From Diphasiastrum complanatum (taxonomy: Eukaryota > Streptophyta > Lycopodiopsida > Lycopodiales > Lycopodiaceae), in the NCBI GenBank assembly GCA_029204225.1, contig CM055113.1:3983194-4047193 (forward strand): 64,000 bases of DNA, given 5' to 3'. The position numbers were made by a program, and so were the translations under genes. Within the stretch, counting starts at the first letter, position 1. Each line of letters starts with the position of its first letter. A model generated the notes under the pieces. It saw nothing but the letters and a program-made list of their open reading frames with translations. It ran no database searches and was not told the origin of the DNA. Shown here one piece after another: positions 1-64,000 of this stretch.

Positions 1-1372
1 TTAGATCATGAACAAGCAGTGAAAGAACATATCATAAATGAATTTAGGGATGTTTTTACATCTGAATTACCTCATGGTTTACCACCGTCTAGGTCAGTAG
101 ACCACATGTTTGAGTTAATTCTAGAAAGTCAACCTATCTCTAGACAACCTTATAGGTTCTCTTAGAAAGAGGAGACAAAGATTACAAATCAAATAGAAAA
201 CTATCTAAGGATGGGACATATACAACCTAGTAAATCACCTTGGGGCGCTCTTGTTCTTCTTAAAGTCAAGAAAGATGGAGGTTTCTAGATGTGTGTGGAT
301 TACAAGGGCCTTAATAAAGTGACTATAAAGAATAAATATCCATTACCCAGGATGGATGACCTTGTAGATTGCTTGGGTGGAGCTCGATATTTCACCAAGA
401 TAGATCTCAAGACATGGCACCATCAAATAAGAATTAAGTCAAAAGATATCCAAAAGACAGGATTTCGTTCTAGATTTGGTCATTATGAATTTCTATTGTT
501 GCCATTTGAATTATCGAATCCTCCAGCAATGTTCCAACAAATGATAAACAATTTATTTCGTCCATACTTGTGGTAGTATTCTTAGACAACATTCTCGTTT
601 ACAGTGAATCCTTGGTGGAACTTGTAGAACACTTAAAAATTGTCTTGATGAAGCTCCGTCAGGAGTTACTCTACGCTAAAGAGTCCAAGTGTGAATTCCT
701 TAAGCAAGAGTTGCTTTATCTTGGTCATAAGAGCACAGTAAATGGGATCAAGATTGATGAGGATAAAATCAAGATTGTGATTGAGTGGCCAATTTCAGAA
801 ACTGTGAGGCAGGTAAAGTCTTTTTTAGGTTTTACACTTTTCTTCAAGAGATTTATTGAGGATTATGCTAAGTTAGCAGCACCGCTTAATAATCTGACAA
901 AAAGAAAAAGAGGAATCAAACTAGTCTGCCTGTTGTTTGGAACGAGGAATTGAATTAGTGTTTTGAGAAACTTAAAACAATGATTGTTTCAACTCCCGTG
1001 TTACAAATTGCAAATCCATATTTACCTTACGTCGTGAGAACAGACGCAAGTGATGTTGCAGTTGGAGCAGTTCTATTACAAATGGATAGGCCACTAGCAT
1101 TTGAAAGCAAAAAATTCATTGGTCCTCAGTTATGTTATACTACGCAGGAAAAAGAATTGTTTGTTGTAGTCCATGCACTTAAAACCTAGAGACACTACTT
1201 GTATGGTAGTAAGTTTGTAGTGTATACGGATCACTAGCCTCTTAAGTATTTTTGTAATCAACATGATCTTCGGGGGAGAAAAGCTCGATGGGCTGAATTG
1301 ATGCAAGAATTCGATCATTTAATCCATTACATAAGAGGCAACTCTAATCAAGTTGCAGATGCTCTTAGTCTT
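1..1372 (+). pseudogene. Ty3/gypsy pol fragment (RT and RNase H), decayed
   Basis: Conceptual translation gives the end of a protease/RT linker, then a gypsy reverse transcriptase: [10 protein letters not shown] and [10 protein letters not shown] from 295, then the FLDN box near 582 where active enzymes have a Y/F-x-D-D motif, so a catalytic Asp is replaced by Asn. RNase H follows from about 1010 (RTDASDVAVGAVL) to about 1370 (GNSNQVADALS). The reading frame is broken by TAG at 163 and 286, a frameshift near 574, a stop and frame change near 953-980, and TAG at 1187 and near 1235. Protease and integrase are absent. The left end is cut by the window; the right end abuts an opposite-strand gag. 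It is a dead retrotransposon remnant and no product is expected. Confidence 0.9.
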
Positions 1373-1402
1373 TTTCTCCTCGTCAGTGGATGTTGTAGTA
1401 GT

Positions 1403-1995
1403 CTACCCTGTTGTATAAGGCAACATACTGATATTCGGCTCATCATCTGAATCTTCATCCTCCTCCCGAATTGCATCGTCCATAGCATTTTGCAAGAGTT
1501 CATTATGGCGTTTCAGCTCACGTCTGATCCGTTTAGGTAGACCTGACAAAAACCACATAATCATGGCATTTTCGTTAATCGGCTCAGGTTCGCACTCAGA
1601 TCTGTGGCGTTTCACCCGTTCAATGTAATCTCGAACCATTTCTCGCTTTCCCATTTTAATTTTACTTAAAAGTAGGAAAGGGTCTTCCATAAACTTCTGT
1701 GGTTTGAATCGTGTGATAAGGGCTCGTTTAACAACCTCTCATCTGTACATTCAGTTTCATCTTGATTATAGTACCAATCTTGTGGTGCGTCTGTTAAGGC
1801 CATAGGAAACAGCTTAAGTTTGTCTTGAGGAAAAATTTTGCCATAGACTTTACAGGATTCAACATAGATCAGAAGAAACCTAACTGGATCTGTTAATCCA
1901 TTATATTTGGATAGATCCAAACAGGGTGCTCTTCTAGCAATAATTGGATTGACTTCCTGTGGAGCACCTCCAAGAACAGTTCCAGGGGCAGCCAT
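1403..1995 (-). pseudogene. Ty3/gypsy gag fragment
   Basis: Read on the minus strand from ATG at 1995, the translation begins MAAPGTVLGG and contains a retrotransposon capsid signature (DLSKYNGLTDPVRFL, then APQDWYYNQDET). A frameshift near 1690-1720 moves the rest into another frame (REMVRDYIERVKRH, then WFLSGLPKRIRREL), which is the C-terminal capsid half. Gag would form the virus-like particle. The zinc knuckle is missing because the fragment stops where the plus-strand pol remnant begins (about 1375-1400). It may belong with the minus-strand RNase H/integrase at 3283-4545, but the order (pol before gag) means tandem or rearranged copies rather than one element. Confidence 0.8.
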
Positions 1996-3029
1996 CTTAG
2001 ATCAAGCAGACAATGAGATTGGATCTAGATTTTTCTATAAAAAAACTATCTCAGATCAGATTTGCTAGATCTATTCCACTTCCCAAGAATCTGATTGCTA
2101 TATCATAAAAATGATTTTGAAATACAATCAAATGATAAATCTCTCAAAATCCAAATCAGATTATATCATATTTGACCCAAATTTTGACAGAGACTTGATC
2201 TAAAAAATCAAAAACTAAAAATAGAACTGGCAAAGATTGTCTCGACGAAGGTTCATCAGTACTATTTTGGAAAAAAACTCTGTGAACAACTTTTCTGACA
2301 ATTTCTTGGGAAATAACCTTCGTCGACTTTTCAGATGGAACATCTGACACAGATAAAACTGAAAAACCGGACGAAGGTTTTTGAAATAAGAAAATACAGT
2401 TTCTGTAGTTCGACGAGGGTAAAAATCAAGATTTTCTGATCAAGAAGAATCTTCGAGAGAGAGATGTGTCTGTGTGTCTCTGCGTGTATTCAATGTGTAG
2501 GTTTAAAAAATATTCATCACAAAAACCCAAATTATTATAAAAAATTGAAGCATCAACAATTTCATATTCCAATATTTTAATTTGATCTTTTGAAAAAATT
2601 TGAGTCTTAAGAAAAATTCGAGTCATTTAAAAAATTTGATCCTTTGAAAAAATTTAAGTCTTCAAGCGTTCATTGCCTCTTGATTAGTTGTTGATCTTCT
2701 TGAACCCTTAGCTTCTTACGTCTCCTTGGCCAGTGTACACCACAATTTTTTCCATATCCGAATGTCATCACTGTAATTTTCATCTGTGCTGATCACAACA
2801 CTAATTGCAACAGAAACACCAAAGGCGGAATCCTTTGCTAGTATGTAATTAATGCTAGTTCTGATTTGCTTATGGACACCCAAAATACACATCTGTATTT
2901 TGAAACTGAGACTGTCCCCCACATTCACGCCAGCTTGCCCTCGTCCTATCCTGGGCCCAGCCCATCTTTGTGCTCCAAGCACTCCTTCCAGATCTGCTCA
3001 AAAGTGAGATGCAAATGCTGCACCGCATG

Positions 3030-3065
<36 letters not shown>

Positions 3066-3282
3066 ACTGTTAAGATACTAGGAAGAAACAGTGAATAAAT
3101 TAAAATCCTCGCCACCTCCGTTAGACCATAACTTCTCAGTGTGCTCATCAACACATGTGGGATTGTAGAATAGCTGAAAGCTTTCATGCCAAATCAAGTT
3201 GGCAAAGATGTGCGCGTCTGCCCCAGAGTAGAACCCAATCTCCTGGTTGTTCCTGGATTTCCTCCATTAGTTTTTGTGAAGT
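1996..3282. other. Non-coding spacer, possible gypsy LTR/leader
   Basis: No gene is recognised. The stretch is AT-rich and sits just upstream of the minus-strand gag, where an LTR and leader would be expected, but no clear LTR pair or primer-binding site was found. A short motif, CGACGAAGG or a close variant, recurs near 2243, 2316 (inverted), 2370 and 2410. A TC microsatellite lies at 3033-3062. Confidence 0.4.
3033..3062. repeat. (TC)15 microsatellite
   Basis: An uninterrupted run of 15 TC units. Open frames across it encode Ser-Leu or Arg-Glu repeats and are artefacts of the repeat. Confidence 0.95.
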
Positions 3283-4545
3283 CTAATGATCTTCAGCTAG
3301 TTCTTCAATATTAGTCAACCTTTCGTTTATACATTTTACATCTGTTCGTTGAGCTTGAATACGAAAGGTCTTCACCTCAAATTCAATTGGAAAAATAGGA
3401 TGCATACCATACATAAGAAAATATGGTGTCTGTTTCGTCGTGATTTTCTCTGTGTTGCGATAAGCCCAAAGAACTGATGGTAGTTTCGGATCCCAATCCA
3501 TTGCATGTGCAATAGTAATTTTGTTCAGGATCTTACATAAAATTCCATTAGCTCTTTCTGTCAACCCGTTTGCTTTTGGATTATACGGTGTAGTTTTTCT
3601 GTGTTTGATCAAGAAATAAGTTGTCAGCAACTGTATAGTGTCATTTAAAAAATGTGTACGTCGGTCGCTTACTAGTTCGAGTGGACAACCATATCTGGTG
3701 ATGATATATTTGAATAAGAACATCGCGACAGTTTTTGCATCGTTTCGTTTTGTCGCCTCTGCTTCAACGTCCCTGGTAGCATAATCCGTTGCAACTAGAA
3801 TGTAACGACATTTCATATGTCGGGTAACAGGTTTGATTGGACCGACAAAGTCAATCCCCCACTTCTCGAATGGTGCAAGAGGCAGGATTGCTGTCAACTG
3901 CCAATTCATTGCTTTTGTAGGCTTACCAGATCTCTAGCATGGATGACATGATCGAATAAAGTTTGACACATCCTTGAACATTGTTGGCCACCAGTACTTG
4001 GCAGTCAATATCTTATTAACTGTATTCTTCAAAGCAAAATGTCCACCAGCATCTTCTGAGTGTAAGGCCTTAACGACATTTTTAATGTCTTTAGTTTTGA
4101 GACATCTTCGTAGTTGACGGTCAACACCAAGCTTGTACAGAACATTGTTAATAATTGTATAAGGTGCTACCTTATATTGAAAAGCTGTCTTTTGCTCCAA
4201 ATCGTAACCATCCGGATATATTTGATACTTAAGATAAGTAATGATATCAGAATATAGCGAATTTGTAGATGAAATCTTGAACAAATGTCCGTCTGGAAAA
4301 TCATCATTGATAGGGTCTTTAGTTTTTCCAGTGCTGAGTCGTAATTGATAATCAGCATTCGTATGATAGTTTCCTTGACGAAGCTCTACTTGATAAGTGA
4401 ATTCCTGCAGAAGTAGAACCCATCGAGCAATTCGTCTTGATAGATCTAGTTTATTTACAAGATACTTAAGAGAATAATGATCCACATGAAAAATAAATGC
4501 ATATCCCAACAAGTAATGCCGAAATTTTTTAACAGTGAAGGTGCT
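3283..4545 (-). pseudogene. Ty3/gypsy RNase H-integrase fragment
   Basis: Minus strand. The first part (4545 to 3934) is the end of RNase H (HVDHYSLKYLVNK, QGNYHTNADYQLR) followed by the integrase zinc-binding region (HSEDAGGHFA, then WWPTMFKDV and CHPC). The second part (3909 to 3283) is the integrase core with catalytic Asp in KWGIDFVGP, Asp in VSDRRTHF (the usual Gly after SDR is Arg here) and Glu in GLTERANG. Both parts are in the same frame and are separated by a single TAG at 3934-3936, which looks like a CAG to TAG change. Reverse transcriptase and protease are missing upstream. The integrase reading frame is otherwise long and clean, so decay is moderate. Confidence 0.88.
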
Positions 4546-5321
4546 ATGAGAAATTGATATATCTTGATGCTACTTGCTGAAAAATGAAACAATATAATAG
4601 CAATCTTTCAAGAGTCTTGAATTCCTTCAACGACCATTCGAATGTTCGTGAATGGAGAAAACGATAGTTCATAGATATCAGAGGATGAGAAGCGCGATGG
4701 AGCATTAAAGAAAGCCTTGTGTGGAGGCGCCTGAAAACCAGTAATAATACTCCTTGAAAGTAAGAGCATGTGAAATTAAGTGACACATTGAGAAGCTTCA
4801 CACCTTCAATAAGAAAGGAACAGACCCATAAATTGGACCATGCCTTTAATTGTTCATTTTGGTCTTTAATAGTTTTGAAAAATGAAAACACATGGACATC
4901 ACTAATTCATTAAGAGGCCTATGGTACAAGACCTCCTAGCCAAATATTAGCTCTAAGGGTCTGAACATCCGAAGATGATTACACATCATTGTGTATACAG
5001 TTCATTAACATTCGTTAGATAGCTCCATAGTCACAATGTCGTAGATAGCTTGATAACTCCACTTTTCTAGCATCTTAGACAGTGACTTAAATATTTCAGG
5101 TGATGCTTTGTTAGATAACTACTTAGATAGAGTAGAATCAACTAGGAGTTCTTGAACTGTAACCAGGGACTGCTCCAAAAGGATCGACAAACTCCGAATG
5201 CTCTTACAAGATCCCAAGAATCTGGATTACCACAACAAAGTATTATAACATTCCATCAATTTCCATTACATGTGATTCCAAAACAAAAGTAACATGTGAT
5301 TTCAAAACAATAGTAAATATC

Positions 5322-5374
5322 ATGCCAAAATTTAATCCGCACTACATAGCATTACATAGCAATCGCATAATATT
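5322..5374 (+). repeat. Direct repeat, copy a (about 53 bp)
   Basis: Starts ATGCCAAAATTTAAT and recurs at 5509-5561 with a few substitutions and indels. About 130 bp separate the copies. It may be a remnant of a larger tandem duplication. Confidence 0.8.
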
Positions 5375-5508
5375 AAGAGACGGATTTCGTTACCATTGGG
5401 TCGAAAAATCAGAATTTTTCGATACGAGATTGACTCTGATAATTCGTGATTTTTCGATATCCAAATTCAAAAAAAATTTGATCTTCAAAATCAGACATCC
5501 ACCCAGTG

Positions 5509-5561
5509 ATGCCAAAATTTAATCTGCACTACATAGCATTATATAGCAAGCATATAATATT
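5509..5561 (+). repeat. Direct repeat, copy b
   Basis: Partner of 5322-5374. It lies immediately left of the probable 5' LTR of the copia element that follows. Confidence 0.8.
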
Positions 5562-5571
5562 TACAGTATGG

Positions 5572-6252
5572 TGTTAAAAATCCACAATTCTAGCTTGACT
5601 AGTTTTGTTCATATGACTTGTAAATAGTTAGATGGTCATGATGTGGCTTGTCACACATGCCAAATGATTTAGGATTCCATTCATAAGGATGTTCTCAAGT
5701 AGACCTAAGTGTTAGAACCTTTGGAATGAGTCCAAATTATGCTTAGATACAAAAGAGAAAAAATAGGAGCTATTTTTGGTAACTTTTGCATTGTTGAGGG
5801 ATCTCCAAGATTCCAATCCTAACTTGATAGGGATGAAAGATCCACCAAAATTAGCATTAGCGATAGGTTTAGGGCTACTCATACTTGCCCAAAACCGTGA
5901 TGGATCATGTATATATAAGTGATGATATCTCACCAAAATAATCAAGCAATTTCATGATTTTTCTCTCATAATGGTGCAATTACTCTCTATGTTCATAATT
6001 GTTTGAGTTCTTGTGATTACTAATGATTATAGAATTGAATGTAGGTCTGGTGTACAGTACTCAGACTGTGGGAGCCTGTATTTTCACACGTGTGAAGGCT
6101 TCTTCAAAGATTTGGGCCATTTAGTGAGGTTCAAACATAGATTTTTGATGGATTTTGATGGTTCAACTTGTGCCAATCTTATGAGATCATAATCTATTGT
6201 TTCCATCATCATTTCAAATGTTTTAGGATCCCTATTTGCTGTAATTTTTACA
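5572..6252 (+). repeat. Probable 5' LTR of truncated copia element
   Basis: The right end is firm: it ends in TACA directly before a Met-tRNA primer-binding site at 6253. The left end at 5572 (TGTTAAAAATCC) is a guess from the TG dinucleotide and from the lengths of the other copia LTRs here (654 and 737 bp). It contains the palindrome TTCACACGTGTGAA at 6083-6096. No matching 3' LTR is present. Confidence 0.5.
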
Positions 6253-6263
6253 TGGTATCAGAG
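6253..6263 (+). promoter_or_regulatory. Primer-binding site (initiator Met tRNA)
   Basis: TGGTATCAGAG immediately follows the LTR end and is complementary to the 3' end of plant initiator Met tRNA, which primes minus-strand DNA synthesis in copia elements. The same motif follows four other plus-strand LTRs in the window. Confidence 0.85.
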
Positions 6264-7062
6264 TCTAAAGGCTGAAATGAGCTAAATCCTTGGTTTTCAT
6301 TCAATTTGATCACAATTTTTGATCTAAATCTTGTGTAGATTGGATCTTAGCATCTAGCATTGATTCTAGAACTTAAAGTGAGTCAAATACATTGGAGATT
6401 GGTGTTGTGTGACTTTATTTGCACGTGTTTAGGTGTCTAAAACCAGAGGCAAAGTTGAATTCAATTCACATTACCAAGATAGCAAGTTTTGCTTGCTCCA
6501 AGCATTGATTTCTAAGTGAGTTTTGGAGGTGATTTCATAGAGGAGGCTTTCTAGCATTCAAGGAGAGGGAAGATTAGAGTTTTGGGGACTCTTCAAGGCT
6601 GTTCTAAGGTGTAGAGGACACCTCCTAAAGTGATTTAGGTTCAGTCCAACCATTGCTTGACTTATGCACCAAATTAGATCAATTTTTCATCAATTTTGAT
6701 CAATTTTTGCTTGTGATTGGATAGTAGATTGTGTTGCATCCTCATTAAGTTCCATTTAGATCTTTTACAAGTGATTTTGAAGTATATTAAGGAGCTGAAA
6801 ATCATTCTTAATCAGATCATTTGGAGGCTTTTATGTTCTTTATAAAAAGAGGGGCAATTCTACTAGTATTGTCTACTTCAATCAAGCAAGTGCATTGTTT
6901 ATAGTATTCTATGATTTGATTTTGTTAGAGATCATTCTTAGATCTTTATAGGAAGTCTATTACTGATCTTTTCAGGTCCCTAAGAAGTGGGATAAGGTAG
7001 ATCTTCAATCAAATCAATAGAAGTAACCTTCATTTGTGTCAAGTCCTTGATTAGGAGACTAG

Positions 7063-8100
7063 ATGGCATCTATAAATGCATATCTTTTGGATACTAATGA
7101 AAGGCTCAACAAAAGTAACTATTCCATATGGAAAGTTAGAATGGAATCCATCATGATCATGCAAGATCTGATGAAAATTGTAAATGATAAGGAGGGTGAA
7201 CCTATTCATCCTCAAGAAAAAGCCAAATACATCAAGAGGTGCAATGTTGCACTACATTGCATAAAAATGAATGTTGCAAATGAACTCTTAAGAGAGGTAG
7301 GAGATTGCACTTCGGCTCAAGATGCTTGGGAGACTTTGCAAAAGGTCTATAAATCCAAGAACCAAACTAGAATGTTAGCTTTGAAGAATCAAAGGTGATC
7401 CTATCAAGGATGAAGAGCTTGTTCAACTCATATTAAATGGACTAATCTTTGAATTTGACAATTTGGTTCAGGGATATGCAATTATGAGTAAGCTACCCAT
7501 CCTTGAAGAACTCCAAGGCACACTCATGGCCGAGGAATCAAGAAGGAGCCAAATGCAAGAGAAGATTGATAGGATTTCCATCCAAGGTGGAGATGACCAA
7601 GCTCTCTTCACCAAAGGCAAAGGCAAGTCCAAAGGCAAAGGATCAACATTCAAGAAGTCTTCAAAGCTTGAGGATCAAGAAGGACCCTCAAAGGCATCTC
7701 CATCAACCACCAAAGTTAAGAAGGACAAATCAAAAGTGAAGTGCTACTATTGTAGCAAGATTGGGCATTATGCCTTGGAATGCTTCAAGAGGAAGCAAGA
7801 TCAAAGCCAAGCTAACATAAGCAAAGAGGAGGAGGAGGAGAGTTCACATGAGGACTCTCTCATGATGTCCATATTTTCTTCAACAAGCTTCAAAGGAGAA
7901 GATCCTTGGTGGATTGACTCGGGTGCTAGTTCACACATGACTAGCAAAAGGGAGTTTTTCTCTTCTCTCTTATCTTATGATGGACCTATAAAGTCTATCT
8001 ATACAGCAAATGATGAAGCTTGTAAGATTGAAAGAGTTGGTAGCATTCCCCTTTGCTTAGTCCCAAATGAAGACCAACTGCTCAATAGAAGATCTCCCCT
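7063..8100 (+). pseudogene. Ty1/copia gag-protease, truncated
   Basis: ATG at 7063 opens a gag of the plant copia type (SNYSIWKVRMESIM, then MNVANELLREVG, DAWETLQKVY). Comparison with the gags at 18587 and 53272 shows an internal deletion of roughly 110 bp at about 7395 with a frame change; the frame resumes as ELVQLILNGL and continues through a basic linker, the zinc knuckle CYYCSKIGHYALEC (about 7742-7783) and the protease active site WWIDSGASSHMTS (about 7909). Similarity ends near 8090, so integrase, RT and RNase H are lost. The leader between primer-binding site and gag is about 800 bp, as in the related elements. Confidence 0.88.
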
Positions 8101-8164
8101 GAAATTGCCCTTTTCAACTTTTGACTTTCTGCTTGCGTCTAGTGGGCATTGTCGCAAATGAAAC

Positions 8165-9021
8165 TAACCCAAGAAATAGGCTAGTCATCCATCCTTTGCA
8201 AACATCGAGTCGTTTTGTTTTCATTCACGTGCGAGTACTTGAACTGCGAATCCACCCCACAGATTCTGTAGTCCTCTTTGTTTGATGGTATTAGCCTTCA
8301 AAAGAAAGGTTCCTTCCCGAGCTATCAGCTCCTTGTATCACAAGCAATCATGCAAACCAGGCAAAGCACGACTACTAAGACTCACCACAAATACATACAA
8401 GCAAGACACTCATGCAGGTTTACTAACAGGTAACAAAGACAAGGCCCCCCTTTGAGATAGTCCTGCCAAAGGACCTTTACATGGTCGTGCCCATACAGAT
8501 CGATCACAGAATCAGCCCACAGAGAACACCCCTCCAACTATCTGTGGTTTCACCATTAAGCAACACATTGCCTCAATCACACCCCATCACTTTTTGGTCG
8601 ATAGCTCTTATAACTAAACGATTGGCAACTATCCCACACCGGAAGTTAACCACCCGTGCTTTACACTCGAATTCGAACAGCATCTCTGTATCAATGGTTA
8701 ACCTGTATAGTTAGAATATGTCACCCCGCACCCCACAAGGCACAGACCATGCTTACACCAACCTAATGGCAGCACACTACCTCATCAGACCTATGTGCAG
8801 ACAGCGCCAGGCCCGAACAACGAGAACTGACCGTGCTTACACCTCAAGGGCAGCACCTTGACTCATCAAGTCCCATGTTCTGCCGACCACCTTGACCGTT
8901 GATACACCCGTGCTTACACTGTGGGCAGCACCTTGCACAACATCTGTCCTGATGAATCCCAAACAGTGGCCATTTCCGCGAGATCCACATAGCTGACCGG
9001 CCAGTCGGCTCTGATACCACA
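8165..9021 (-). mobile_element. Possible minus-strand LTR element, internal part
   Basis: The complement of 9007-9019 reads TGGTATCAGAGCC, a Met-tRNA primer-binding site, so an element may run leftwards from here. Left of it are three diverged tandem units of about 80 bp near 8745, 8831 and 8909, each with a core like GTGCTTACAC followed by GGCAGCAC. Base composition is much richer in GC than the flanks. No coding domain was recognised, so it could be a large non-coding retrotransposon derivative. The left limit is unknown. Confidence 0.35.
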
Positions 9022-9700
9022 TGTAGCACAGCCATCCTAAAGGGAGCCAGGAACCAAGACTCAGCTTTCCAGCCTTCAACTTTTGCCGTCCAAACCCACT
9101 TGACATACAAGCAGCCAACTCGCCAACAACGATCAGACTTAACCAGCTGGAAGTTCAGAAACCAACATTGAGATCCAACCTGGCGTCATGCCAGATCGGG
9201 GGTCCCGATGTGGGTGACTTCCCTCCAAGCAAGCCGCCCGACATACATCAAACTTAACCAACTCGAAGCCTCGTTACAAACAAGTAACAATCATTCCAAG
9301 CAAGTGGTCTGACTTACATCAGACTTAACCAACTGAAAGCTTCGTCACGAGCATTGGAAGCCAACATGGTGCCATGCCAGACTGGATAGCCATAAACAGG
9401 TAACTTCCACCCAAGCAAGCCATCAAACTCAGCCGACAGGTTAGAGCCCGTTCTCCAAGAGCTTAACCCATTCACGTTCATGCAAGGAACACTCAGAACC
9501 ACAAGTCGTGATAGATATGGAGACAACCAGTTCCTGGACCAAATGGTTCCGATAGCATACCGTTGGCGCCAAGACCGAATGGTCCCGAAGACATACCGTT
9601 GGCATCCCGAGATATGACCCTCAACTATGTGCCAAATTAAAAAGTTTGAAGCGGCCTTACAACTTGCGCTTTTACAGAACACTGAAACCTATAAGGTAAT
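9022..9700 (-). repeat. Possible LTR of the minus-strand element, with internal repeats
   Basis: It follows the minus-strand primer-binding site, beginning TGTAGCAC on the plus strand. It holds a long imperfect direct repeat: about 9130-9235 and 9313-9425 share CAGACTTAACCA, a block with CATGCCAGA and CCAAGCAAGCC. The right end is not defined and no second LTR is visible. Confidence 0.3.
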
Positions 9701-10140
9701 CAAAGTCAGTTTGAGAAAAATTCCACTTTATTGATAAATTTGAGAAGGTCACATTTCAAGTGTGTGACCGACCCTAGTCTCCGGGGCGCTGGCATGCCAA
9801 GGCGAGTGCCAGGACAACATTCCACCAAGGGAGACTGAGACTTGGTTAGAGCTCGCCCTTAGTCGCAACCTACACTCCCCTATAGTATTGGTGGGATTCG
9901 CCACCTCCTCTCATACCAAGCACTCTACCCACGCTGGTAAAGCATGTTTTCTCTCTCTAGGATTTTCTCTCTAGAAAGTCATTTTCTCTCTCTAGAATTT
10001 ATTGATTCCCAGGCTTCTTTTAATCATGCCTAGATCGTGTGAGATGATTGCACATCGATCTGAGCTCTCTGGACTTCGCTAGAACCGATCAGAGATTTTC
10101 AGCCATAAGAACTTGGCGCCAGCTGAATTCTGGTCACAGA
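9701..10140. other. Spacer, possible gypsy 5' LTR remnant
   Basis: No gene. Repeated TTTTCTCTCTCTAG blocks occur at about 9950-10000. TTGGCGCC at 10113 resembles a gypsy primer-binding site and lies shortly upstream of gypsy gag, so this may be the remains of its LTR. Confidence 0.3.
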
Positions 10141-10149
10141 TGACTATGA

Positions 10150-11278
10150 ACACTTCCAAAAGTTGAGTCACCTAACCATGAATAAAGGTTTGGAACAATT
10201 TAAGATTTTCATGAGTACCTGAATCCACTTGATAGTGACATTCCGCCTAAGGTAGAAATGTTAATGTTCATTGATGGGTTACCAAAAGATTATCAAGTGG
10301 ATGTTCGTAGGAACCATCCAAAAACCGTAGAAGATGCTATTAGGGCTGCAAAATACTTTGATGACACAGCTAAGCCACCTAGGGGTCAACATCCTTATGA
10401 GCAGAAAAAGGGTTTTCAATTTACGAGGAAGGATAGAGAAGTTGTTAGTGAAACACATTCCAATTCCAACAATCCCAAGAAAACCAAATTTTTTTTAAAA
10501 ACCATCAAGGTGGCATTGATAAAGTTGAAGCTCGTAAGAAGAACCTGTGCTTCAAGTGCAATGGCGAGGGTCACCTTGCATGTGATTGCGTCAAAAAACA
10601 AGCTTCAACCTCAGGTAATCTATTTCGAAGTAATGAGATGGATGTTTGTTTCTTTAGTTCTTTAGTTTTTGGACCTAATGACCTTATTTGCATTAAAGGT
10701 AAAGTTAATGATCAAGTTGTTAATGTTCATTTTGACATGGGATCCACTCATAACTTTATTAATGTAAATTTGGTGCAGACGCTAAACCTTCTTACCTGGA
10801 AAAAGTGAGATAAAAATACCGTGTGACAATGGCATTGGGAAGTGATTCTGATTTGATGGATTTTGTTGTTCCTGTTGTAGAATTGCACATTCAAGATTAT
10901 TTTGAAAAACTAGAATTCCATGATGTTGCATTAGCTAATGTAGATATTGTTCTCGAACAACAATGGCATTTTGATAAGAACAAGTAATTGAGAATTGATT
11001 TTGTTGAAAAATCTTTATTTTTTATGCATGAGAATTCTTTAAAAAAGATCAAGGCTAGTTTAAGTGTTGACACTAAAAATGTTAACCCTTATTCTAAATA
11101 GGAACTTAATTTTATTACGAAAAATTTTGATTTTAAAGTTTATTTATGTTTTATGCAAAAAATGTTATAGCTGGCTAAGGATAGCATAAGAAGTGCCCAA
11201 GACAGGGCAAGACACTATGTTGATCTATCTCAGAAGCACAAAGTATTCATGGTCAACGACTGGTGTGTTGAGTGGGAG
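10150..11278 (+). pseudogene. Ty3/gypsy element with gag, protease and integrase tail; internal deletion
   Basis: From about 10250 a gag segment is read (LMFIDGLPKDYQVDVRR, then AIRAAKYFDDTAK). A frame change near 10490 leads into the zinc knuckle CFKCNGEGHLACDC (about 10551-10592) and an aspartic protease with DMGSTHNF near 10735, where a DSGST-type site is usual. Protease homology continues to about 10970 (DVALANVDIVL). Then, after about 11170, the translation jumps to a segment typical of the end of gypsy integrase (AKDSIRSAQDRARHY). RT, RNase H and the integrase core are deleted. Several stops interrupt the frames, so the element is dead. Confidence 0.75.
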
Positions 11279-11630
11279 TGTTGAAGAACCACATTATGTA
11301 CCGCAATACTTTTGGTTAACTCCAGTTAAGTGATTAGCTAGTTAGTTAGCTGATGGTCATAGAAACTCTGTAGAATTTTGAAATGGGATCAATAACCACG
11401 CGGAGTGGTTTCTTGGCATTACACATTGATATCCCATAAGTAGTACATAGAGTCATTTTGCAAAGGAGTTCTGTCTCCAACATTTTAGATCTAGCTCTAG
11501 CTTTTGATGTACCTTGTTTTCTTCTCCATATAGCACAACAAGTTTACTCTGTCATTGCTACCTTACTTGTTATTGAATGCTGTATCTTCATTCTGTTGTG
11601 TGACCTGTTTAAGACAGGTTTTCTAACAGA
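11279..11630 (+). other. Possible start of a gypsy 3' LTR, then unassigned
   Basis: A purine-rich GAGTGGGAG precedes TGTTGAAGAACC at 11279, as a polypurine tract precedes a 3' LTR. No matching 5' LTR was found. The stretch ends where family X copy 1 begins. Confidence 0.3.
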
Positions 11631-13425
11631 TTGTATTTGCTATCCATCATTTTATTTAATGTTGCAATAGGATTAGTTGCGATAGCAGATTTAGGCACAA
11701 CATCATACATGATTTAGGCAAGGGAAAAGGGTTTAGCTGCCGGTTTGGATTAGACCAGTTGTGTAGAAGGGCCCGATAACTACCCAGGAGATAGGGCTAG
11801 AGCGACTGGGGAGCACCTACAACAACAAAACTGCCAAAATTTAAGGAATCAAGGTTTCTAGACTCCGACCGGAGGAAGATACGTTGATGAGAAAGTAGAT
11901 TCCCATAATAAAAGTGGGCAGTACGCACTTTGGAAACAAGAAGTCAGGGCTACGGGGAGCACAAAGAAAGTTGTAGATTGTTTTCACAACGTGCTGGCTG
12001 TAGGTGATCTGCCTTGCCTGCATCTACGGCCATTTTAGGATGATTCAAAATTGATTAGGGTCTTGAATCACAGCTTTGCTTGTTATTTGCTTGGTTTGTG
12101 GACGCTTTATTGTGGACTCCACTGTTTTCAACTATGAGGTAGAAATGAAAAGGCAATCCTCCGCAGCTTGTCTGACAAATAGAAGCTTGTCTGAGTACAA
12201 GGATAAAAATGAAGGGGAGTGCTAGGATGGGTATGCGAAAGAGTAAATTGGCCACTTCAGTTGGTGTTCAGGACTGTGAAAGCTGGAACCGAGCATCAGG
12301 ATTAGGTAGATGGTCCCAGTGTCATAAAAGCAGTAGCAAATAACATACTATTGCCTTAATTAGTGTTGGTTACTTATTGTCATCTACATCGAAGATATAA
12401 TTCAAATTTATAATACCATGCCACCAATATAAAGAAAAATGTGACTAAAATGCAAAATTACTTTTTTATCAACAACTAAACTCTAAAATTGTACAAAACA
12501 ACTAGAGCATATCTCATAACCTAGCTTAAATTCAATCTCAAGACTTGCTTATTTTGAATTGTGCACGAATTATATCATCAACGTGATCTGAAATTGAACA
12601 AAATAGGACTATTCACATTGAGACGAAAAGCAATAAAAGTAAAAGCTAGTGATAGAATACGGTTTCTTAGCGGAAACGTTGATTTCGATCTTTCATTTGA
12701 CTACAAAATCTTAAGGGGGAAGTCCAAAACAACAAGGCTACCTTTTAAAATATGGAAAGCGAAATACATGTACACCTGATTGATTATTGGTTATGAAATG
12801 TTGTTGAGATTTACTAAGAAAGGCGAAGATCAAATTAGATTTGTCAAGTTTTATGTAGTGGCTGCATGACACACTTGAAAAATAACCAACACGATTCTAC
12901 TCAAATACATTCTAGCTGAATTGAATTAAACTTAGAAATGGATAGCTTTTCCAGAAGGCTCCTTCGATAAATAAACACATACAGGAAGATTAGTCAAGGC
13001 ATCAATGGTTGAAAAGTAAAACCATATGTGAAACAATAAGCAATTTTAAAAAAGACAATCATTTGATAGTGTTGGCGAATGACAAAAACCTTTCAGTTCA
13101 TACTAATATTAAAATCGACATCAAGTAAATCTGTGATATGTCAATCGTACTTGTCAATCTTTATTGAGTGACATAGTTAAATCAAATCTAGTCAATCAGC
13201 TATGCTTCTACAGATGAATTGAATCTTTATTTAGTGACTAATTGATTTAAATATAATGAAGCTGCTCTATTTTCACAAAGGAAATGACAACATATCAGAT
13301 AAGTAAAACTTTGGTGTTTTTGCCTTTCCTAACCTGAAAACTCATCACAGCTGGCACAGAGTCATGGTTCTTGATCTTATTTATGTGGTTGCAAAACGAT
13401 TACAAAAATGTATTTGGATCTCTCA
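11631..13425 (+). repeat. Family X copy 1, 3' part, with internal inversion
   Basis: 11631-12405 matches 29080-29900 and 59605-60405 in the same orientation, including the tail that encodes a C-terminus ending NEGEC in copy 3. From about 12408 to 13398 the sequence matches the next part of the family in reverse orientation. A short tail (13400-13425) returns to plus orientation and matches 30605-30645. Copy 1 also contains about 330 bp (12631-12965) absent from copy 2. All coding frames are broken. Confidence 0.8.
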
Positions 13426-13429
13426 ATTT

Positions 13430-14702
13430 CAAAGTGGGAGAATCTGCGAACATTCGGTTCACCAAGATGCGATGGTGCTTCTTCTTGATGTTGTACAGAT
13501 CTGCTTGAGCTAGCTTGTCTTGGTATGGTGACATGTATCATCAGCTGCTCGGCTCTTGTAGTTGTAGCTGCAGGTTCTAAAGAAGAAACGTCATCGTTGG
13601 AAGATTCTATACTGCTGCGTAAAATAGGATGAAATGTCACAACATCATTCATCGATAGTTGTTTGAAATCATAGTATGTATGTTCTTGAAACAAATGCTT
13701 CATTGGTGGATGGATCATAAATTTTATAAGCTTTATGTTCATCAGGATAGCCAATGAGACTACATTTATTTGTCCTATGATCCAGTTTTTTCCTAAGGTA
13801 CATGAACAAAACATATACTACCAAATATTCTTAAATGGCTGACTCTAGGCTTGTTTCCATATAAGGAGTTTTGTTGTTGACGGCCTTAGTGCTAGATCTG
13901 TTCTATACGTAACAGGCTGTGACAGTAGCCTTTGTCCAAAACTTCGCAGGTAGGTGTGATTGGTGTAGCATGGATCTCGCAAAGTTGATAAGCATTCAAT
14001 TCTTTCTTCTTGCAATTCCATTCTACTGAGGTGAATAGGAACTTGTAAATTGTTTTCGAATGCCATGTTCAGCCATGTAGTCAGACATCTCGTTAGAGAG
14101 GTATTCGCCACCACCATCAATTTAGAGAGCTGTCACTTTTGTAGATGTTTGAATCTCAGCCATGGCCTTGAATCTCTTGAAGCATTCAAAGGCTTTTGAT
14201 TTGTGTTTAATGAACAAAACTGTAGACCATCTAGAATAATCATCTCTGAAAGTGATAAAATAAATTGCATCTCCTAAGGATGGAGTCGGCATTGGACCAC
14301 AAAGATCGCTATGTACAAGATCTAATACATGCTTTGTCTTGACAGATTGTGTTATGGAAAATTTGCAGGCTAGAGTGTTTCCCATAGATGAAAGATTCAT
14401 AGAAAAATAATTTTTTATCTTTTGAAAGAGGGAGATACAATCCATCAACAACGCATGTAAGAAAGTGATCTTGTATTCACGTGTCCAAATTGACTATGCC
14501 ACATAATAGCATGATTGTTTACATATTCATTTGAAGTACGAGCTAATGCAATTGAGTCAGAGAGTACATATAGATTTTCGATTCTAGTGCACTTAGTCAG
14601 AGTAGTATCTTCATCAAAGATTGTACACTGGTAAGATGAGAAAGTAAGAGACTGATAACATATTCTTAGATAGTTGAGGTACGTGAAGAACATTCGAAAC
14701 AC
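13430..14702 (-). pseudogene. Ty1/copia integrase fragment
   Basis: On the minus strand the pre-integrase zinc region (MWHSQFGHVNTRSLSYM) is followed by the integrase core (LDLVHSDLCGPMPTPS, then FRDDYSRWSTVLFI). Frameshifts at about 14120 and 13840 throw the rest into other frames: the Asp/Glu part of the core and the region after it are recognisable only in pieces (for example HRTNKCSLIGYPDEHKAYK by frame switching). The family differs from the copia elements at 18.6 and 53.3 kb. It is truncated where family X copy 1 ends. Confidence 0.75.
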
Positions 14703-15531
14703 AAATAGTGTGGAGGCCTATGATTCCACATTATCCAAGTTAATTGTTATATAGTGTAAATTTTTCAATTTTTGCACATATAAATATGTGATAGTGCCTA
14801 AATCAATGTAAAGGCCTATTTGCATCTTGTATTGCAATTAAGACTCGCAACGCTTTAAAGCGACATAGTAGCTGATCCCAATCGACACCTTAACAATTGG
14901 TGAATGACGCTAAGAGCTTGGTGTTCCTCTCTATAAGGCCGACACTCAGTGCCATTCTAATTACATAGAGATTGAGTGAACACACTCTGAGCTATTCTAT
15001 AACTGATCTTGATACGCATCTGTCTGCGACACACTCTTCACTTTGTACTCAATTCCATATTTTCTAATGTGGATTCATAGGCGACATCCGAGAGCGACAA
15101 TTCTAACTAATGTGTGCAAGGAATCAGCCAAAGCCTAAAAACATACCTCTAAACAGAACCTCCTTATGATTCTGATTGAGCTACGTGTTCAAATAAAGAA
15201 CTTAGTTGACATTTTGCTCTATTTGCTTTCTACGATAAAAACTAATTCCTTGTGTTTGTTAAGAGGAATCAATAGCCAAACAAATCTGTTGTAAGAGATC
15301 TTTTTGCTAGTCGTCGTCAGATTAAATTGCTTACTGTTATCCTAAGAGCTTACAAAATGCCTCAAACCATGTAAAAACATGATTTTTCAAACTATGAGCA
15401 ACAAGCTCATTCTTGCTCTTACTAGATCCAAGAGCATACACTTGATGACTCAACCACTTGATTTCTAAACATATCTAAGCCATGAATGACAAGTGATATG
15501 TCCATACTAGAGGCATGATACAAGACAATCA
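14703..15531. other. Unassigned AT-rich spacer
   Basis: No domain recognised in any frame. It separates two unrelated minus-strand copia fragments. Confidence 0.4.
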
Positions 15532-15912
15532 TTACCTCACTCCAACTATGAGATGTAGAAACCTCATAAAAGCAAGATGGTCCATCAAGTAATTGAAGAG
15601 AAGTTGAGGGAATATGTTGAAGTGAATACCACCAGAGGCTCCTATCCCAAGCATCCTCGGCCGAAGTACAGCACCAATCTCTCTCAAAATCTCATTAGAG
15701 ACATTCATCTTGATATAATGGAGAGCCATCCTAGCTCTCTTCTTATACTTTTGTACTCCTTGAAGGACTTGAGGCTCCTCCTCAATCACAAGTACAATGT
15801 CCATCACATCTTGGAGTATCAAGATTGACTCCATTCTAACCTTCCAAATAGAATAGTTGGAGGTAGATAGTCTTTCACTAGATTCCAATAGAAAGGAACC
15901 AATAGATGCCAT
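15532..15912 (-). pseudogene. Ty1/copia gag fragment, minus strand
   Basis: ATG at 15912 opens a gag very like that at 53272 (ERLSTSNYSIWKVRMESI, QDVMDIVLVIEEEPQVL, RARMALHYIKMNVSNEI). After REIG the frame shifts: another frame still reads SAEDAWDRS, so an indel is responsible. Homology is lost at about 15590, so capsid C-terminus and all of pol are absent. Its leader upstream (to 16600) shares blocks with the leader of the 51780 element, including an ACGTGTGA motif, showing close kinship. Confidence 0.85.
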
Positions 15913-16587
15913 GTAATATTGAAGACTCCATGTGATTTAGACAATAAAATGTTGCTTCTCTCTCACTATAGGATCCCTGAAAGGTATACTACCAACTCCT
16001 ATGCAAGATCTTGCAACAAAATGTGAGATGGATCTCACTAGCTCTACCAATCTCTCACAAACTAGATCAATCTCTCATCAATTGATGGAGTATAGGCAAA
16101 GTTTGGGTCAAACTATCTTCAGCACGTGTGAAACACTCCAAGAATCTCAAATATATGACATTGGCAAGCCTCTTCTTGGATTTTTTGGTCAAACTAGCAA
16201 GATATGATCAAACCAAATGTGTCTACACAGGTCTAGGTGCCCTACCTAATCCTCTTCAAAAGCTTATAACTTTTGATTGGCTCTACCAAATGAATTGAAA
16301 CAAATTACTACAAAAACTAGACAAAACTAGCTTTCAAACAAGCTATCTAGCACCAAATTTGGATCTAACTTAGAAGAGAACTTTCCAAATGAACTTGGAT
16401 GTACTTCACACGTGCCTGAGCACTGAATTCCGTACAGTATCTGAAATGATTCAATCATTATGATAATGAACCCTCTTGATCCAAATTTCCTTGAGATAGC
16501 ATGGGAGATGTAATTAACACTCTCTAGATCTTGATTTTCATGAAATTTTTGAAACTATGAATGATAGATGCATCAAAAGCTTAGGTA

Positions 16588-16600
16588 GGCTCTGATACCA
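16588..16600 (-). promoter_or_regulatory. Primer-binding site (Met tRNA), minus strand
   Basis: The complement reads TGGTATCAGAGCC and lies directly after the LTR end at 16601 in minus orientation. It belongs to the truncated element with gag at 15532-15912. Confidence 0.85.
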
Positions 16601-16955
16601 TGTGAAAATTCATAGGGATAGCCTACATATAAGTGAAGTATATCAATGCTTTATGTTTACAATATGTTGTTGTTGTTGATAGAGAATTGTTGTAATAGCA
16701 TGAGTTCCAATAAGATAGTTTATGTTGTTATCATGAATATAAGCTTGGCCTCTTTGGAACATAGAAGGGGAGCATATACTCTTGATGTCTAGAACACACC
16801 AATTGAGTTAGGAATCAACCTATGAAAATCATGATGTAGACTTACATCACTTAAGGAAATCTATTGGTATCTTGAGTTGGTTCACTGGAATACCACATTG
16901 TGTCTAGGGGTGATTGCCCCAAATCTCGAAGCACGGGTGAACTTAGTTGTCAACA
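16601..16955 (-). repeat. 5' LTR of the minus-strand copia fragment
   Basis: In minus orientation it would run from TGTTGACAAC at 16955 to TTTTCACA at 16601, giving TG...CA ends and about 355 bp. The same LTR, inverted and joined to the same gypsy sequence, occurs at about 31331-31660. The outer boundary is inferred from the TG and from where gypsy similarity begins. Confidence 0.6.
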
Positions 16956-17110
16956 TTGTAAATAGATATAGGGTCTATGGCCTTTGGGAGTTGGTGTTGA
17001 AACAACTCGTTCAAGGTTGTCCTATCTCTGGCAGACCAAAGATGGTTCCAAAGTTGTGCATTCCTTTCATGTAGATCTTACGTATCATGACTCGTTTTTG
17101 GTGACAAGAG
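16956..17110 (-). pseudogene. Gypsy pol 3' segment, fragment
   Basis: The minus-strand translation is the same degraded gypsy segment seen at 31240-31330 and 49520-49852 (around TLNEMF and the block after it), recognisable by its DNA match with 31250-31330. Frames are broken. Confidence 0.55.
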
Positions 17111-17326
17111 AAACTACAAAAGTTGACGACCCATTCAAAGGTTTTATAAGTCATCTTCTTAAGACCACTAATGATAGCATATGTTGCTATGTCTTTTGTT
17201 GCTATTCATCCATAGTCATATCTCTCTCGAAATTCAACCACATCATAGGAGGATGATATTTCGAATACAGTTAGCCTAAGATAAGCTTTTAAAATATTAT
17301 AGTATAGGGCTCTTAGAATGGTATTA

Positions 17327-17331
17327 TATGC
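17327..17331 (+). repeat. Target-site duplication TATGC (left)
   Basis: TATGC directly precedes the 5' LTR and is repeated at 22656-22660 directly after the 3' LTR, the 5-bp signature of integrase-mediated insertion. Confidence 0.95.
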
Positions 17332-17985
17332 TGTGAGAGATTTCAACTAGTTTAGTCTAGTTTAGTCACATTTTGGTAAATTGTTAATAAGAGGCCAAAA
17401 CTCATTTTAGACTTAGAGATAAACTTTTTGAAGTTATATTAGTTTAAACTACATTCAATAAACACTTTTGGAAAGTGTGGGAAAGTTGGTAGTCGAGTTT
17501 GAGAGAGATTCAAATTTGAACTTTGGGTACATTGAATCTAGACCCAAAAATAGTAGGGTTTACATTTTGGAGGGAAAGCCAAGTGGCCAAATAGGGTTTG
17601 GAAACTCTATAAAAGGATGTAACTATTGGAGAGACACATCTTCTCTCTTCTCTCTCTCATTTCATCATTATACATGGTTCTCTTTGGGTTCTACTACTCA
17701 TTGGTGCACTATCTTGGTGTTATCTTGCAATTCTATGTGTAGAATGATCATTTATTGCTATTTTCGGTTCCACACGTGTGAAATACAGTAGGTTACTGTA
17801 ATTGTACGGAAAGCAAACATATTTTATGTTTTGGTTCATGTTTGATCAATATCTCTTAGAGTTTGCATCTCATTTTGTATGTAGATGCTGATTTTTCTAC
17901 ATTGGCAGGATTGTTGGTTTGTTCCTTATTGTAACCAAAGATTTGGGACTTGGATTGGATCTTGAATGATCTGAAATCCTTCACA
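17332..17985 (+). repeat. 5' LTR (654 bp)
   Basis: Starts TGTGAGAGATT and ends CTTCACA. It contains a TATA box (TATAAAAGG at 17608-17616) followed by a CT-rich stretch, and the palindrome CACACGTGTG at 17771-17780. A 107-codon frame inside it occurs identically in the 3' LTR and is not considered a gene. Confidence 0.95.
17608..17616 (+). promoter_or_regulatory. LTR TATA box
   Basis: TATAAAAGG lies in the middle of the LTR with CT-rich sequence 30-45 bp downstream, a plausible Pol II start for the element RNA. The 3' LTR has the same box at 22278. Confidence 0.6.
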
Positions 17986-17999
17986 TGGTATCAGAGCTC
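17986..17999 (+). promoter_or_regulatory. Primer-binding site (Met tRNA)
   Basis: TGGTATCAGAGCTC follows the LTR end with no gap; the first 11 bases match the initiator Met tRNA complement. Confidence 0.9.
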
Positions 18000-18586
18000 T
18001 TGTGTTTCAGGTTATGAAAGGATCAGCCATCTTTAGCAAGAAGTTTGAGGAGTTACCAATGCTAGAGCATGCTAGATTGATCTCTACTCAAAAATCAGCA
18101 TTTTTGCATGTGTAGAATTGATCTTTTGTAGGTCAAAACTCAATATAGGGTTATATACTTGATCAATTCCGATTTAACACTTGGCTTACTGGAATTAGAT
18201 GATTTTTGGTGCATTAGGAAGGTCTCATTGGAGTCTACAAGAAGATATACCAAGTTTCTAGAAATTGCATGTAGAATTTGAGATATTCAATTTTTTGTGA
18301 TTTTGTCAAAACCCTAATTTTGATTGGATCTCTAGTTTGTGAGGTTACTGAACTTTATTTGAGTGTGTTTCAATCTTAGGAAGTGGCAAGAATCATTAGA
18401 TTGAGGATAGATCATAGGTTGATCAAGATTTCACTATTCTATGTGTTGATTTTCTAGTTAGAAGTGCTAGAAGAGATTTGAGAGGTTCCATATCTTTGTG
18501 ATTTCTTCTTGAGTTCATTTTTTGACATTCAAGAGAGTGCTTTGTGCATTGGAACAGGTTGAAAGAGAAGATCAGGTCACTTCAAC

Positions 18587-21500
18587 ATGGCTACAAGTGG
18601 TGGATTTATGTTGGAGAGCAATGATAGGCTTACCTCAATCAACTATTCTACTTGGAAGGTGAGGATGGAGTCCTTATTGGAGATGAATGAGTTGATGGAG
18701 ATTGTTGCAGGTGTGGAGGAGAGACCTCAAGCACCTCAAGATCAAGTGAGGTATGACAAGAGAGCAAAGAAAGCTCTACACATGATTAAGATGAATGTTA
18801 CCAATGAACTTCTCAAGGAAGTTGGTAAGTGCACATCATCTTTGGAGGCTTGGGAAATTTTGAAAAAGCTTTATGAATCCAAGTCTACATCAAGAGTGCT
18901 TACTCTTAGGAGGCAAATCTTTCAAAGTTTGCAAAAGAGGGAAGAGAGTACTCATGCTTTTGTTTTGAGGGTTAAGGCATTCAATGATGAGTTAGCATGT
19001 ATTGATGAAAGCATTAAGGAGGTAGAGCTTGTTCAAGTTATACTTAATGGCTTGTTGGATGATCATGCTAATCTTGTTCAAAGTTTTGCTATTCAAAAGA
19101 CTTTGCCAAGTATTGTGGATTTGCAAGAGATCTTGGTGAATGAGGAGTATAGGCTTCAATCAAGAGGAGGTGGATCTACATCGACATCTCATTATGAAGA
19201 GGATGCTATGTTCATCAAAGGCAAGTTCAAGGGCAAAGGCAAAGGCAAGTGGTCTAAAGGGCAAGATCAAGGTGAGACTTCTTCTTTTGGAAAAAAGAAA
19301 GATAAGTCTAAGTTGAAATGCTTTTATTGTGGAATCAAAGGGCATTTTGCAAATGAATGTTTGAAGAAGCAAAGAGATGAAGGTAGCAAGCAAATCAACT
19401 TTACTACTAATGATGAGGGTCTAGGTGGTGGTGATTCTCTTTTGATGTGTTCATCAAGTCCAATATCAAGTGAAGGTGACAAAGATTCATGGTGGATTGA
19501 TAGTGGAGCTAGCTCACACATGACTAGTCACAAGGAGTTCTTTACTTCTTTGGTCACTTATGATGGAGCCAAGAAAGCAATTCACATGGCCAATGGTGGT
19601 GAGTGTGTGATTGAAGGTATTGGTTCAATTCCTATTTGTCTCTCTACTAATAGGAAAGCAAGACTTGATGGTGTTCTTTACATTCCTTCACTTTCAAAGA
19701 ATTTGCTAAGTGTTGGTCAAATGATAAAGAAAGGATACATGGTAAAGTTTGGTGGTGATGCTTGTTTCATTACAAAGGAAGAAATCTTGGTTGCTAGGGG
19801 CAATAGACAAGGTAGACTTTTAAAGCTTGATGCTTTTGTTATGGCTAACAAAAAGGATGGAATGGAAAAGGAGATTGGTCTCAACTTTCCAAAGTTATCT
19901 TTTAGCATCAATAAGATTGGTGGATCTTATGCAAAGTCTAACAAGCTTCCTTATGCTAGATCTAGGTCAAGATCTAATATGCTTCTTGGAGATGTTCATC
20001 TTTGTGCTAACTTGGCTAGTCTTGAGGATAATGATGGTGTTTCAATGGTTCTTCATGGCAAGTGCAAGCATGCAAAAGTTAAGGAAAGAGCTAACTTCAT
20101 CAATGGAGGTGGTGAGGGTTCTTCCTTGGAAAAGATTGTTGCTAATGATTTCTTTGATCATATGGAAAAGGATGTTGCTAGGTGCATGCATGAAGGAGGT
20201 GGTTCTTCTACATTCTTTTGTTATGAGTCCAAGAAAGTCATTTTTCCAGCAAGTGGAGTCACATGTCTTCATAAAGAGAGTAGATCAAATGGTTCTATCA
20301 AGAGACTTGGTGAGGGAGATAGTCACAAGTCAAGAAGAAGAGAAGTATGTGAAGAGTTCAAAGTAGGATGTACTTTGAATGATGTCATTTTGAATGATAG
20401 TGAGGAGGAATCATTATCATGTGAGTCATTACCTAAAACATTGAGTAGAAGTTCTTGTTTGAAAAAAGAGAGTACTTCAATCATTCTTATGTTGAATGTA
20501 CTAATCATTTTTTTCATGGCTTCTAATGTTTTTGAGGTTTCTACTTCTTATGATGCAATCATTAAGAGGGAGTCTTATGAAGGAAAGAGCAATGAAAGAT
20601 TGGTTCTTGGGAAGATCCAAGGCATGGATCTCACATCTCTTCATCAACTCAAAGGATTCTATGATTATGAATTGATCACTCATGATCAAGATGGCAAAAA
20701 GTTGGTTGGAGAAGACTACATGGAACAAATCGAGAGGCAATTTCTTCAAGGCAAGGGAGATCTCATTGGTGAGCTTATTGAGGTTTGTTATGGACTCAAG
20801 AGGGCTGGATTTATTAGGTTTGATACTCATCTTCACCTACTCTACTTCATGTTGGATGGAAAATTTGGAATCTATCTTTTGATTTATGATGGTGACATTG
20901 GTGACATTGTTTTCACTAACCTTTGTGGGAGATCGAGATCAAGCATTGATGAGATCTTGTTGAATCTAGATCATATGTTTGAGAGGGAGTATTTCCAGAG
21001 GTTCAGGTCTGAAGATATTCATATCTTTGATATCTTTGATGATCAAGAGGAAGATCAAGAGGTTGGTCTTAAAGGGCTTCAACAACACAAAAGGAAAGGT
21101 GGCAATTTGGAGCTAGTCAAGAGTATCAAAGGAAGGTTATTTGGCAAAGATGTTATGGATCTATTTTTGCAGCTTATTGAAGACTCAAGTAAGGTCAAAG
21201 GAGCAGCAAGGAAGTGTTGTTCAAGTTTACTTTACTTGTTCTATCTCATGTTTGAGCTATTTCATGTGGATGTGTGCAAATTGTCAAGATATGGACAAAC
21301 TAGCTACATTGTCTTGCAATATCTTATTGTTGGAGTTGTACTAGCATTCTTGGCTGGTTTTGCTGATGGAAATGAAGTTATTGGAGGTTCATTATGTCAC
21401 TCATCCATGGCTAAGTTCTCAAGTGTTGAGCTACTTGGTGCCAATACTTGGGGATTGTCAATTTTTGGTGAATTCATGGTCATTTTCTTGTGTCAAGTAG

Positions 21501-22006
21501 ATCTTGAAGATGGACTAGTGCAAATTACTTGGTTTATGGAGTCATGTGGTGCTAGATTTGCATCATGTATATACTCACCTACTCATGGATTTCCAAGGTT
21601 TGATGGTGTCTTGTGGCAAGATGGAGATGGAGGCACATTCATGGAGTTTTATGGTGAAGACATATCAAGAAAGGACAAAGTTGGAGGAGACAAGCAAGCA
21701 AATGGTCATCACTCACATTTATTGTTTGGTTGCTGTAATTTTCCAGAGAGTTCAAAGTTTGAAACATGGAGGAATCATTTCATTTACATTCTATTTGGTT
21801 CTTCATGTTCTAGTTATATCTTGATGTGTAAAATTGATGTAAGAAATAGTGAAGCATCCAATTTGGACACTATTCTCTATATCAATTATGAAAGATACTT
21901 TAGAACCTTAGAAAGAAGATCTATACTTAGGATGGAGATCATTCTAAAGTTGGATCAAAGTTCTATTGTCAAAACTATGCCAAAACTAGTTGAAGAGGGA
22001 GTGTGA
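18587..22006 (+). CDS. Gag-protease fused to rewritten, integrase-less pol (1139 aa)
   Basis: ATG at 18587 starts a typical copia gag (residues 1-230), followed by a Lys/Gly-rich linker, zinc knuckle CFYCGIKGHFANEC (245-258) and aspartic protease WWIDSGASSHMTS (active-site Asp305-Ser-Gly) continuing to LLSVGQMIKKGYMVKFGG (about 390). The integrase zinc region and DDE core expected next are absent; 420-660 is Ser/Glu/Lys-rich and matches nothing known to me. From 711 a ghost of copia RT appears: DYMEQIERQF, CYGLKRAG, RFDTHL, then IYDGD where active RTs have YVDD, then FQRFRSEDI and SSLLYLFYLMFELFHVDVCKLSRY in RT/RNase H order. Hydrophobic stretches lie at 631-648, 907-925 and 955-969. The frame stays open to the polypurine tract, and the TGA stop (22004-22006) is supplied by the first bases of the 3' LTR. 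Gag and protease are probably functional; RT activity is not expected. Confidence 0.9.
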   Translation: MATSGGFMLESNDRLTSINYSTWKVRMESLLEMNELMEIVAGVEERPQAPQDQVRYDKRAKKALHMIKMNVTNELLKEVGKCTSSLEAWEILKKLYESKSTSRVLTLRRQIFQSLQKREESTHAFVLRVKAFNDELACIDESIKEVELVQVILNGLLDDHANLVQSFAIQKTLPSIVDLQEILVNEEYRLQSRGGGSTSTSHYEEDAMFIKGKFKGKGKGKWSKGQDQGETSSFGKKKDKSKLKCFYCGIKGHFANECLKKQRDEGSKQINFTTNDEGLGGGDSLLMCSSSPISSEGDKDSWWIDSGASSHMTSHKEFFTSLVTYDGAKKAIHMANGGECVIEGIGSIPICLSTNRKARLDGVLYIPSLSKNLLSVGQMIKKGYMVKFGGDACFITKEEILVARGNRQGRLLKLDAFVMANKKDGMEKEIGLNFPKLSFSINKIGGSYAKSNKLPYARSRSRSNMLLGDVHLCANLASLEDNDGVSMVLHGKCKHAKVKERANFINGGGEGSSLEKIVANDFFDHMEKDVARCMHEGGGSSTFFCYESKKVIFPASGVTCLHKESRSNGSIKRLGEGDSHKSRRREVCEEFKVGCTLNDVILNDSEEESLSCESLPKTLSRSSCLKKESTSIILMLNVLIIFFMASNVFEVSTSYDAIIKRESYEGKSNERLVLGKIQGMDLTSLHQLKGFYDYELITHDQDGKKLVGEDYMEQIERQFLQGKGDLIGELIEVCYGLKRAGFIRFDTHLHLLYFMLDGKFGIYLLIYDGDIGDIVFTNLCGRSRSSIDEILLNLDHMFEREYFQRFRSEDIHIFDIFDDQEEDQEVGLKGLQQHKRKGGNLELVKSIKGRLFGKDVMDLFLQLIEDSSKVKGAARKCCSSLLYLFYLMFELFHVDVCKLSRYGQTSYIVLQYLIVGVVLAFLAGFADGNEVIGGSLCHSSMAKFSSVELLGANTWGLSIFGEFMVIFLCQVDLEDGLVQITWFMESCGARFASCIYSPTHGFPRFDGVLWQDGDGGTFMEFYGEDISRKDKVGGDKQANGHHSHLLFGCCNFPESSKFETWRNHFIYILFGSSCSSYILMCKIDVRNSEASNLDTILYINYERYFRTLERRSILRMEIILKLDQSSIVKTMPKLVEEGV
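21992..22001 (+). promoter_or_regulatory. Polypurine tract
   Basis: GAAGAGGGAG directly precedes the 3' LTR and would prime plus-strand DNA synthesis. It is also coding, encoding the last residues of the ORF. Confidence 0.8.
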
Positions 22007-22655
22007 GAGATTTCAACTAGTTTAGTCTAGTTTAGTCACATTTTGGTAAATTGTTAATAAGAGGCCAAAACTCATTTTAGACTTAGAGATAAACTTTTTG
22101 AAGTTATATTAGTTTAAACTACATTCAATAAACACTTTTGGAAAGTGTGGGAAAGTTGGTAGTCGAGTTTGAGAGAGATTCAAATTTGAACTTTGGGTAC
22201 ATTGAATCTAGACCCAAAAATAGTAGGGTTTACATTTTGGAGGGAAAGCCAAGTGGCCAAATAGGGTTTGGAAACTCTATAAAAGGATGTAACTATTGGA
22301 GAGACACATCTTCTCTCTTCTCTCTCTCATTTCATCATTATACATGGTTCTCTTTGGGTTCTACTACTCATTGGTGCACTATCTTGGTGTTATCTTGCAA
22401 TTCTATGTGTAGAATGATCATTTATTGCTATTTTCGGTTCCACACGTGTGAAATACAGTAGGTTACTGTAATTGTACGGAAAGCAAACATATTTTATGTT
22501 TTGGTTCATGTTTGATCAATATCTCTTAGAGTTTGCATCTCATTTTGTATGTAGATGCTGATTTTTCTACATTGGCAGGATTGTTGGTTTGTTCCTTATT
22601 GTAACCAAAGATTTGGGACTTGGATTGGATCTTGAATGATCTGAAATCCTTCACA
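22002..22655 (+). repeat. 3' LTR (654 bp)
   Basis: Identical to the 5' LTR. Its first five bases, TGTGA, supply the stop codon of the internal ORF. Confidence 0.95.
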
Positions 22656-22660
22656 TATGC
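22656..22660 (+). repeat. Target-site duplication TATGC (right)
   Basis: Matches 17327-17331. Confidence 0.95.
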
Positions 22661-24631
22661 TGACGTTCCAACTTTTGGCACACAAACATTCCCATGTTAC
22701 TATGGCATGATTTTTCAGTGCTCTTTTCTTAAAGTATGTTATTAACATTGTTAGCTTCTTCAAGTAAGCCCATAAAAAACATCCCTCCCATCAAATTTCT
22801 TTACCTCTCGTGTGAGTTGTAATTCAGTGAGCATTTTGCCATTGTATCACTTTTTCTCAATGTTTTCCAATTTTTTGATTTCAGGCTAAGAAACGGTGTT
22901 ATTGATTGAAACGATGCTGTATCTCGATTTAGGTGAATCCCTCTTCTTTTTATTGTGTTTCATTTTTCATCAACTATTTTTTTATTGAGCTAAGTTCACA
23001 CTTGTGCTAATGCATGGACCCGGGTTCCAGGGGCTTGTGAATCCTATAGTGCCCGTATATTCTGATGGCACACTAAGGATCGTGTTGTAGATGAGAAAAA
23101 CCCAATTCAAAATTACTTCCTAGGACCGGGAGGATATTCTGCCTCGTCGAGTGCCCGTTAACCCTCCCTCTATATTCCAAGACGTTGGGGCATAACATTA
23201 GTAACGATCATTTTATCAGAAGGAACAACATTCACACTTATGCATTTCATACATACAACAATCGACATTTTGCTTAAAAACCGAGTTTTTATTACTAGTA
23301 TAGACTCATAAGCCATTCCTATAGAAACTTCGAAAACACTTTTATTCTGGATACTAGGGAAACACATACAACATCCACATTATTGAGCATGACGATTTCT
23401 TCATAACTTCTACCTACAGATCTTACAAATATTCATAACTTTTCAAAGAACATCAAGTATATGTGATAGGTAGAAGTATGATGAAGAATATTGAGCAACA
23501 TTTTTCATGCTAACAACTGATTCCATTCGTTCACACGCACAATTAGAGTCAAATCCTTACGAATCACATACATAGTGGCATAAAACCAGATTGAAAAAGG
23601 TACCTCAATACTGACTTCAGGTCATCGCTCAGTGAGGGAGAGGGGCTCATTGTGACGTGAATTGGTTTGACCTTTTCTACTTCAATAAGTGAGGCCTCTT
23701 GATAACTCTTTGTATATCTTCTCACCAAAGGCCCGTGGGATGAGAGTGTCGTGCACTGGCTCGCAACAGAGGAAGCCTCTTGATAACTCTTTGTGTATCT
23801 GTAAAAGCTAGAATTCTCAGAGTTTAAAGGAAGATGCAGCATTCTACCAAGGAATGGCATTCTCAAAATCAAAGGGAGATTAATACCATAGCCATATCAG
23901 CAGAGAGTAGCAAGACAATGATAGATTTTGGCCATAGTATCCAGTCTCAGAGCATACTCAGGGGTGTTAGGATCATCACAAAAACCTGCAGCAGACAATG
24001 AAATGCAAGAGAGTCTAATCCTCATTGCACACAATAGAACCTGAATCTCATAACAGATTTAAAAAGCCATTTTTTAGCGGAACGTTTGCCCATTTATAAG
24101 CTTGGAGCCCACCCTTCTTCTTCCTTTTGCCATTGTGCTCCCCTATTCACTTTTCTTAGCCCTGCACAGCAGTCACTTCTAAGGCATTGAATGTTGATTT
24201 AACATTTCAACATGTGTCTATGAAAGAGCATCCCTCATGCCTACTAGTTTTTTGGCATATGGGGGTTCTTAAATGTTTGAATCACAAAAATCTTGCATTA
24301 AGGGCCTTCAAACCTTGCTTTTGCATTAAACTTGATTTGGCCTTTTTGGCATGTGGCAAATAGAGTTGCCCTCCTAACTAGTGTCATGTGATTTTTTCCT
24401 CTTAAGCCTCTTAATGAAGCCTCGACTTTGATTTTATCCCCCCCCCCCCCTTGGCATTTATGATCCATTTGCTTTTTCCCATGTGACTATTAGGAGGCCC
24501 CATGGCTATTTTCTCTAGCTTTTGGCCCATATCCTAACTTAATAGGTGTTGTAAGCCCATAATGCAGCATATAACATTCGGTCCCAATCCCTTTTGCTTT
24601 CAACCATAGTTTTTTTCAGAATAGATAGTAG
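22661..24631. other. Spacer without recognised gene
   Basis: No domain recognised. An imperfect direct repeat of about 30 bp (core CCTCTTGATAACTCTTTGT) occurs near 23694 and 23774. A C13 run lies at 24438-24450. Confidence 0.4.
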
Positions 24632-25210
24632 CTATTTGTTCATACTCTCGGCTTGGCCATTGGCTTGTGGGTGATATGGGGTACTTTTCCTATGTCTGAT
24701 CAACAATTGTTTTGTCAGGGCTTTAATGGTTTTGTTAATGAAGTGTGTTCCTCTATCAGACACTATCTTTTTGGGCGCTCCAAATCTACCTATCATTTCT
24801 TCCAGCAAGAACCATGCTGTCTCTTTGGCATTATCTTTTGCTACCACTCTGGCTTTTGCCCACTTGGTAAAGTAGTCAATAGCTACATCTATGTAGTTCT
24901 TTCTACTTGATAATGTAGGGGAGATAGGTCCTATGAAGTCTATTCCCCATTTTTCAAATGGTAGTATCACTTGTATTGGCAATAAATAATGTGCCCGATT
25001 GGTATGTGGATCAATCCTTTCAAAAATATGGCAATTACGCGCATATAAATGAGCATCACAAAATATAGTAGGCCACTAGTATCCGGCCCCGAGGACCTTC
25101 TGTGCTGTTAGTTGTCCCGCGAAATGGCCTCCACAAGCTGAATCATGGCATTCTTCTTATACAAAACCAACCTCTTCGGGTGTGATACATCGTCTATACA
25201 GTCCTTCTAT
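24632..25210 (-). pseudogene. Ty3/gypsy integrase fragment
   Basis: On the minus strand the zinc-binding part (CHDSACGGHFAGQLTAQK, about 25180-25110) leads to a TAG within GY*WPT and then to the core (24982 onward): Asp in EKWGIDFIGP, Asp in VSDRGTHFIN, and Glu in NGQAESMNK. All three catalytic residues are kept but the fragment stops just after the last. The rest of the element is missing on both sides. It differs in sequence from the integrase at 3283-3909. Confidence 0.85.
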
Positions 25211-25838
25211 CCCTCGTATGTATAGGACACCCCCTATTAATGAGAATCTCAAGGCTTGTAAGCGTAGTTTCCTCTTTTCTTGATGGGACATGGATTATGG
25301 TATTGTAAGTGTCGAAAGATAGGTGGCTATGTTGGCATATCTTCTTGGAGCAAACTAGTCATGGGATAGATATGTGATGTATCATAATTTACCAACATAG
25401 AATTGCTATATTTATGTAGTATTTATGTCGTTTCCCAAGGAGATAGCTCTTAAAAGTTGTTCAATTGATACAGAATTGACTTATTTTGAATGAAATAGAC
25501 TCAAATGAAAATTTGGTTGTCAACAGACATTTTATAAGTAACCAATATTACTTTTGTTGTGGGTGTGTAGTGGTAATGAATTCAAAACAACAATCTTCCT
25601 CTATCAGACCGAAGGAAAAGCATTCCATGAGCGTTTCGAGAGTTATTCATTCCTTAGAAAAGAATATTTTCATGTCGAGGATCTTTGTTAGATGAAGTGT
25701 GAAGATATTCATTTGTTACTTGAGATTTCCTAATCAAATGTTGATTCAACATATATTTCAGCAACCATAGAATAAGCATCATCACATATAAAAGCTCAGC
25801 ATCACACAAGTATATACAAGAAAAATCTGAAAAAGATT
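25211..25838. other. Spacer, decayed gypsy flank
   Basis: The first part continues the decayed minus-strand gypsy pol upstream of the integrase. The rest holds no recognised gene. Confidence 0.3.
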
Positions 25839-26294
25839 TCATGTATTAAGCTTCACAACCTTGCATGCTTGAGTGCATCCCTTGTGTCTCTTTTTCTTCT
25901 TTTTGTCACTCGTATCTGTCATGGACTGATTTACTTCTGGCTTCTTGGCAGGTACTAGTTTTCTGGGAGGTCTTGCTAGATATACATCAATTGTCTTGGC
26001 ACTCTCTATATCCTCCACTTTCCTGCTGGGTGTTTCCACTGTTATTCTCCCAGTCGAAGTCCCAGTCATATCGACACTCTTTCCTTGATAAGAGGAGGTG
26101 AGTCTTCGATTGGTAGGTTGTACAAACCTTGGGTTATCAGTCTCCAAAGGGGGCAGACTCATCATCAAGTTGGTGGTGGAACCATATTTGGACAGATGAG
26201 TTGGTGATGGGAGGGAAATATAATGAAGGGCTTGGTGGGACGGAGAAGGAACTGACAATACTACCGTTGTAGCCTTAGGCTCTTGCAATGTCAA
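25839..26294 (-). CDS. Uncharacterised 151-codon ORF, Ser/Pro-rich with Lys-rich C-terminus
   Basis: An uninterrupted minus-strand frame. It is rich in Ser, Thr and Pro, with a basic stretch (DKKKKKRHKG) near the C-terminus, and no domain is recognised. It lies next to the outer end of the left arm of the 26.3-28.0 kb inverted repeat. It could be a piece of a gypsy gag linker or a chance frame; treat as weak. Confidence 0.2.
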   Translation of the reverse strand: MTLQEPKATTVVLSVPSPSHQALHYISLPSPTHLSKYGSTTNLMMSLPPLETDNPRFVQPTNRRLTSSYQGKSVDMTGTSTGRITVETPSRKVEDIESAKTIDVYLARPPRKLVPAKKPEVNQSMTDTSDKKKKKRHKGCTQACKVVKLNT

Positions 26295-26346
26295 GCTTTG
26301 ACCACATGTTCAGAGCCATAGCGCACAATCGAAGGATTGAAGGGCC

Positions 26347-27125
26347 GATGCAATTGCAGCATTAGATTGAGAGCTACACTCACCCAAAGCTATTAGTAAA
26401 ATTATTATGCTCACCTCTTGAGTCTCCTTTGTCGGAATTGTTGTAGGATAAATAAGAGCCTTCAGTTTTTCCAACAAATTGATTAGTTCTCTTGAGTATA
26501 AAATGTATGCCAACCTCCCACAAAGTGGAGTGACTTCAATCATGCAAACTGCATAATCATGTGTATTGACCAAAACTGCTATATTGGTTTCATCATATCC
26601 CTTAAATCCCACACCGAACTCTTTTGAAGAGAGGGCAGAATATCATAATTCCTTGTCCTCATCAACATGGGAAAACATGACAAGCAGATCACACTACATA
26701 TTGTCCTCCAGCGATGCTTGTACCAATAAAGCTTTTTCCCATTGGTTCTCAAACTTGTAAGATCCAAAAACCACGAGTGTCTCCATATTTCTTGTGAGTG
26801 TAGCCTTTGAGTCTTTGATCCCAATTCCCACTACCTTTGACATGCTTTTTGGATTTTCAAAATGAAACTCTAGAGCACGTCCTGAAACACTCATATTACA
26901 AAAAATTATGACTCCTCCTTCACGACTTTGTAGATCTATAGCAGGGTGAGCTAGGTGTTTTCAGTAGTTGCTCCCATAGCTCTGACAGGTTTTGAGGGGC
27001 ATGTCCATAAAACTTGGGCCTACCACATTGGACCTTATAGATGCACTTTCCAAATTCTTCACCGACAAGTCCTCTAACCTACACAATACCACACACTAGG
27101 CAGTTAAAGAAAATACCTTTGGTGA
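26347..27125 (-). repeat. Left arm of long inverted repeat (family X, 5' part)
   Basis: The reverse complement matches 27222-28035 almost throughout. The family X translation is readable in pieces on the minus strand (MSVSGRALEFHFENPKSMSK, GSYKFENQWEKALLVQAS, MIEVTPLCGRL), but with stops and small deletions. Compared with the right arm it lacks about 50 bp of coding sequence after KTPSSP. Confidence 0.85.
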
Positions 27126-27221
27126 TTACAACAATAATAGTTATTATGCATGCAAACGTACTAGAATCTTTTTAATAAATCCCAACACCAACGACAAAAT
27201 TTAAATATGAGGATGATTTGT

Positions 27222-28035
27222 TCACCAAAGGTATTTTCTCAAACTGCCTAGTGTGTGGTATTGTATAAATTAGAGGACTTGTCGGTGAAGAAGTTGGAAA
27301 GTGCATCTACAATGTCCAATGTGGTAGGCCCAAGTTTTAATGGACATGCTCCAACAAGAGAAAGCTCAAAACCTGTCAGAGCTGTGGGAGCAACTACTGA
27401 AAACACCTAGCTCACCCATCAAGAGGGTTTTTGAATTTTTGGACCCCACTATAGATCTACAAAGTGGTGAAAGAGGAATCAGAATTTTTTGTAATATGAG
27501 TGTTTCGGGACGTGCTCTAGAGTTTCATTTTGAAAATCCAAAAAGCATGTCAAAGTTAGTGGGAATTGGGATCAAAGACCCAAAGGCTACACTCACAAGA
27601 AATATGGAGACACTTGTGGTTTTTGGATCTTACAAGTTTGAGAACCAATGGGAAAAAGCGTTATTGGTACAAGCATCGAAGGAGGACAATATGTATGATG
27701 ATCTGCTTGTCGTGTTTCCACATGTTGATGAGGACAAGGAATTACAATTTTCTGCCCTCTCTTCAAGAGAGTTCGGTGTGGGATTTAAGGGATCCGATGA
27801 AACCAATATAACAGTTTCTCTCAATACATGTGATTCTGAAGTTTGCATGATTGAAGTCACTCCACTTTTGTGGGAGGTTGCCAATCAAAAAAATAAATGA
27901 ATTTGCTGAAAAAATTGAAGGCTCTTATTTATCCAACAACAACTCCGACAAAGGGGACTCAAGAGGTGAGAATAATAATTCTTCTAGTAGCCATTTGGGT
28001 GAGTGTAGCTCTCAATCTAATGCTGCAATTTCATC
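27222..28035 (+). repeat. Right arm of long inverted repeat
   Basis: Partner of 26347-27125. The two arms are separated by only 96 bp (27126-27221), so a transcript across both could fold into a hairpin of roughly 0.8 kb. Confidence 0.85.
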
Positions 28036-28858
28036 TGGTCGGTCCAGAAAAGCTCCTGGAGATGATGATGATTACAGTGACACCAACGATGAGGGTGACA
28101 ATGGGAATAAAGATAAAAAGCACAATCAACCTAGAAAAGCTAATGATCATAAAAAATTGAATGGGACTGTGACATTGGTATTTAAGAAAGGAGTTGAACA
28201 CTTTAATTATAAGGATAAGGCGCCAGCTTTTCCACGAGATTTCCAAAATGATGCTCTATTATTTTCAAAGATAAAGTTTGAGTTTGATAAGAAGTCAAAG
28301 GATGATTGAAAGATCAATATAAGGGCCCAACCAAAATCTACTCCGAGTGATGAGTTTGGCTGGCTGCATGACCACTTGAAAATCTGTATGAGCACCACGG
28401 AACAAATCAATCCATCATCTCTTGATGATGAACCTGAATACGGCTTGTTCAAAGATTTCAAGGGAACGGTCCCTCTCGCTGAGATAGGCAAGGAAAGCGA
28501 AATTGTCAGCTCCTCACGTCAAGGTAAAAAAACAATGGAAAATGGAGGACTATTGGGTGGGGCTGTCAGACTTCCGAGTGTTGCAGATGTCAGTGGCAGT
28601 TTGTCCACAAAAATAACAACTACTCATCAAGAAAGCCACGTTACAGGAGAAATAATTCAGAATCCTTCAAATTCTGTTCTTCCAGGTGGTTTCACTTTTA
28701 GATCATGCACCGATGAAAGGAGGGGACATCTGGAGTACGAGATTATGTTCTTAAAACCGCTTTGTGACGCAATACCCAATCCAGCAATTCTATGGAGCAA
28801 TCAGACCTGGATGATCAGGAGGAAGCAATCTACAATTTCGAGTGCGAAAGAATGTTAA
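27340..28858 (+). pseudogene. Family X coding region, copy 2 (function unknown)
   Basis: Three frame segments form one former protein: 27340-27900 (MSVSGRALEFHFENPKSMSK, ENQWEKALLVQASKEDNMYD, FGVGFKGSDETNITVSLN), 27851-28309 (acidic and Asn/Ser-rich, then VFKKGVEHFNYKDKAPAFPR) and 28376-28858 (PEYGLFKDFKG, then LPGGFTFRSCTDERRG). The first frame breaks because copy 2 lacks 11 bp (after LLWEV) that copy 3 keeps. The second and third share a frame and are separated by one TGA at 28307. I do not recognise the family. The ATG at 27340 is uncertain, since homology to the left arm extends upstream in another frame (GLVGEEFGKCIYK). It occurs in at least four copies here, so it is either a duplicated host gene or the cargo of a transposon. 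Confidence 0.55.
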
Positions 28859-29049
28859 GCAAATTGCATCTCGACACCACCCACAATGGCTACAGCGAAA
28901 GGAAGGTGAAACAAAGCTTTTTTACTCTTGTTCACGTTGAATCACAAAATGACACATCTGAGTAACATTCCACAGTCGGGAAAAGTTGAGACAGACGCAG
29001 GAGGCCAGAAAGTGATTGTACCACAGCTTCTAAACCAGCTTGTTGCAGC

Positions 29050-30690
29050 TTGACGACTCCATTGGACCTCAAAAGCACATTTGGTTGTATTTGCCATCCA
29101 TCGTTTTATTTAATGTTGCAACAGGATTTGATTAGCTGCGATAGCAGATTTAGGCACAACATCACACATGATTTAGGCAAGGCGAAAGGGTTTATTAGCA
29201 CTGCACTGCCGGTTTGGATTGGACCAGTTGTGCAGAAGAGCCCAATAACTACCGGGGATACAGGGCCAGAGCGACTGGGGAGTGCCTACAACAACAAAGT
29301 GAACAACTGACAAAGTTTAAGGAATCAAGGTTTCTAGACTCCGACGACCGGAGGAAGATACGTTGATGAGGAAGCAGATTCCCAGGATGAAAGTGGGCAC
29401 TACGCACTTTGGAAGCAAGAAATCTGGGTTACGGAGAGCAGAAAGAAAGATGCAGATTGTTTTCACAACCTGTTGGCTGCAAGTGATCTGCCTTGCCTGC
29501 ATCTAGGGCCATTCTTGGACGATTCAAAATTGATTAGGGTCTTGAATCACAGCTTTGTTTGTTATTTGCTTGGTTTGTGGACGCTTTATTGTGGGCTCCA
29601 CTGTTTTCAACTATGAGGTAGAAATGAAAAGGCAATCCTCCGCAGCCAGAAAAAATGAACTGGTGGATCTAACAAATAGAAGCTTGTCTGAGTACAAGGA
29701 GAAAAATGAAGGGGAGCGCTAGCGTGGGTATGAGAAAGAGTAAATTGGCTACTTCAGTTGGTGCTCAGGACTGGGAAAGCTGGAACCGAGCATCGGGATC
29801 AGGTAGATGGAGCATCCCAGTATCATAAAAGCAGTAGCAAATAACATACTGTTGCCTTAATCAGTGTTGGTTACTTATTGTCATCTACATCCAAGATATA
29901 GATCTATGATCTATTACACGTTTTACAACCACATAAATAAGATTAAAAACCATGACTCTGTGCCAGCTGTGATGAGTTTTCAGGTTAGGAAAGGCAAAAA
30001 CACCAAAGTTTCAGTTATCTGATTTGTTGTCATTTCATTTGTGGAAACAGAGCTGCTTCATTATATTTAAATCAACTAGTCACTAAATAAAGATTGACTT
30101 CATCTGTGGAAGCGTAGCTGATTGACAAGATTTGATTTAACTATGTCACTCAATTACTTAATGTCGATTTTAATATTAAGATTTCTGTATGAACTTAAAA
30201 AGTTGTTTTTATCATTAGCCAACACTATCAAATGATTGTCTTTTGTTTTACATATGGTTTAACTTTTCAACCATCGATGCCTTGACCTATCTTTCTGTAT
30301 GTGTTTATCTATCCTTCATCTCAATCTGACTAGTCCTATTTTGTTTTTCAATTGCAGATCATGTTGATGATAGAATTCGTGCACAATCTGAAATAAGCAA
30401 GTCTTGAGATTGAATTTAAGCTAGGTTATGAGATATGCTCTAGTTGTTTTGTACAATTTTAGAGCTTATCTGTTGATAAAAAAGTACTTTTGCATTTCAG
30501 TCACATTTTTCTTTACATTGGTGGCATGGTGTTATAAATTTGAATTTCTCTATATGTCTAATTTAACTCCTTACAAGAATCATGGTTCAATATTTTTATT
30601 TCACACCTACTACAAACATGTATTTGGATCTCTCAATTTCAAAGAATCTTCCAACCATGTTTTGTTGTTTCCAAGCATATAATGAGTGAC
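29050..30690 (+). repeat. Family X copy 2, 3' part
   Basis: Matches 59580-60957 collinearly and 11631-13425 with an inversion. Parts read as protein in pieces (DESGHYALWKQEIWVTESRK, DDSKLIRVLNHSFVCYLLGL, DLTNRSLSEYKEKNEGE), with stops. After about 29725 it is AT-rich and non-coding, probably 3' flank or introns of the former gene. Confidence 0.75.
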
Positions 30691-31085
30691 CCTAAAATTT
30701 ATAGTTAGCTAAGCATCAGAAGTTATGTTTGAATTGTATTTAAAAGCCTTGAAGGAGACTTTAATAAAGAGAGAAAAAGATCTTGATCATGACATGATGT
30801 CTTGAAGTATGTGTTGCAGGGTCATTAAAGTGTTGATTTTTTTCTTTTCGCACAAGTAAAAAACTTTCAAGAAATCTCACAAAAATCAAATGGAAATTGC
30901 ATAGCAAGGCTCGACTCCTAACTATCATAACTACCAATTTCTGAAATCTTGTTAAATTACCATACTTTTGAGCTCATTTCCAGTTTAGTTGGCCTTTCAT
31001 TCTTGGATCCCTTGATGCCTATAAGGAAACCTGTGACAACTTAGAAAAAACCTCTATCCTTATCAAAGAGAATGCAGATGATACA
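30691..31085. other. Unassigned spacer
   Basis: No gene recognised. Confidence 0.4.
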
Positions 31086-31330
31086 AGGAGATTAGCTAGC
31101 CATTATCCTATATGTCTACATGAATGGTTACTTGCACCATGAGGCCAGCAAAACAAACCCATCAAGATGAGGCAATGGTGTAACCCAAATGAAATTTTGA
31201 AAGATGGAGTTGATATTGTCTTATACTTAGAAGTATGAGACACATCTGCTAGAGATCGGACAACCCTGAACGAGATGTTTCAACACCAACTCCCAAAGGC
31301 CGTAGACCCTTTATCTATCAACAATGATGA
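31086..31330 (+). pseudogene. Gypsy pol 3' segment, fragment
   Basis: Plus-strand translation (KMRQWCNPNEILKDGVDIVL, then ARDRTTLNEMFQHQLPKAVD) matches the minus-strand segment at 49520-49852. One in-frame TGA interrupts it. It is joined directly to a copia LTR at the same point as in 16956-17110. Confidence 0.6.
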
Positions 31331-31662
31331 TAACTAAGTTCACCCATGCTTCAAGATTTAGGGGTGGTGTTCTAGTGAACCAACTCAAGGTCCATGTGTT
31401 CCATTAGATTTCCTTGAGTGATGTAATTCTACATCATGATTTTCAGAGGTTGATTCCTAACTCAATTGATGTGTGCTAGTCATCAAGAGTATATGCTGCC
31501 CTTCTATGTTCCAAGGAGGCCAAGCTTAGATTGCATCATTCATGATAACAACATAAACTATCTTAATGGAACTCATGCTATTACAACAATTCTTTATCAA
31601 CAAGAACAAAATATTGTAAACATATAGCATTGATATACTTCACTTGTATGTAGTCACCTTAA
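31331..31662 (+). repeat. Copia LTR remnant, inverted relative of 16601-16955
   Basis: Starts TGATGATAACTAAG after the gypsy fragment and matches the reverse complement of 16630-16955. It ends abruptly at about 31662 without the final bases or a primer-binding site. Confidence 0.6.
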
Positions 31663-31674
31663 TCTCCTCTAGAA

Positions 31675-32339
31675 TCTTAAATCAAGCAACCCATGCTCAA
31701 CGTCTATGTCTCTTTTGTGTTGAGTGTTTCTTCAATATTAGCCGTATTGTCCATGCCATGGAATATTAGATTAGGCCTTGTTGGCCATTTACCATTCCAT
31801 GTTTTGTCGATTTCTTTTAAAACTTTGCATTGAATTTTTTTCGCTCTACCCCCCCACATGTTCCTAAAGTTCATACAATCATGCCCACCTTTGAACGAAG
31901 CCAGAAATGCTCTTTTTCATAATAGCACAAATATGCAACAGGGTATGGATGCAATAGTCAAACTTGAATAATATGAGTCAAATCACACCGTATCTAGAAT
32001 GATGCAAATGTGGGGGTGGGTGGTTAATTCAGATTTTCTTCCAATGAAATGGGGTATGTGCTTCAGCTTACACGTATGCATAGTGGGCCAAGATTGAATC
32101 ACCACTATAGTTTTGACTGCTAGCTCCTTATATTCAAGAGTGGAGAGTGATGGAACAATATAAAGAGTCATGATCCAAAAAGAATCGAAATCATGGTCAT
32201 GCATTCCAACTAAGTGAGAAAATCAAATAATGCTAACAAAAAAAGCATAGTCCAACTATCAAAACACACGACTACCATAATCATAATTGGAGTTGCTCAT
32301 CATAAATTCAGAAATGCACCCTAATAACCCCTCTAAAAA
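31675..32339. other. Unassigned spacer
   Basis: No gene recognised. AT-rich. Confidence 0.4.
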
Positions 32340-32920
32340 TCATTTGACATCAGTGACTTCTCAAATTAAATTTGCAAAATTAGATATATTCTAATTTCAC
32401 AAAGAAATTTTTTTATGTCACTTCAACGGACATGCAAATTCTTAATGAGTCACCGTCCAAGTATTGGGCAGTTGTATGTTATTGTTGGCATATCATGAGA
32501 GGGTGCACATGCCCCTACAACTAGTCTAATATTCTACTAATCAAAACTAACATAGCTTACTCAATGTCATGTTGGTAAGGTTCTTGTTTTTTTTATCATT
32601 ATTTTTTATCAACTCTCTATCCTTTTCCTATTCCTATGTGTTCTTTTTGTACCGTCCATATTTGGCTTTTTTTTTCTTTTTGGAAGTTTGTTTGACTTCT
32701 TAATCTATTGCTTATCAAGCTTAATTACTTGCTTCTACTTCACCCATATATTCTCCTTTACTTAGCTCTTGGTTTTAAACAGCTTTTGAAGTTTGTTTGA
32801 GTTCATGATTGCTTATTAAGAAGTTGCATTGTACAACATACGATAGAAGAATTTTGATTGAAGAATGCTTAACTACCAAACTGAAAGTCTCAATATAGTC
32901 GATATTCAGGATCTGAGAAA
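32340..32920 (+). repeat. Dispersed repeat R1, copy 1
   Basis: Matches 61710-62205 (plus) from 32407 on, and the reverse complement of 36860-37088 plus 39851-40112. The right end includes an ATG and the first dozen codons (MLNYQTESLNI) of the ORF that follows. R1 has T-rich runs near 32590 and 32670 and no transposase or RT signature, so its class is unknown. Confidence 0.8.
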
Positions 32921-33351
32921 ATTTTCTAGTGAAAAGTCAAGCTTTCCTTTGATCAATACTTCCATCAGTCTTGTATTTATGCCTCTTAGCCCTAGTATCT
33001 ATGTCAATTATAGGATACAAAATAGTAGTATGGTGCTACATGTTGGCCAAACTTATGACTTTACTACTGTACGTTTTCAAGAACATGTTCGAGAAGCTAG
33101 AAAAGGCATAGCTCTAAGTTTCTTAGAAAAGAGGTAAACCTTTGTATACTAGTTTAGCTAAATGTGGTTTTGAGTTGTTTAGGATCTTTCCCAATGAGCA
33201 CGTTGATGGAAACTCTTCTAATTCTAAAGAGTTTTTCAAGGTGGCATGGCTTCGTGAACTTTTGCAGATGAGTACTCGTCACTCCTTTTTTTCTAGAGGT
33301 TATAACCTTGAGGGTAAGTCCAAGTTAAGAAAGCGTATTATCTTTTGCTAA
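32865..33351 (+). pseudogene. GIY-YIG nuclease-like protein, frameshifted
   Basis: The ORF from ATG 32865 reads IYVNYRI, then LHVGQTYDFTTVRFQEHV, matching the GIY...YIG core and the conserved Arg and His of the GIY-YIG endonuclease fold. A stop at 33135 and frame change follow; the next frame (33142-33351) continues without a visible gap as LYTSLAKCGFELFRIFPNEHV (the G-x-x-x-F-x-I and metal-binding Glu region), then WLRELLQMSTR and SRGYNLEGKSK, like the terminal P-x-G-x-N part of the fold. About 160 residues in all. GIY-YIG domains occur in Penelope-like elements, homing nucleases and repair proteins; no RT is visible upstream, so assignment stops at the fold. One frameshift makes it a probable pseudogene. 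Confidence 0.6.
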
Positions 33352-36253
33352 AAAAGAGAACTTGGCTCCCCGATATTATGGACATTTCCACATCCTGCAA
33401 ATGCATAGACCAACTACTTAACTGCCTTCACTTGCTAGCTACCACATGGGCCTTTGATTATTTTCATGTTATTTTCATGGACAACGTGGCGTTGAGTTCT
33501 TACCTTATCTTCCAATAGCTATTTTATAGGTCATAGTACAGCATGATAGATGACAACATGAAGTGTAATTTTGTGTTGCTTGGATATACATCCAATTTAT
33601 GAAGCTCAATCAAAGCCTATTGATGTGTTTGTACATACTCCAAATTCAAGGATCTTGCAACAGGTATAGTCATTCATATGAAACAGCCATCAACACCAGC
33701 TTCGTCTGTTAGGAGGCATTGTTTTCATAATGTTCATTGTTATTTATAGAATAGATTAGCATCTTCTAGGGCAATGGTTCTTGAAGTAGGAGAGACAAAA
33801 ACTACATGTATTGGGCCTTTCTTGGTCCTTGGGTCGATGTCCTGATGAAATGGCTTCATTCATTGACTTCTATGCCCTGAGTACATCTAGTTGTCAAGGA
33901 TTGCACCCTACCTGAAACCGCAAATTGTGGATAAGTCTAGGGGTCCAATGACCTTTGCAAAACTAATTCCCTTCATAACATTGGGAGAATATAGTCCTTA
34001 TCCATCAAATAGCTTTGTGGAAGGTTCACCTAAGAGCCTCCAAACTAGTACGTAAGAGTTAGATACAAAAGATTCTCATGATTATCATTTTCAGTCTATT
34101 ATCTTTCATGTGATGTCATGCGCATGACACGTGTTTATAATTTGGCATGTATCTGGCATGTAGCTTGAAAGAAGATTCGTTGCTAGACGTGTACCACTGG
34201 TTGTCGACTGATGGCAGCCATGAAGATGCAACATCAACCAAATGTTGAAAACTTCTTTATTGTGCTTAAGCCAGTTCTGTTTTGATTTCAAAGTAATTTT
34301 ATCAAACTAATCCTGTCATCCAAAATACAATAACGATGTGCATTTTTATGACACCGTGGCAAGCTCCATGTTACCAAGTTCAGCCACCAGAGTACCAGTA
34401 ACACCCTCCAAGCTAGAGATTATTGTTTGAAAAGGTTGTTTATTTCTAAATCTTTTGAAAGATTGTTTTGCAAGAAAGATAATCAAACAATGAGGACATT
34501 GAAATGCCTAAGAAAGCAAACTTTTTGAACTTTGTTCTAGAGTAGCCCCTAATATCTATAGAAATATTCAGTAACATTTTAATGGTAGTTATATTTGCCT
34601 TTTAAGAAAGTGTATTTAAGTTAGAAAATCAATCTTTCTAACCACCCAAGCTGAGAGTATGAGAATGAGAATGCTTGATACTTTTTTGTCTTATTATTTG
34701 ATAAATTAGCATAACAGTTTGTCACCATATGCAACATTGACTGATTCTTTCAAGGTTCAAGCCAAAAATGCAGAGCTACTCGCTTGCTCTTTTCTTACTA
34801 CCTACTCCTAACAAGCATTTAACAGTGTGATAAATGAAACAAATAAACCATCCACCGCATCTTACATTTCAAACTTTGTCCTATAGTGAGTAACCATTCT
34901 TCCTTGGCGAAAAACTTTGAAAAGAAATGTTGCAGAGGCCAAGGCTCAACAAGAAAAATTAAGTATTATCAGGAGCAGGAAAAAAAACACATAAAAAAAT
35001 TGGACTTTTAAGGAAACTCCTTCCCATAAGAATGGCATAAAATCACATAAATTCTGAAACTGCAGCTTGGGATGCATCAAAAAGAAGAATTATTATGCAA
35101 ACTTCTCATGCATCAGCTTTATAAACAACCAAATTTGGTTTCTTTTGGCCATTATCAAAACTTCCAGGGTGTCAGTCGCATTTGATGCTAAATTCAAATA
35201 ATGGGCAGTGTGCTTTGGGTTTATCACCTATACAGGAAAGAGGTGAAAAAGCGAGGCTTTCTTGATGTATGGAATGGCCACATGACAAAATATTCAGACC
35301 AAAAGTCATTCATTCCAAAGCTGTAAGGTGATTCTCACTGAACCTAGGACTTATATCGTGGTTTGACGGCAACTACAAGTAGCAGTTGGCTCCCTCAAAG
35401 TTTCGGTGCCAGCATCACGCTGTGATTCAGCTTGTCCCTAGAGAGAGCTGTAACATACTTGGACAACATTATTGCGATTGACGAACCATCTATGAAAAGT
35501 ATGAGATTTAGAAGATGAAAGAGATTATACTTTTTTCAGCTTTCCATACTGATAACAAACTTTGGACTAAAGAAGATTCTTCAAAACAGTATATGGACTT
35601 TCTAATACTCTTAACGATTTCAACAAACAAGCATGAAAGAGGATGACAAAATATAGTGCCTTTAGGGATGAGGGAAGGATCGATGTATCTGCAATAACAA
35701 CTTGACCCAAAGAAGGATCACAAAATTTAGAATGAATGGAGTCACTACAAGAACAAGAGCGCATAAGGAAAAACAGGTTTTTGTTCGTAAGAGAGTCCAA
35801 CCAATATCAACATAATTAAAGGCATGATGATTCCAAACTTTCTTCACACAAGGAGGAAGAGCATGCATAACTTCCAGCTGTCCAAGAATCGACCTTAAAC
35901 TAATTCTATTAAGATTGGATGAAGTAAAACTTGTGATGAGTAGATCTTTACTAGAGGCAGAAATTTTAGATTTTAAATTAAATTTGGATTTTAAAAAGCA
36001 GCTTAAGAGAATTTTAAGTTGATAGAGAGCATAGAGCAACCAAAAGTAGGTTCTTAGGATTGTATCTATTAAACATGTTAACATTCTCAAAGACATAACA
36101 TGATCCGAAGAAAGCAATCTCCTTACGTAATCTCTATAAACAAACATTCTTCAAACGACATTACTAGAGGGATAAATGTTACGAGGATCAAAAATAGGAT
36201 GAGGGGAAGGCATGATCATAGCTTGTGGAATCTAGCAATCTGGAAAGGGGGAA
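33352..36253. other. Large spacer without recognised gene
   Basis: 2.9 kb of AT-rich sequence. ORFs here (for example a Leu-rich 161-codon minus frame at 35662-36147) match nothing recognised and are probably chance frames. Confidence 0.4.
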
Positions 36254-36282
36254 GGGGGGGGGGGGGGGGGGGGGGGGGGGGG
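36254..36282 (+). repeat. Poly(G) run of 29
   Basis: 29 consecutive G. The true length is uncertain because homopolymers are poorly resolved by sequencing. Confidence 0.9.
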
Positions 36283-36859
36283 TGAGGTTTTCAAGCATTT
36301 GAAGCATTATGAATGCATGGTGTAAAGGCTTCAGGTTTAGGATGGGCTCTCTACAACATGGACATTTTTTTTGTACTCTTTCATAAGTTGGACTTAGTTG
36401 CCCGTTCCAAAATAGAACGTGTTCCAAAACACGTTCCATTCCAACCCCAATTTTTTTTTTTAAATTATGTATTTTCTTAACCTATATCATTTAGCAAAAC
36501 TGCTCTTTCTAGTGAACCATTGTCTCCTCCAAATGATGAGACACTAGGAGCTAAGTCTGAGCAAGGTTGTGGCCCACATACTCGGATCAACAAGCAAATG
36601 GTGGGTGTATTTATCACCATCCAAGCAATAAGAGAACTCTGTCGCCATGTGCATGGCTTGAAAGTTTCATGTGTTGGGTGTGGACTAACGGGCTACTATG
36701 GAAATCTTAGAAACAGGTGCTTTAAAACATGTTTAGAAAAAGAATGTTTTTGTACATTCGAGAACGTACTGTACCATGTGAAGAGTTCTCATTGACACAT
36801 GGGACTTTACAAATTACACTTTAACTATGTAGAAACTTAGAAGAGACCTAGAGAATTAA

Positions 36860-37088
36860 TTAGCTACAATGTAATTCCTTAATAAGAAATAAATCACAAA
36901 CTTGAACAAACTTCAAAAGCTTTTTGAAAAAGAAATAGGTAGAGGAAAGGAGAATATATAGGTGAACTAAATTATAGAAGCAAGTTATTAGCCTTAATAA
37001 GTAATAGAATAGAAATTAAAAAAAAAAATCAAAAGAGCCATGTTTAAAGAGGATAGAAAAGGAAAACATATGAAAAGGATAGAAAATT
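36860..37088 (-). repeat. Dispersed repeat R1, copy 2, left piece
   Basis: Reverse complement of about 32610-32840. It continues at 39851 on the other side of the insertion 37089-39845, and the 5 bp AAATT is present at both edges. Confidence 0.75.
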
Positions 37089-37321
37089 TGTTAGAAATCA
37101 ATGATAAACTTGTTACTATATACGATGTACTTTACTGTTGACAACTATTACCAGCTATAAGTAGTTGTAGGCTAGTCTATAGTCAACTCCTAGTTTTCTT
37201 TTTATCTATCAGGGTTCATTGTACTCTACATTCAGTTACTGAATATTGATAGTGTGTTCTTCCTCTTCCTTGTGGTGATTGCTTATGGTGAATGCTTGAT
37301 AGTGCTATCTAATCATTGACA
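37089..37321 (+). repeat. Copia 5' LTR (233 bp)
   Basis: Begins TGTTAGAAATCAATG and ends ATCATTGACA directly before a primer-binding site. Matches 39250-39473 with about 17 substitutions and a 9-10 bp indel (about 7-8% divergence), so this insertion is much older than the two elements with identical LTRs. Confidence 0.9.
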
Positions 37322-37334
37322 TGGTATCAGAGCC
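37322..37334 (+). promoter_or_regulatory. Primer-binding site (Met tRNA)
   Basis: TGGTATCAGAGCC adjacent to the LTR end. Confidence 0.9.
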
Positions 37335-38384
37335 CGATAGTCTTGCGTGCCTGATTAGTGGATACAACTTGTCACAAGCTCCGCAATGAAGTGAGAAAGT
37401 CCTTCACAGGAGGTGAAAGCTTGGAGAGGCAAAAAGTTGGAACAAATCCTTCTTTGGTGTATTTTGCATGTTTTGGAGCTCATAATCATCGGTGGGGAAC
37501 GAAGACACAGTCCCAGAGGCATCAGAAAGTCCAGGGTAGCATCAGACAGATTGAAAATCTGTTGAGTGGGGAGATTTTGAAAAGTGCCATTTGTAAGAGA
37601 GTTTTGCCATTTGTGAGAGAGTTTTGCCAAGAAATCTCTCATTTGTTTATTTGGGGAATTGCAAATCACACTAGACAGTGTCTAATACTGCCATTCAGAG
37701 TTATGAGGCATTTAGGAACTGAAAAACTGTGATTTCATTGAGTTTTAGCCTACTTTTGTGATTTTGTGTGAAATATGTGCAAGCAAGTAGGATAGGTATG
37801 AAAAACTCAGTATTTTTCATCATTTACAGTGAGAGTAGTGTTGGGAGGTAGGAGAGTTGGATTTGTAGTTCATTACATAAAAAATCACGGATTTTGGTGG
37901 AGATTTGAGTGAAAGACAAAACTTTCTGCAGGTTTGCTGGCTATATTCTGTTGCAAGAACTGTGCTGGATAGGTCTGAAACGCCATACATAGCTTCGAAA
38001 TGCCTATTCGGGGCCCCGAAACGCATTCCAGCCCCCCGAAACGTCTTGCAGGTGCCCAAAATGCTGGAAAACTCCTCGAAACACGAGTTTTTAGGGCAAA
38101 ATGCTGGTTTTGAAGTCCGAAACGCGCGAGGGGGGGGGATGTCCAGTGGTTGCGCGGCGAAGTGGTTTAAAACACCTAGCGTCTCTAGGGGTTGGGTCTC
38201 CTTGCAAACACAGAAGGTGAGAGCACATGATTGGATGAATGCCACATATCAAAGGAAAGGGGCAAGGTGATCTGAACCATAGATCTTGCACAGATCTGAT
38301 GGCCAGGAATTTGTTGGATCTGATTAGACATGAGCTATGTTGGTGCACTAATATAAAAATCTTTGAAATCAAAGACATATGCGC

Positions 38385-39185
38385 GACAGAGGAAATTTCC
38401 AAAACAAGGATACCTGGTACATCGACAGTGGAGCGTCCAAGCACATGACTTCGAGAAAGGAGTGGTTTTCGAAATTCAAGGAAATCCACAATGGGGATGA
38501 AGTTGGACAAGTTGATGGCCAATTGCTACCTGTTAAATGATTTGGAGTGGTACCAGTGAAGCTAGCCAGCGGGATGGTAAACACAGGCAGCTGGTGGGCA
38601 GTTTGATCTATTTGACACACACACGACCTGATATTTCTTATGCTGTTGGTGTTGTTAGTCAATTTATGCACGATTCTAGTCAAGCACACTGGAAGTCTGT
38701 TAAACGTATTCTCACGTACATTTTAGGGACATTGAATTTTGGTTTGAGGTATGATCAGCCTGAAGCGCCAATGTTGGTAGGTTACACAGATGCCGATTGG
38801 GCATGTAATATTGATGATAGAAGATCTCCCAGTGGTCATACATTTAGCTATTGTATAGTTGCAGTTTTATGGAGCAGCAAAAAACAACCTACAATAGTCT
38901 TATCTTCGACAGAAGCTGAATATTGTGCACTCAGCAATGCTACATAGGAAGCGGTATGGTTACGAAGATTGCTTGTTGATTTAGGTCAACCCCAAGTGGA
39001 TGCGACTACTATCTCTTGCGACAACCAAAGCTGCATTCACCTTGCCAAAAATCCAGTTCTACATGCCCGAACTACGCACATCAAAATACATTACGAGAAT
39101 AAATTTTTGATGGAGTCATTGATCTTGTTTTTTGTAAATCTGAAGATCAAGTGGCAAATATTTTTACTAAGTCATTAGACAGATG
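38385..39185 (+). pseudogene. Copia protease and RNase H remnant
   Basis: A protease segment (TWYIDSGASKHMTSRKEW, about 38410-38465) is joined near 38540 to the last part of RT and RNase H: QLVGSLIYLTHTRPDISYAV, VGYTDADWACNIDDRRSPSG, LSSTEAEYCALSNAT, a TAG at 38945, then ISCDNQSCIHLAKNPVLHAR. Asp, Glu and Asp catalytic positions of RNase H are visible. Integrase and most of RT are deleted, and gag is not recognised in the 37335-38380 leader. The element could only have been mobilised in trans. Confidence 0.85.
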
Positions 39186-39249
39186 TAAATTTGAAAAGTT
39201 TCGTACTCTATTAGGAATAGAAGAATGTAGTTTCGTCATTGAGGGAGAG

Positions 39250-39473
39250 TGTTAGAAATCAATGATAAACTTGTTACTGTTTACGATGTACTTTATTGTT
39301 ACCAGTTGTAAGTAGCTGTAGGCTAGTCTATAGTCAACTCATAGTTTTCTCTCTATCTACCAGGGTTCATTGTACTCTACATTTAGTTAGTGAATATTGA
39401 TGGTGTGTTCTTTCTCTCCCTTGTGGTGATTGCTTATGGTGAATGCTTGATCGTGCTTATCTGATCATTGACA
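39250..39473 (+). repeat. Copia 3' LTR (224 bp)
   Basis: Preceded by the purine tract GAGGGAGAG. It ends GATCATTGACA at 39473, and the very next base starts the miniature element's LTR, so CA and TG ends abut exactly. Confidence 0.9.
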
Positions 39474-39629
39474 TGTTAGAAAGTTTCAAGGCTATAGCCC
39501 TTGCACAACACACTAGGAACACAAATGGACGGGTAGCTCAATGGTAGAGCACCCCACCGGAATAGGAGAGGTCCTAGGTTCAATCCCTAGCCAGCCGACC
39601 ACACACACCAAGTGTAAAAGCTTTTCACA
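39474..39629 (+). repeat. Miniature element 5' LTR (156 bp)
   Basis: Runs from TGTTAGAAAG to CTTTTCACA. Contains the first tRNA-like sequence at its centre. Confidence 0.88.
39527..39598 (+). tRNA. tRNA-like sequence 1 (probable Pol III promoter, not a decoding tRNA)
   Basis: Class I tRNA length (72 nt). A box TAGCTCAATGG (39534-39544), D stem GCTC/GAGC, B box GGTTCAATCCC (39577-39587) and T stem CTAGG/CCTAG pairs perfectly. The anticodon stem pairs poorly here (3 of 5) and the acceptor stem poorly (4 of 7). The anticodon position reads GGA but the invariant T33 is C, so decoding is unlikely. Isotype unassigned. Confidence 0.6.
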
Positions 39630-39642
39630 TGGTATCAGAGCC
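39630..39642 (+). promoter_or_regulatory. Primer-binding site (Met tRNA)
   Basis: TGGTATCAGAGCC adjoins the LTR end. Confidence 0.9.
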
Positions 39643-39701
39643 ATGGTTGTGGGTGTGGTCTAGGCAGGTGTAGCTAAAAAGGGCTATGCCTTGAGGGGGA
39701 G

Positions 39702-39848
39702 TGTTAGAAAGTGTCAAGGCTATAGCCCTAGCACAACACTCTAGAAACACAAATGGACGGGTAGCTCAATGGTAGAGCACCCCACCGGAATGGGGGAGGT
39801 CCTAGGTTCAATTCCTAGCCCAACCACACACACCAACAAGTGTAAAAA
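39702..39848 (+). repeat. Miniature element 3' LTR, end truncated
   Basis: Matches the 5' LTR up to AAGTGTAAAA, then passes into R1 sequence, so the last dozen bases including CA are lost. Confidence 0.8.
39755..39826 (+). tRNA. tRNA-like sequence 2 (better folded)
   Basis: Same A box; B box GGTTCAATTCC (39805-39815). The acceptor pairs GGACGGG with CCCAACC at 5 of 7 positions, the anticodon stem CCCCA with GGGGG at 4 of 5, and D and T stems pair fully. Differences from copy 1 fall partly in stems, and copy 2 is closer to a foldable tRNA, so it is nearer the ancestral state. Confidence 0.6.
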
Positions 39849-39850
39849 TT

Positions 39851-40112
39851 GATGATAAAAAATCCCCTCAAAACAACGAACACTTCACTTTCATGACATT
39901 GAGTAAGATGTGTTAGCTTTGATTAGTGCAATATTAGGTCATATGAGCATCCCCCCAAGATACGCCAATAATAATATACAACTGCCCACCATTTGCACAT
40001 TAAAAAAGAATGCACATGTGCACTAAAGAGACATAAAAATGTCTATTTGAGAAATTGGACTATATGAAAATTCAAAATTTTGATTTAAGAAGTCAATGAT
40101 GTCTTAAGTTAA
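39851..40112 (-). repeat. Dispersed repeat R1, copy 2, right piece
   Basis: Reverse complement of about 32340-32600 with many changes (CATGACATTGAGTAAG and AACATACAACTGCCCA-like blocks). It completes the piece at 36860-37088. Confidence 0.7.
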
Positions 40113-41338
40113 AGCTTAGTAAAAATATACATGCAATGTAGAAAGTTAAAGGATCTATATCAAAACAATAATATAGAATTCAGAAATCAAAAAATGTGAA
40201 CTAACCAGCACTACTTATATCTCAACATTAACCAGGCATAAGTTGCTCTTTGGGTTTCAAAAGAATCTGGATTGTCTTAGGTAGATTCAGTGTTGACTAA
40301 GGAGCAAATGACAAAGAAGAAGGAAAATTCTGAACTCGACACATTAACATTATGTTTCAGCATCGTTGAAGGAACGTGAGAACTTGGTCTTGAGGTAATA
40401 TTGAAATGAGCAGTAAGTACTCAGCACACTACATAAAGAACCCTTTGACTAAAACTAAATAAGAAACCACGGATGTCTACCAGAAAGATCTTTCCATTTG
40501 GACCTTCAAATATAGCATTTCAAATCTTTGAATGGCTGGACCTAAATATTGAGGAGATTATGGAGGACAAAGAATGTAGGGCGCTGCTTCCATACAAGAC
40601 TCTCCTTTGGCTAGAGAACAAAATTGTAGGCATTCCTAAAATCTGTTGCATGTTGCTAACAAATTGTGCATAATTCTTAACCTGAAAAATGCATCTAACA
40701 TGGCCCTTATCATTGTGACGAAAACAGGCCATACCAACACCATTTGAAAGCACTCTGGACCATGGATATTCGTTCCCTACATTCTGTTCCATGTTTGAAT
40801 TGGAACAAGTTCAATAGATACAAAACCAAAAATAATTTAAGCACTTTTTATTTTTTTTAAAAGAAAGATTATATTCAAGAAACACATTCAGATCATAACA
40901 GGCCATGAATTTAATATAGAATGCCTACGGAATGTAGTTAATGGAGAACAGCATAAGTTTGTTACTGACAATGTGTTTTTATTGACCACATTAGGTTTAC
41001 CCTAAGCATTGAGTTAAAAATACACGTCAAGCATGCCATTGCCATTGCAAAATAGCTTATCAATAATTCCACTTTTTGGCAAACTACCGCATATCTTTCA
41101 ATGTTACTGATTCTCACAGTAACAAACAATACTCTGGTGCTTTAACTGGCAGCTGCTGCCATTTCAGGTGAGGGATATTCCTGCAAATTAAGATTTTATG
41201 ATTCAGTTCTACACTAACTCAACAAAACAGCTGATGTGTTTGCACGTGTCACAAAAACATTTGCAGTACAAATTCTGATATTATATTACGAAAACCTAAA
41301 TTTATCTTCTGCTCAAAATGTGTGCTTGAGATTTACCA
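40113..41338. other. Unassigned spacer
   Basis: No gene recognised; AT-rich. Confidence 0.4.
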
Positions 41339-41928
41339 TCATAGGAGCTTGGTACTCACAAGGAAGCAGCTTGTGCTTGCCTGCATCTGAACATCGATCT
41401 TGTTGCTCATTTTCCTCTGACAGAGCTTTCTCATTCGTTTTTCCTTACCAGAAACAATTGACAAATGTTCAGGATTTCTGGTGCAAGCAAATTCAATTTC
41501 ATATATGAAGCAGATGCAGCTCAGTAAACCTTTGCAAACTGATAAAAGCTCCAACATTGCATTCATAAATATCAGGGCTTGATTTTTCACCAACATTGCA
41601 TTCATAAATATTAGGGCTTGATTTCTCACCAATTTCAACCTACACTTCTGCATGACTAATACCAGAAGGGACAGCAAGCTTTGATGTTCTGTCTTCACAG
41701 TACCATCAGCTCCAACTACAAAATCTCTCTCAACTGCTCAAGCCAGAAGTGGGGGATACTCTTTTGCGTAGCTGCTATATGAAGTTGATGGTTCGGGCCG
41801 AGAACATGTTCATAACTTGCATTAAGTTCTTCTGTGGAGATTCTATCATGCTTGTAGAGGGCCATTGAGCAGATTTCCAGACCCGATGAAACATAGTAAA
41901 GCAGTGAACAACAAATTTTCAGTAACAC
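41339..41928 (-). pseudogene. Possible host-gene remnant with in-frame tandem duplication
   Basis: Minus-strand translation between about 41900 and 41700 reads DRISTEELNASYEHVLGPN and QKSIPHFWLEQLREI, and a second segment reads EDRTSKLAVPSGISHAEV, then twice GEKSSPxIYECNV. These look like real protein rather than chance, but I do not recognise the family. A stop and a frame change separate the pieces; an intron or decay could explain that. A 39-bp tandem duplication (41553-41630) repeats 13 codons in frame. Confidence 0.35.
41553..41630 (-). repeat. 39-bp tandem duplication (2 units)
   Basis: Units 41553-41591 and 41592-41630 differ at two positions. 39 is a multiple of three, so the duplication keeps the minus-strand frame. 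Confidence 0.9.
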
Positions 41929-42312
41929 AAGACTTTGAGGAGTTTAGAGAGAAAGCTGCATGGAAAGAACACAGAATAGAGGATATCGTGCATTCTTCCA
42001 GACATAGCTATGTGAGCAAAATTTTGAAGAGGGGGAAGGGGCATTCTCCATAAAGGCAGTTGTGCAAAAAATGCAGAAGTCTTGCATAGCTGCAAATGCT
42101 GCTATTCAGCAGCCTGCAATTCCCTTGCTGTCAAACAAGGGTGACACAAATAAACCTCACATCAACAATCTTCTCTCAAAGAGTATTTTCCATGTTCACA
42201 ACATGTAGAAAAAGCAAGGTTTTGCTACATTCAGGCAAGCAAATCATCTTTGCACAAACGATTACAAACTCTCTTTCTGTCGACCTTCGGTGACCAAAAG
42301 ACATTAGCAAAT

Positions 42313-42315
42313 CCC

Positions 42316-42370
<55 letters not shown>
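42313..42370. repeat. C14 run followed by a (CT)22 microsatellite
   Basis: Compound simple repeat. Frames across it encode Pro then Ser-Leu repeats and are artefacts. Confidence 0.95.
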
Positions 42371-42372
<2 letters not shown>

Positions 42373-45079
42373 CCCATCACTGTAGCATCACTCCATGCTC
42401 TCCCTTGTAGCCTCCCCTGCATGAGCCTTGGAGGCACACGCTATTTTGGCCCCCACATTGCCTCAGCCACTACATTTCTGTCCTCAGGTCTCCCCTTAAC
42501 ATTTTTTTTTCTCGCTCTAGCCAAGGTGAATGGGTGGCTGAGGCATTGTCAAGCCCAAAATCCTGACGCGCCTCCAAGATGCGGGGAGCCTCAATTTCTA
42601 GCAGGGCCCTCCAATGGGGCTTGGAGGCAGGGCACTGAGGTTATTTTGCAATTTAGCTTAGCTGCGACAGCGGGGGGCTATTGTGATGCTTTGCTAAAAT
42701 ACGAGGTGTCACTCCTAGGTGAGTTTGAGGATGAAAGTAAGTTTTATTGATGTTTTATTTCTTCTGAAATACAATCTTTGTTTTTCATATTTTTTAACAA
42801 TTTGAAATCCCATGCACAACGGCAGCTTATCTTCCTTTTCCTCGTCTTCGCAATAATAGCAATGAAACTACAAGCATGTGAGTGACAAATAGTTTCCATC
42901 AGCCATCATTTTGCTGCGCACTAATTGAAATTGCCTGAAAGGCAGGGATGCATAGCAATAGCAACCATGAAAAAATTTGACATGCTTGTGTGATCTCTTT
43001 TCTTTGAAATTTTTCTATCAAAAGATAGTTTTGACTCTTAAGCATTTGTCCTTTTGTGCTATTGTGTGAACTAGTTTTGTAGAAGCTAATTATTACTATT
43101 ATCTATATTTTCTTACAACAACTTGGAAATGGGAAGTTCTGTGGAGCTCTGGTCGCATTATCTCTTTCACCTGCATTTGCAACAAACGCATGTGGTCCTT
43201 ATCATGACATGCATCCCCTCAACTTGTAACAGCTTGCCATCTTGATTCAGGAAAGCAAAAGGCGATGTAGCCACGTAGAGCTGTAACCATTTACATGGTG
43301 AAAGTTATCATTATCTTTTACACGTTCTGTCTCTTTGTCATATTCATTTCACTGTGGCGATCTACCCCCACCCCCCCATGACCTCAAGTCAGATCAAATT
43401 ATTTCAAGATCAAAGGGAAAGCTAGTTGAATGAATATTAGGTGCGTACATCCATTATCAAGACAATATGCATAATGTCGTTCTGAATCATGTTAGGCCAA
43501 GCTAGAATGGGTCTTGTATGAAACATCAAGACTCTAATCGACCTGCTTTTTTCCGTTGATAAAGAAGCTTTTTCTTCCCTCATTACTCATATGTCAGAGG
43601 ATGCAAATGTCAGAAACAGAGTAGGATAGTGAAGTCCTCCAATTGTTGACAGGCCCACAGTTAATTGATGTAACAACAACGATCCCCTACGTAAGAACGA
43701 CATTGACACTCATCTTTGACAACCACTTCAGCCAAGCAAATCGGAGATAATGAAAGTTGAACACAGTGGATTCAGGTTTCGTAGGCTATTTACAAGGGTA
43801 TCCTTCAGCCAAAATTGAGTCCAGAACCACCAAAGCTAGGGAAAGAGCAAGGGAGAACTTCAGTGAAAGTAGAGCTGATGCTACCAGAAAGCAATCCAAT
43901 GAAAGGTCGTACAGAAACGATTCTTGACACATCTTCGTTGTGTCTATCTTCATGTCACAACCAGATCTTGACATTTTTATTACAAAAAAGATCTCAACGG
44001 CAAAATATTACAGGATTTGTGAGCTACATATGCATTTCTTTTCAAGCGGATCTATTACAGTTCCCAGTAATCTTGAACAATCAATTTGTTCATCTCCAGC
44101 ATGTTGAAAGCTTGCCTCACCTTCATCGGTCTTTTCGGTTAGCTTGTATCTACTTTTTGCTTGATTTCTTTTGGTTGTAGGAATGTCTGAATGGAAGAAG
44201 TCCACCAATGCAGTCTTTATTGACAAGCAATGGCAACTCTTTCCGCGGCTTCCAAACAAGCTAGCTTGCCAGATTCTGGCAAGAATTTCTCGAAGCTACA
44301 ATAACCAACCATTTAATTGCTTCTTCAGCTCTGTAGTCTGCTTGCCTTATCAGATTACAACTGCTTATTCTTCTCAAGATACAAATTGTCAAGATCTCAA
44401 TATTCACATCAGAATACTTGGCTGTGTTGCAAGAAAGGAGTGGGATCTAATGTTGGAATATCTATTAAGGAGCAGAATGATGTTAACAAGGATTAAAGTA
44501 TAACTGAGTTGCAAACTGATGTTGCAACAAAGCTGTGTGTTGTCACTCTGCAACACAAGTGTATGTTGGAGTACATAGTAGATAGAGCTTAACTATGTTC
44601 CGACATGTAGCAGCTTACATTGGTTACATATACATTTAGAGTAATGAAATCAATTGAAAAATACATCTCGTTTTTTTACATGCAATCAGAACATTTTCAA
44701 GGTTTTTGCAAATTACTCACTGAAAATTGCCAAACTTCCGACGACGATAACTTTGGTCACAAGGCACCGATTTGTTAAATGAGCGCATCAATATTTGTTA
44801 AATGAGCACCTTATCAAGGTTATGCAAAAGCATAAAAGAGATGATGCAAGTTTTGAAAATATGAAAGATCCCATGGATGAAGGATAATTTTCATGTATAG
44901 ACTCTAGAATAACCAAGCTTTCAATTCCATGTAGTATGTGGGAAACCTTGATCCATGAAACATTCCATAGTTTTATTGGTGGAAAATCCAACAACATTAC
45001 GTGCTATGATTCTAGACTCATAGCTTGAACTCTAGAAAATTAGACAACCTAAATGAGCACAAAAAAATGTGCTTGGTAG
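42371..45079. other. Spacer without recognised gene
   Basis: Several 90-120 codon frames exist (for example 43815-44180 and 44171-44503 on plus), but none shows a known motif. Confidence 0.4.
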
Positions 45080-45330
45080 GGAAAATCAGAACATGGAGTA
45101 CACCGCAACTGATAAGCTAGTTCTAGAATTAATGCCCTCACCTCTTGAATCTCTTTTGTTGAGTTTGCTAGATAAGTTGGATACATATGAGCTTTCATTT
45201 TCTGCAGTAGATTGCATAGCTCTCTTGAGTAGAAAATAGTTGGCGACCTCCCATAAAAGTGGAGTGACTTTATTCACACAATCCCTTAAATCCAACACCA
45301 AACTTTTTTGAACAAGGCATCTTACTTTAT
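45080..45330 (-). pseudogene. Family X fragment, copy 4
   Basis: Minus-strand translation VNKVTPLLWEVANYFLLK, then RDSRGEGINS, matches copy 2 at about 27850-27970 and copy 3 at about 58680-58830. Only this short part is present, with frame breaks. Confidence 0.7.
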
Positions 45331-48300
45331 TTGCTTGTCCTTATGAGCATGTGGAACTTCAACTAGATCTTCGTATATTCTCTAAGCTTTCCTACTTTGA
45401 TGCTTTGCTAGTATAGCTTCTTTGAAGACCTCAACCAAGATCAATACTAGGATGCCGAAACAAGAGAAACAATGGGAATGAGAGGTAGCTCAAACCCCTC
45501 ATAGAAGTTATTCAATCTACACAACACAACTGATAGGGGAAATTCCCGACGAGGGATTGGTCTCGCCAAGAAGCCCTACATGGGAAGGGCCCACACCGCC
45601 CTTACGTGAGTGATTGGGGAATGCCGCTTCCAATCCCGAGGGCCATCTCAACCACCCTGTGCTTCCCAGCCGATGAGGGTTTTCCAGGCCCCCAGAGGCA
45701 CGGCTGCAGGGAGGTGTAATTGCAGTCCTAGTCCTATCGGTCATGAGGTCTAGACTCTTCGTCCTCTAGATCGTCCACCCCTCTATGTAGAAGTCCGTAG
45801 AGGGGACGTCACTACTGTCTTCATCCCTCTTTGTTTCTGGTGGATCCAGTTTTGGAGGTCTGTTGGTACTACCAGCTAGTCCAGGTGACTGCATTGGCGA
45901 TCCGAATGGTATGAAAGGTTGGGTGGGTCTTGTGTAGTCGGTGTAAACAGCATAAGTTAGATGCTAGAGCCCATCGATAATGAGCTCATAGGTTTCGAAA
46001 TAGCTATAATTCCCGCAATGTTGTATTCTAAATATAGTATCTCCTGCCTGTAAGTGAGGGTGGAGTGCCAGGGTATAGAAATAATAGTGTGTGGCTCCTT
46101 CCCGGATCAATTGACAGACATCCCCTAATGTAGGGTGGAACTGATTTTCATCCATTATGTTCAACAATCCAACCCCTCATGAGGAAGGGAGTTGTTCAGC
46201 GCATCCCCCATCCTAGGTCTCTAGAGGCACCTACTATCGTCAAGATGGGATCATATCTATAACTCAGGGTACCATTCCGGGTAGTATTGCTTATGTCAAC
46301 GTCTTTGGTACTTCACAATGGTCGAGATTCAAGGCTAGAGGTCACACGAGTGTAAGTACTTACAAATGTCATAGGGAGTTTCGTAGGGGTACTCAATTAG
46401 CAATCTTGAGTCATCGTCTGTTGCTAGTTATTTACTTGGAATGCGTCACAAGAATGTTCAACCAATCATGGTGAAATAAGCAGACAGTCATGAAATGATT
46501 ATGCTATAATATCATAATTACTTCTGTGCAGTGTGAGGGTGCCAATTATACGCGCCACCTTTGTTTGATAGGCGGTGGTACTTTGCCAAGCGTCAGGCCT
46601 AGGTATTTCGCTAGGCAGTTCCAACATTGGAAGTGACTATGTTGACCCCTAACCGAGGTGATGTATTTCAACCATGTACGGTGATGGCCCGCTCTTGTGT
46701 TTCAAAGAGGTCAAGCTTACAACTCATTGGCACAAATATAATGGTTAACGACTCTTGAAAACTAAGTATGACGTACGAAGAGATCCTAGTCTTCAAAGCG
46801 ATAAAAACATGACGTGCTAAAAAATGCAAGCATCCTCATATATTTCTCGCCTAGCATACCACATAACTTTACTTAAGTTTAAATCAAATCATGCTTGACA
46901 ACACCGATGTAATGCGTCATGTGATTCTATGGTCATCTGTAGAAACATACACATTTTAAGATTAGCAAATGCATTGACAATAGCTTGTAAAAACCACTTC
47001 AAGAAGTAAGTATTATACCTGAGGCGTTTGAGAGAGGGACCGGTTTCCTTTTGAGAGCCGCCAAGTCATGAGATCTAATGCAAATCGATGTACCATACTG
47101 TCATCTTGGGAGTCCTTCAACATATGCCACTCCGGGATTTTGTAGAAATTTCCGCAACTACGCAGCCAGCAGGGAATGCGTCACAAAGTAGGAGGTAGCA
47201 GAGAAGGCGCTGGTTCATACTGCAGGGGCTCGCAATAAACATTTACTACTTCACATCTGCAGGTATTCGTCTCTCCATCTCCATTTCTGATCAATCTACT
47301 AGCAGGGAATGTGCCATAGGGCAGGCAGGCAACAGAGAATGCGTCAGGTTGCTGTCAACGACTGATCTGGCGTTCATCATCTCACTTGATGATGTCAATG
47401 ATCAGCTACAACGGAGGCATAGTCCATTGGTCAACTCCTTCAGAGCTTGGCAATGAGCCCATAGGCAGAATTTGACATGTACAGAGATTAGTGTGGAGGT
47501 GATGTCTGCGCTAGTGTAGAGAAGTAGGTGGCAGGTGATTCTTTTCTCTGGAATGTAGCAATGCAAGTCCGCTTACTTCTGGAATGAGACTCACCACAGA
47601 CAGAAATAAGGTCAGGATCTAATAGTAACTGCCAACCTCGTGGTTCTGGGATGCGATCCACCGTAATCAAACGTGGATACTGTTGCCAATTCCTTGCTCT
47701 AGAACGGGCCACTGTCGCTACTGCATGCAAAGTATGGTTACCTCGCTCAACATCATAGTCAGAGGCCATAGAGATCTGGATCACCAATGTAATTTGGGGC
47801 CATAGCCACTTCTCCTACACCTTGAGCTTCTACTCATATATTAATAAGAATGGCAGGTTTGTAAGGAGACGATCCTCCTTCTCAGGTCTGAATGGACTGT
47901 GTCTACTATTTGTGTATTCAACACATTCCCACACCCTCTCTCTCTTCACATAGCTCACTCTCCCGCCTTAAAACATCCGATCAACAGGGAGCTGTGTGAA
48001 CTCTTAACTAATACAACCAAAGAAATATTCATTCATGCTCTCACGTCCACCCTCATGCAAAAATAATGCTTTCTCCCATCATCTCACTCATTGATCCTTT
48101 CACGTGAATGCAAAAAGAGGCCTCTTCTTTTATAGGCATCTCTCACACCTTTCCCTTCAAAATGCCATCCATACCTTCATTTTTCAAGCCTTTCTCGAAA
48201 AGTGTCCTTTCTTGTACATAGCTCTTAGTTGTGATTTGATCACAATTGGTACCCTTCCCTTTTTGAAAAAGATGGATTGGGGTAATGGGTACGGGGTACC

Positions 48301-48957
48301 ACTTGTGTGAGCCACTTTCATCTTTTGCACTTGTCGGTGGTGTAAATGGTAAGTACGTCCCTTGATACTTTTCTTAATTGGGTAGTCCTCATTGCTACAT
48401 GTGGTCAATTCCTATCACTTTTAGGTAGGGTATTTTTGATAAGCACTTTTGGCCTCCAATTGCATTTCCCATTTGCGTGTCCATGGCCCATGGCTTAAGA
48501 TGTCGAGGTGATTTGTTTGTCAGTGTGCCGCATCGACTTGCATCGGGACTTGCCTATAGTTTTGTCACAGTTTCCTTGACCCTGTTCCATAATTTCCGAC
48601 CATTTGTTGCGAGTTGATTTTTCTCTTTGCCGGTTTTTTTCGTGTGTCGTTATTGGCGAGCACTCATGACTTGGGGTTTCTTCAAGGCAACCGGTCCCCT
48701 GAAAAACACAATAGGCAATTTTTCTATTAATAAAAAGTAATGGAGTACATTGGAAAATTTGCTCGGCCATGCCGGCTAGTATAATCAGGCTAATTTTAAG
48801 GCCGTAAACTATTCTATGGGCCATTTCTAAGGCCTCAAAATTTGCTCTAGCCACATTTTGGACGGGCTGAGACCCCTATCTATAGGCAACTGTGTGCAGA
48901 TTTTACCATTAATAGCCGAGTTTTACATGCCGATTTTTGTACAAAGGTGTGAAAATC
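45331..48957. other. Mostly unassigned; gypsy-derived in part
   Basis: A 67-codon minus frame at 45964-46167 (EGATHYYFYTLALHPHLQAG) and Pro-rich sequence downstream of it resemble a gypsy gag-like polyprotein, but I cannot place it firmly. 45530-47800 is richer in GC than the flanks. Around 47160-47340 the phrase AGCAGGGAATG recurs. No host gene recognised. Confidence 0.3.
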
Positions 48958-49001
48958 GCTTTAAAAATAGCCCGATTTTTCGTGCAAAATATCGGCTAAC
49001 A
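48958..49001 (+). repeat. Right end of a possible plus-strand gypsy LTR
   Basis: Sequence ending in TAACA at 49001 lies directly before a gypsy-type primer-binding site. The left limit of the LTR is unknown. Confidence 0.35.
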
Positions 49002-49021
49002 TTGGCGACTTCACTAGGGAG
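49002..49021 (+). promoter_or_regulatory. Possible gypsy primer-binding site
   Basis: TTGGCGACTTCACTAGGGAG resembles primer-binding sites of some plant gypsy elements, which start TTGGCGACT. The internal region after it is not recognisable. Confidence 0.4.
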
Positions 49022-49519
49022 TGTGATCCCCACACGAACAAACTCAGAATGCTCTTGGTGGTGAATTAAGTATAGTGGGCTCAGCACCCTTGCTGGGTGA
49101 TGCTAACCACCAAGATCTTGTATGGTGTCTTTAATCGCTCTCTTCCCAAAGGCCATTGGTTGAGCCCTTAGGATCCATCAAATACTCCCACCCATCATAT
49201 TCAAGGCATGCCCGTCTCAGACCCATGCATGGAGGGATATGCAAATGCATTTTTCAGTGATTTAACATGGATGCAGGTTACCAGTGCTGTGTCTAATATT
49301 GCGTGAGTGCAATGTGCATGTGCGTTGCAGCTCCATTGACTACTTGTCAAAAATGTTTCACAGAGCGAAGACTAGATTTGCTCTTGTAAATACCATCGAT
49401 CTAAATGAGATGTTCCTAGCTTGAATCCAAAGTGCGTAAAAAGAATCTACCAAAAGTTCTCAATCTACAACTGACTAGAGCAATGTGAACTTGTTTTTAT
49501 TTATTTATTTTATTTTATT
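49022..49519. other. Unassigned spacer
   Basis: No gene; TTTAT-type repeats at about 49495-49520. Confidence 0.4.
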
Positions 49520-51779
49520 TTATAGTGCATTCTTATGTAGCTCAGTCCTTCGATATTTCAGCTCCCCTGTGTAAAGGGGGTCATTCTCGGCCACATCTAC
49601 CAATATTGGGTCAGCCCCCTCCAGGAATTGAAAGTAAAACATCTCGTTCAATGTCTTGCGTTCTTTGGCAGTCCGATCACGTATCCGCAAATATAGGGCT
49701 AGATCGGCTCCTGGTTCCATCGCTTCATTTGGGTTGTACCACCATTTGGTGAGGTGGATCTTTGTTGGTTTTGTTTTAGGGCCCCAAGGTTGAAGCAGCC
49801 ACTTTTGTAGGTAATGGGCATAATGACCAGCCAGCCGAACAAGCTGTGGCACTCCTCTAGGACAAATTTAGCTTCCTCGGGGGTTATACATCATCGGTAT
49901 ATTCCTTCCACCCCTCGTCTATATAAGATTCCTCCTATGAGTGTGAACTTCAAGGCTTGTAGTCATAACTTCGGTATTTCCTAGGTGGTCATGTCTTCGA
50001 GGGTATCTAATGTCAGTAAGTAAGTTGCTAATGCCGCATACCAAACGATAATTTGTGCAACATCTACCTTCAATAGTTCTTTCAAGTGATCTGTCTCCCA
50101 CTCGCTACCAGTGTTGGTCACCCCTCCTAGCTCACATATGCAGTCAATAAGTCCTTGTAACCTAGGTGGGTTGCTCTAGAGGGCATAGTCAAATTTTTGA
50201 AGAGATATGATCCACTTCATCAGTCGTTCGGGTGGTTCTAGTTTGTTCATTATCAGAGTTACTGCCGTGCTTTTGGTAAAGAAGGTCATTTTCCAGTGTA
50301 ATAGATAATGTCTAAGCTTTGCGGCGGCGTAGGCTATCCCTAAACATATCTTCTCAGCCTTTGAGTAGTTAAGCTCTGCTTTGTTCATTTTCCTTCCTAT
50401 GAAGATGATAGGGTGGTAAATCTTATCCCAGATCTGGGCTAAGCAATAGTTGATGCATGTATCAGTGGTGCTAGTAAATACGTAGAATTCCCTATCATAT
50501 ATCGGTGGTTTCAGAATTGGGGCATTAGCTAGGGCCGTTTTTAATCCTTGGAAGTACTTCTCGCACTCTTCGTCCCATGACCACTTGGTTTCATTTTTCA
50601 ATAAGCCCGTCACGGGGTATGTGTGGGAGGCGTAGGACATCACGTATCTTTTGTAATAACCAGTTGAACCTAGGAAGGTTTGAAGTTGACTCACGGTGGT
50701 GGAGGCCATCATAGCTAATATCATGGCAATCTTTTCGGGATCGGTGGCCCTGCCGTATTTACTGATCGCATGGCCTAACAACACTCCATATGGTACCCCA
50801 AACAAACACTTGTTGGCGTTCAAGGAGATGCAGTGGCTGCGCACTTTTGGAAGCATTTCTTGAGTACGACGAGGTGATCAGTGATTGTAGATGCCCCGCA
50901 GAGGTGATCTATGAAGATTTTGAGATTCTCATCTAAGATGTCCTGGAATTGTTCGTTCATGAATCGTTGATAGGTCCCTGGCACATTGGTAAGCCCAAAC
51001 GGCATGACATGGTATGCAAATACTCCGAATGTGGTAGTGAAGGTGGTTTTTAATTTGTCTTCTTATGCTATGGCTATTTGGTTATAGCCGACAAAGCAAT
51101 CCATGAATGAATATTGTTCCCTCCCCACCATCTCTTCTAGGACTTGGTCTATAAATGGTAGTGGATAGTAGTTCTTTCTAGTTTGTTTGTTCAAGCGCTT
51201 GTAGTCTACACATACTCGGATGTGTGTGGAGTTCTTCTTTGTTCGTGGTACAATTGGAGAGCATCACTTGGCGTTTTCAACAAGAAATATTAGCCCTACT
51301 TGCCTAAGTCGTTCTAATTCTCGCTCACGGCCCCGTCCAAAGATGAGTACTCCTGCTGGGTTGTCTATGATACAATTGCTCAGTCTGAGCCATGGTCAGC
51401 CTAACAACATAGAAAACCCCCGATTCCCGGCATACATTCGCATCACGTAGAAATATACCTGGATGGTTCTGTCGACTACAGTGATTGGTACACTCTTAAG
51501 TTCTCCTTCTGGTTTTATCACTGAATTGTTGGCCAGTTTGAGGGCGGTCAACATGGCTGGTTCTAGTGTGAATCCCAATCTGTCAACGAGCTCTAGGCTA
51601 ATAATACTTACGGCAGATCTTGCATCGACTATGGCTCCCTTCACAAGTAGGCCATCAATTAGTACATCTACCTTAGGACAATAGCGGTCTAGGATTCCTA
51701 CTTCGATGTGTCCGACTGTAGGGGGTTCCAACGGTCTAGGTCTCATCATGCGTCGGATGGTGCGCTTAATGGTGGTTGA
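49520..51779 (-). pseudogene. Ty3/gypsy pol, minus strand (protease, RT, RNase H, part of integrase)
   Basis: From 51749 down: an aspartic protease-like domain (VDVLIDGLLVKGAIVDARSA; the expected D-S/T-G is altered), RT (VCVDYKRLNKQTRKNYYPLP with stops near 51250 and 51066, then MPFGLTNVPGTYQRFM, and FIDH in place of FIDD), RNase H (GHAISKYGRATDPEKI, YVFTSTTDTCINYCLAQI, LRHYLLHWKMTFFTKS), an integrase zinc-region trace (CITPEEAKFVLEECH) and a 3' segment 49852-49520 (WYNPNEAMEPGADLALYL). The integrase core is missing. Stops, frameshifts and altered catalytic residues show it is dead. It is split at 51779/58017 by the young copia element; the missing 5' part lies at 58017-58450. Confidence 0.88.
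51775..51779 (+). repeat. Target-site duplication GTTGA (left)
   Basis: Repeated at 58017-58021, flanking the copia element exactly. Confidence 0.95.
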
Positions 51780-52516
51780 TGTGAAGAATTGAAAAAGATT
51801 ATCTATGTTAGATATAGGGGTCTTATGTTTTTTACATCAAGCATCTAGGTGTAGGATGTTGATAGGAATAAATTTGGCATAGATGGCAAATTATGCATTT
51901 CCACTTGTAATGCCACTATTGAGCCAAAATAGAGTAAGAGGCTAAACACTTGCTAATTAGAGTGTAGACAAGTGTAAAGTTTTTGTTTGATGAATTCCAA
52001 GAGGTCCAATAGGATATAGAGGTGGAACCTTGTGAGGTCCAATAGGAAATTGAGGTGTGCTTGAATATAGTCCAATAGAATTAAGAGGTGCATAGATCAA
52101 TGATCCAATAGGATCAAGAGGTGACAAAATGTGGTCCAATCATAGTTAAGCATAGTGGTAGCTCGTGGACCTACTAGTATCATTGTACTCCTCATTTTGA
52201 AATCAATTGATTTGGTGATTTCATGGATTTTGTGAGTTATTGGATTTCTAGCTTTCTCTCTCTACCCGAGAGCTCTTGATGTATTTTCTCTCTCTACCCG
52301 AGGAGAGCAGCTTGTTTTTACTTAGATTATTTTTTGAATACTTCCCACACGTGTGAGTGAGAGTTGGAAGTGATTGAATGCATGTAGTAGTGTGTTTTTG
52401 CCATAGGATTCAAGATTGATCTTGAATCTCAATCTAGTCTTGATCTTGGTGCATCTACACACCTTAGGAGATCACAAGTACATGTAGTGGACAGTCCACA
52501 CGTGTGAAATTCAACA
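51780..52516 (+). repeat. 5' LTR (737 bp)
   Basis: Runs from TGTGAAGAATTG to GAAATTCAACA. It holds CACACGTGTG twice (52346-52355 and 52497-52506) and several repeats of GTCCAATAG about 30-40 bp apart between 52010 and 52140. Confidence 0.95.
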
Positions 52517-52529
52517 TGGTATCAGAGCC
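52517..52529 (+). promoter_or_regulatory. Primer-binding site (Met tRNA)
   Basis: TGGTATCAGAGCC follows the LTR end with no gap. Confidence 0.92.
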
Positions 52530-53271
52530 TACCTAAGGTTACCATGCATTTTGATCCATCTAAGTGAAAAATTTTCATCAATCTTGAGCTAGAAATTGTC
52601 AAGGCCCATTTTCCTAGCTATCTTGTTCAATCTTGGATCAAAAGAGATCAAAAGGACATTGATTGGGTCTGATCTGGTACTGTACGGAATCAGGTGCTCA
52701 GACACGTGTGAGGAACATCCAATTTCAGTTTGGAAGTTCTCTCTCATGTTTGATCCATTTATCTTGCTTGATAGCTTGTTTTGAAGCTATTTTTGTCTAG
52801 TTTCTGTTGCAATCAGTTTCATTCCATTTGGTTGAGCCAATCAAAAGTTATAAGCTTTTGAAGAGGGTTAGGTAGGGCACCTAGACCTGGGTGGACACAT
52901 TTGGTTTGGTCAAGAGATTGCTTGGTTGATCCAAAATCACAGTTGTATGCTTGCCAATCTCATCTATATGTGATCTAGGCACTGTTTTGAGATCTTAGCC
53001 ATTTTGTTTCATGCAATATCATTGTATTTGAGTCAAATTTGGTTTCTTAGTGTATTTCACAGGTGCTAAGAGTGTTGGATCCTAACTTTGCCTATACTCC
53101 ATCATTTGATGTGAAATAGATCTTGTTTTAGAGAGATTTGTGTAGCTAGTGAGAATCAATTCACAAATGTTGTAAGATCTTTCATAAGAGGAGATAGTAC
53201 TCAATTATTGGATCCTATTGAAAGTGTGTAACAACATTTATTGTTCATCATCTGAGTTTTCTTCACTTCAA

Positions 53272-53832
53272 ATGTCTTCAATGGGTTCATCCTTGTTGGA
53301 ACCAAGTGAAAGATTGACCACTTCAAATTATTCAATTTGGAAAATGAGGATGGAGTCCATCTTGATCCTTCAAGACGTGATGGACATAGTTCTTGGCCTT
53401 GAAGAAGAACCACAAGTTCTTCAAGAGGTTCAAAAATACAAAAAGAGAGCTAGGATGGCTCTCCACTACATTAAGATGAATGTCTCTAATGAGATATTGA
53501 GGGAGATAGGTACTTGTACAGCATCCAAAGAAGCTTGGGATTGTCTCAAGACTATCTATGAGGCTAAGAATACCTCTAGGCTTCTCACTCTTAGGAATCA
53601 AATCTTTCAAAGTAGCCAAAAGAGTGATGAGAGTGCATCTAGTTATGTTTTGAGAGTAAAAGATATTCATAGAGAGCTTGCTTGTATTGGTGATTCCATC
53701 AATCAAAATGAGCTAGTTCAAGTCATTCTCAATGGCTTGAGAAGTGAATTTGATAATCTTGTCCAATCCTATGCCATTAAGGAGGAGCTACCAAGTTTAG
53801 AGGCTCTCCAAAGTGTGCTAATTTCAGAATAA
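53272..53832 (+). CDS. Copia gag (capsid part), ending at TAA
   Basis: ATG at 53272 (MSSMGSSLLEPSERL) is chosen because gag homology starts there; the frame extends upstream only through non-ATG codons. The capsid region reads YSIWKMRMESILILQDVMDI, MNVSNEILREIGTCTASKEA, ELVQVILNGLRSEFDNLVQS and ends ALQSVLISE before TAA (53830-53832). Related elements have Glu at the stop position (AEESRR at 7.5 kb), so this is one base from an open frame: GAA to TAA. Downstream codons continue in the same frame into the nucleocapsid. As read, translation would yield capsid without zinc knuckle or enzymes. Confidence 0.9.
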   Translation: MSSMGSSLLEPSERLTTSNYSIWKMRMESILILQDVMDIVLGLEEEPQVLQEVQKYKKRARMALHYIKMNVSNEILREIGTCTASKEAWDCLKTIYEAKNTSRLLTLRNQIFQSSQKSDESASSYVLRVKDIHRELACIGDSINQNELVQVILNGLRSEFDNLVQSYAIKEELPSLEALQSVLISE

Positions 53833-56800
53833 TCAAGACAAGAGTATAAGCTCTTGAGGATGGACAAGCTTTCTCTCACTCATAATGATGGCAAAGCTCT
53901 TTTTGCCAAGGATAAGCACAAAGAGAGGAGCAAGAACCAACATCAACAATCCTCAAGCAAGGACAAAGTCAAATCCAAAGACAAAGATGAGGAGGAAGAT
54001 GATTCCTCTAATGCTTCATCATCCAAGCTCAAGAAGAAGAAGAAGATCAAGTGCTTTTATTGTGGCAAGAAAGGTCATTATGCCACCAATTGCTTCAAAA
54101 AGAAGAATCAACTCAAGCAAGCCAATATTACCAATGAGAAGGAAGACACTATTGCAAGTGATGGAGAGGGATCTCTTATGGTCTCTAGTTTCTCATCTAC
54201 TCCTTTCAAGAAGGACGGCCTATGGTATATTGATAGTGGAGCCTCTTCACATATGTGTAGCTCCAAGGACTCTTTCTCTTCTATTGCACCTTATGATGGA
54301 GTGAAGAAATCAATATACACTGCAAATGATTTTGAATGTCCTATTGAAGGCATAGGGAACATTCCCTTGAAGCTTGCATCCTCTAAAGTTCTTTCTCTCT
54401 CTAGAGTTCTTTATGTACCTAAGCTTACCAAGAATCTTATTAGTGTTGGCCAATTGCTTGATAATGGCCTTGATGTAAAATTCAATGTTGATACTTGCAC
54501 TATCAAGAAGAATGATGAGATACTTGCATTAGGATCTAGATTTGGTGGCATCTATAAACTAGATCCAAATGAGTATGTGAATGCTTGTAATGTTGCTCTT
54601 GTGAACAAGCTCTCTATGGAGGAATTATGGCATAGGAGGTTGGGACATCCCAACTACAAATCCATGCTCTCTATGATCAAAGAAGCCAAAGCTATTGGCT
54701 TGCCAAAGTCATTCTCCAAGAAGATCAAGCCTTGTGAGGCTTGTGCTATTGCTAAATCTCACAAAAAGCCATTTACAAGATCTTCTATCAAAAGCAAGCA
54801 TCCTTTGGAGTTAATCCACTCGGATGTGCATTTCTCATCAACTACAAGCAAGGGAGGAGCCACTTGTTTTGTTACTTTCATTGATGATTACACAAGATTC
54901 ACTTGGATATATCTTCTTGCTTCAAAATCTATGGTGTTTGATCATTTCCTTATTTTCAAAGCTTATGTAGAGAAGCAATTCTCATTCAAGATTAAAGCTC
55001 TTAGAAGTGATGGAGGTGGTGAATATATCTCCAATAAATTTCAAGACTTTTGTGAGCTTGAAGGCATTAAAAGAGAGTTTTCTTGTGCCTACTCTCCATC
55101 TCAAAATGGAGTGGCCGAGAGAAAGAATAGATCTCTATGTGAATGTGCAAAATCTATGAGAATTGAGGCATCTTTGCCCAAAGATTTTTGGGGAGAAGCC
55201 ATTAATTGTGCAAATTATCTTTGCAATAGGCTCCCACATATAGCTCTTGGAGGAAAGTCACCATATGAAATCTTATTTTTGAAGAAGCCTAAGGTTGATC
55301 ACCTTAGAATTTTTGGATGCTTATGCTTTGTCCATATGCCCTTGGAAACAAGGAAGAAGGAAGATCCTAGTGCATGCAAAGGGATCATGGTTGGATACTC
55401 ATCCACCAAGAAGGCCTATAGAGTCTTTATACTCTCTACTTCTCAAGTTATTGAAAGTAGAGATGTTGTCTTTCATGAAGATCAACACTCATCATTTGAA
55501 GAGGCCGAGATCAAGAAATCTATGGATGCATCATCAATTATTGATTTTGAAGACAATCATGATGTGATGGGGTCGAGATTTGAAGAAGACTCTCCTCGGA
55601 TTTTTTCACCAAGAAGATCCATGAGAGATAGATCCGAGCCTAAGAGGCTCTCATATGTTGACAAAGGCAAACAAGTGGATCTTGATTCCACTAATTATTT
55701 TTTTTATGTCTCTCATGAAGAGCCGAAGAATGTACAAGAGGCACTTAATACCAAGGAGTGGTATGATGCCATGAAGCAAGAGTATGATGCATTGATCACC
55801 AACAATACTTGGGAACTTGTGGATCCTCCTTCCAACAAGCATGTGATTGGTTGCAAGTGGGTATTTCGGATCAAGTTCAATCATGATGGCACCATCAACA
55901 AGCATAAAGCAAGATTATGTGCCAAAGGATTTGCTCAAATCCATGGTCTTGATTATGAGGAAACCTTTGCACCCGTTGCAAAGATGGTGACAATAAGAAT
56001 TCTTATTTCTCTTGCTTGTTTTTTCAAGTGGAAGGTGTTCCAATTAGATGTATCCAATGCTTTTCTAAATGGTTATCTTGAGGAGGAGATCTATATGGAA
56101 CAACCTCAAGGATTCATCAAGGATGAGTCCAAAGTGTGCTTGCTCTTCAAAAGTCTTTATGGACTCAAGCAAGCACCAAGATCATGGTATTCAAGACTTA
56201 ACTCTTTCCTTATGTCACTAGGATTTACTCTTAGTGACTATGATCCTTCCATGTATCTAAAGTTTGTTGATAGCAATATTGTCATTCTTCTTATTTATGT
56301 TGATGACATTATTCTTTGTGGAAGTTGTATCAAGCTAGTTGATGAAACCAAGCTAGCACTTGGATGTGAGTTTAAAATGCAAGATCTAGGAGAGATACAT
56401 TACATCCTAGGCCTAGAAATTGATTTTTATGAAAATCATGTCTTTATATGCCAATCTAGATATGCTCACTCTATGTTGAAAAAATTCCATATGGAAAATT
56501 CTAAGAGCATAGATACTCCAATGGAGCAAATTGTAAAAGATCCTAATAAAGGTGATGAAATATCCTTTGAGGACATCACACTTTTTAGGAGTCTTGTAGG
56601 CTCCTTGATTTGGCTTACCATTACTAGGCCCGATCTTAGTTTTTGTGTGCACAAATTGAGTCAATTTATGCAAGAACCTAAGATCCATCATTGGAAGATG
56701 GCCAAGAGGATTTTAAGATATGTATCTTCATCTTGTGATTATGGTCTACTCTATAAAAGTGAAGATCTATCCATTATTGGCTACTCGGATTCGGACTTTG

Positions 56801-57261
56801 CAAGTGACAAAATGGATCGAAAGTCTATTAGTGCATACACTATCTTTCTTGGAGGCAATCTAATATCTTGGCTTTCCAAAAAGCAAGATACTATATCTCT
56901 CTCTTCATGTGAGGCCGAGTACAAAGCACTCACTACAACTACCAAAGAAGTGCTTTGGATCAAGAGGTTATTAATGGAACTAAAGTGCATCAAGGAGGAT
57001 GATCTACCAATGATCAAGTGTGATAACATCTCGGCCCAAGCTCTTGCCAATAATCCCATATTTCATGCAAGAAGCAAGCACATAGAAGTGGCACACCATT
57101 TTGTGAGAGAAAAGCTTATTGGAGGAGAAATCTATTTGGAGCATGTCAACTCGTCCTCTTGTATTGCCGATCTACTCACCAAGCCTTTGAGCAAAAGTGC
57201 TTTCATCAAGCATAGATCTAATCTTGGAGTTATATCAAGATCAATGCTCAAATCTTCATAG
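53833..57261 (+). CDS. Copia pol: nucleocapsid, protease, integrase, RT, RNase H
   Basis: Open in the same frame as gag, with no ATG of its own until MDKLSL at 53860. Domains in order: zinc knuckle CFYCGKKGHYATNC (54052-54093); protease WYIDSGASSHM (near 54223); integrase zinc region WHRRLGHPNYKS and CEACAIAKSHK; integrase core with Asp in LIHSDVHF, Asp in RSDGGGEY and Glu in NGVAERKNRS; RT with VFQLDVSNAFLNGY and the active YVDD at 56296-56307; RNase H with GYSDSDFASD, SSCEAEYKAL, KCDNISAQAL and HARSKHIEV. All catalytic residues are present. It should be enzymatically competent if translated, but the upstream TAA blocks synthesis as part of a Gag-Pol unless read through. It may be the kind of element that supplies proteins to the defective ones nearby. 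Confidence 0.95.
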   Translation, partial: SRQEYKLLRMDKLSLTHNDGKALFAKDKHKERSKNQHQQSSSKDKVKSKDKDEEEDDSSNASSSKLKKKKKIKCFYCGKKGHYATNCFKKKNQLKQANITNEKEDTIASDGEGSLMVSSFSSTPFKKDGLWYIDSGASSHMCSSKDSFSSIAPYDGVKKSIYTANDFECPIEGIGNIPLKLASSKVLSLSRVLYVPKLTKNLISVGQLLDNGLDVKFNVDTCTIKKNDEILALGSRFGGIYKLDPNEYVNACNVALVNKLSMEELWHRRLGHPNYKSMLSMIKEAKAIGLPKSFSKKIKPCEACAIAKSHKKPFTRSSIKSKHPLELIHSDVHFSSTTSKGGATCFVTFIDDYTRFTWIYLLASKSMVFDHFLIFKAYVEKQFSFKIKALRSDGGGEYISNKFQDFCELEGIKREFSCAYSPSQNGVAERKNRSLCECAKSMRIEASLPKDFWGEAINCANYLCNRLPHIALGGKSPYEILFLKKPKVDHLRIFGCLCFVHMPLETRKKEDPSACKGIMVGYSSTKKAYRVFILSTSQVIESRDVVFHEDQHSSFEEAEIKKSMDASSIIDFEDNHDVMGSRFEEDSPRIFSPRRSMRDRSEPKRLSYVDKGKQVDLDSTNYFFYVSHEEPKNVQEALNTKEWYDAMKQEYDALITNNTWELVDPPSNKHVIGCKWVFRIKFNHDGTINKHKARLCAKGFAQIHGLDYEETFAPVAKMVTIRILISLACFFKWKVFQLDVSNAFLNGYLEEEIYMEQPQGFIKDESKVCLLFKSLYGLKQAPRSWYSRLNSFLMSLGFTLSDYDPSMYLKFVDSNIVILLIYVDDIILCGSCIKLVDETKLALGCEFKMQDLGEIHYILGLEIDFYENHVFICQSRYAHSMLKKFHMENSKSIDTPMEQIVKDPNKGDEISFEDITLFRSLVGSLIWLTITRPDLSFCVHKLSQFMQEPKIHHWKMAKRILRYVSSSCDYGLLYKSEDLSIIGYSDSDFASDKMDRKSISAYTIFLGGNLISWLSKKQDTISLSSCEAEYKALTTTTKEVLWIKRLLMELKCIKEDDLPMIKCDNISAQALANNPIFHARSKHIEVAHHFVREKLIGGEIYLEHVNSSSCIADLLTKPLSKSAFIKHRSNLGVISRSMLKSS

Positions 57262-57269
57262 ATAATTTT

Positions 57270-57279
57270 TTAGGAGGAG
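57270..57279 (+). promoter_or_regulatory. Polypurine tract
   Basis: The purine-rich stretch ending AGGAGGAG directly precedes the 3' LTR. Confidence 0.75.
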
Positions 57280-58016
57280 TGTGAAGAATTGAAAAAGATT
57301 ATCTATGTTAGATATAGGGGTCTTATGTTTTTTACATCAAGCATCTAGGTGTAGGATGTTGATAGGAATAAATTTGGCATAGATGGCAAATTATGCATTT
57401 CCACTTGTAATGCCACTATTGAGCCAAAATAGAGTAAGAGGCTAAACACTTGCTAATTAGAGTGTAGACAAGTGTAAAGTTTTTGTTTGATGAATTCCAA
57501 GAGGTCCAATAGGATATAGAGGTGGAACCTTGTGAGGTCCAATAGGAAATTGAGGTGTGCTTGAATATAGTCCAATAGAATTAAGAGGTGCATAGATCAA
57601 TGATCCAATAGGATCAAGAGGTGACAAAATGTGGTCCAATCATAGTTAAGCATAGTGGTAGCTCGTGGACCTACTAGTATCATTGTACTCCTCATTTTGA
57701 AATCAATTGATTTGGTGATTTCATGGATTTTGTGAGTTATTGGATTTCTAGCTTTCTCTCTCTACCCGAGAGCTCTTGATGTATTTTCTCTCTCTACCCG
57801 AGGAGAGCAGCTTGTTTTTACTTAGATTATTTTTTGAATACTTCCCACACGTGTGAGTGAGAGTTGGAAGTGATTGAATGCATGTAGTAGTGTGTTTTTG
57901 CCATAGGATTCAAGATTGATCTTGAATCTCAATCTAGTCTTGATCTTGGTGCATCTACACACCTTAGGAGATCACAAGTACATGTAGTGGACAGTCCACA
58001 CGTGTGAAATTCAACA
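57280..58016 (+). repeat. 3' LTR (737 bp)
   Basis: Identical to the 5' LTR. Confidence 0.95.
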
Positions 58017-58450
58017 GTTGATAGTTGGACCAATTGCCACAGTCCTATTTGTAGCTTCATATTTTCCAATGCCTGTGTTAGATCGATATTTTCTATTCTT
58101 AGGTTCACATCAAGGTTTCTACAAATTTTGCGTGTTGTATCCCTTGCTCTCTTTGCCCCTATCCCAGTTTTTCCTTTTCCAGTCTTTCTTCGTCCTAAGG
58201 TTCTGAGGTGTCATCTCCCTTCTAAGCGCTCACCTCTCCCTGTTCCCTAGGTGCTACAGCTTCTACCTCTGGCTTGATCAACCCTTGGTCACTGGCTACT
58301 GGTTTGTCTATCTACAGGGGTGTAGTTTTGGGGGGTTCACTTCAGAAGTTACTTCTCGTCACTACTAAGATTTCCTTCCTCGTTGTGGTCTGGTCTATTG
58401 TTTCTAACCCAATGAAGTTTACGGGTGCTCGATCATCCTCCAAGAGTACT
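58017..58450 (-). pseudogene. Gypsy polyprotein upstream of protease, continuation
   Basis: It carries on the minus-strand gypsy element on the far side of the copia insertion (DDRAPVNFIGLETIDQ, with stops further on). It ends abruptly at family X copy 3. Confidence 0.6.
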
Positions 58451-58451
58451 T

Positions 58452-60957
58452 TTACAAGTTTGAGAACCAATGGGAAAAAGCGTTATTGGTACAAGCATGG
58501 AAGGAGGACAATATGTATGATGATTTGCTTGTCATATTTCCACGTGTTGATGAGGACAAGGAATTACAATTTTTTGCCCTCTTTTCAAGAGAGTTCGGTG
58601 TGGGATTTAAGAGATCCGATGAAACCAATATAACAGTTTCTCTCAATACATGTGATTTTGAAGTTTGCATGATTGAAGTCACTCCACTTTTGTGGGAGGT
58701 TGGCAAACATTTTTTACTCAAAAAAATAAATGAATTTGCTGAAAAAATTGAAGGCTCTTATTGATCCAACAACAACTCCAATAAAGATTCTAATAAGGGA
58801 GATCACTCACGAGGTGAGAACAATAATTCTTCTAGTAGCCATTTGGGTGAGTATAGCTCTCAATCTAGTGCTGCAATTTCATCTGGTCGATCCAAAAAAG
58901 CTCCTGGAGATGATGGTGATTATAGTGGTAGGGATGATGAGGGTGGCAATGGGGATAAAGATAAAAAGCACAATCCAACTAAAAAAGCTAATGATGATAA
59001 AAGATTGAATCGCACTGTGATAGTGGTATTTAAGAAAGGAGTCATAGTGGTATTTAAGAAAGGAGTCGGACACTTTAATTGTAATCATAGGCGCCAACCT
59101 GTTCCACGAGATTTGCAAAACGATGCTCAGTTCTTTCCAAAATAAAATTTTAGTTTGATAAGAAGTTAAAGAATGATCGAAAGATCACTATAAGGAAGAA
59201 GAGTGCAACTCGAGCTCTCCGAGTGATGATTTGGGTGGCTGCATGTTGAGAATTTGTATGAGCAGCAGGGAACAAATCAATCCTGCATCTCTTGGTGGTG
59301 AATCTAAATACGGCTTGTTCAAAGATTTCGAGGGAACCCCTCTCGCCGTGATAGGCAAGGAAAGCGAAACTGTCAGCAACCTACAATTTCGAGTGCGAAA
59401 GAATGCTAAGCAAATTGCATCGCGACACCAGCCACAATGGCTTTTTATTCTCGTTCACTTTGAATCACAAAATGACACATCTGAGTAACATTCCACAGTC
59501 CGAAAAAGTTGAGACAGACGAAGGAGGCCAGAAAGTGATTGTACCGCAGCTTCCAAATCAGCTTGTTGCAGCTTGACGACTCCATTGGACCTCAAAAGCA
59601 CATTTGGTTGTATTTGCCATCCATGGTTTTATTTAATGTTGCAACAGGATTTGATAGCTGCGATAGCAGATTTAGGCACAACATCACACATGATTTAGGC
59701 AAGGCGAAAGGGTTTATTAGCACTGCGCTGTCGGTTTGGATTAGACCAGTTGTGCAGAAGAGCCCAATAACTACCGGGGATACAGGGCCAGAGCGACTAG
59801 GGAGCGCCTACAACAACAAAGTGAACAACTGCCAAAGTTTAAGGAATCAAGGTTTCTAGACTCCGACCGGAGAAAGATACGTTGATTAGGAAGCAGATTC
59901 CCGGAATAAAAGTGGGCACTACGCACTTTGGAAGCTAGAAATCTGGGTTACGGTGAGGAGAAAGAAAGTTGTAGATTGTTTTCACAACCTGCTGGCTGCA
60001 GGTTGATCTGCCTTGCCTGCATCTAGGGACATTCTTGGACGATTCAAAATTGATTAGCGTCTTGAATCACAGCTTTGTTTGTTATTTGCTTGGTTTGTGG
60101 ACGCTTGTTTTCAACTATGAGGTAAATTTGAAAAGACAATCCTCCGCAGCCAGGAAAAATGACCTGGTAGATCTAACAAATAGAAGCTTGTCTGAGTACA
60201 AGGAGAAAAATGAAGGGGAGTGCTAGCAGGGGTATGAGAAAGAGTAAATTGGCTACTTCAATTGGTGCTCAGGACTGTGAAAGCTGGAACCGAGCATCAG
60301 GATCAGGTAGATGGAGCATCCCAGTATCATAAAAGTAGTAGCAAATAACATACTATTGCCTTAATCAGTGTTGGTTACTTATTGTCAACTACATCCAAGA
60401 TATAGATCTATGATCTATTACACGTTTTGCAACCACATAAATAAGATCAAAAACCATGACTCTGTGCCGCTGTGATGAGTTTTCAGGTTAGGAAAGGCAA
60501 AAACACCAAAGTTTCAGTTATCTGATTTGTTGTCATTTCATTTGTGGAAACAGAGCTGCTTCATTATATTTAAATCAACTAGTCACTAAATAAAGATTGA
60601 CTTCATCTGTGGAAGCATAGCTGATTGACTATATTTGATTTAACTATGTCACTCAATAAAGATTGACAAGTACGATTGACATATCACAGATTTACTTAAT
60701 GTCGATTTTAATATTAAGATTTTTGTATGAACTTAAAGTTGTTTTTGTCATTAGCCAACACTATCAAATGATTGTCTTTTTGAGAATTGCTTATTGTTTC
60801 ACATATGTTGGTGGCATGGTATTATAAATTTGAATTCATGTATATGTCTAATTTAACTCCTTAACAAGAATCATGGTTCAATATTTTTATTTCACACCTA
60901 CTACAAACATGTATTTGGATCTCTCAATTTCAAAGAATCTTCCAACCATGTTTTGTT
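58452..60957 (+). repeat. Family X copy 3
   Basis: Matches copy 2 from YKFENQWEKALLVQA onward to 30660. Coding pieces: 58486-58764 keeps the LLWEVGKHFLLKKINEFAEK junction that copy 2 has lost, then stops at a TAT-TGA change after EGSY; 58843-59145 carries an internal duplication of VFKKGVIVVFKKGV; 60035-60226 gives an intact C-terminal piece DDSKLISVLNHSFVCYLLGL to NEGEC. The 5' part is missing, cut at a junction with gypsy. All told a pseudogene copy. Confidence 0.8.
60035..60226 (+). pseudogene. Family X C-terminal coding piece
   Basis: A 63-codon frame with a stop conserved in position in copies 1, 2 and 3. It ends DLTNRSLSEYKEKNEGEC. Conservation of frame and stop between copies suggests this was the true C-terminus of a protein. 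No function recognised. Confidence 0.45.
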
Positions 60958-61305
60958 GTAAAGATCAAGGCTCTACGCACAGATGGAGGGGGAGAGTACA
61001 TCTTCACAGAATTCAAGGAGTTTTGCAAGGCCAACGGGATACTTCAACAATACACAACCAGCTACTCACCTCAGTCCAATGTTGTAGTTGAGCAGAAAAA
61101 ACGGACACTCATCGAAAGTGCCAAGAGCATGATGGCCCATGTCTCTCTTCCAAAGAAGTTCTGGGTAGAAGTTGTTACTACAGCTGCCTACTTATAGAAT
61201 CGATCAATCACCAAAGCCCTAAATGACAAGACACCTTATGAGGTGTAGACAGGATTGAAACCATCACTCAAACATATTCGAGTGTTTGGATGCATCACTT
61301 TTATG
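60958..61305 (+). pseudogene. Ty1/copia integrase fragment
   Basis: Translation: VKIKALRTDGGGEYIFTEF, then SYSPQSNVVVEQKKRTLIES, SLPKKFWVEVVTTAAYL, stop, TKALNDKTPYEV, stop, LKHIRVFGCITF. It keeps the second catalytic Asp and the Glu position (VVEQKK for the usual VAERKN). Two stops. It is joined without an LTR to family X copy 3 at TTTTGTTGT, so it came by rearrangement, not as an intact insertion. Confidence 0.85.
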
Positions 61306-61709
61306 CCTTAAAACGATTTAAGGCACCTTTGTTTTTTGCCTTCTTCGCCCTTTTTCCATGCCTTCACAAAAAAAGTGACACACTGGCCAGAATGACTTAA
61401 AAACCATTTCCGGACCACCTTCGCCTTTTTCACTTTTTTGCAAAAAATGTTAATGAGAATTTCTCTTTCAATCAGAGTTATCTGTAACCAGAGTTATCAC
61501 GCTTAGCAAGCTGAAGTTATTACTTCAAGCCATTGTACTCACTGTTCATATTTATCAGAGTGCAACTTTTGTCTCACTACTGCGTCATTCATTTGCGCAA
61601 ACTGTATGAATTCTTCTACTTGAATATTTCTACTGCTAACTATTGTGTTTCCGTTCCTACGCTTTGAGCAGCCGAGCCTCCGCTGCGCTCACGACCACCA
61701 TTTTACGAC
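61306..61709. other. Unassigned spacer
   Basis: T-rich; a near palindrome around 61303-61323 (TGCCTTAAAACGATTTAAGGCA). No gene. Confidence 0.4.
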
Positions 61710-62205
61710 AATTTTTTTATGTCACTTCAACGGACATGCAAATTCTTAATGAGTCCCCGTCCAAGTATTGTCAGTTGTATGTTATTATTGGCATATAATG
61801 AGAGGGTGCACATGCCCCTACAACTAGTCTAATATTTTACTAATCAAAACTAACATATCTTACTTAATGTCATGTTGGTAAGGTTCTTGTTTTTTCGTGA
61901 TACTTTTTTGTTATCAACTCTCTATCCTTTTCCTATGTGTTTTTTTTGTACCATCCATATTTGGCTTTTTTTTTTTTTTTTTGGAAGTTTGTTTGATTTC
62001 TTGATCTATTGCTTATCAAGCTTAATAACTTGCTCCTACTTCACCCATATATTTTCCTTTACTTAGCTCTTGGTTCTAAAAAGCTTTTGGAGTTTGTTTG
62101 AGTTCATGATTGATTGCCTATTAAGAAGTTGCATTGTACAGCATACTAGAGAAGAAATTTGATTGAAGAATGCTCAACTACCAGACTGAACGTCTCAATA
62201 TCATT
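61710..62205 (+). repeat. Dispersed repeat R1, copy 3
   Basis: Matches 32407-32905 closely, including the start codon and first codons of the downstream ORF (MLNYQTERLNI), after which the two copies diverge completely. Confidence 0.85.
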
Positions 62206-62473
62206 AGGGGAGGTCCAAGCGCTATAAGGGCCCTTTGTATAGATACTTGTTTTGACTTTTCAACTATTCGACGTCCACATGTCCCAATAATATTTTTACA
62301 TGTATGCAGGACGATAACGGTGTTTGCCGGACAAATTATTTTTACAATTTTTCGGGCATATTTGCCAGTTCAAAACTCCCGCCGGGCAGAGTCTAGATAT
62401 GTGATTGGATAATATATTGTTGCCCGTCGGGAAAAGACTGCCCGAGTTTAGCTAACTGAAGTTAAACTAATTT
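62206..62473. other. Spacer with GC-rich palindromic motifs
   Basis: Contains GCCGGACAAA, CGCCGGGCAG and TGCCCGTCGGG elements, some mutually inverted, which could be remnants of a DNA transposon end. No gene. Confidence 0.3.
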
Positions 62474-62479
62474 GCATGG

Positions 62480-63945
62480 ATGGTTCAACTAACTGAAGTT
62501 ATCAATCATTTTGTACATTATCAATCGTTTTGTATCTTGGATGTTCATTATCAATCATTTTGTATATTGCACTGTTATGCAATGGCCGCTTGCAATCGAA
62601 GACCGCATAGTGCAATCAATTCGGTCACTGTTTGTAATGAAAGAGATTCTGAAGGGTTATGGATACCATGCACATACAGAAAGTTTCAATGGGTTGTGAT
62701 GCATCCCTCATCAAAAGGTGCATTTCGCAAAAGAAAAAAATCAAATATGGATTACAGAAACTTTTGGAAAGGAAGAATTTTAGAGTTCACAGTTTCAAAG
62801 GGAGGTCAATCCATTTTAGAAGTCTTGATTCAACATGTGTATATGCACAATGAAGTTATGGTGGAGGATGTCAATCCCGTAGATCAACTCAAATGCAATT
62901 GTATGTGATGCAACTTACGCTGATTTTTCTAACGTTTGATGATCCACATTCATTATTGTGATATATTTGTGTTAAAATAGAATATTGTCTTTTGCAGACT
63001 TGTATCCATCGAGCATAAGCGAATGGCAACCAATACAATCACTTGCAAGCATCATAGACGTCATTCATTCTGATATCGTTTTACTCTAGTATAAGCATCG
63101 TCCTTTAAAGTCACTTTTGGATTCTGGCATTTTTTTTTACAATTCTCTTTATATACCATGCAAAAATGGTTTGAATGGCAAACTAGAAACTCTACCTCTA
63201 CCACATTTTTTCAGTAAGGAATGGGTTCTCCCCGATTCTACCATAGCAGAAAGTTTTAGATCGAAGTTTTTTATGGACATTCAAAACTGCATGAAATGTA
63301 GCATAGGTTCAAAAACCAATCGACTATATTGGTATTTACCATTTGCAATTTTTGTAGATTTTTTTGCTAGATGCAATGTTCGTAAAACAACTACAATGTT
63401 CAATGCTAAGGATTTAACTAATGAAATGATATCAGAACTCCTTGATGATCATTGGGATGTGAAAACTAATGGTAGCATTCAATGTAGGGATAACAAATCA
63501 TCCATGATATTTTGATATCATATAGAAAAAACAAATGCTTTCTTTTATGTTTTATTATAGAGATGGATTAGAGATAATAATGAATGGAAAGCATTAGATC
63601 AAGACTTTACATTGAACCATCAAGAGCAAATGCAAATAGAGGTGAAGCAAAATGAGGTTGTTATTGCGACAATTGAAGTGGAGGAGGACTGGAGTCTAAA
63701 ATATATATGATCAGAACTTACAATGCTCCAATTTGACATAACTCAAAGCTATGGTTTTCAAGTAAATGGAAGAATGGTACGTTTTTGTATTAAATAGTCT
63801 ATTATATAATTGTTATACTGTTATTTATTAAAAATGATTTATTGATAGATCATTTGCAATGTTAATGCAGATTAGAGCAAGGCAAGAAGATCATATTCCA
63901 TGCAAAGATTTATTGTCAAGCATAGAAATTGTCGAAACAAATTAA
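62480..63945 (+). pseudogene. Intron-containing gene of unknown function, two in-frame stops
   Basis: A four-exon model keeps one reading frame: exon 1 up to 62900 (SEGLWIPCTYRKFQWVVMHP, GRILEFTVSKGGQSILEVLI), intron 62901-62997 (GTATGT...TTTGCAG), exon 2 62998-63458 (YPSSISEWQPIQSLASII, NRLYWYLPFAIFVDFFARCN), intron 63459-63560 (weak donor), exon 3 63561-63776 (RWIRDNNEWKALDQDF, FDITQSYGFQVNGRM), intron 63777-63870 (GTACGT...ATGCAG), exon 4 63871-63945 (IRARQEDHIPCKDLLSSIEI). Introns are 97, 102 and 94 bp. TAG at 63087 and TGA at 63708 interrupt exons 2 and 3, so it is probably a pseudogene. The start is uncertain: ATG at 62480 is the first in frame, 62582 another. No family recognised. Confidence 0.5.
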
Positions 63946-64000
63946 AGCTTTGATGAATTAGTAAATCTACAATATTGGTGAGCTTAATTTTCTTTGTGAA

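What the first reader, a model, noticed from the sequence alone, without database searches (positions are those of the whole stretch)
17332..22655. Recently mobile element encoding gag-protease fused to a long rewritten pol without integrase
Seen: identical LTRs, TATGC duplication, single 1139-codon ORF open from gag to the 3' LTR. Gag, zinc knuckle and protease are intact. The integrase position (residues 420-660) holds unrelated sequence. Established: non-autonomous gag-only LTR elements exist, but they do not usually keep about 700 extra open codons. Inference: an open frame this long is unlikely to survive by chance, so the downstream half may be selected, perhaps as a packaging, parasitism or interference factor, or it is a captured gene.
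Basis: partly seen in the sequence, partly recalled or inferred. Interest (0 to 1): 0.9.

Follow-up and report, generated by a model that had tools for sequence, protein, structure and literature searches.

The report
Jumping gene keeping a hollow frame
A recently active plant-type jumping gene still encodes its particle and protease proteins, but its copying-enzyme half has decayed into a long sequence whose reading frame stays open although much of its protein content looks free to drift.

Summary
Confirmed: a 5.3-kb Ty1/copia element (17332-22655) with identical 654-bp LTRs, TATGC duplication and one ORF from gag to a stop inside the 3' LTR. Gag, zinc knuckle and protease domain are intact; no domain follows residue 384.

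Its 1.74-Gb genome holds many copies. Of 41 young full copies, 39 keep the whole ORF open. Four large deletions (165, 171, 174, 351 nt) are in frame; 6 of 7 young indels are multiples of three. Variants shared between copies give dN/dS about 0.29 in gag-PR, 0.84 at 401-690, 0.42 at 691-827 and 1.1 from 828 on; none is a stop. Residues 711-799 are a degenerate reverse-transcriptase remnant with a broken YVDD motif.

Best reading: a semi-autonomous Gag-protease element mobilised in trans. Its dead pol is kept translatable, perhaps to spare its RNA a long 3' UTR and nonsense-mediated decay (inferred, untested), while being shortened in frame. Neither a captured gene nor a new factor is shown. Counts are small, older copies were mostly picked for long frames, and 401-827 keeps strong codon structure, so a protein role is not excluded. 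No autonomous partner was identified.

The parts
17327..17331 (.). target-site duplication TATGC, left copy (right copy 22656-22660)
17332..17985 (+). 5' LTR, 654 bp, identical to the 3' LTR
17986..17997 (+). primer-binding site TGGTATCAGAGC (initiator-Met tRNA type, recalled)
18587..22006 (+). single ORF, 1139 codons, gag to a stop inside the 3' LTR
18665..19165 (+). copia gag domain (PF14223), residues 27-193
19316..19360 (+). CCHC zinc knuckle, residues 244-258
19490..19738 (+). protease-type domain (PF22936 Pol_BBD), residues 302-384
19928..20032 (+). probable remnant of the start of integrase, residues 448-482
   Evidence: 2 and 4 of 300 shuffles score as high
20717..20983 (+). degenerate reverse-transcriptase remnant, residues 711-799, catalytic YVDD motif broken
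   Evidence: 0 of 300 shuffles score as high
20891..20908 (+). tandem GGTGACATT repeat (9 nt, in frame) inside the former YVDD motif
   Evidence: read; alignment
21035..21048 (+). place where other copies carry module A (about 57 codons); a 14-nt sequence that flanks the module on both sides in the longer copies
21427..21600 (+). module B, 174 nt, present here and absent in other copies (borders approximate)
21992..22001 (+). polypurine tract before the 3' LTR
   Evidence: read
22002..22655 (+). 3' LTR, 654 bp

Best explanation
A semi-autonomous Ty1/copia element. It encodes its own Gag and protease and must borrow reverse transcriptase, RNase H and integrase from another element. Its former pol has decayed beyond recognition and is being lost piece by piece, but the versions carried by multiplying copies keep the frame open to the 3' LTR. 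Proposed mechanism: the genomic RNA is also the Gag mRNA, so an early stop would leave a 3' UTR about 2 kb longer and expose it to nonsense-mediated decay, or uncouple translation from packaging; the dead pol serves as a translatable spacer. Shown: anatomy, recent mobility, recombination between copies, RT remnant, open frame in many copies, in-frame deletions, near-neutral amino-acid change in much of the 3' half. Inferred: supply in trans, selection on openness itself, and decay avoidance (this last step perhaps one chance in three).
For: 39 of 41 young copies open to the LTR. Indels in the 3' half: 11 of 12 multiples of three in 48 copies, 6 of 7 in young copies (P 0.00005 and 0.007 against one in three). 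Shared variants: gag-PR 15N:14S, 3' half 85N:27S and no stop; dN/dS 0.29 against 0.86, Fisher P 0.020, no stop in 112 P 0.003. Copies that lost module A, module B or both are as young as the rest and occur in several LTR haplotypes. RT remnant with broken active site. From residue 828 the codon signal is near that of simulated stop-free drift. RNA with an early gag stop is a known decay target in a retrovirus (passages).
Against: Residues 401-827 have codon structure as strong as gag or stronger, and 691-827 has dN/dS 0.42 (P 0.06): a past or present protein function there. On young copies alone, no stop in 48 shared variants has P 0.08. Six or seven of the seven older copies were chosen with their long frame in view. 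Pairwise dN/dS, which includes decay after insertion, does not separate the halves in three pairs (0.58-0.73 against 0.66-0.75). If the spacer is only a burden, a complete in-frame loss should be favoured; none was seen among the fetched copies. No autonomous partner was identified and decay was not tested.
Confidence: 0.5

Rival explanations
1. The 3' half is a working protein tail with loose sequence needs (assembly, RNA binding or membrane contact), with the RT-remnant part as its constrained core.
For: Frame kept; strong codon structure in 401-827; dN/dS 0.42 in 691-827; two hydrophobic stretches, 631-649 and 908-926, the stronger reached by 14 of 500 shuffles.
Against: 401-690 and 828-end near neutral; large pieces lost in young copies; no domain and no confident fold, though from five near-identical sequences only (pLDDT 26).
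Confidence: 0.27
2. Openness is only inherited: the young copies stem from a few masters that happen to be open, with no selection on the frame.
For: The young copies are nearly identical; 2 of 41 broken copies inserted recently too; of the 50 scored rows below 100% gag identity only 2 have a frame of 1086 or more codons and no stop in the query part.
Against: Several structural versions exist and the four shared indels are all multiples of three; no shared variant is a stop; likeness to pol is lost without a net stop, which in a stop-free drift simulation needs about 0.8 changes per site for 24% amino-acid identity.
Confidence: 0.15
3. The 3' half, or part of it, is a captured host or viral gene.
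For: No recognised family after residue 384; 560-690 and 1000-1139 show no likeness to pol.
Against: RT remnant and probable INT start in the normal copia order. The 62 candidates scored in the genome are at 89-100% identity, as expected of this family; 21756 further first-look candidates were not scored.
Confidence: 0.08

Closest known systems
RLG_Sabrina_SA, 'semi-autonomous' GAG-Pro gypsy elements of wheat (PMC9744471, passages)
   Same: Intact GAG-Pro, no RT or INT, many copies, thought to depend on a partner.
   Different: Gypsy, not copia; the passages mention no long open frame made of decayed pol.
RLG_Quinta, GAG plus unknown domain DUF1 (PMC11302176, passages)
   Same: One ORF with gag followed by a domain of unknown function, no RT or INT, mobilised by an autonomous relative.
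   Different: Gypsy and centromeric; the origin of DUF1 is not given in the passages seen; here an RT remnant is seen and the partner is not known.
TR-GAG elements (PMC8704663, passages)
   Same: Single ORF with gag, mobile without most proteins.
   Different: The example has 562 codons; here 1078-1195 with about 660-780 after the protease. This element could be a stage on the way to such a form (inference).
Neighbouring autonomous copia, window 51780-58016
   Same: Same PBS; gag-PR DNA about 61% identical.
   Different: Full pol; LTR alike only in one short motif.
[quoted passage not shown]
   Same: Works-like comparison: a gag stop with a long 3' UTR marks genomic RNA for decay.
   Different: RSV uses a cis element after the stop; here the proposed solution is to have no early stop. 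No kinship claimed.

Membership tests
Ty1/copia LTR retrotransposon | paired LTRs, target duplication, PBS, polypurine tract | tested here: met
Ty1/copia LTR retrotransposon | copia-type gag and protease | tested here: met
   PDB match to Copia VLP protein
Ty1/copia LTR retrotransposon | integrase before reverse transcriptase, both functional | tested here: not met
   only degenerate remnants, in that order: a defective derivative, not an autonomous member
semi-autonomous GAG-Pro element (Sabrina_SA type) | gag and protease intact, RT and INT absent | tested here: met
semi-autonomous GAG-Pro element (Sabrina_SA type) | recent multiplication | tested here: met
   41 young copies, LTR pairs differ at 0 or 1 site
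semi-autonomous GAG-Pro element (Sabrina_SA type) | autonomous partner with shared LTR ends | not tested
   the pattern search meant for this did not complete
TR-GAG | single ORF encoding gag, without most other proteins | tested here: inconclusive
   single ORF with gag, but with protease and a long tail
gene-capturing LTR element | insert homologous to a host or viral gene | tested here: inconclusive
   no such homologue found, but the genome search scored 62 of 21818 candidates

The most novel reading that the evidence does not exclude
Frame-only selection: a transposon's dead pol is preserved purely as a stop-free translatable spacer, its amino acids drifting while surviving deletions stay in frame, because its RNA must be translated to near its end to escape nonsense-mediated decay or to be packaged. 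Decayed pol would then be whittled in frame toward a bare Gag-protease element.
Probability: 0.35. Interest if true: 0.75.

Novelty: new variant of a known kind. Interest (0 to 1): 0.55.

Why it matters
Semi-autonomous Gag elements are known, and some carry long extra frames called 'unknown'. This family offers many young, recombining copies in one genome in which protein-level selection can be told apart from selection for an open frame. If openness alone is selected, unknown domains behind gag in other elements could be hollow frames, and RNA surveillance would shape transposon architecture directly.

Tried and rejected
Standard searches after residue 384 gave nothing above chance. Ordinary HMM scoring of the 3' half against a copia pol profile was not convincing (RT: 3 of 500 local shuffles as good; INT worse than 146 of 500); only gap-tolerant profile alignment brought out the RT remnant. 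Against the neighbour's pol alone the peaks were close to the shuffled background. Frame +1 peaks near residues 836 and 1041 suggested a scrambled pol; they rest on 60 null replicates, and codon composition favours frame 0, so they stay unexplained. Two viral-contig scans found no relative. Structure prediction was uninformative. Paper searches (answered; failed: 42, 75, 77) listed no paper that I recognised as reporting frame-only selection; I saw titles and starts of abstracts, and passages of six papers and one abstract. This is no proof of absence from print.

Full report
Observation. The element is as described: LTRs 17332-17985 and 22002-22655 identical over 654 bp, 5-bp duplication TATGC, PBS next to the 5' LTR, polypurine tract before the 3' LTR, and one 1139-codon ORF whose stop lies in the first bases of the 3' LTR. 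Gag, zinc knuckle and a protease-type domain are recognised; nothing convincing is found beyond residue 384.

Copies. The window lies in an unnamed 1.74-Gb assembly. With gag-PR as query, 104 of 160953 first-look candidates were scored. 54 rows show 100% identity (rounded), and 51 of these have a stop-to-stop frame of 1086-1203 codons; of the other 50 rows only 2 have a frame of that length and no stop in the query part (my counts). I fetched 40 young copies taken from the top of the gag ranking. With the window, 39 of 41 have the ORF open to the LTR; one has a frameshift and one a stop. LTR pairs differ at 0 sites in 35 and at 1 site in 6. The 5-bp duplications match exactly in 38 of 41; in two more they look shifted by one base and in one they do not match (my counts). 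These are separate, very recent insertions.

Length classes. The 39 open copies comprise 11 of 1195 codons, 15 of 1137-1140 and 13 of 1078-1082 (my count). They differ mainly by module A (171 or 165 nt absent, with different breakpoints; the 171-nt difference lies between two 14-nt direct repeats) and module B (174 nt); one copy has instead a 351-nt deletion. All four A/B combinations occur, spread over LTR haplotypes, which shows recombination between active copies. All seven older copies keep A and six of seven keep B, so the losses look derived. In 48 copies there are 12 distinct indels in the 3' half, 11 of them multiples of three; in young copies 6 of 7; the exception is a single-base deletion in one copy.

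Selection. Variants shared by two or more copies mostly reflect the active masters; unshared ones mostly arose after insertion. Among 40 young copies (L028 left out) shared variants are 0 in gag-PR, 11N:4S at 401-690, 0N:1S at 691-827 and 25N:7S from 828 on, with no stop; with L028 included there is one shared difference in gag (L027 and L028). Differences from the young set shared by at least two of seven older copies are 15N:14S in gag-PR and 13N:4S, 12N:6S and 24N:5S in the three 3' parts, with no stop. With the site numbers, dN/dS is 0.29, 0.84, 0.42 and 1.13. Gag-PR departs from neutrality (P 0.001); the 3' half as a whole does not (85N:27S, 0.86, P 0.27); the two differ (Fisher P 0.020; without the young copies P 0.028); no stop in 112 shared variants has P 0.003, but P 0.08 on the 48 young ones alone. 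Unshared changes of the older copies give 51N:13S in gag-PR, about neutral, a useful control.

Limits. The older copies were chosen mostly with their long frames in view, which lowers the number of stops seen. Some shared changes may be repeated mutations or travel together in one recombinant tract. Region borders near module A differ slightly. Pairwise dN/dS, which includes decay after insertion, is 0.58-0.73 for gag-PR and 0.66-0.75 for the 3' half in the pairs among L011, L051 and L052, so those pairs alone would not separate the halves; against L053 the values are 0.28-0.50 and 0.67-0.86.

Origin. A gap-tolerant alignment to a profile of copia pol proteins places residues 711-799 on the reverse transcriptase, from the YMEQ region to beyond YVDD (0 of 300 shuffles as good), with the catalytic motif broken and a tandem 9-mer in it; 448-482 resembles the start of integrase (2 and 4 of 300). 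Both lie in copia order. 880-1000 is borderline (18 and 7 of 300); 560-690 and 1000-1139 show nothing. Codon-position structure is as strong as in gag or stronger in 401-827 and weak from 828 on, close to what a simulation of stop-free drift gives. The half is best read as decayed pol with a long coding history, at least in its first part.

Function. Gag and PR are intact and RT and INT are dead, yet the insertions are young: RT and INT must come in trans (inference). A related autonomous copia in the window (51780-58016, duplication GTTGA, same PBS) belongs to a family of which all 51 scored places are at least 99% identical. Its LTR resembles ours only in a short motif, so it is a possible but unproven helper. 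Why keep the frame? If amino acids hardly matter but openness does, the constraint is on translation of the RNA. Retroviral RNA with a long 3' UTR after gag is a decay target and RSV guards against it with a cis element (passages). I propose the same pressure here; this is inference and untested.

Known kinds. Semi-autonomous GAG-Pro elements, GAG plus an unknown domain, and mobile TR-GAGs are in print (passages). New here is the case for a pol-derived frame held open while its content drifts, visible in one recombining young population. Hence: new variant of a known kind.

Noticed in passing
51780-58016 +: Autonomous copia with identical 737-bp LTRs, duplication GTTGA and full gag-pol, but a premature stop in gag in this copy; 48 of 51 scored relatives in the genome list a 1357-codon frame.
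   Followed up: partly
26389-27991: Large inverted repeat: arms of 426 nt, 92% complementary, 495 nt apart, with further arms nested inside; related sequence at 58452-58786.
   Followed up: no
11671-12416, 29130-29917, 59652-60421: Three related repeats in the window, mostly about 85-98% alike.
   Followed up: no
39474-39826: Two tRNA-like hits 228 bp apart in tandem (Rfam tRNA, 54.5 and 36.1 bits); ARAGORN finds one, with an odd anticodon loop.
   Followed up: partly
ORF residues near 836 and 1041, frame +1: Pol-like peaks out of frame (scores 21.3 and 19.8, above most of 60 null replicates): perhaps rearranged pol pieces, perhaps chance.
   Followed up: partly
L011-L050, gag-PR against 3' half and LTR: Young copies share almost no variants in gag-PR, while LTR and 3' half carry many in mixed haplotypes: a recent sweep or conversion of the gag part in a recombining population.
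   Followed up: partly
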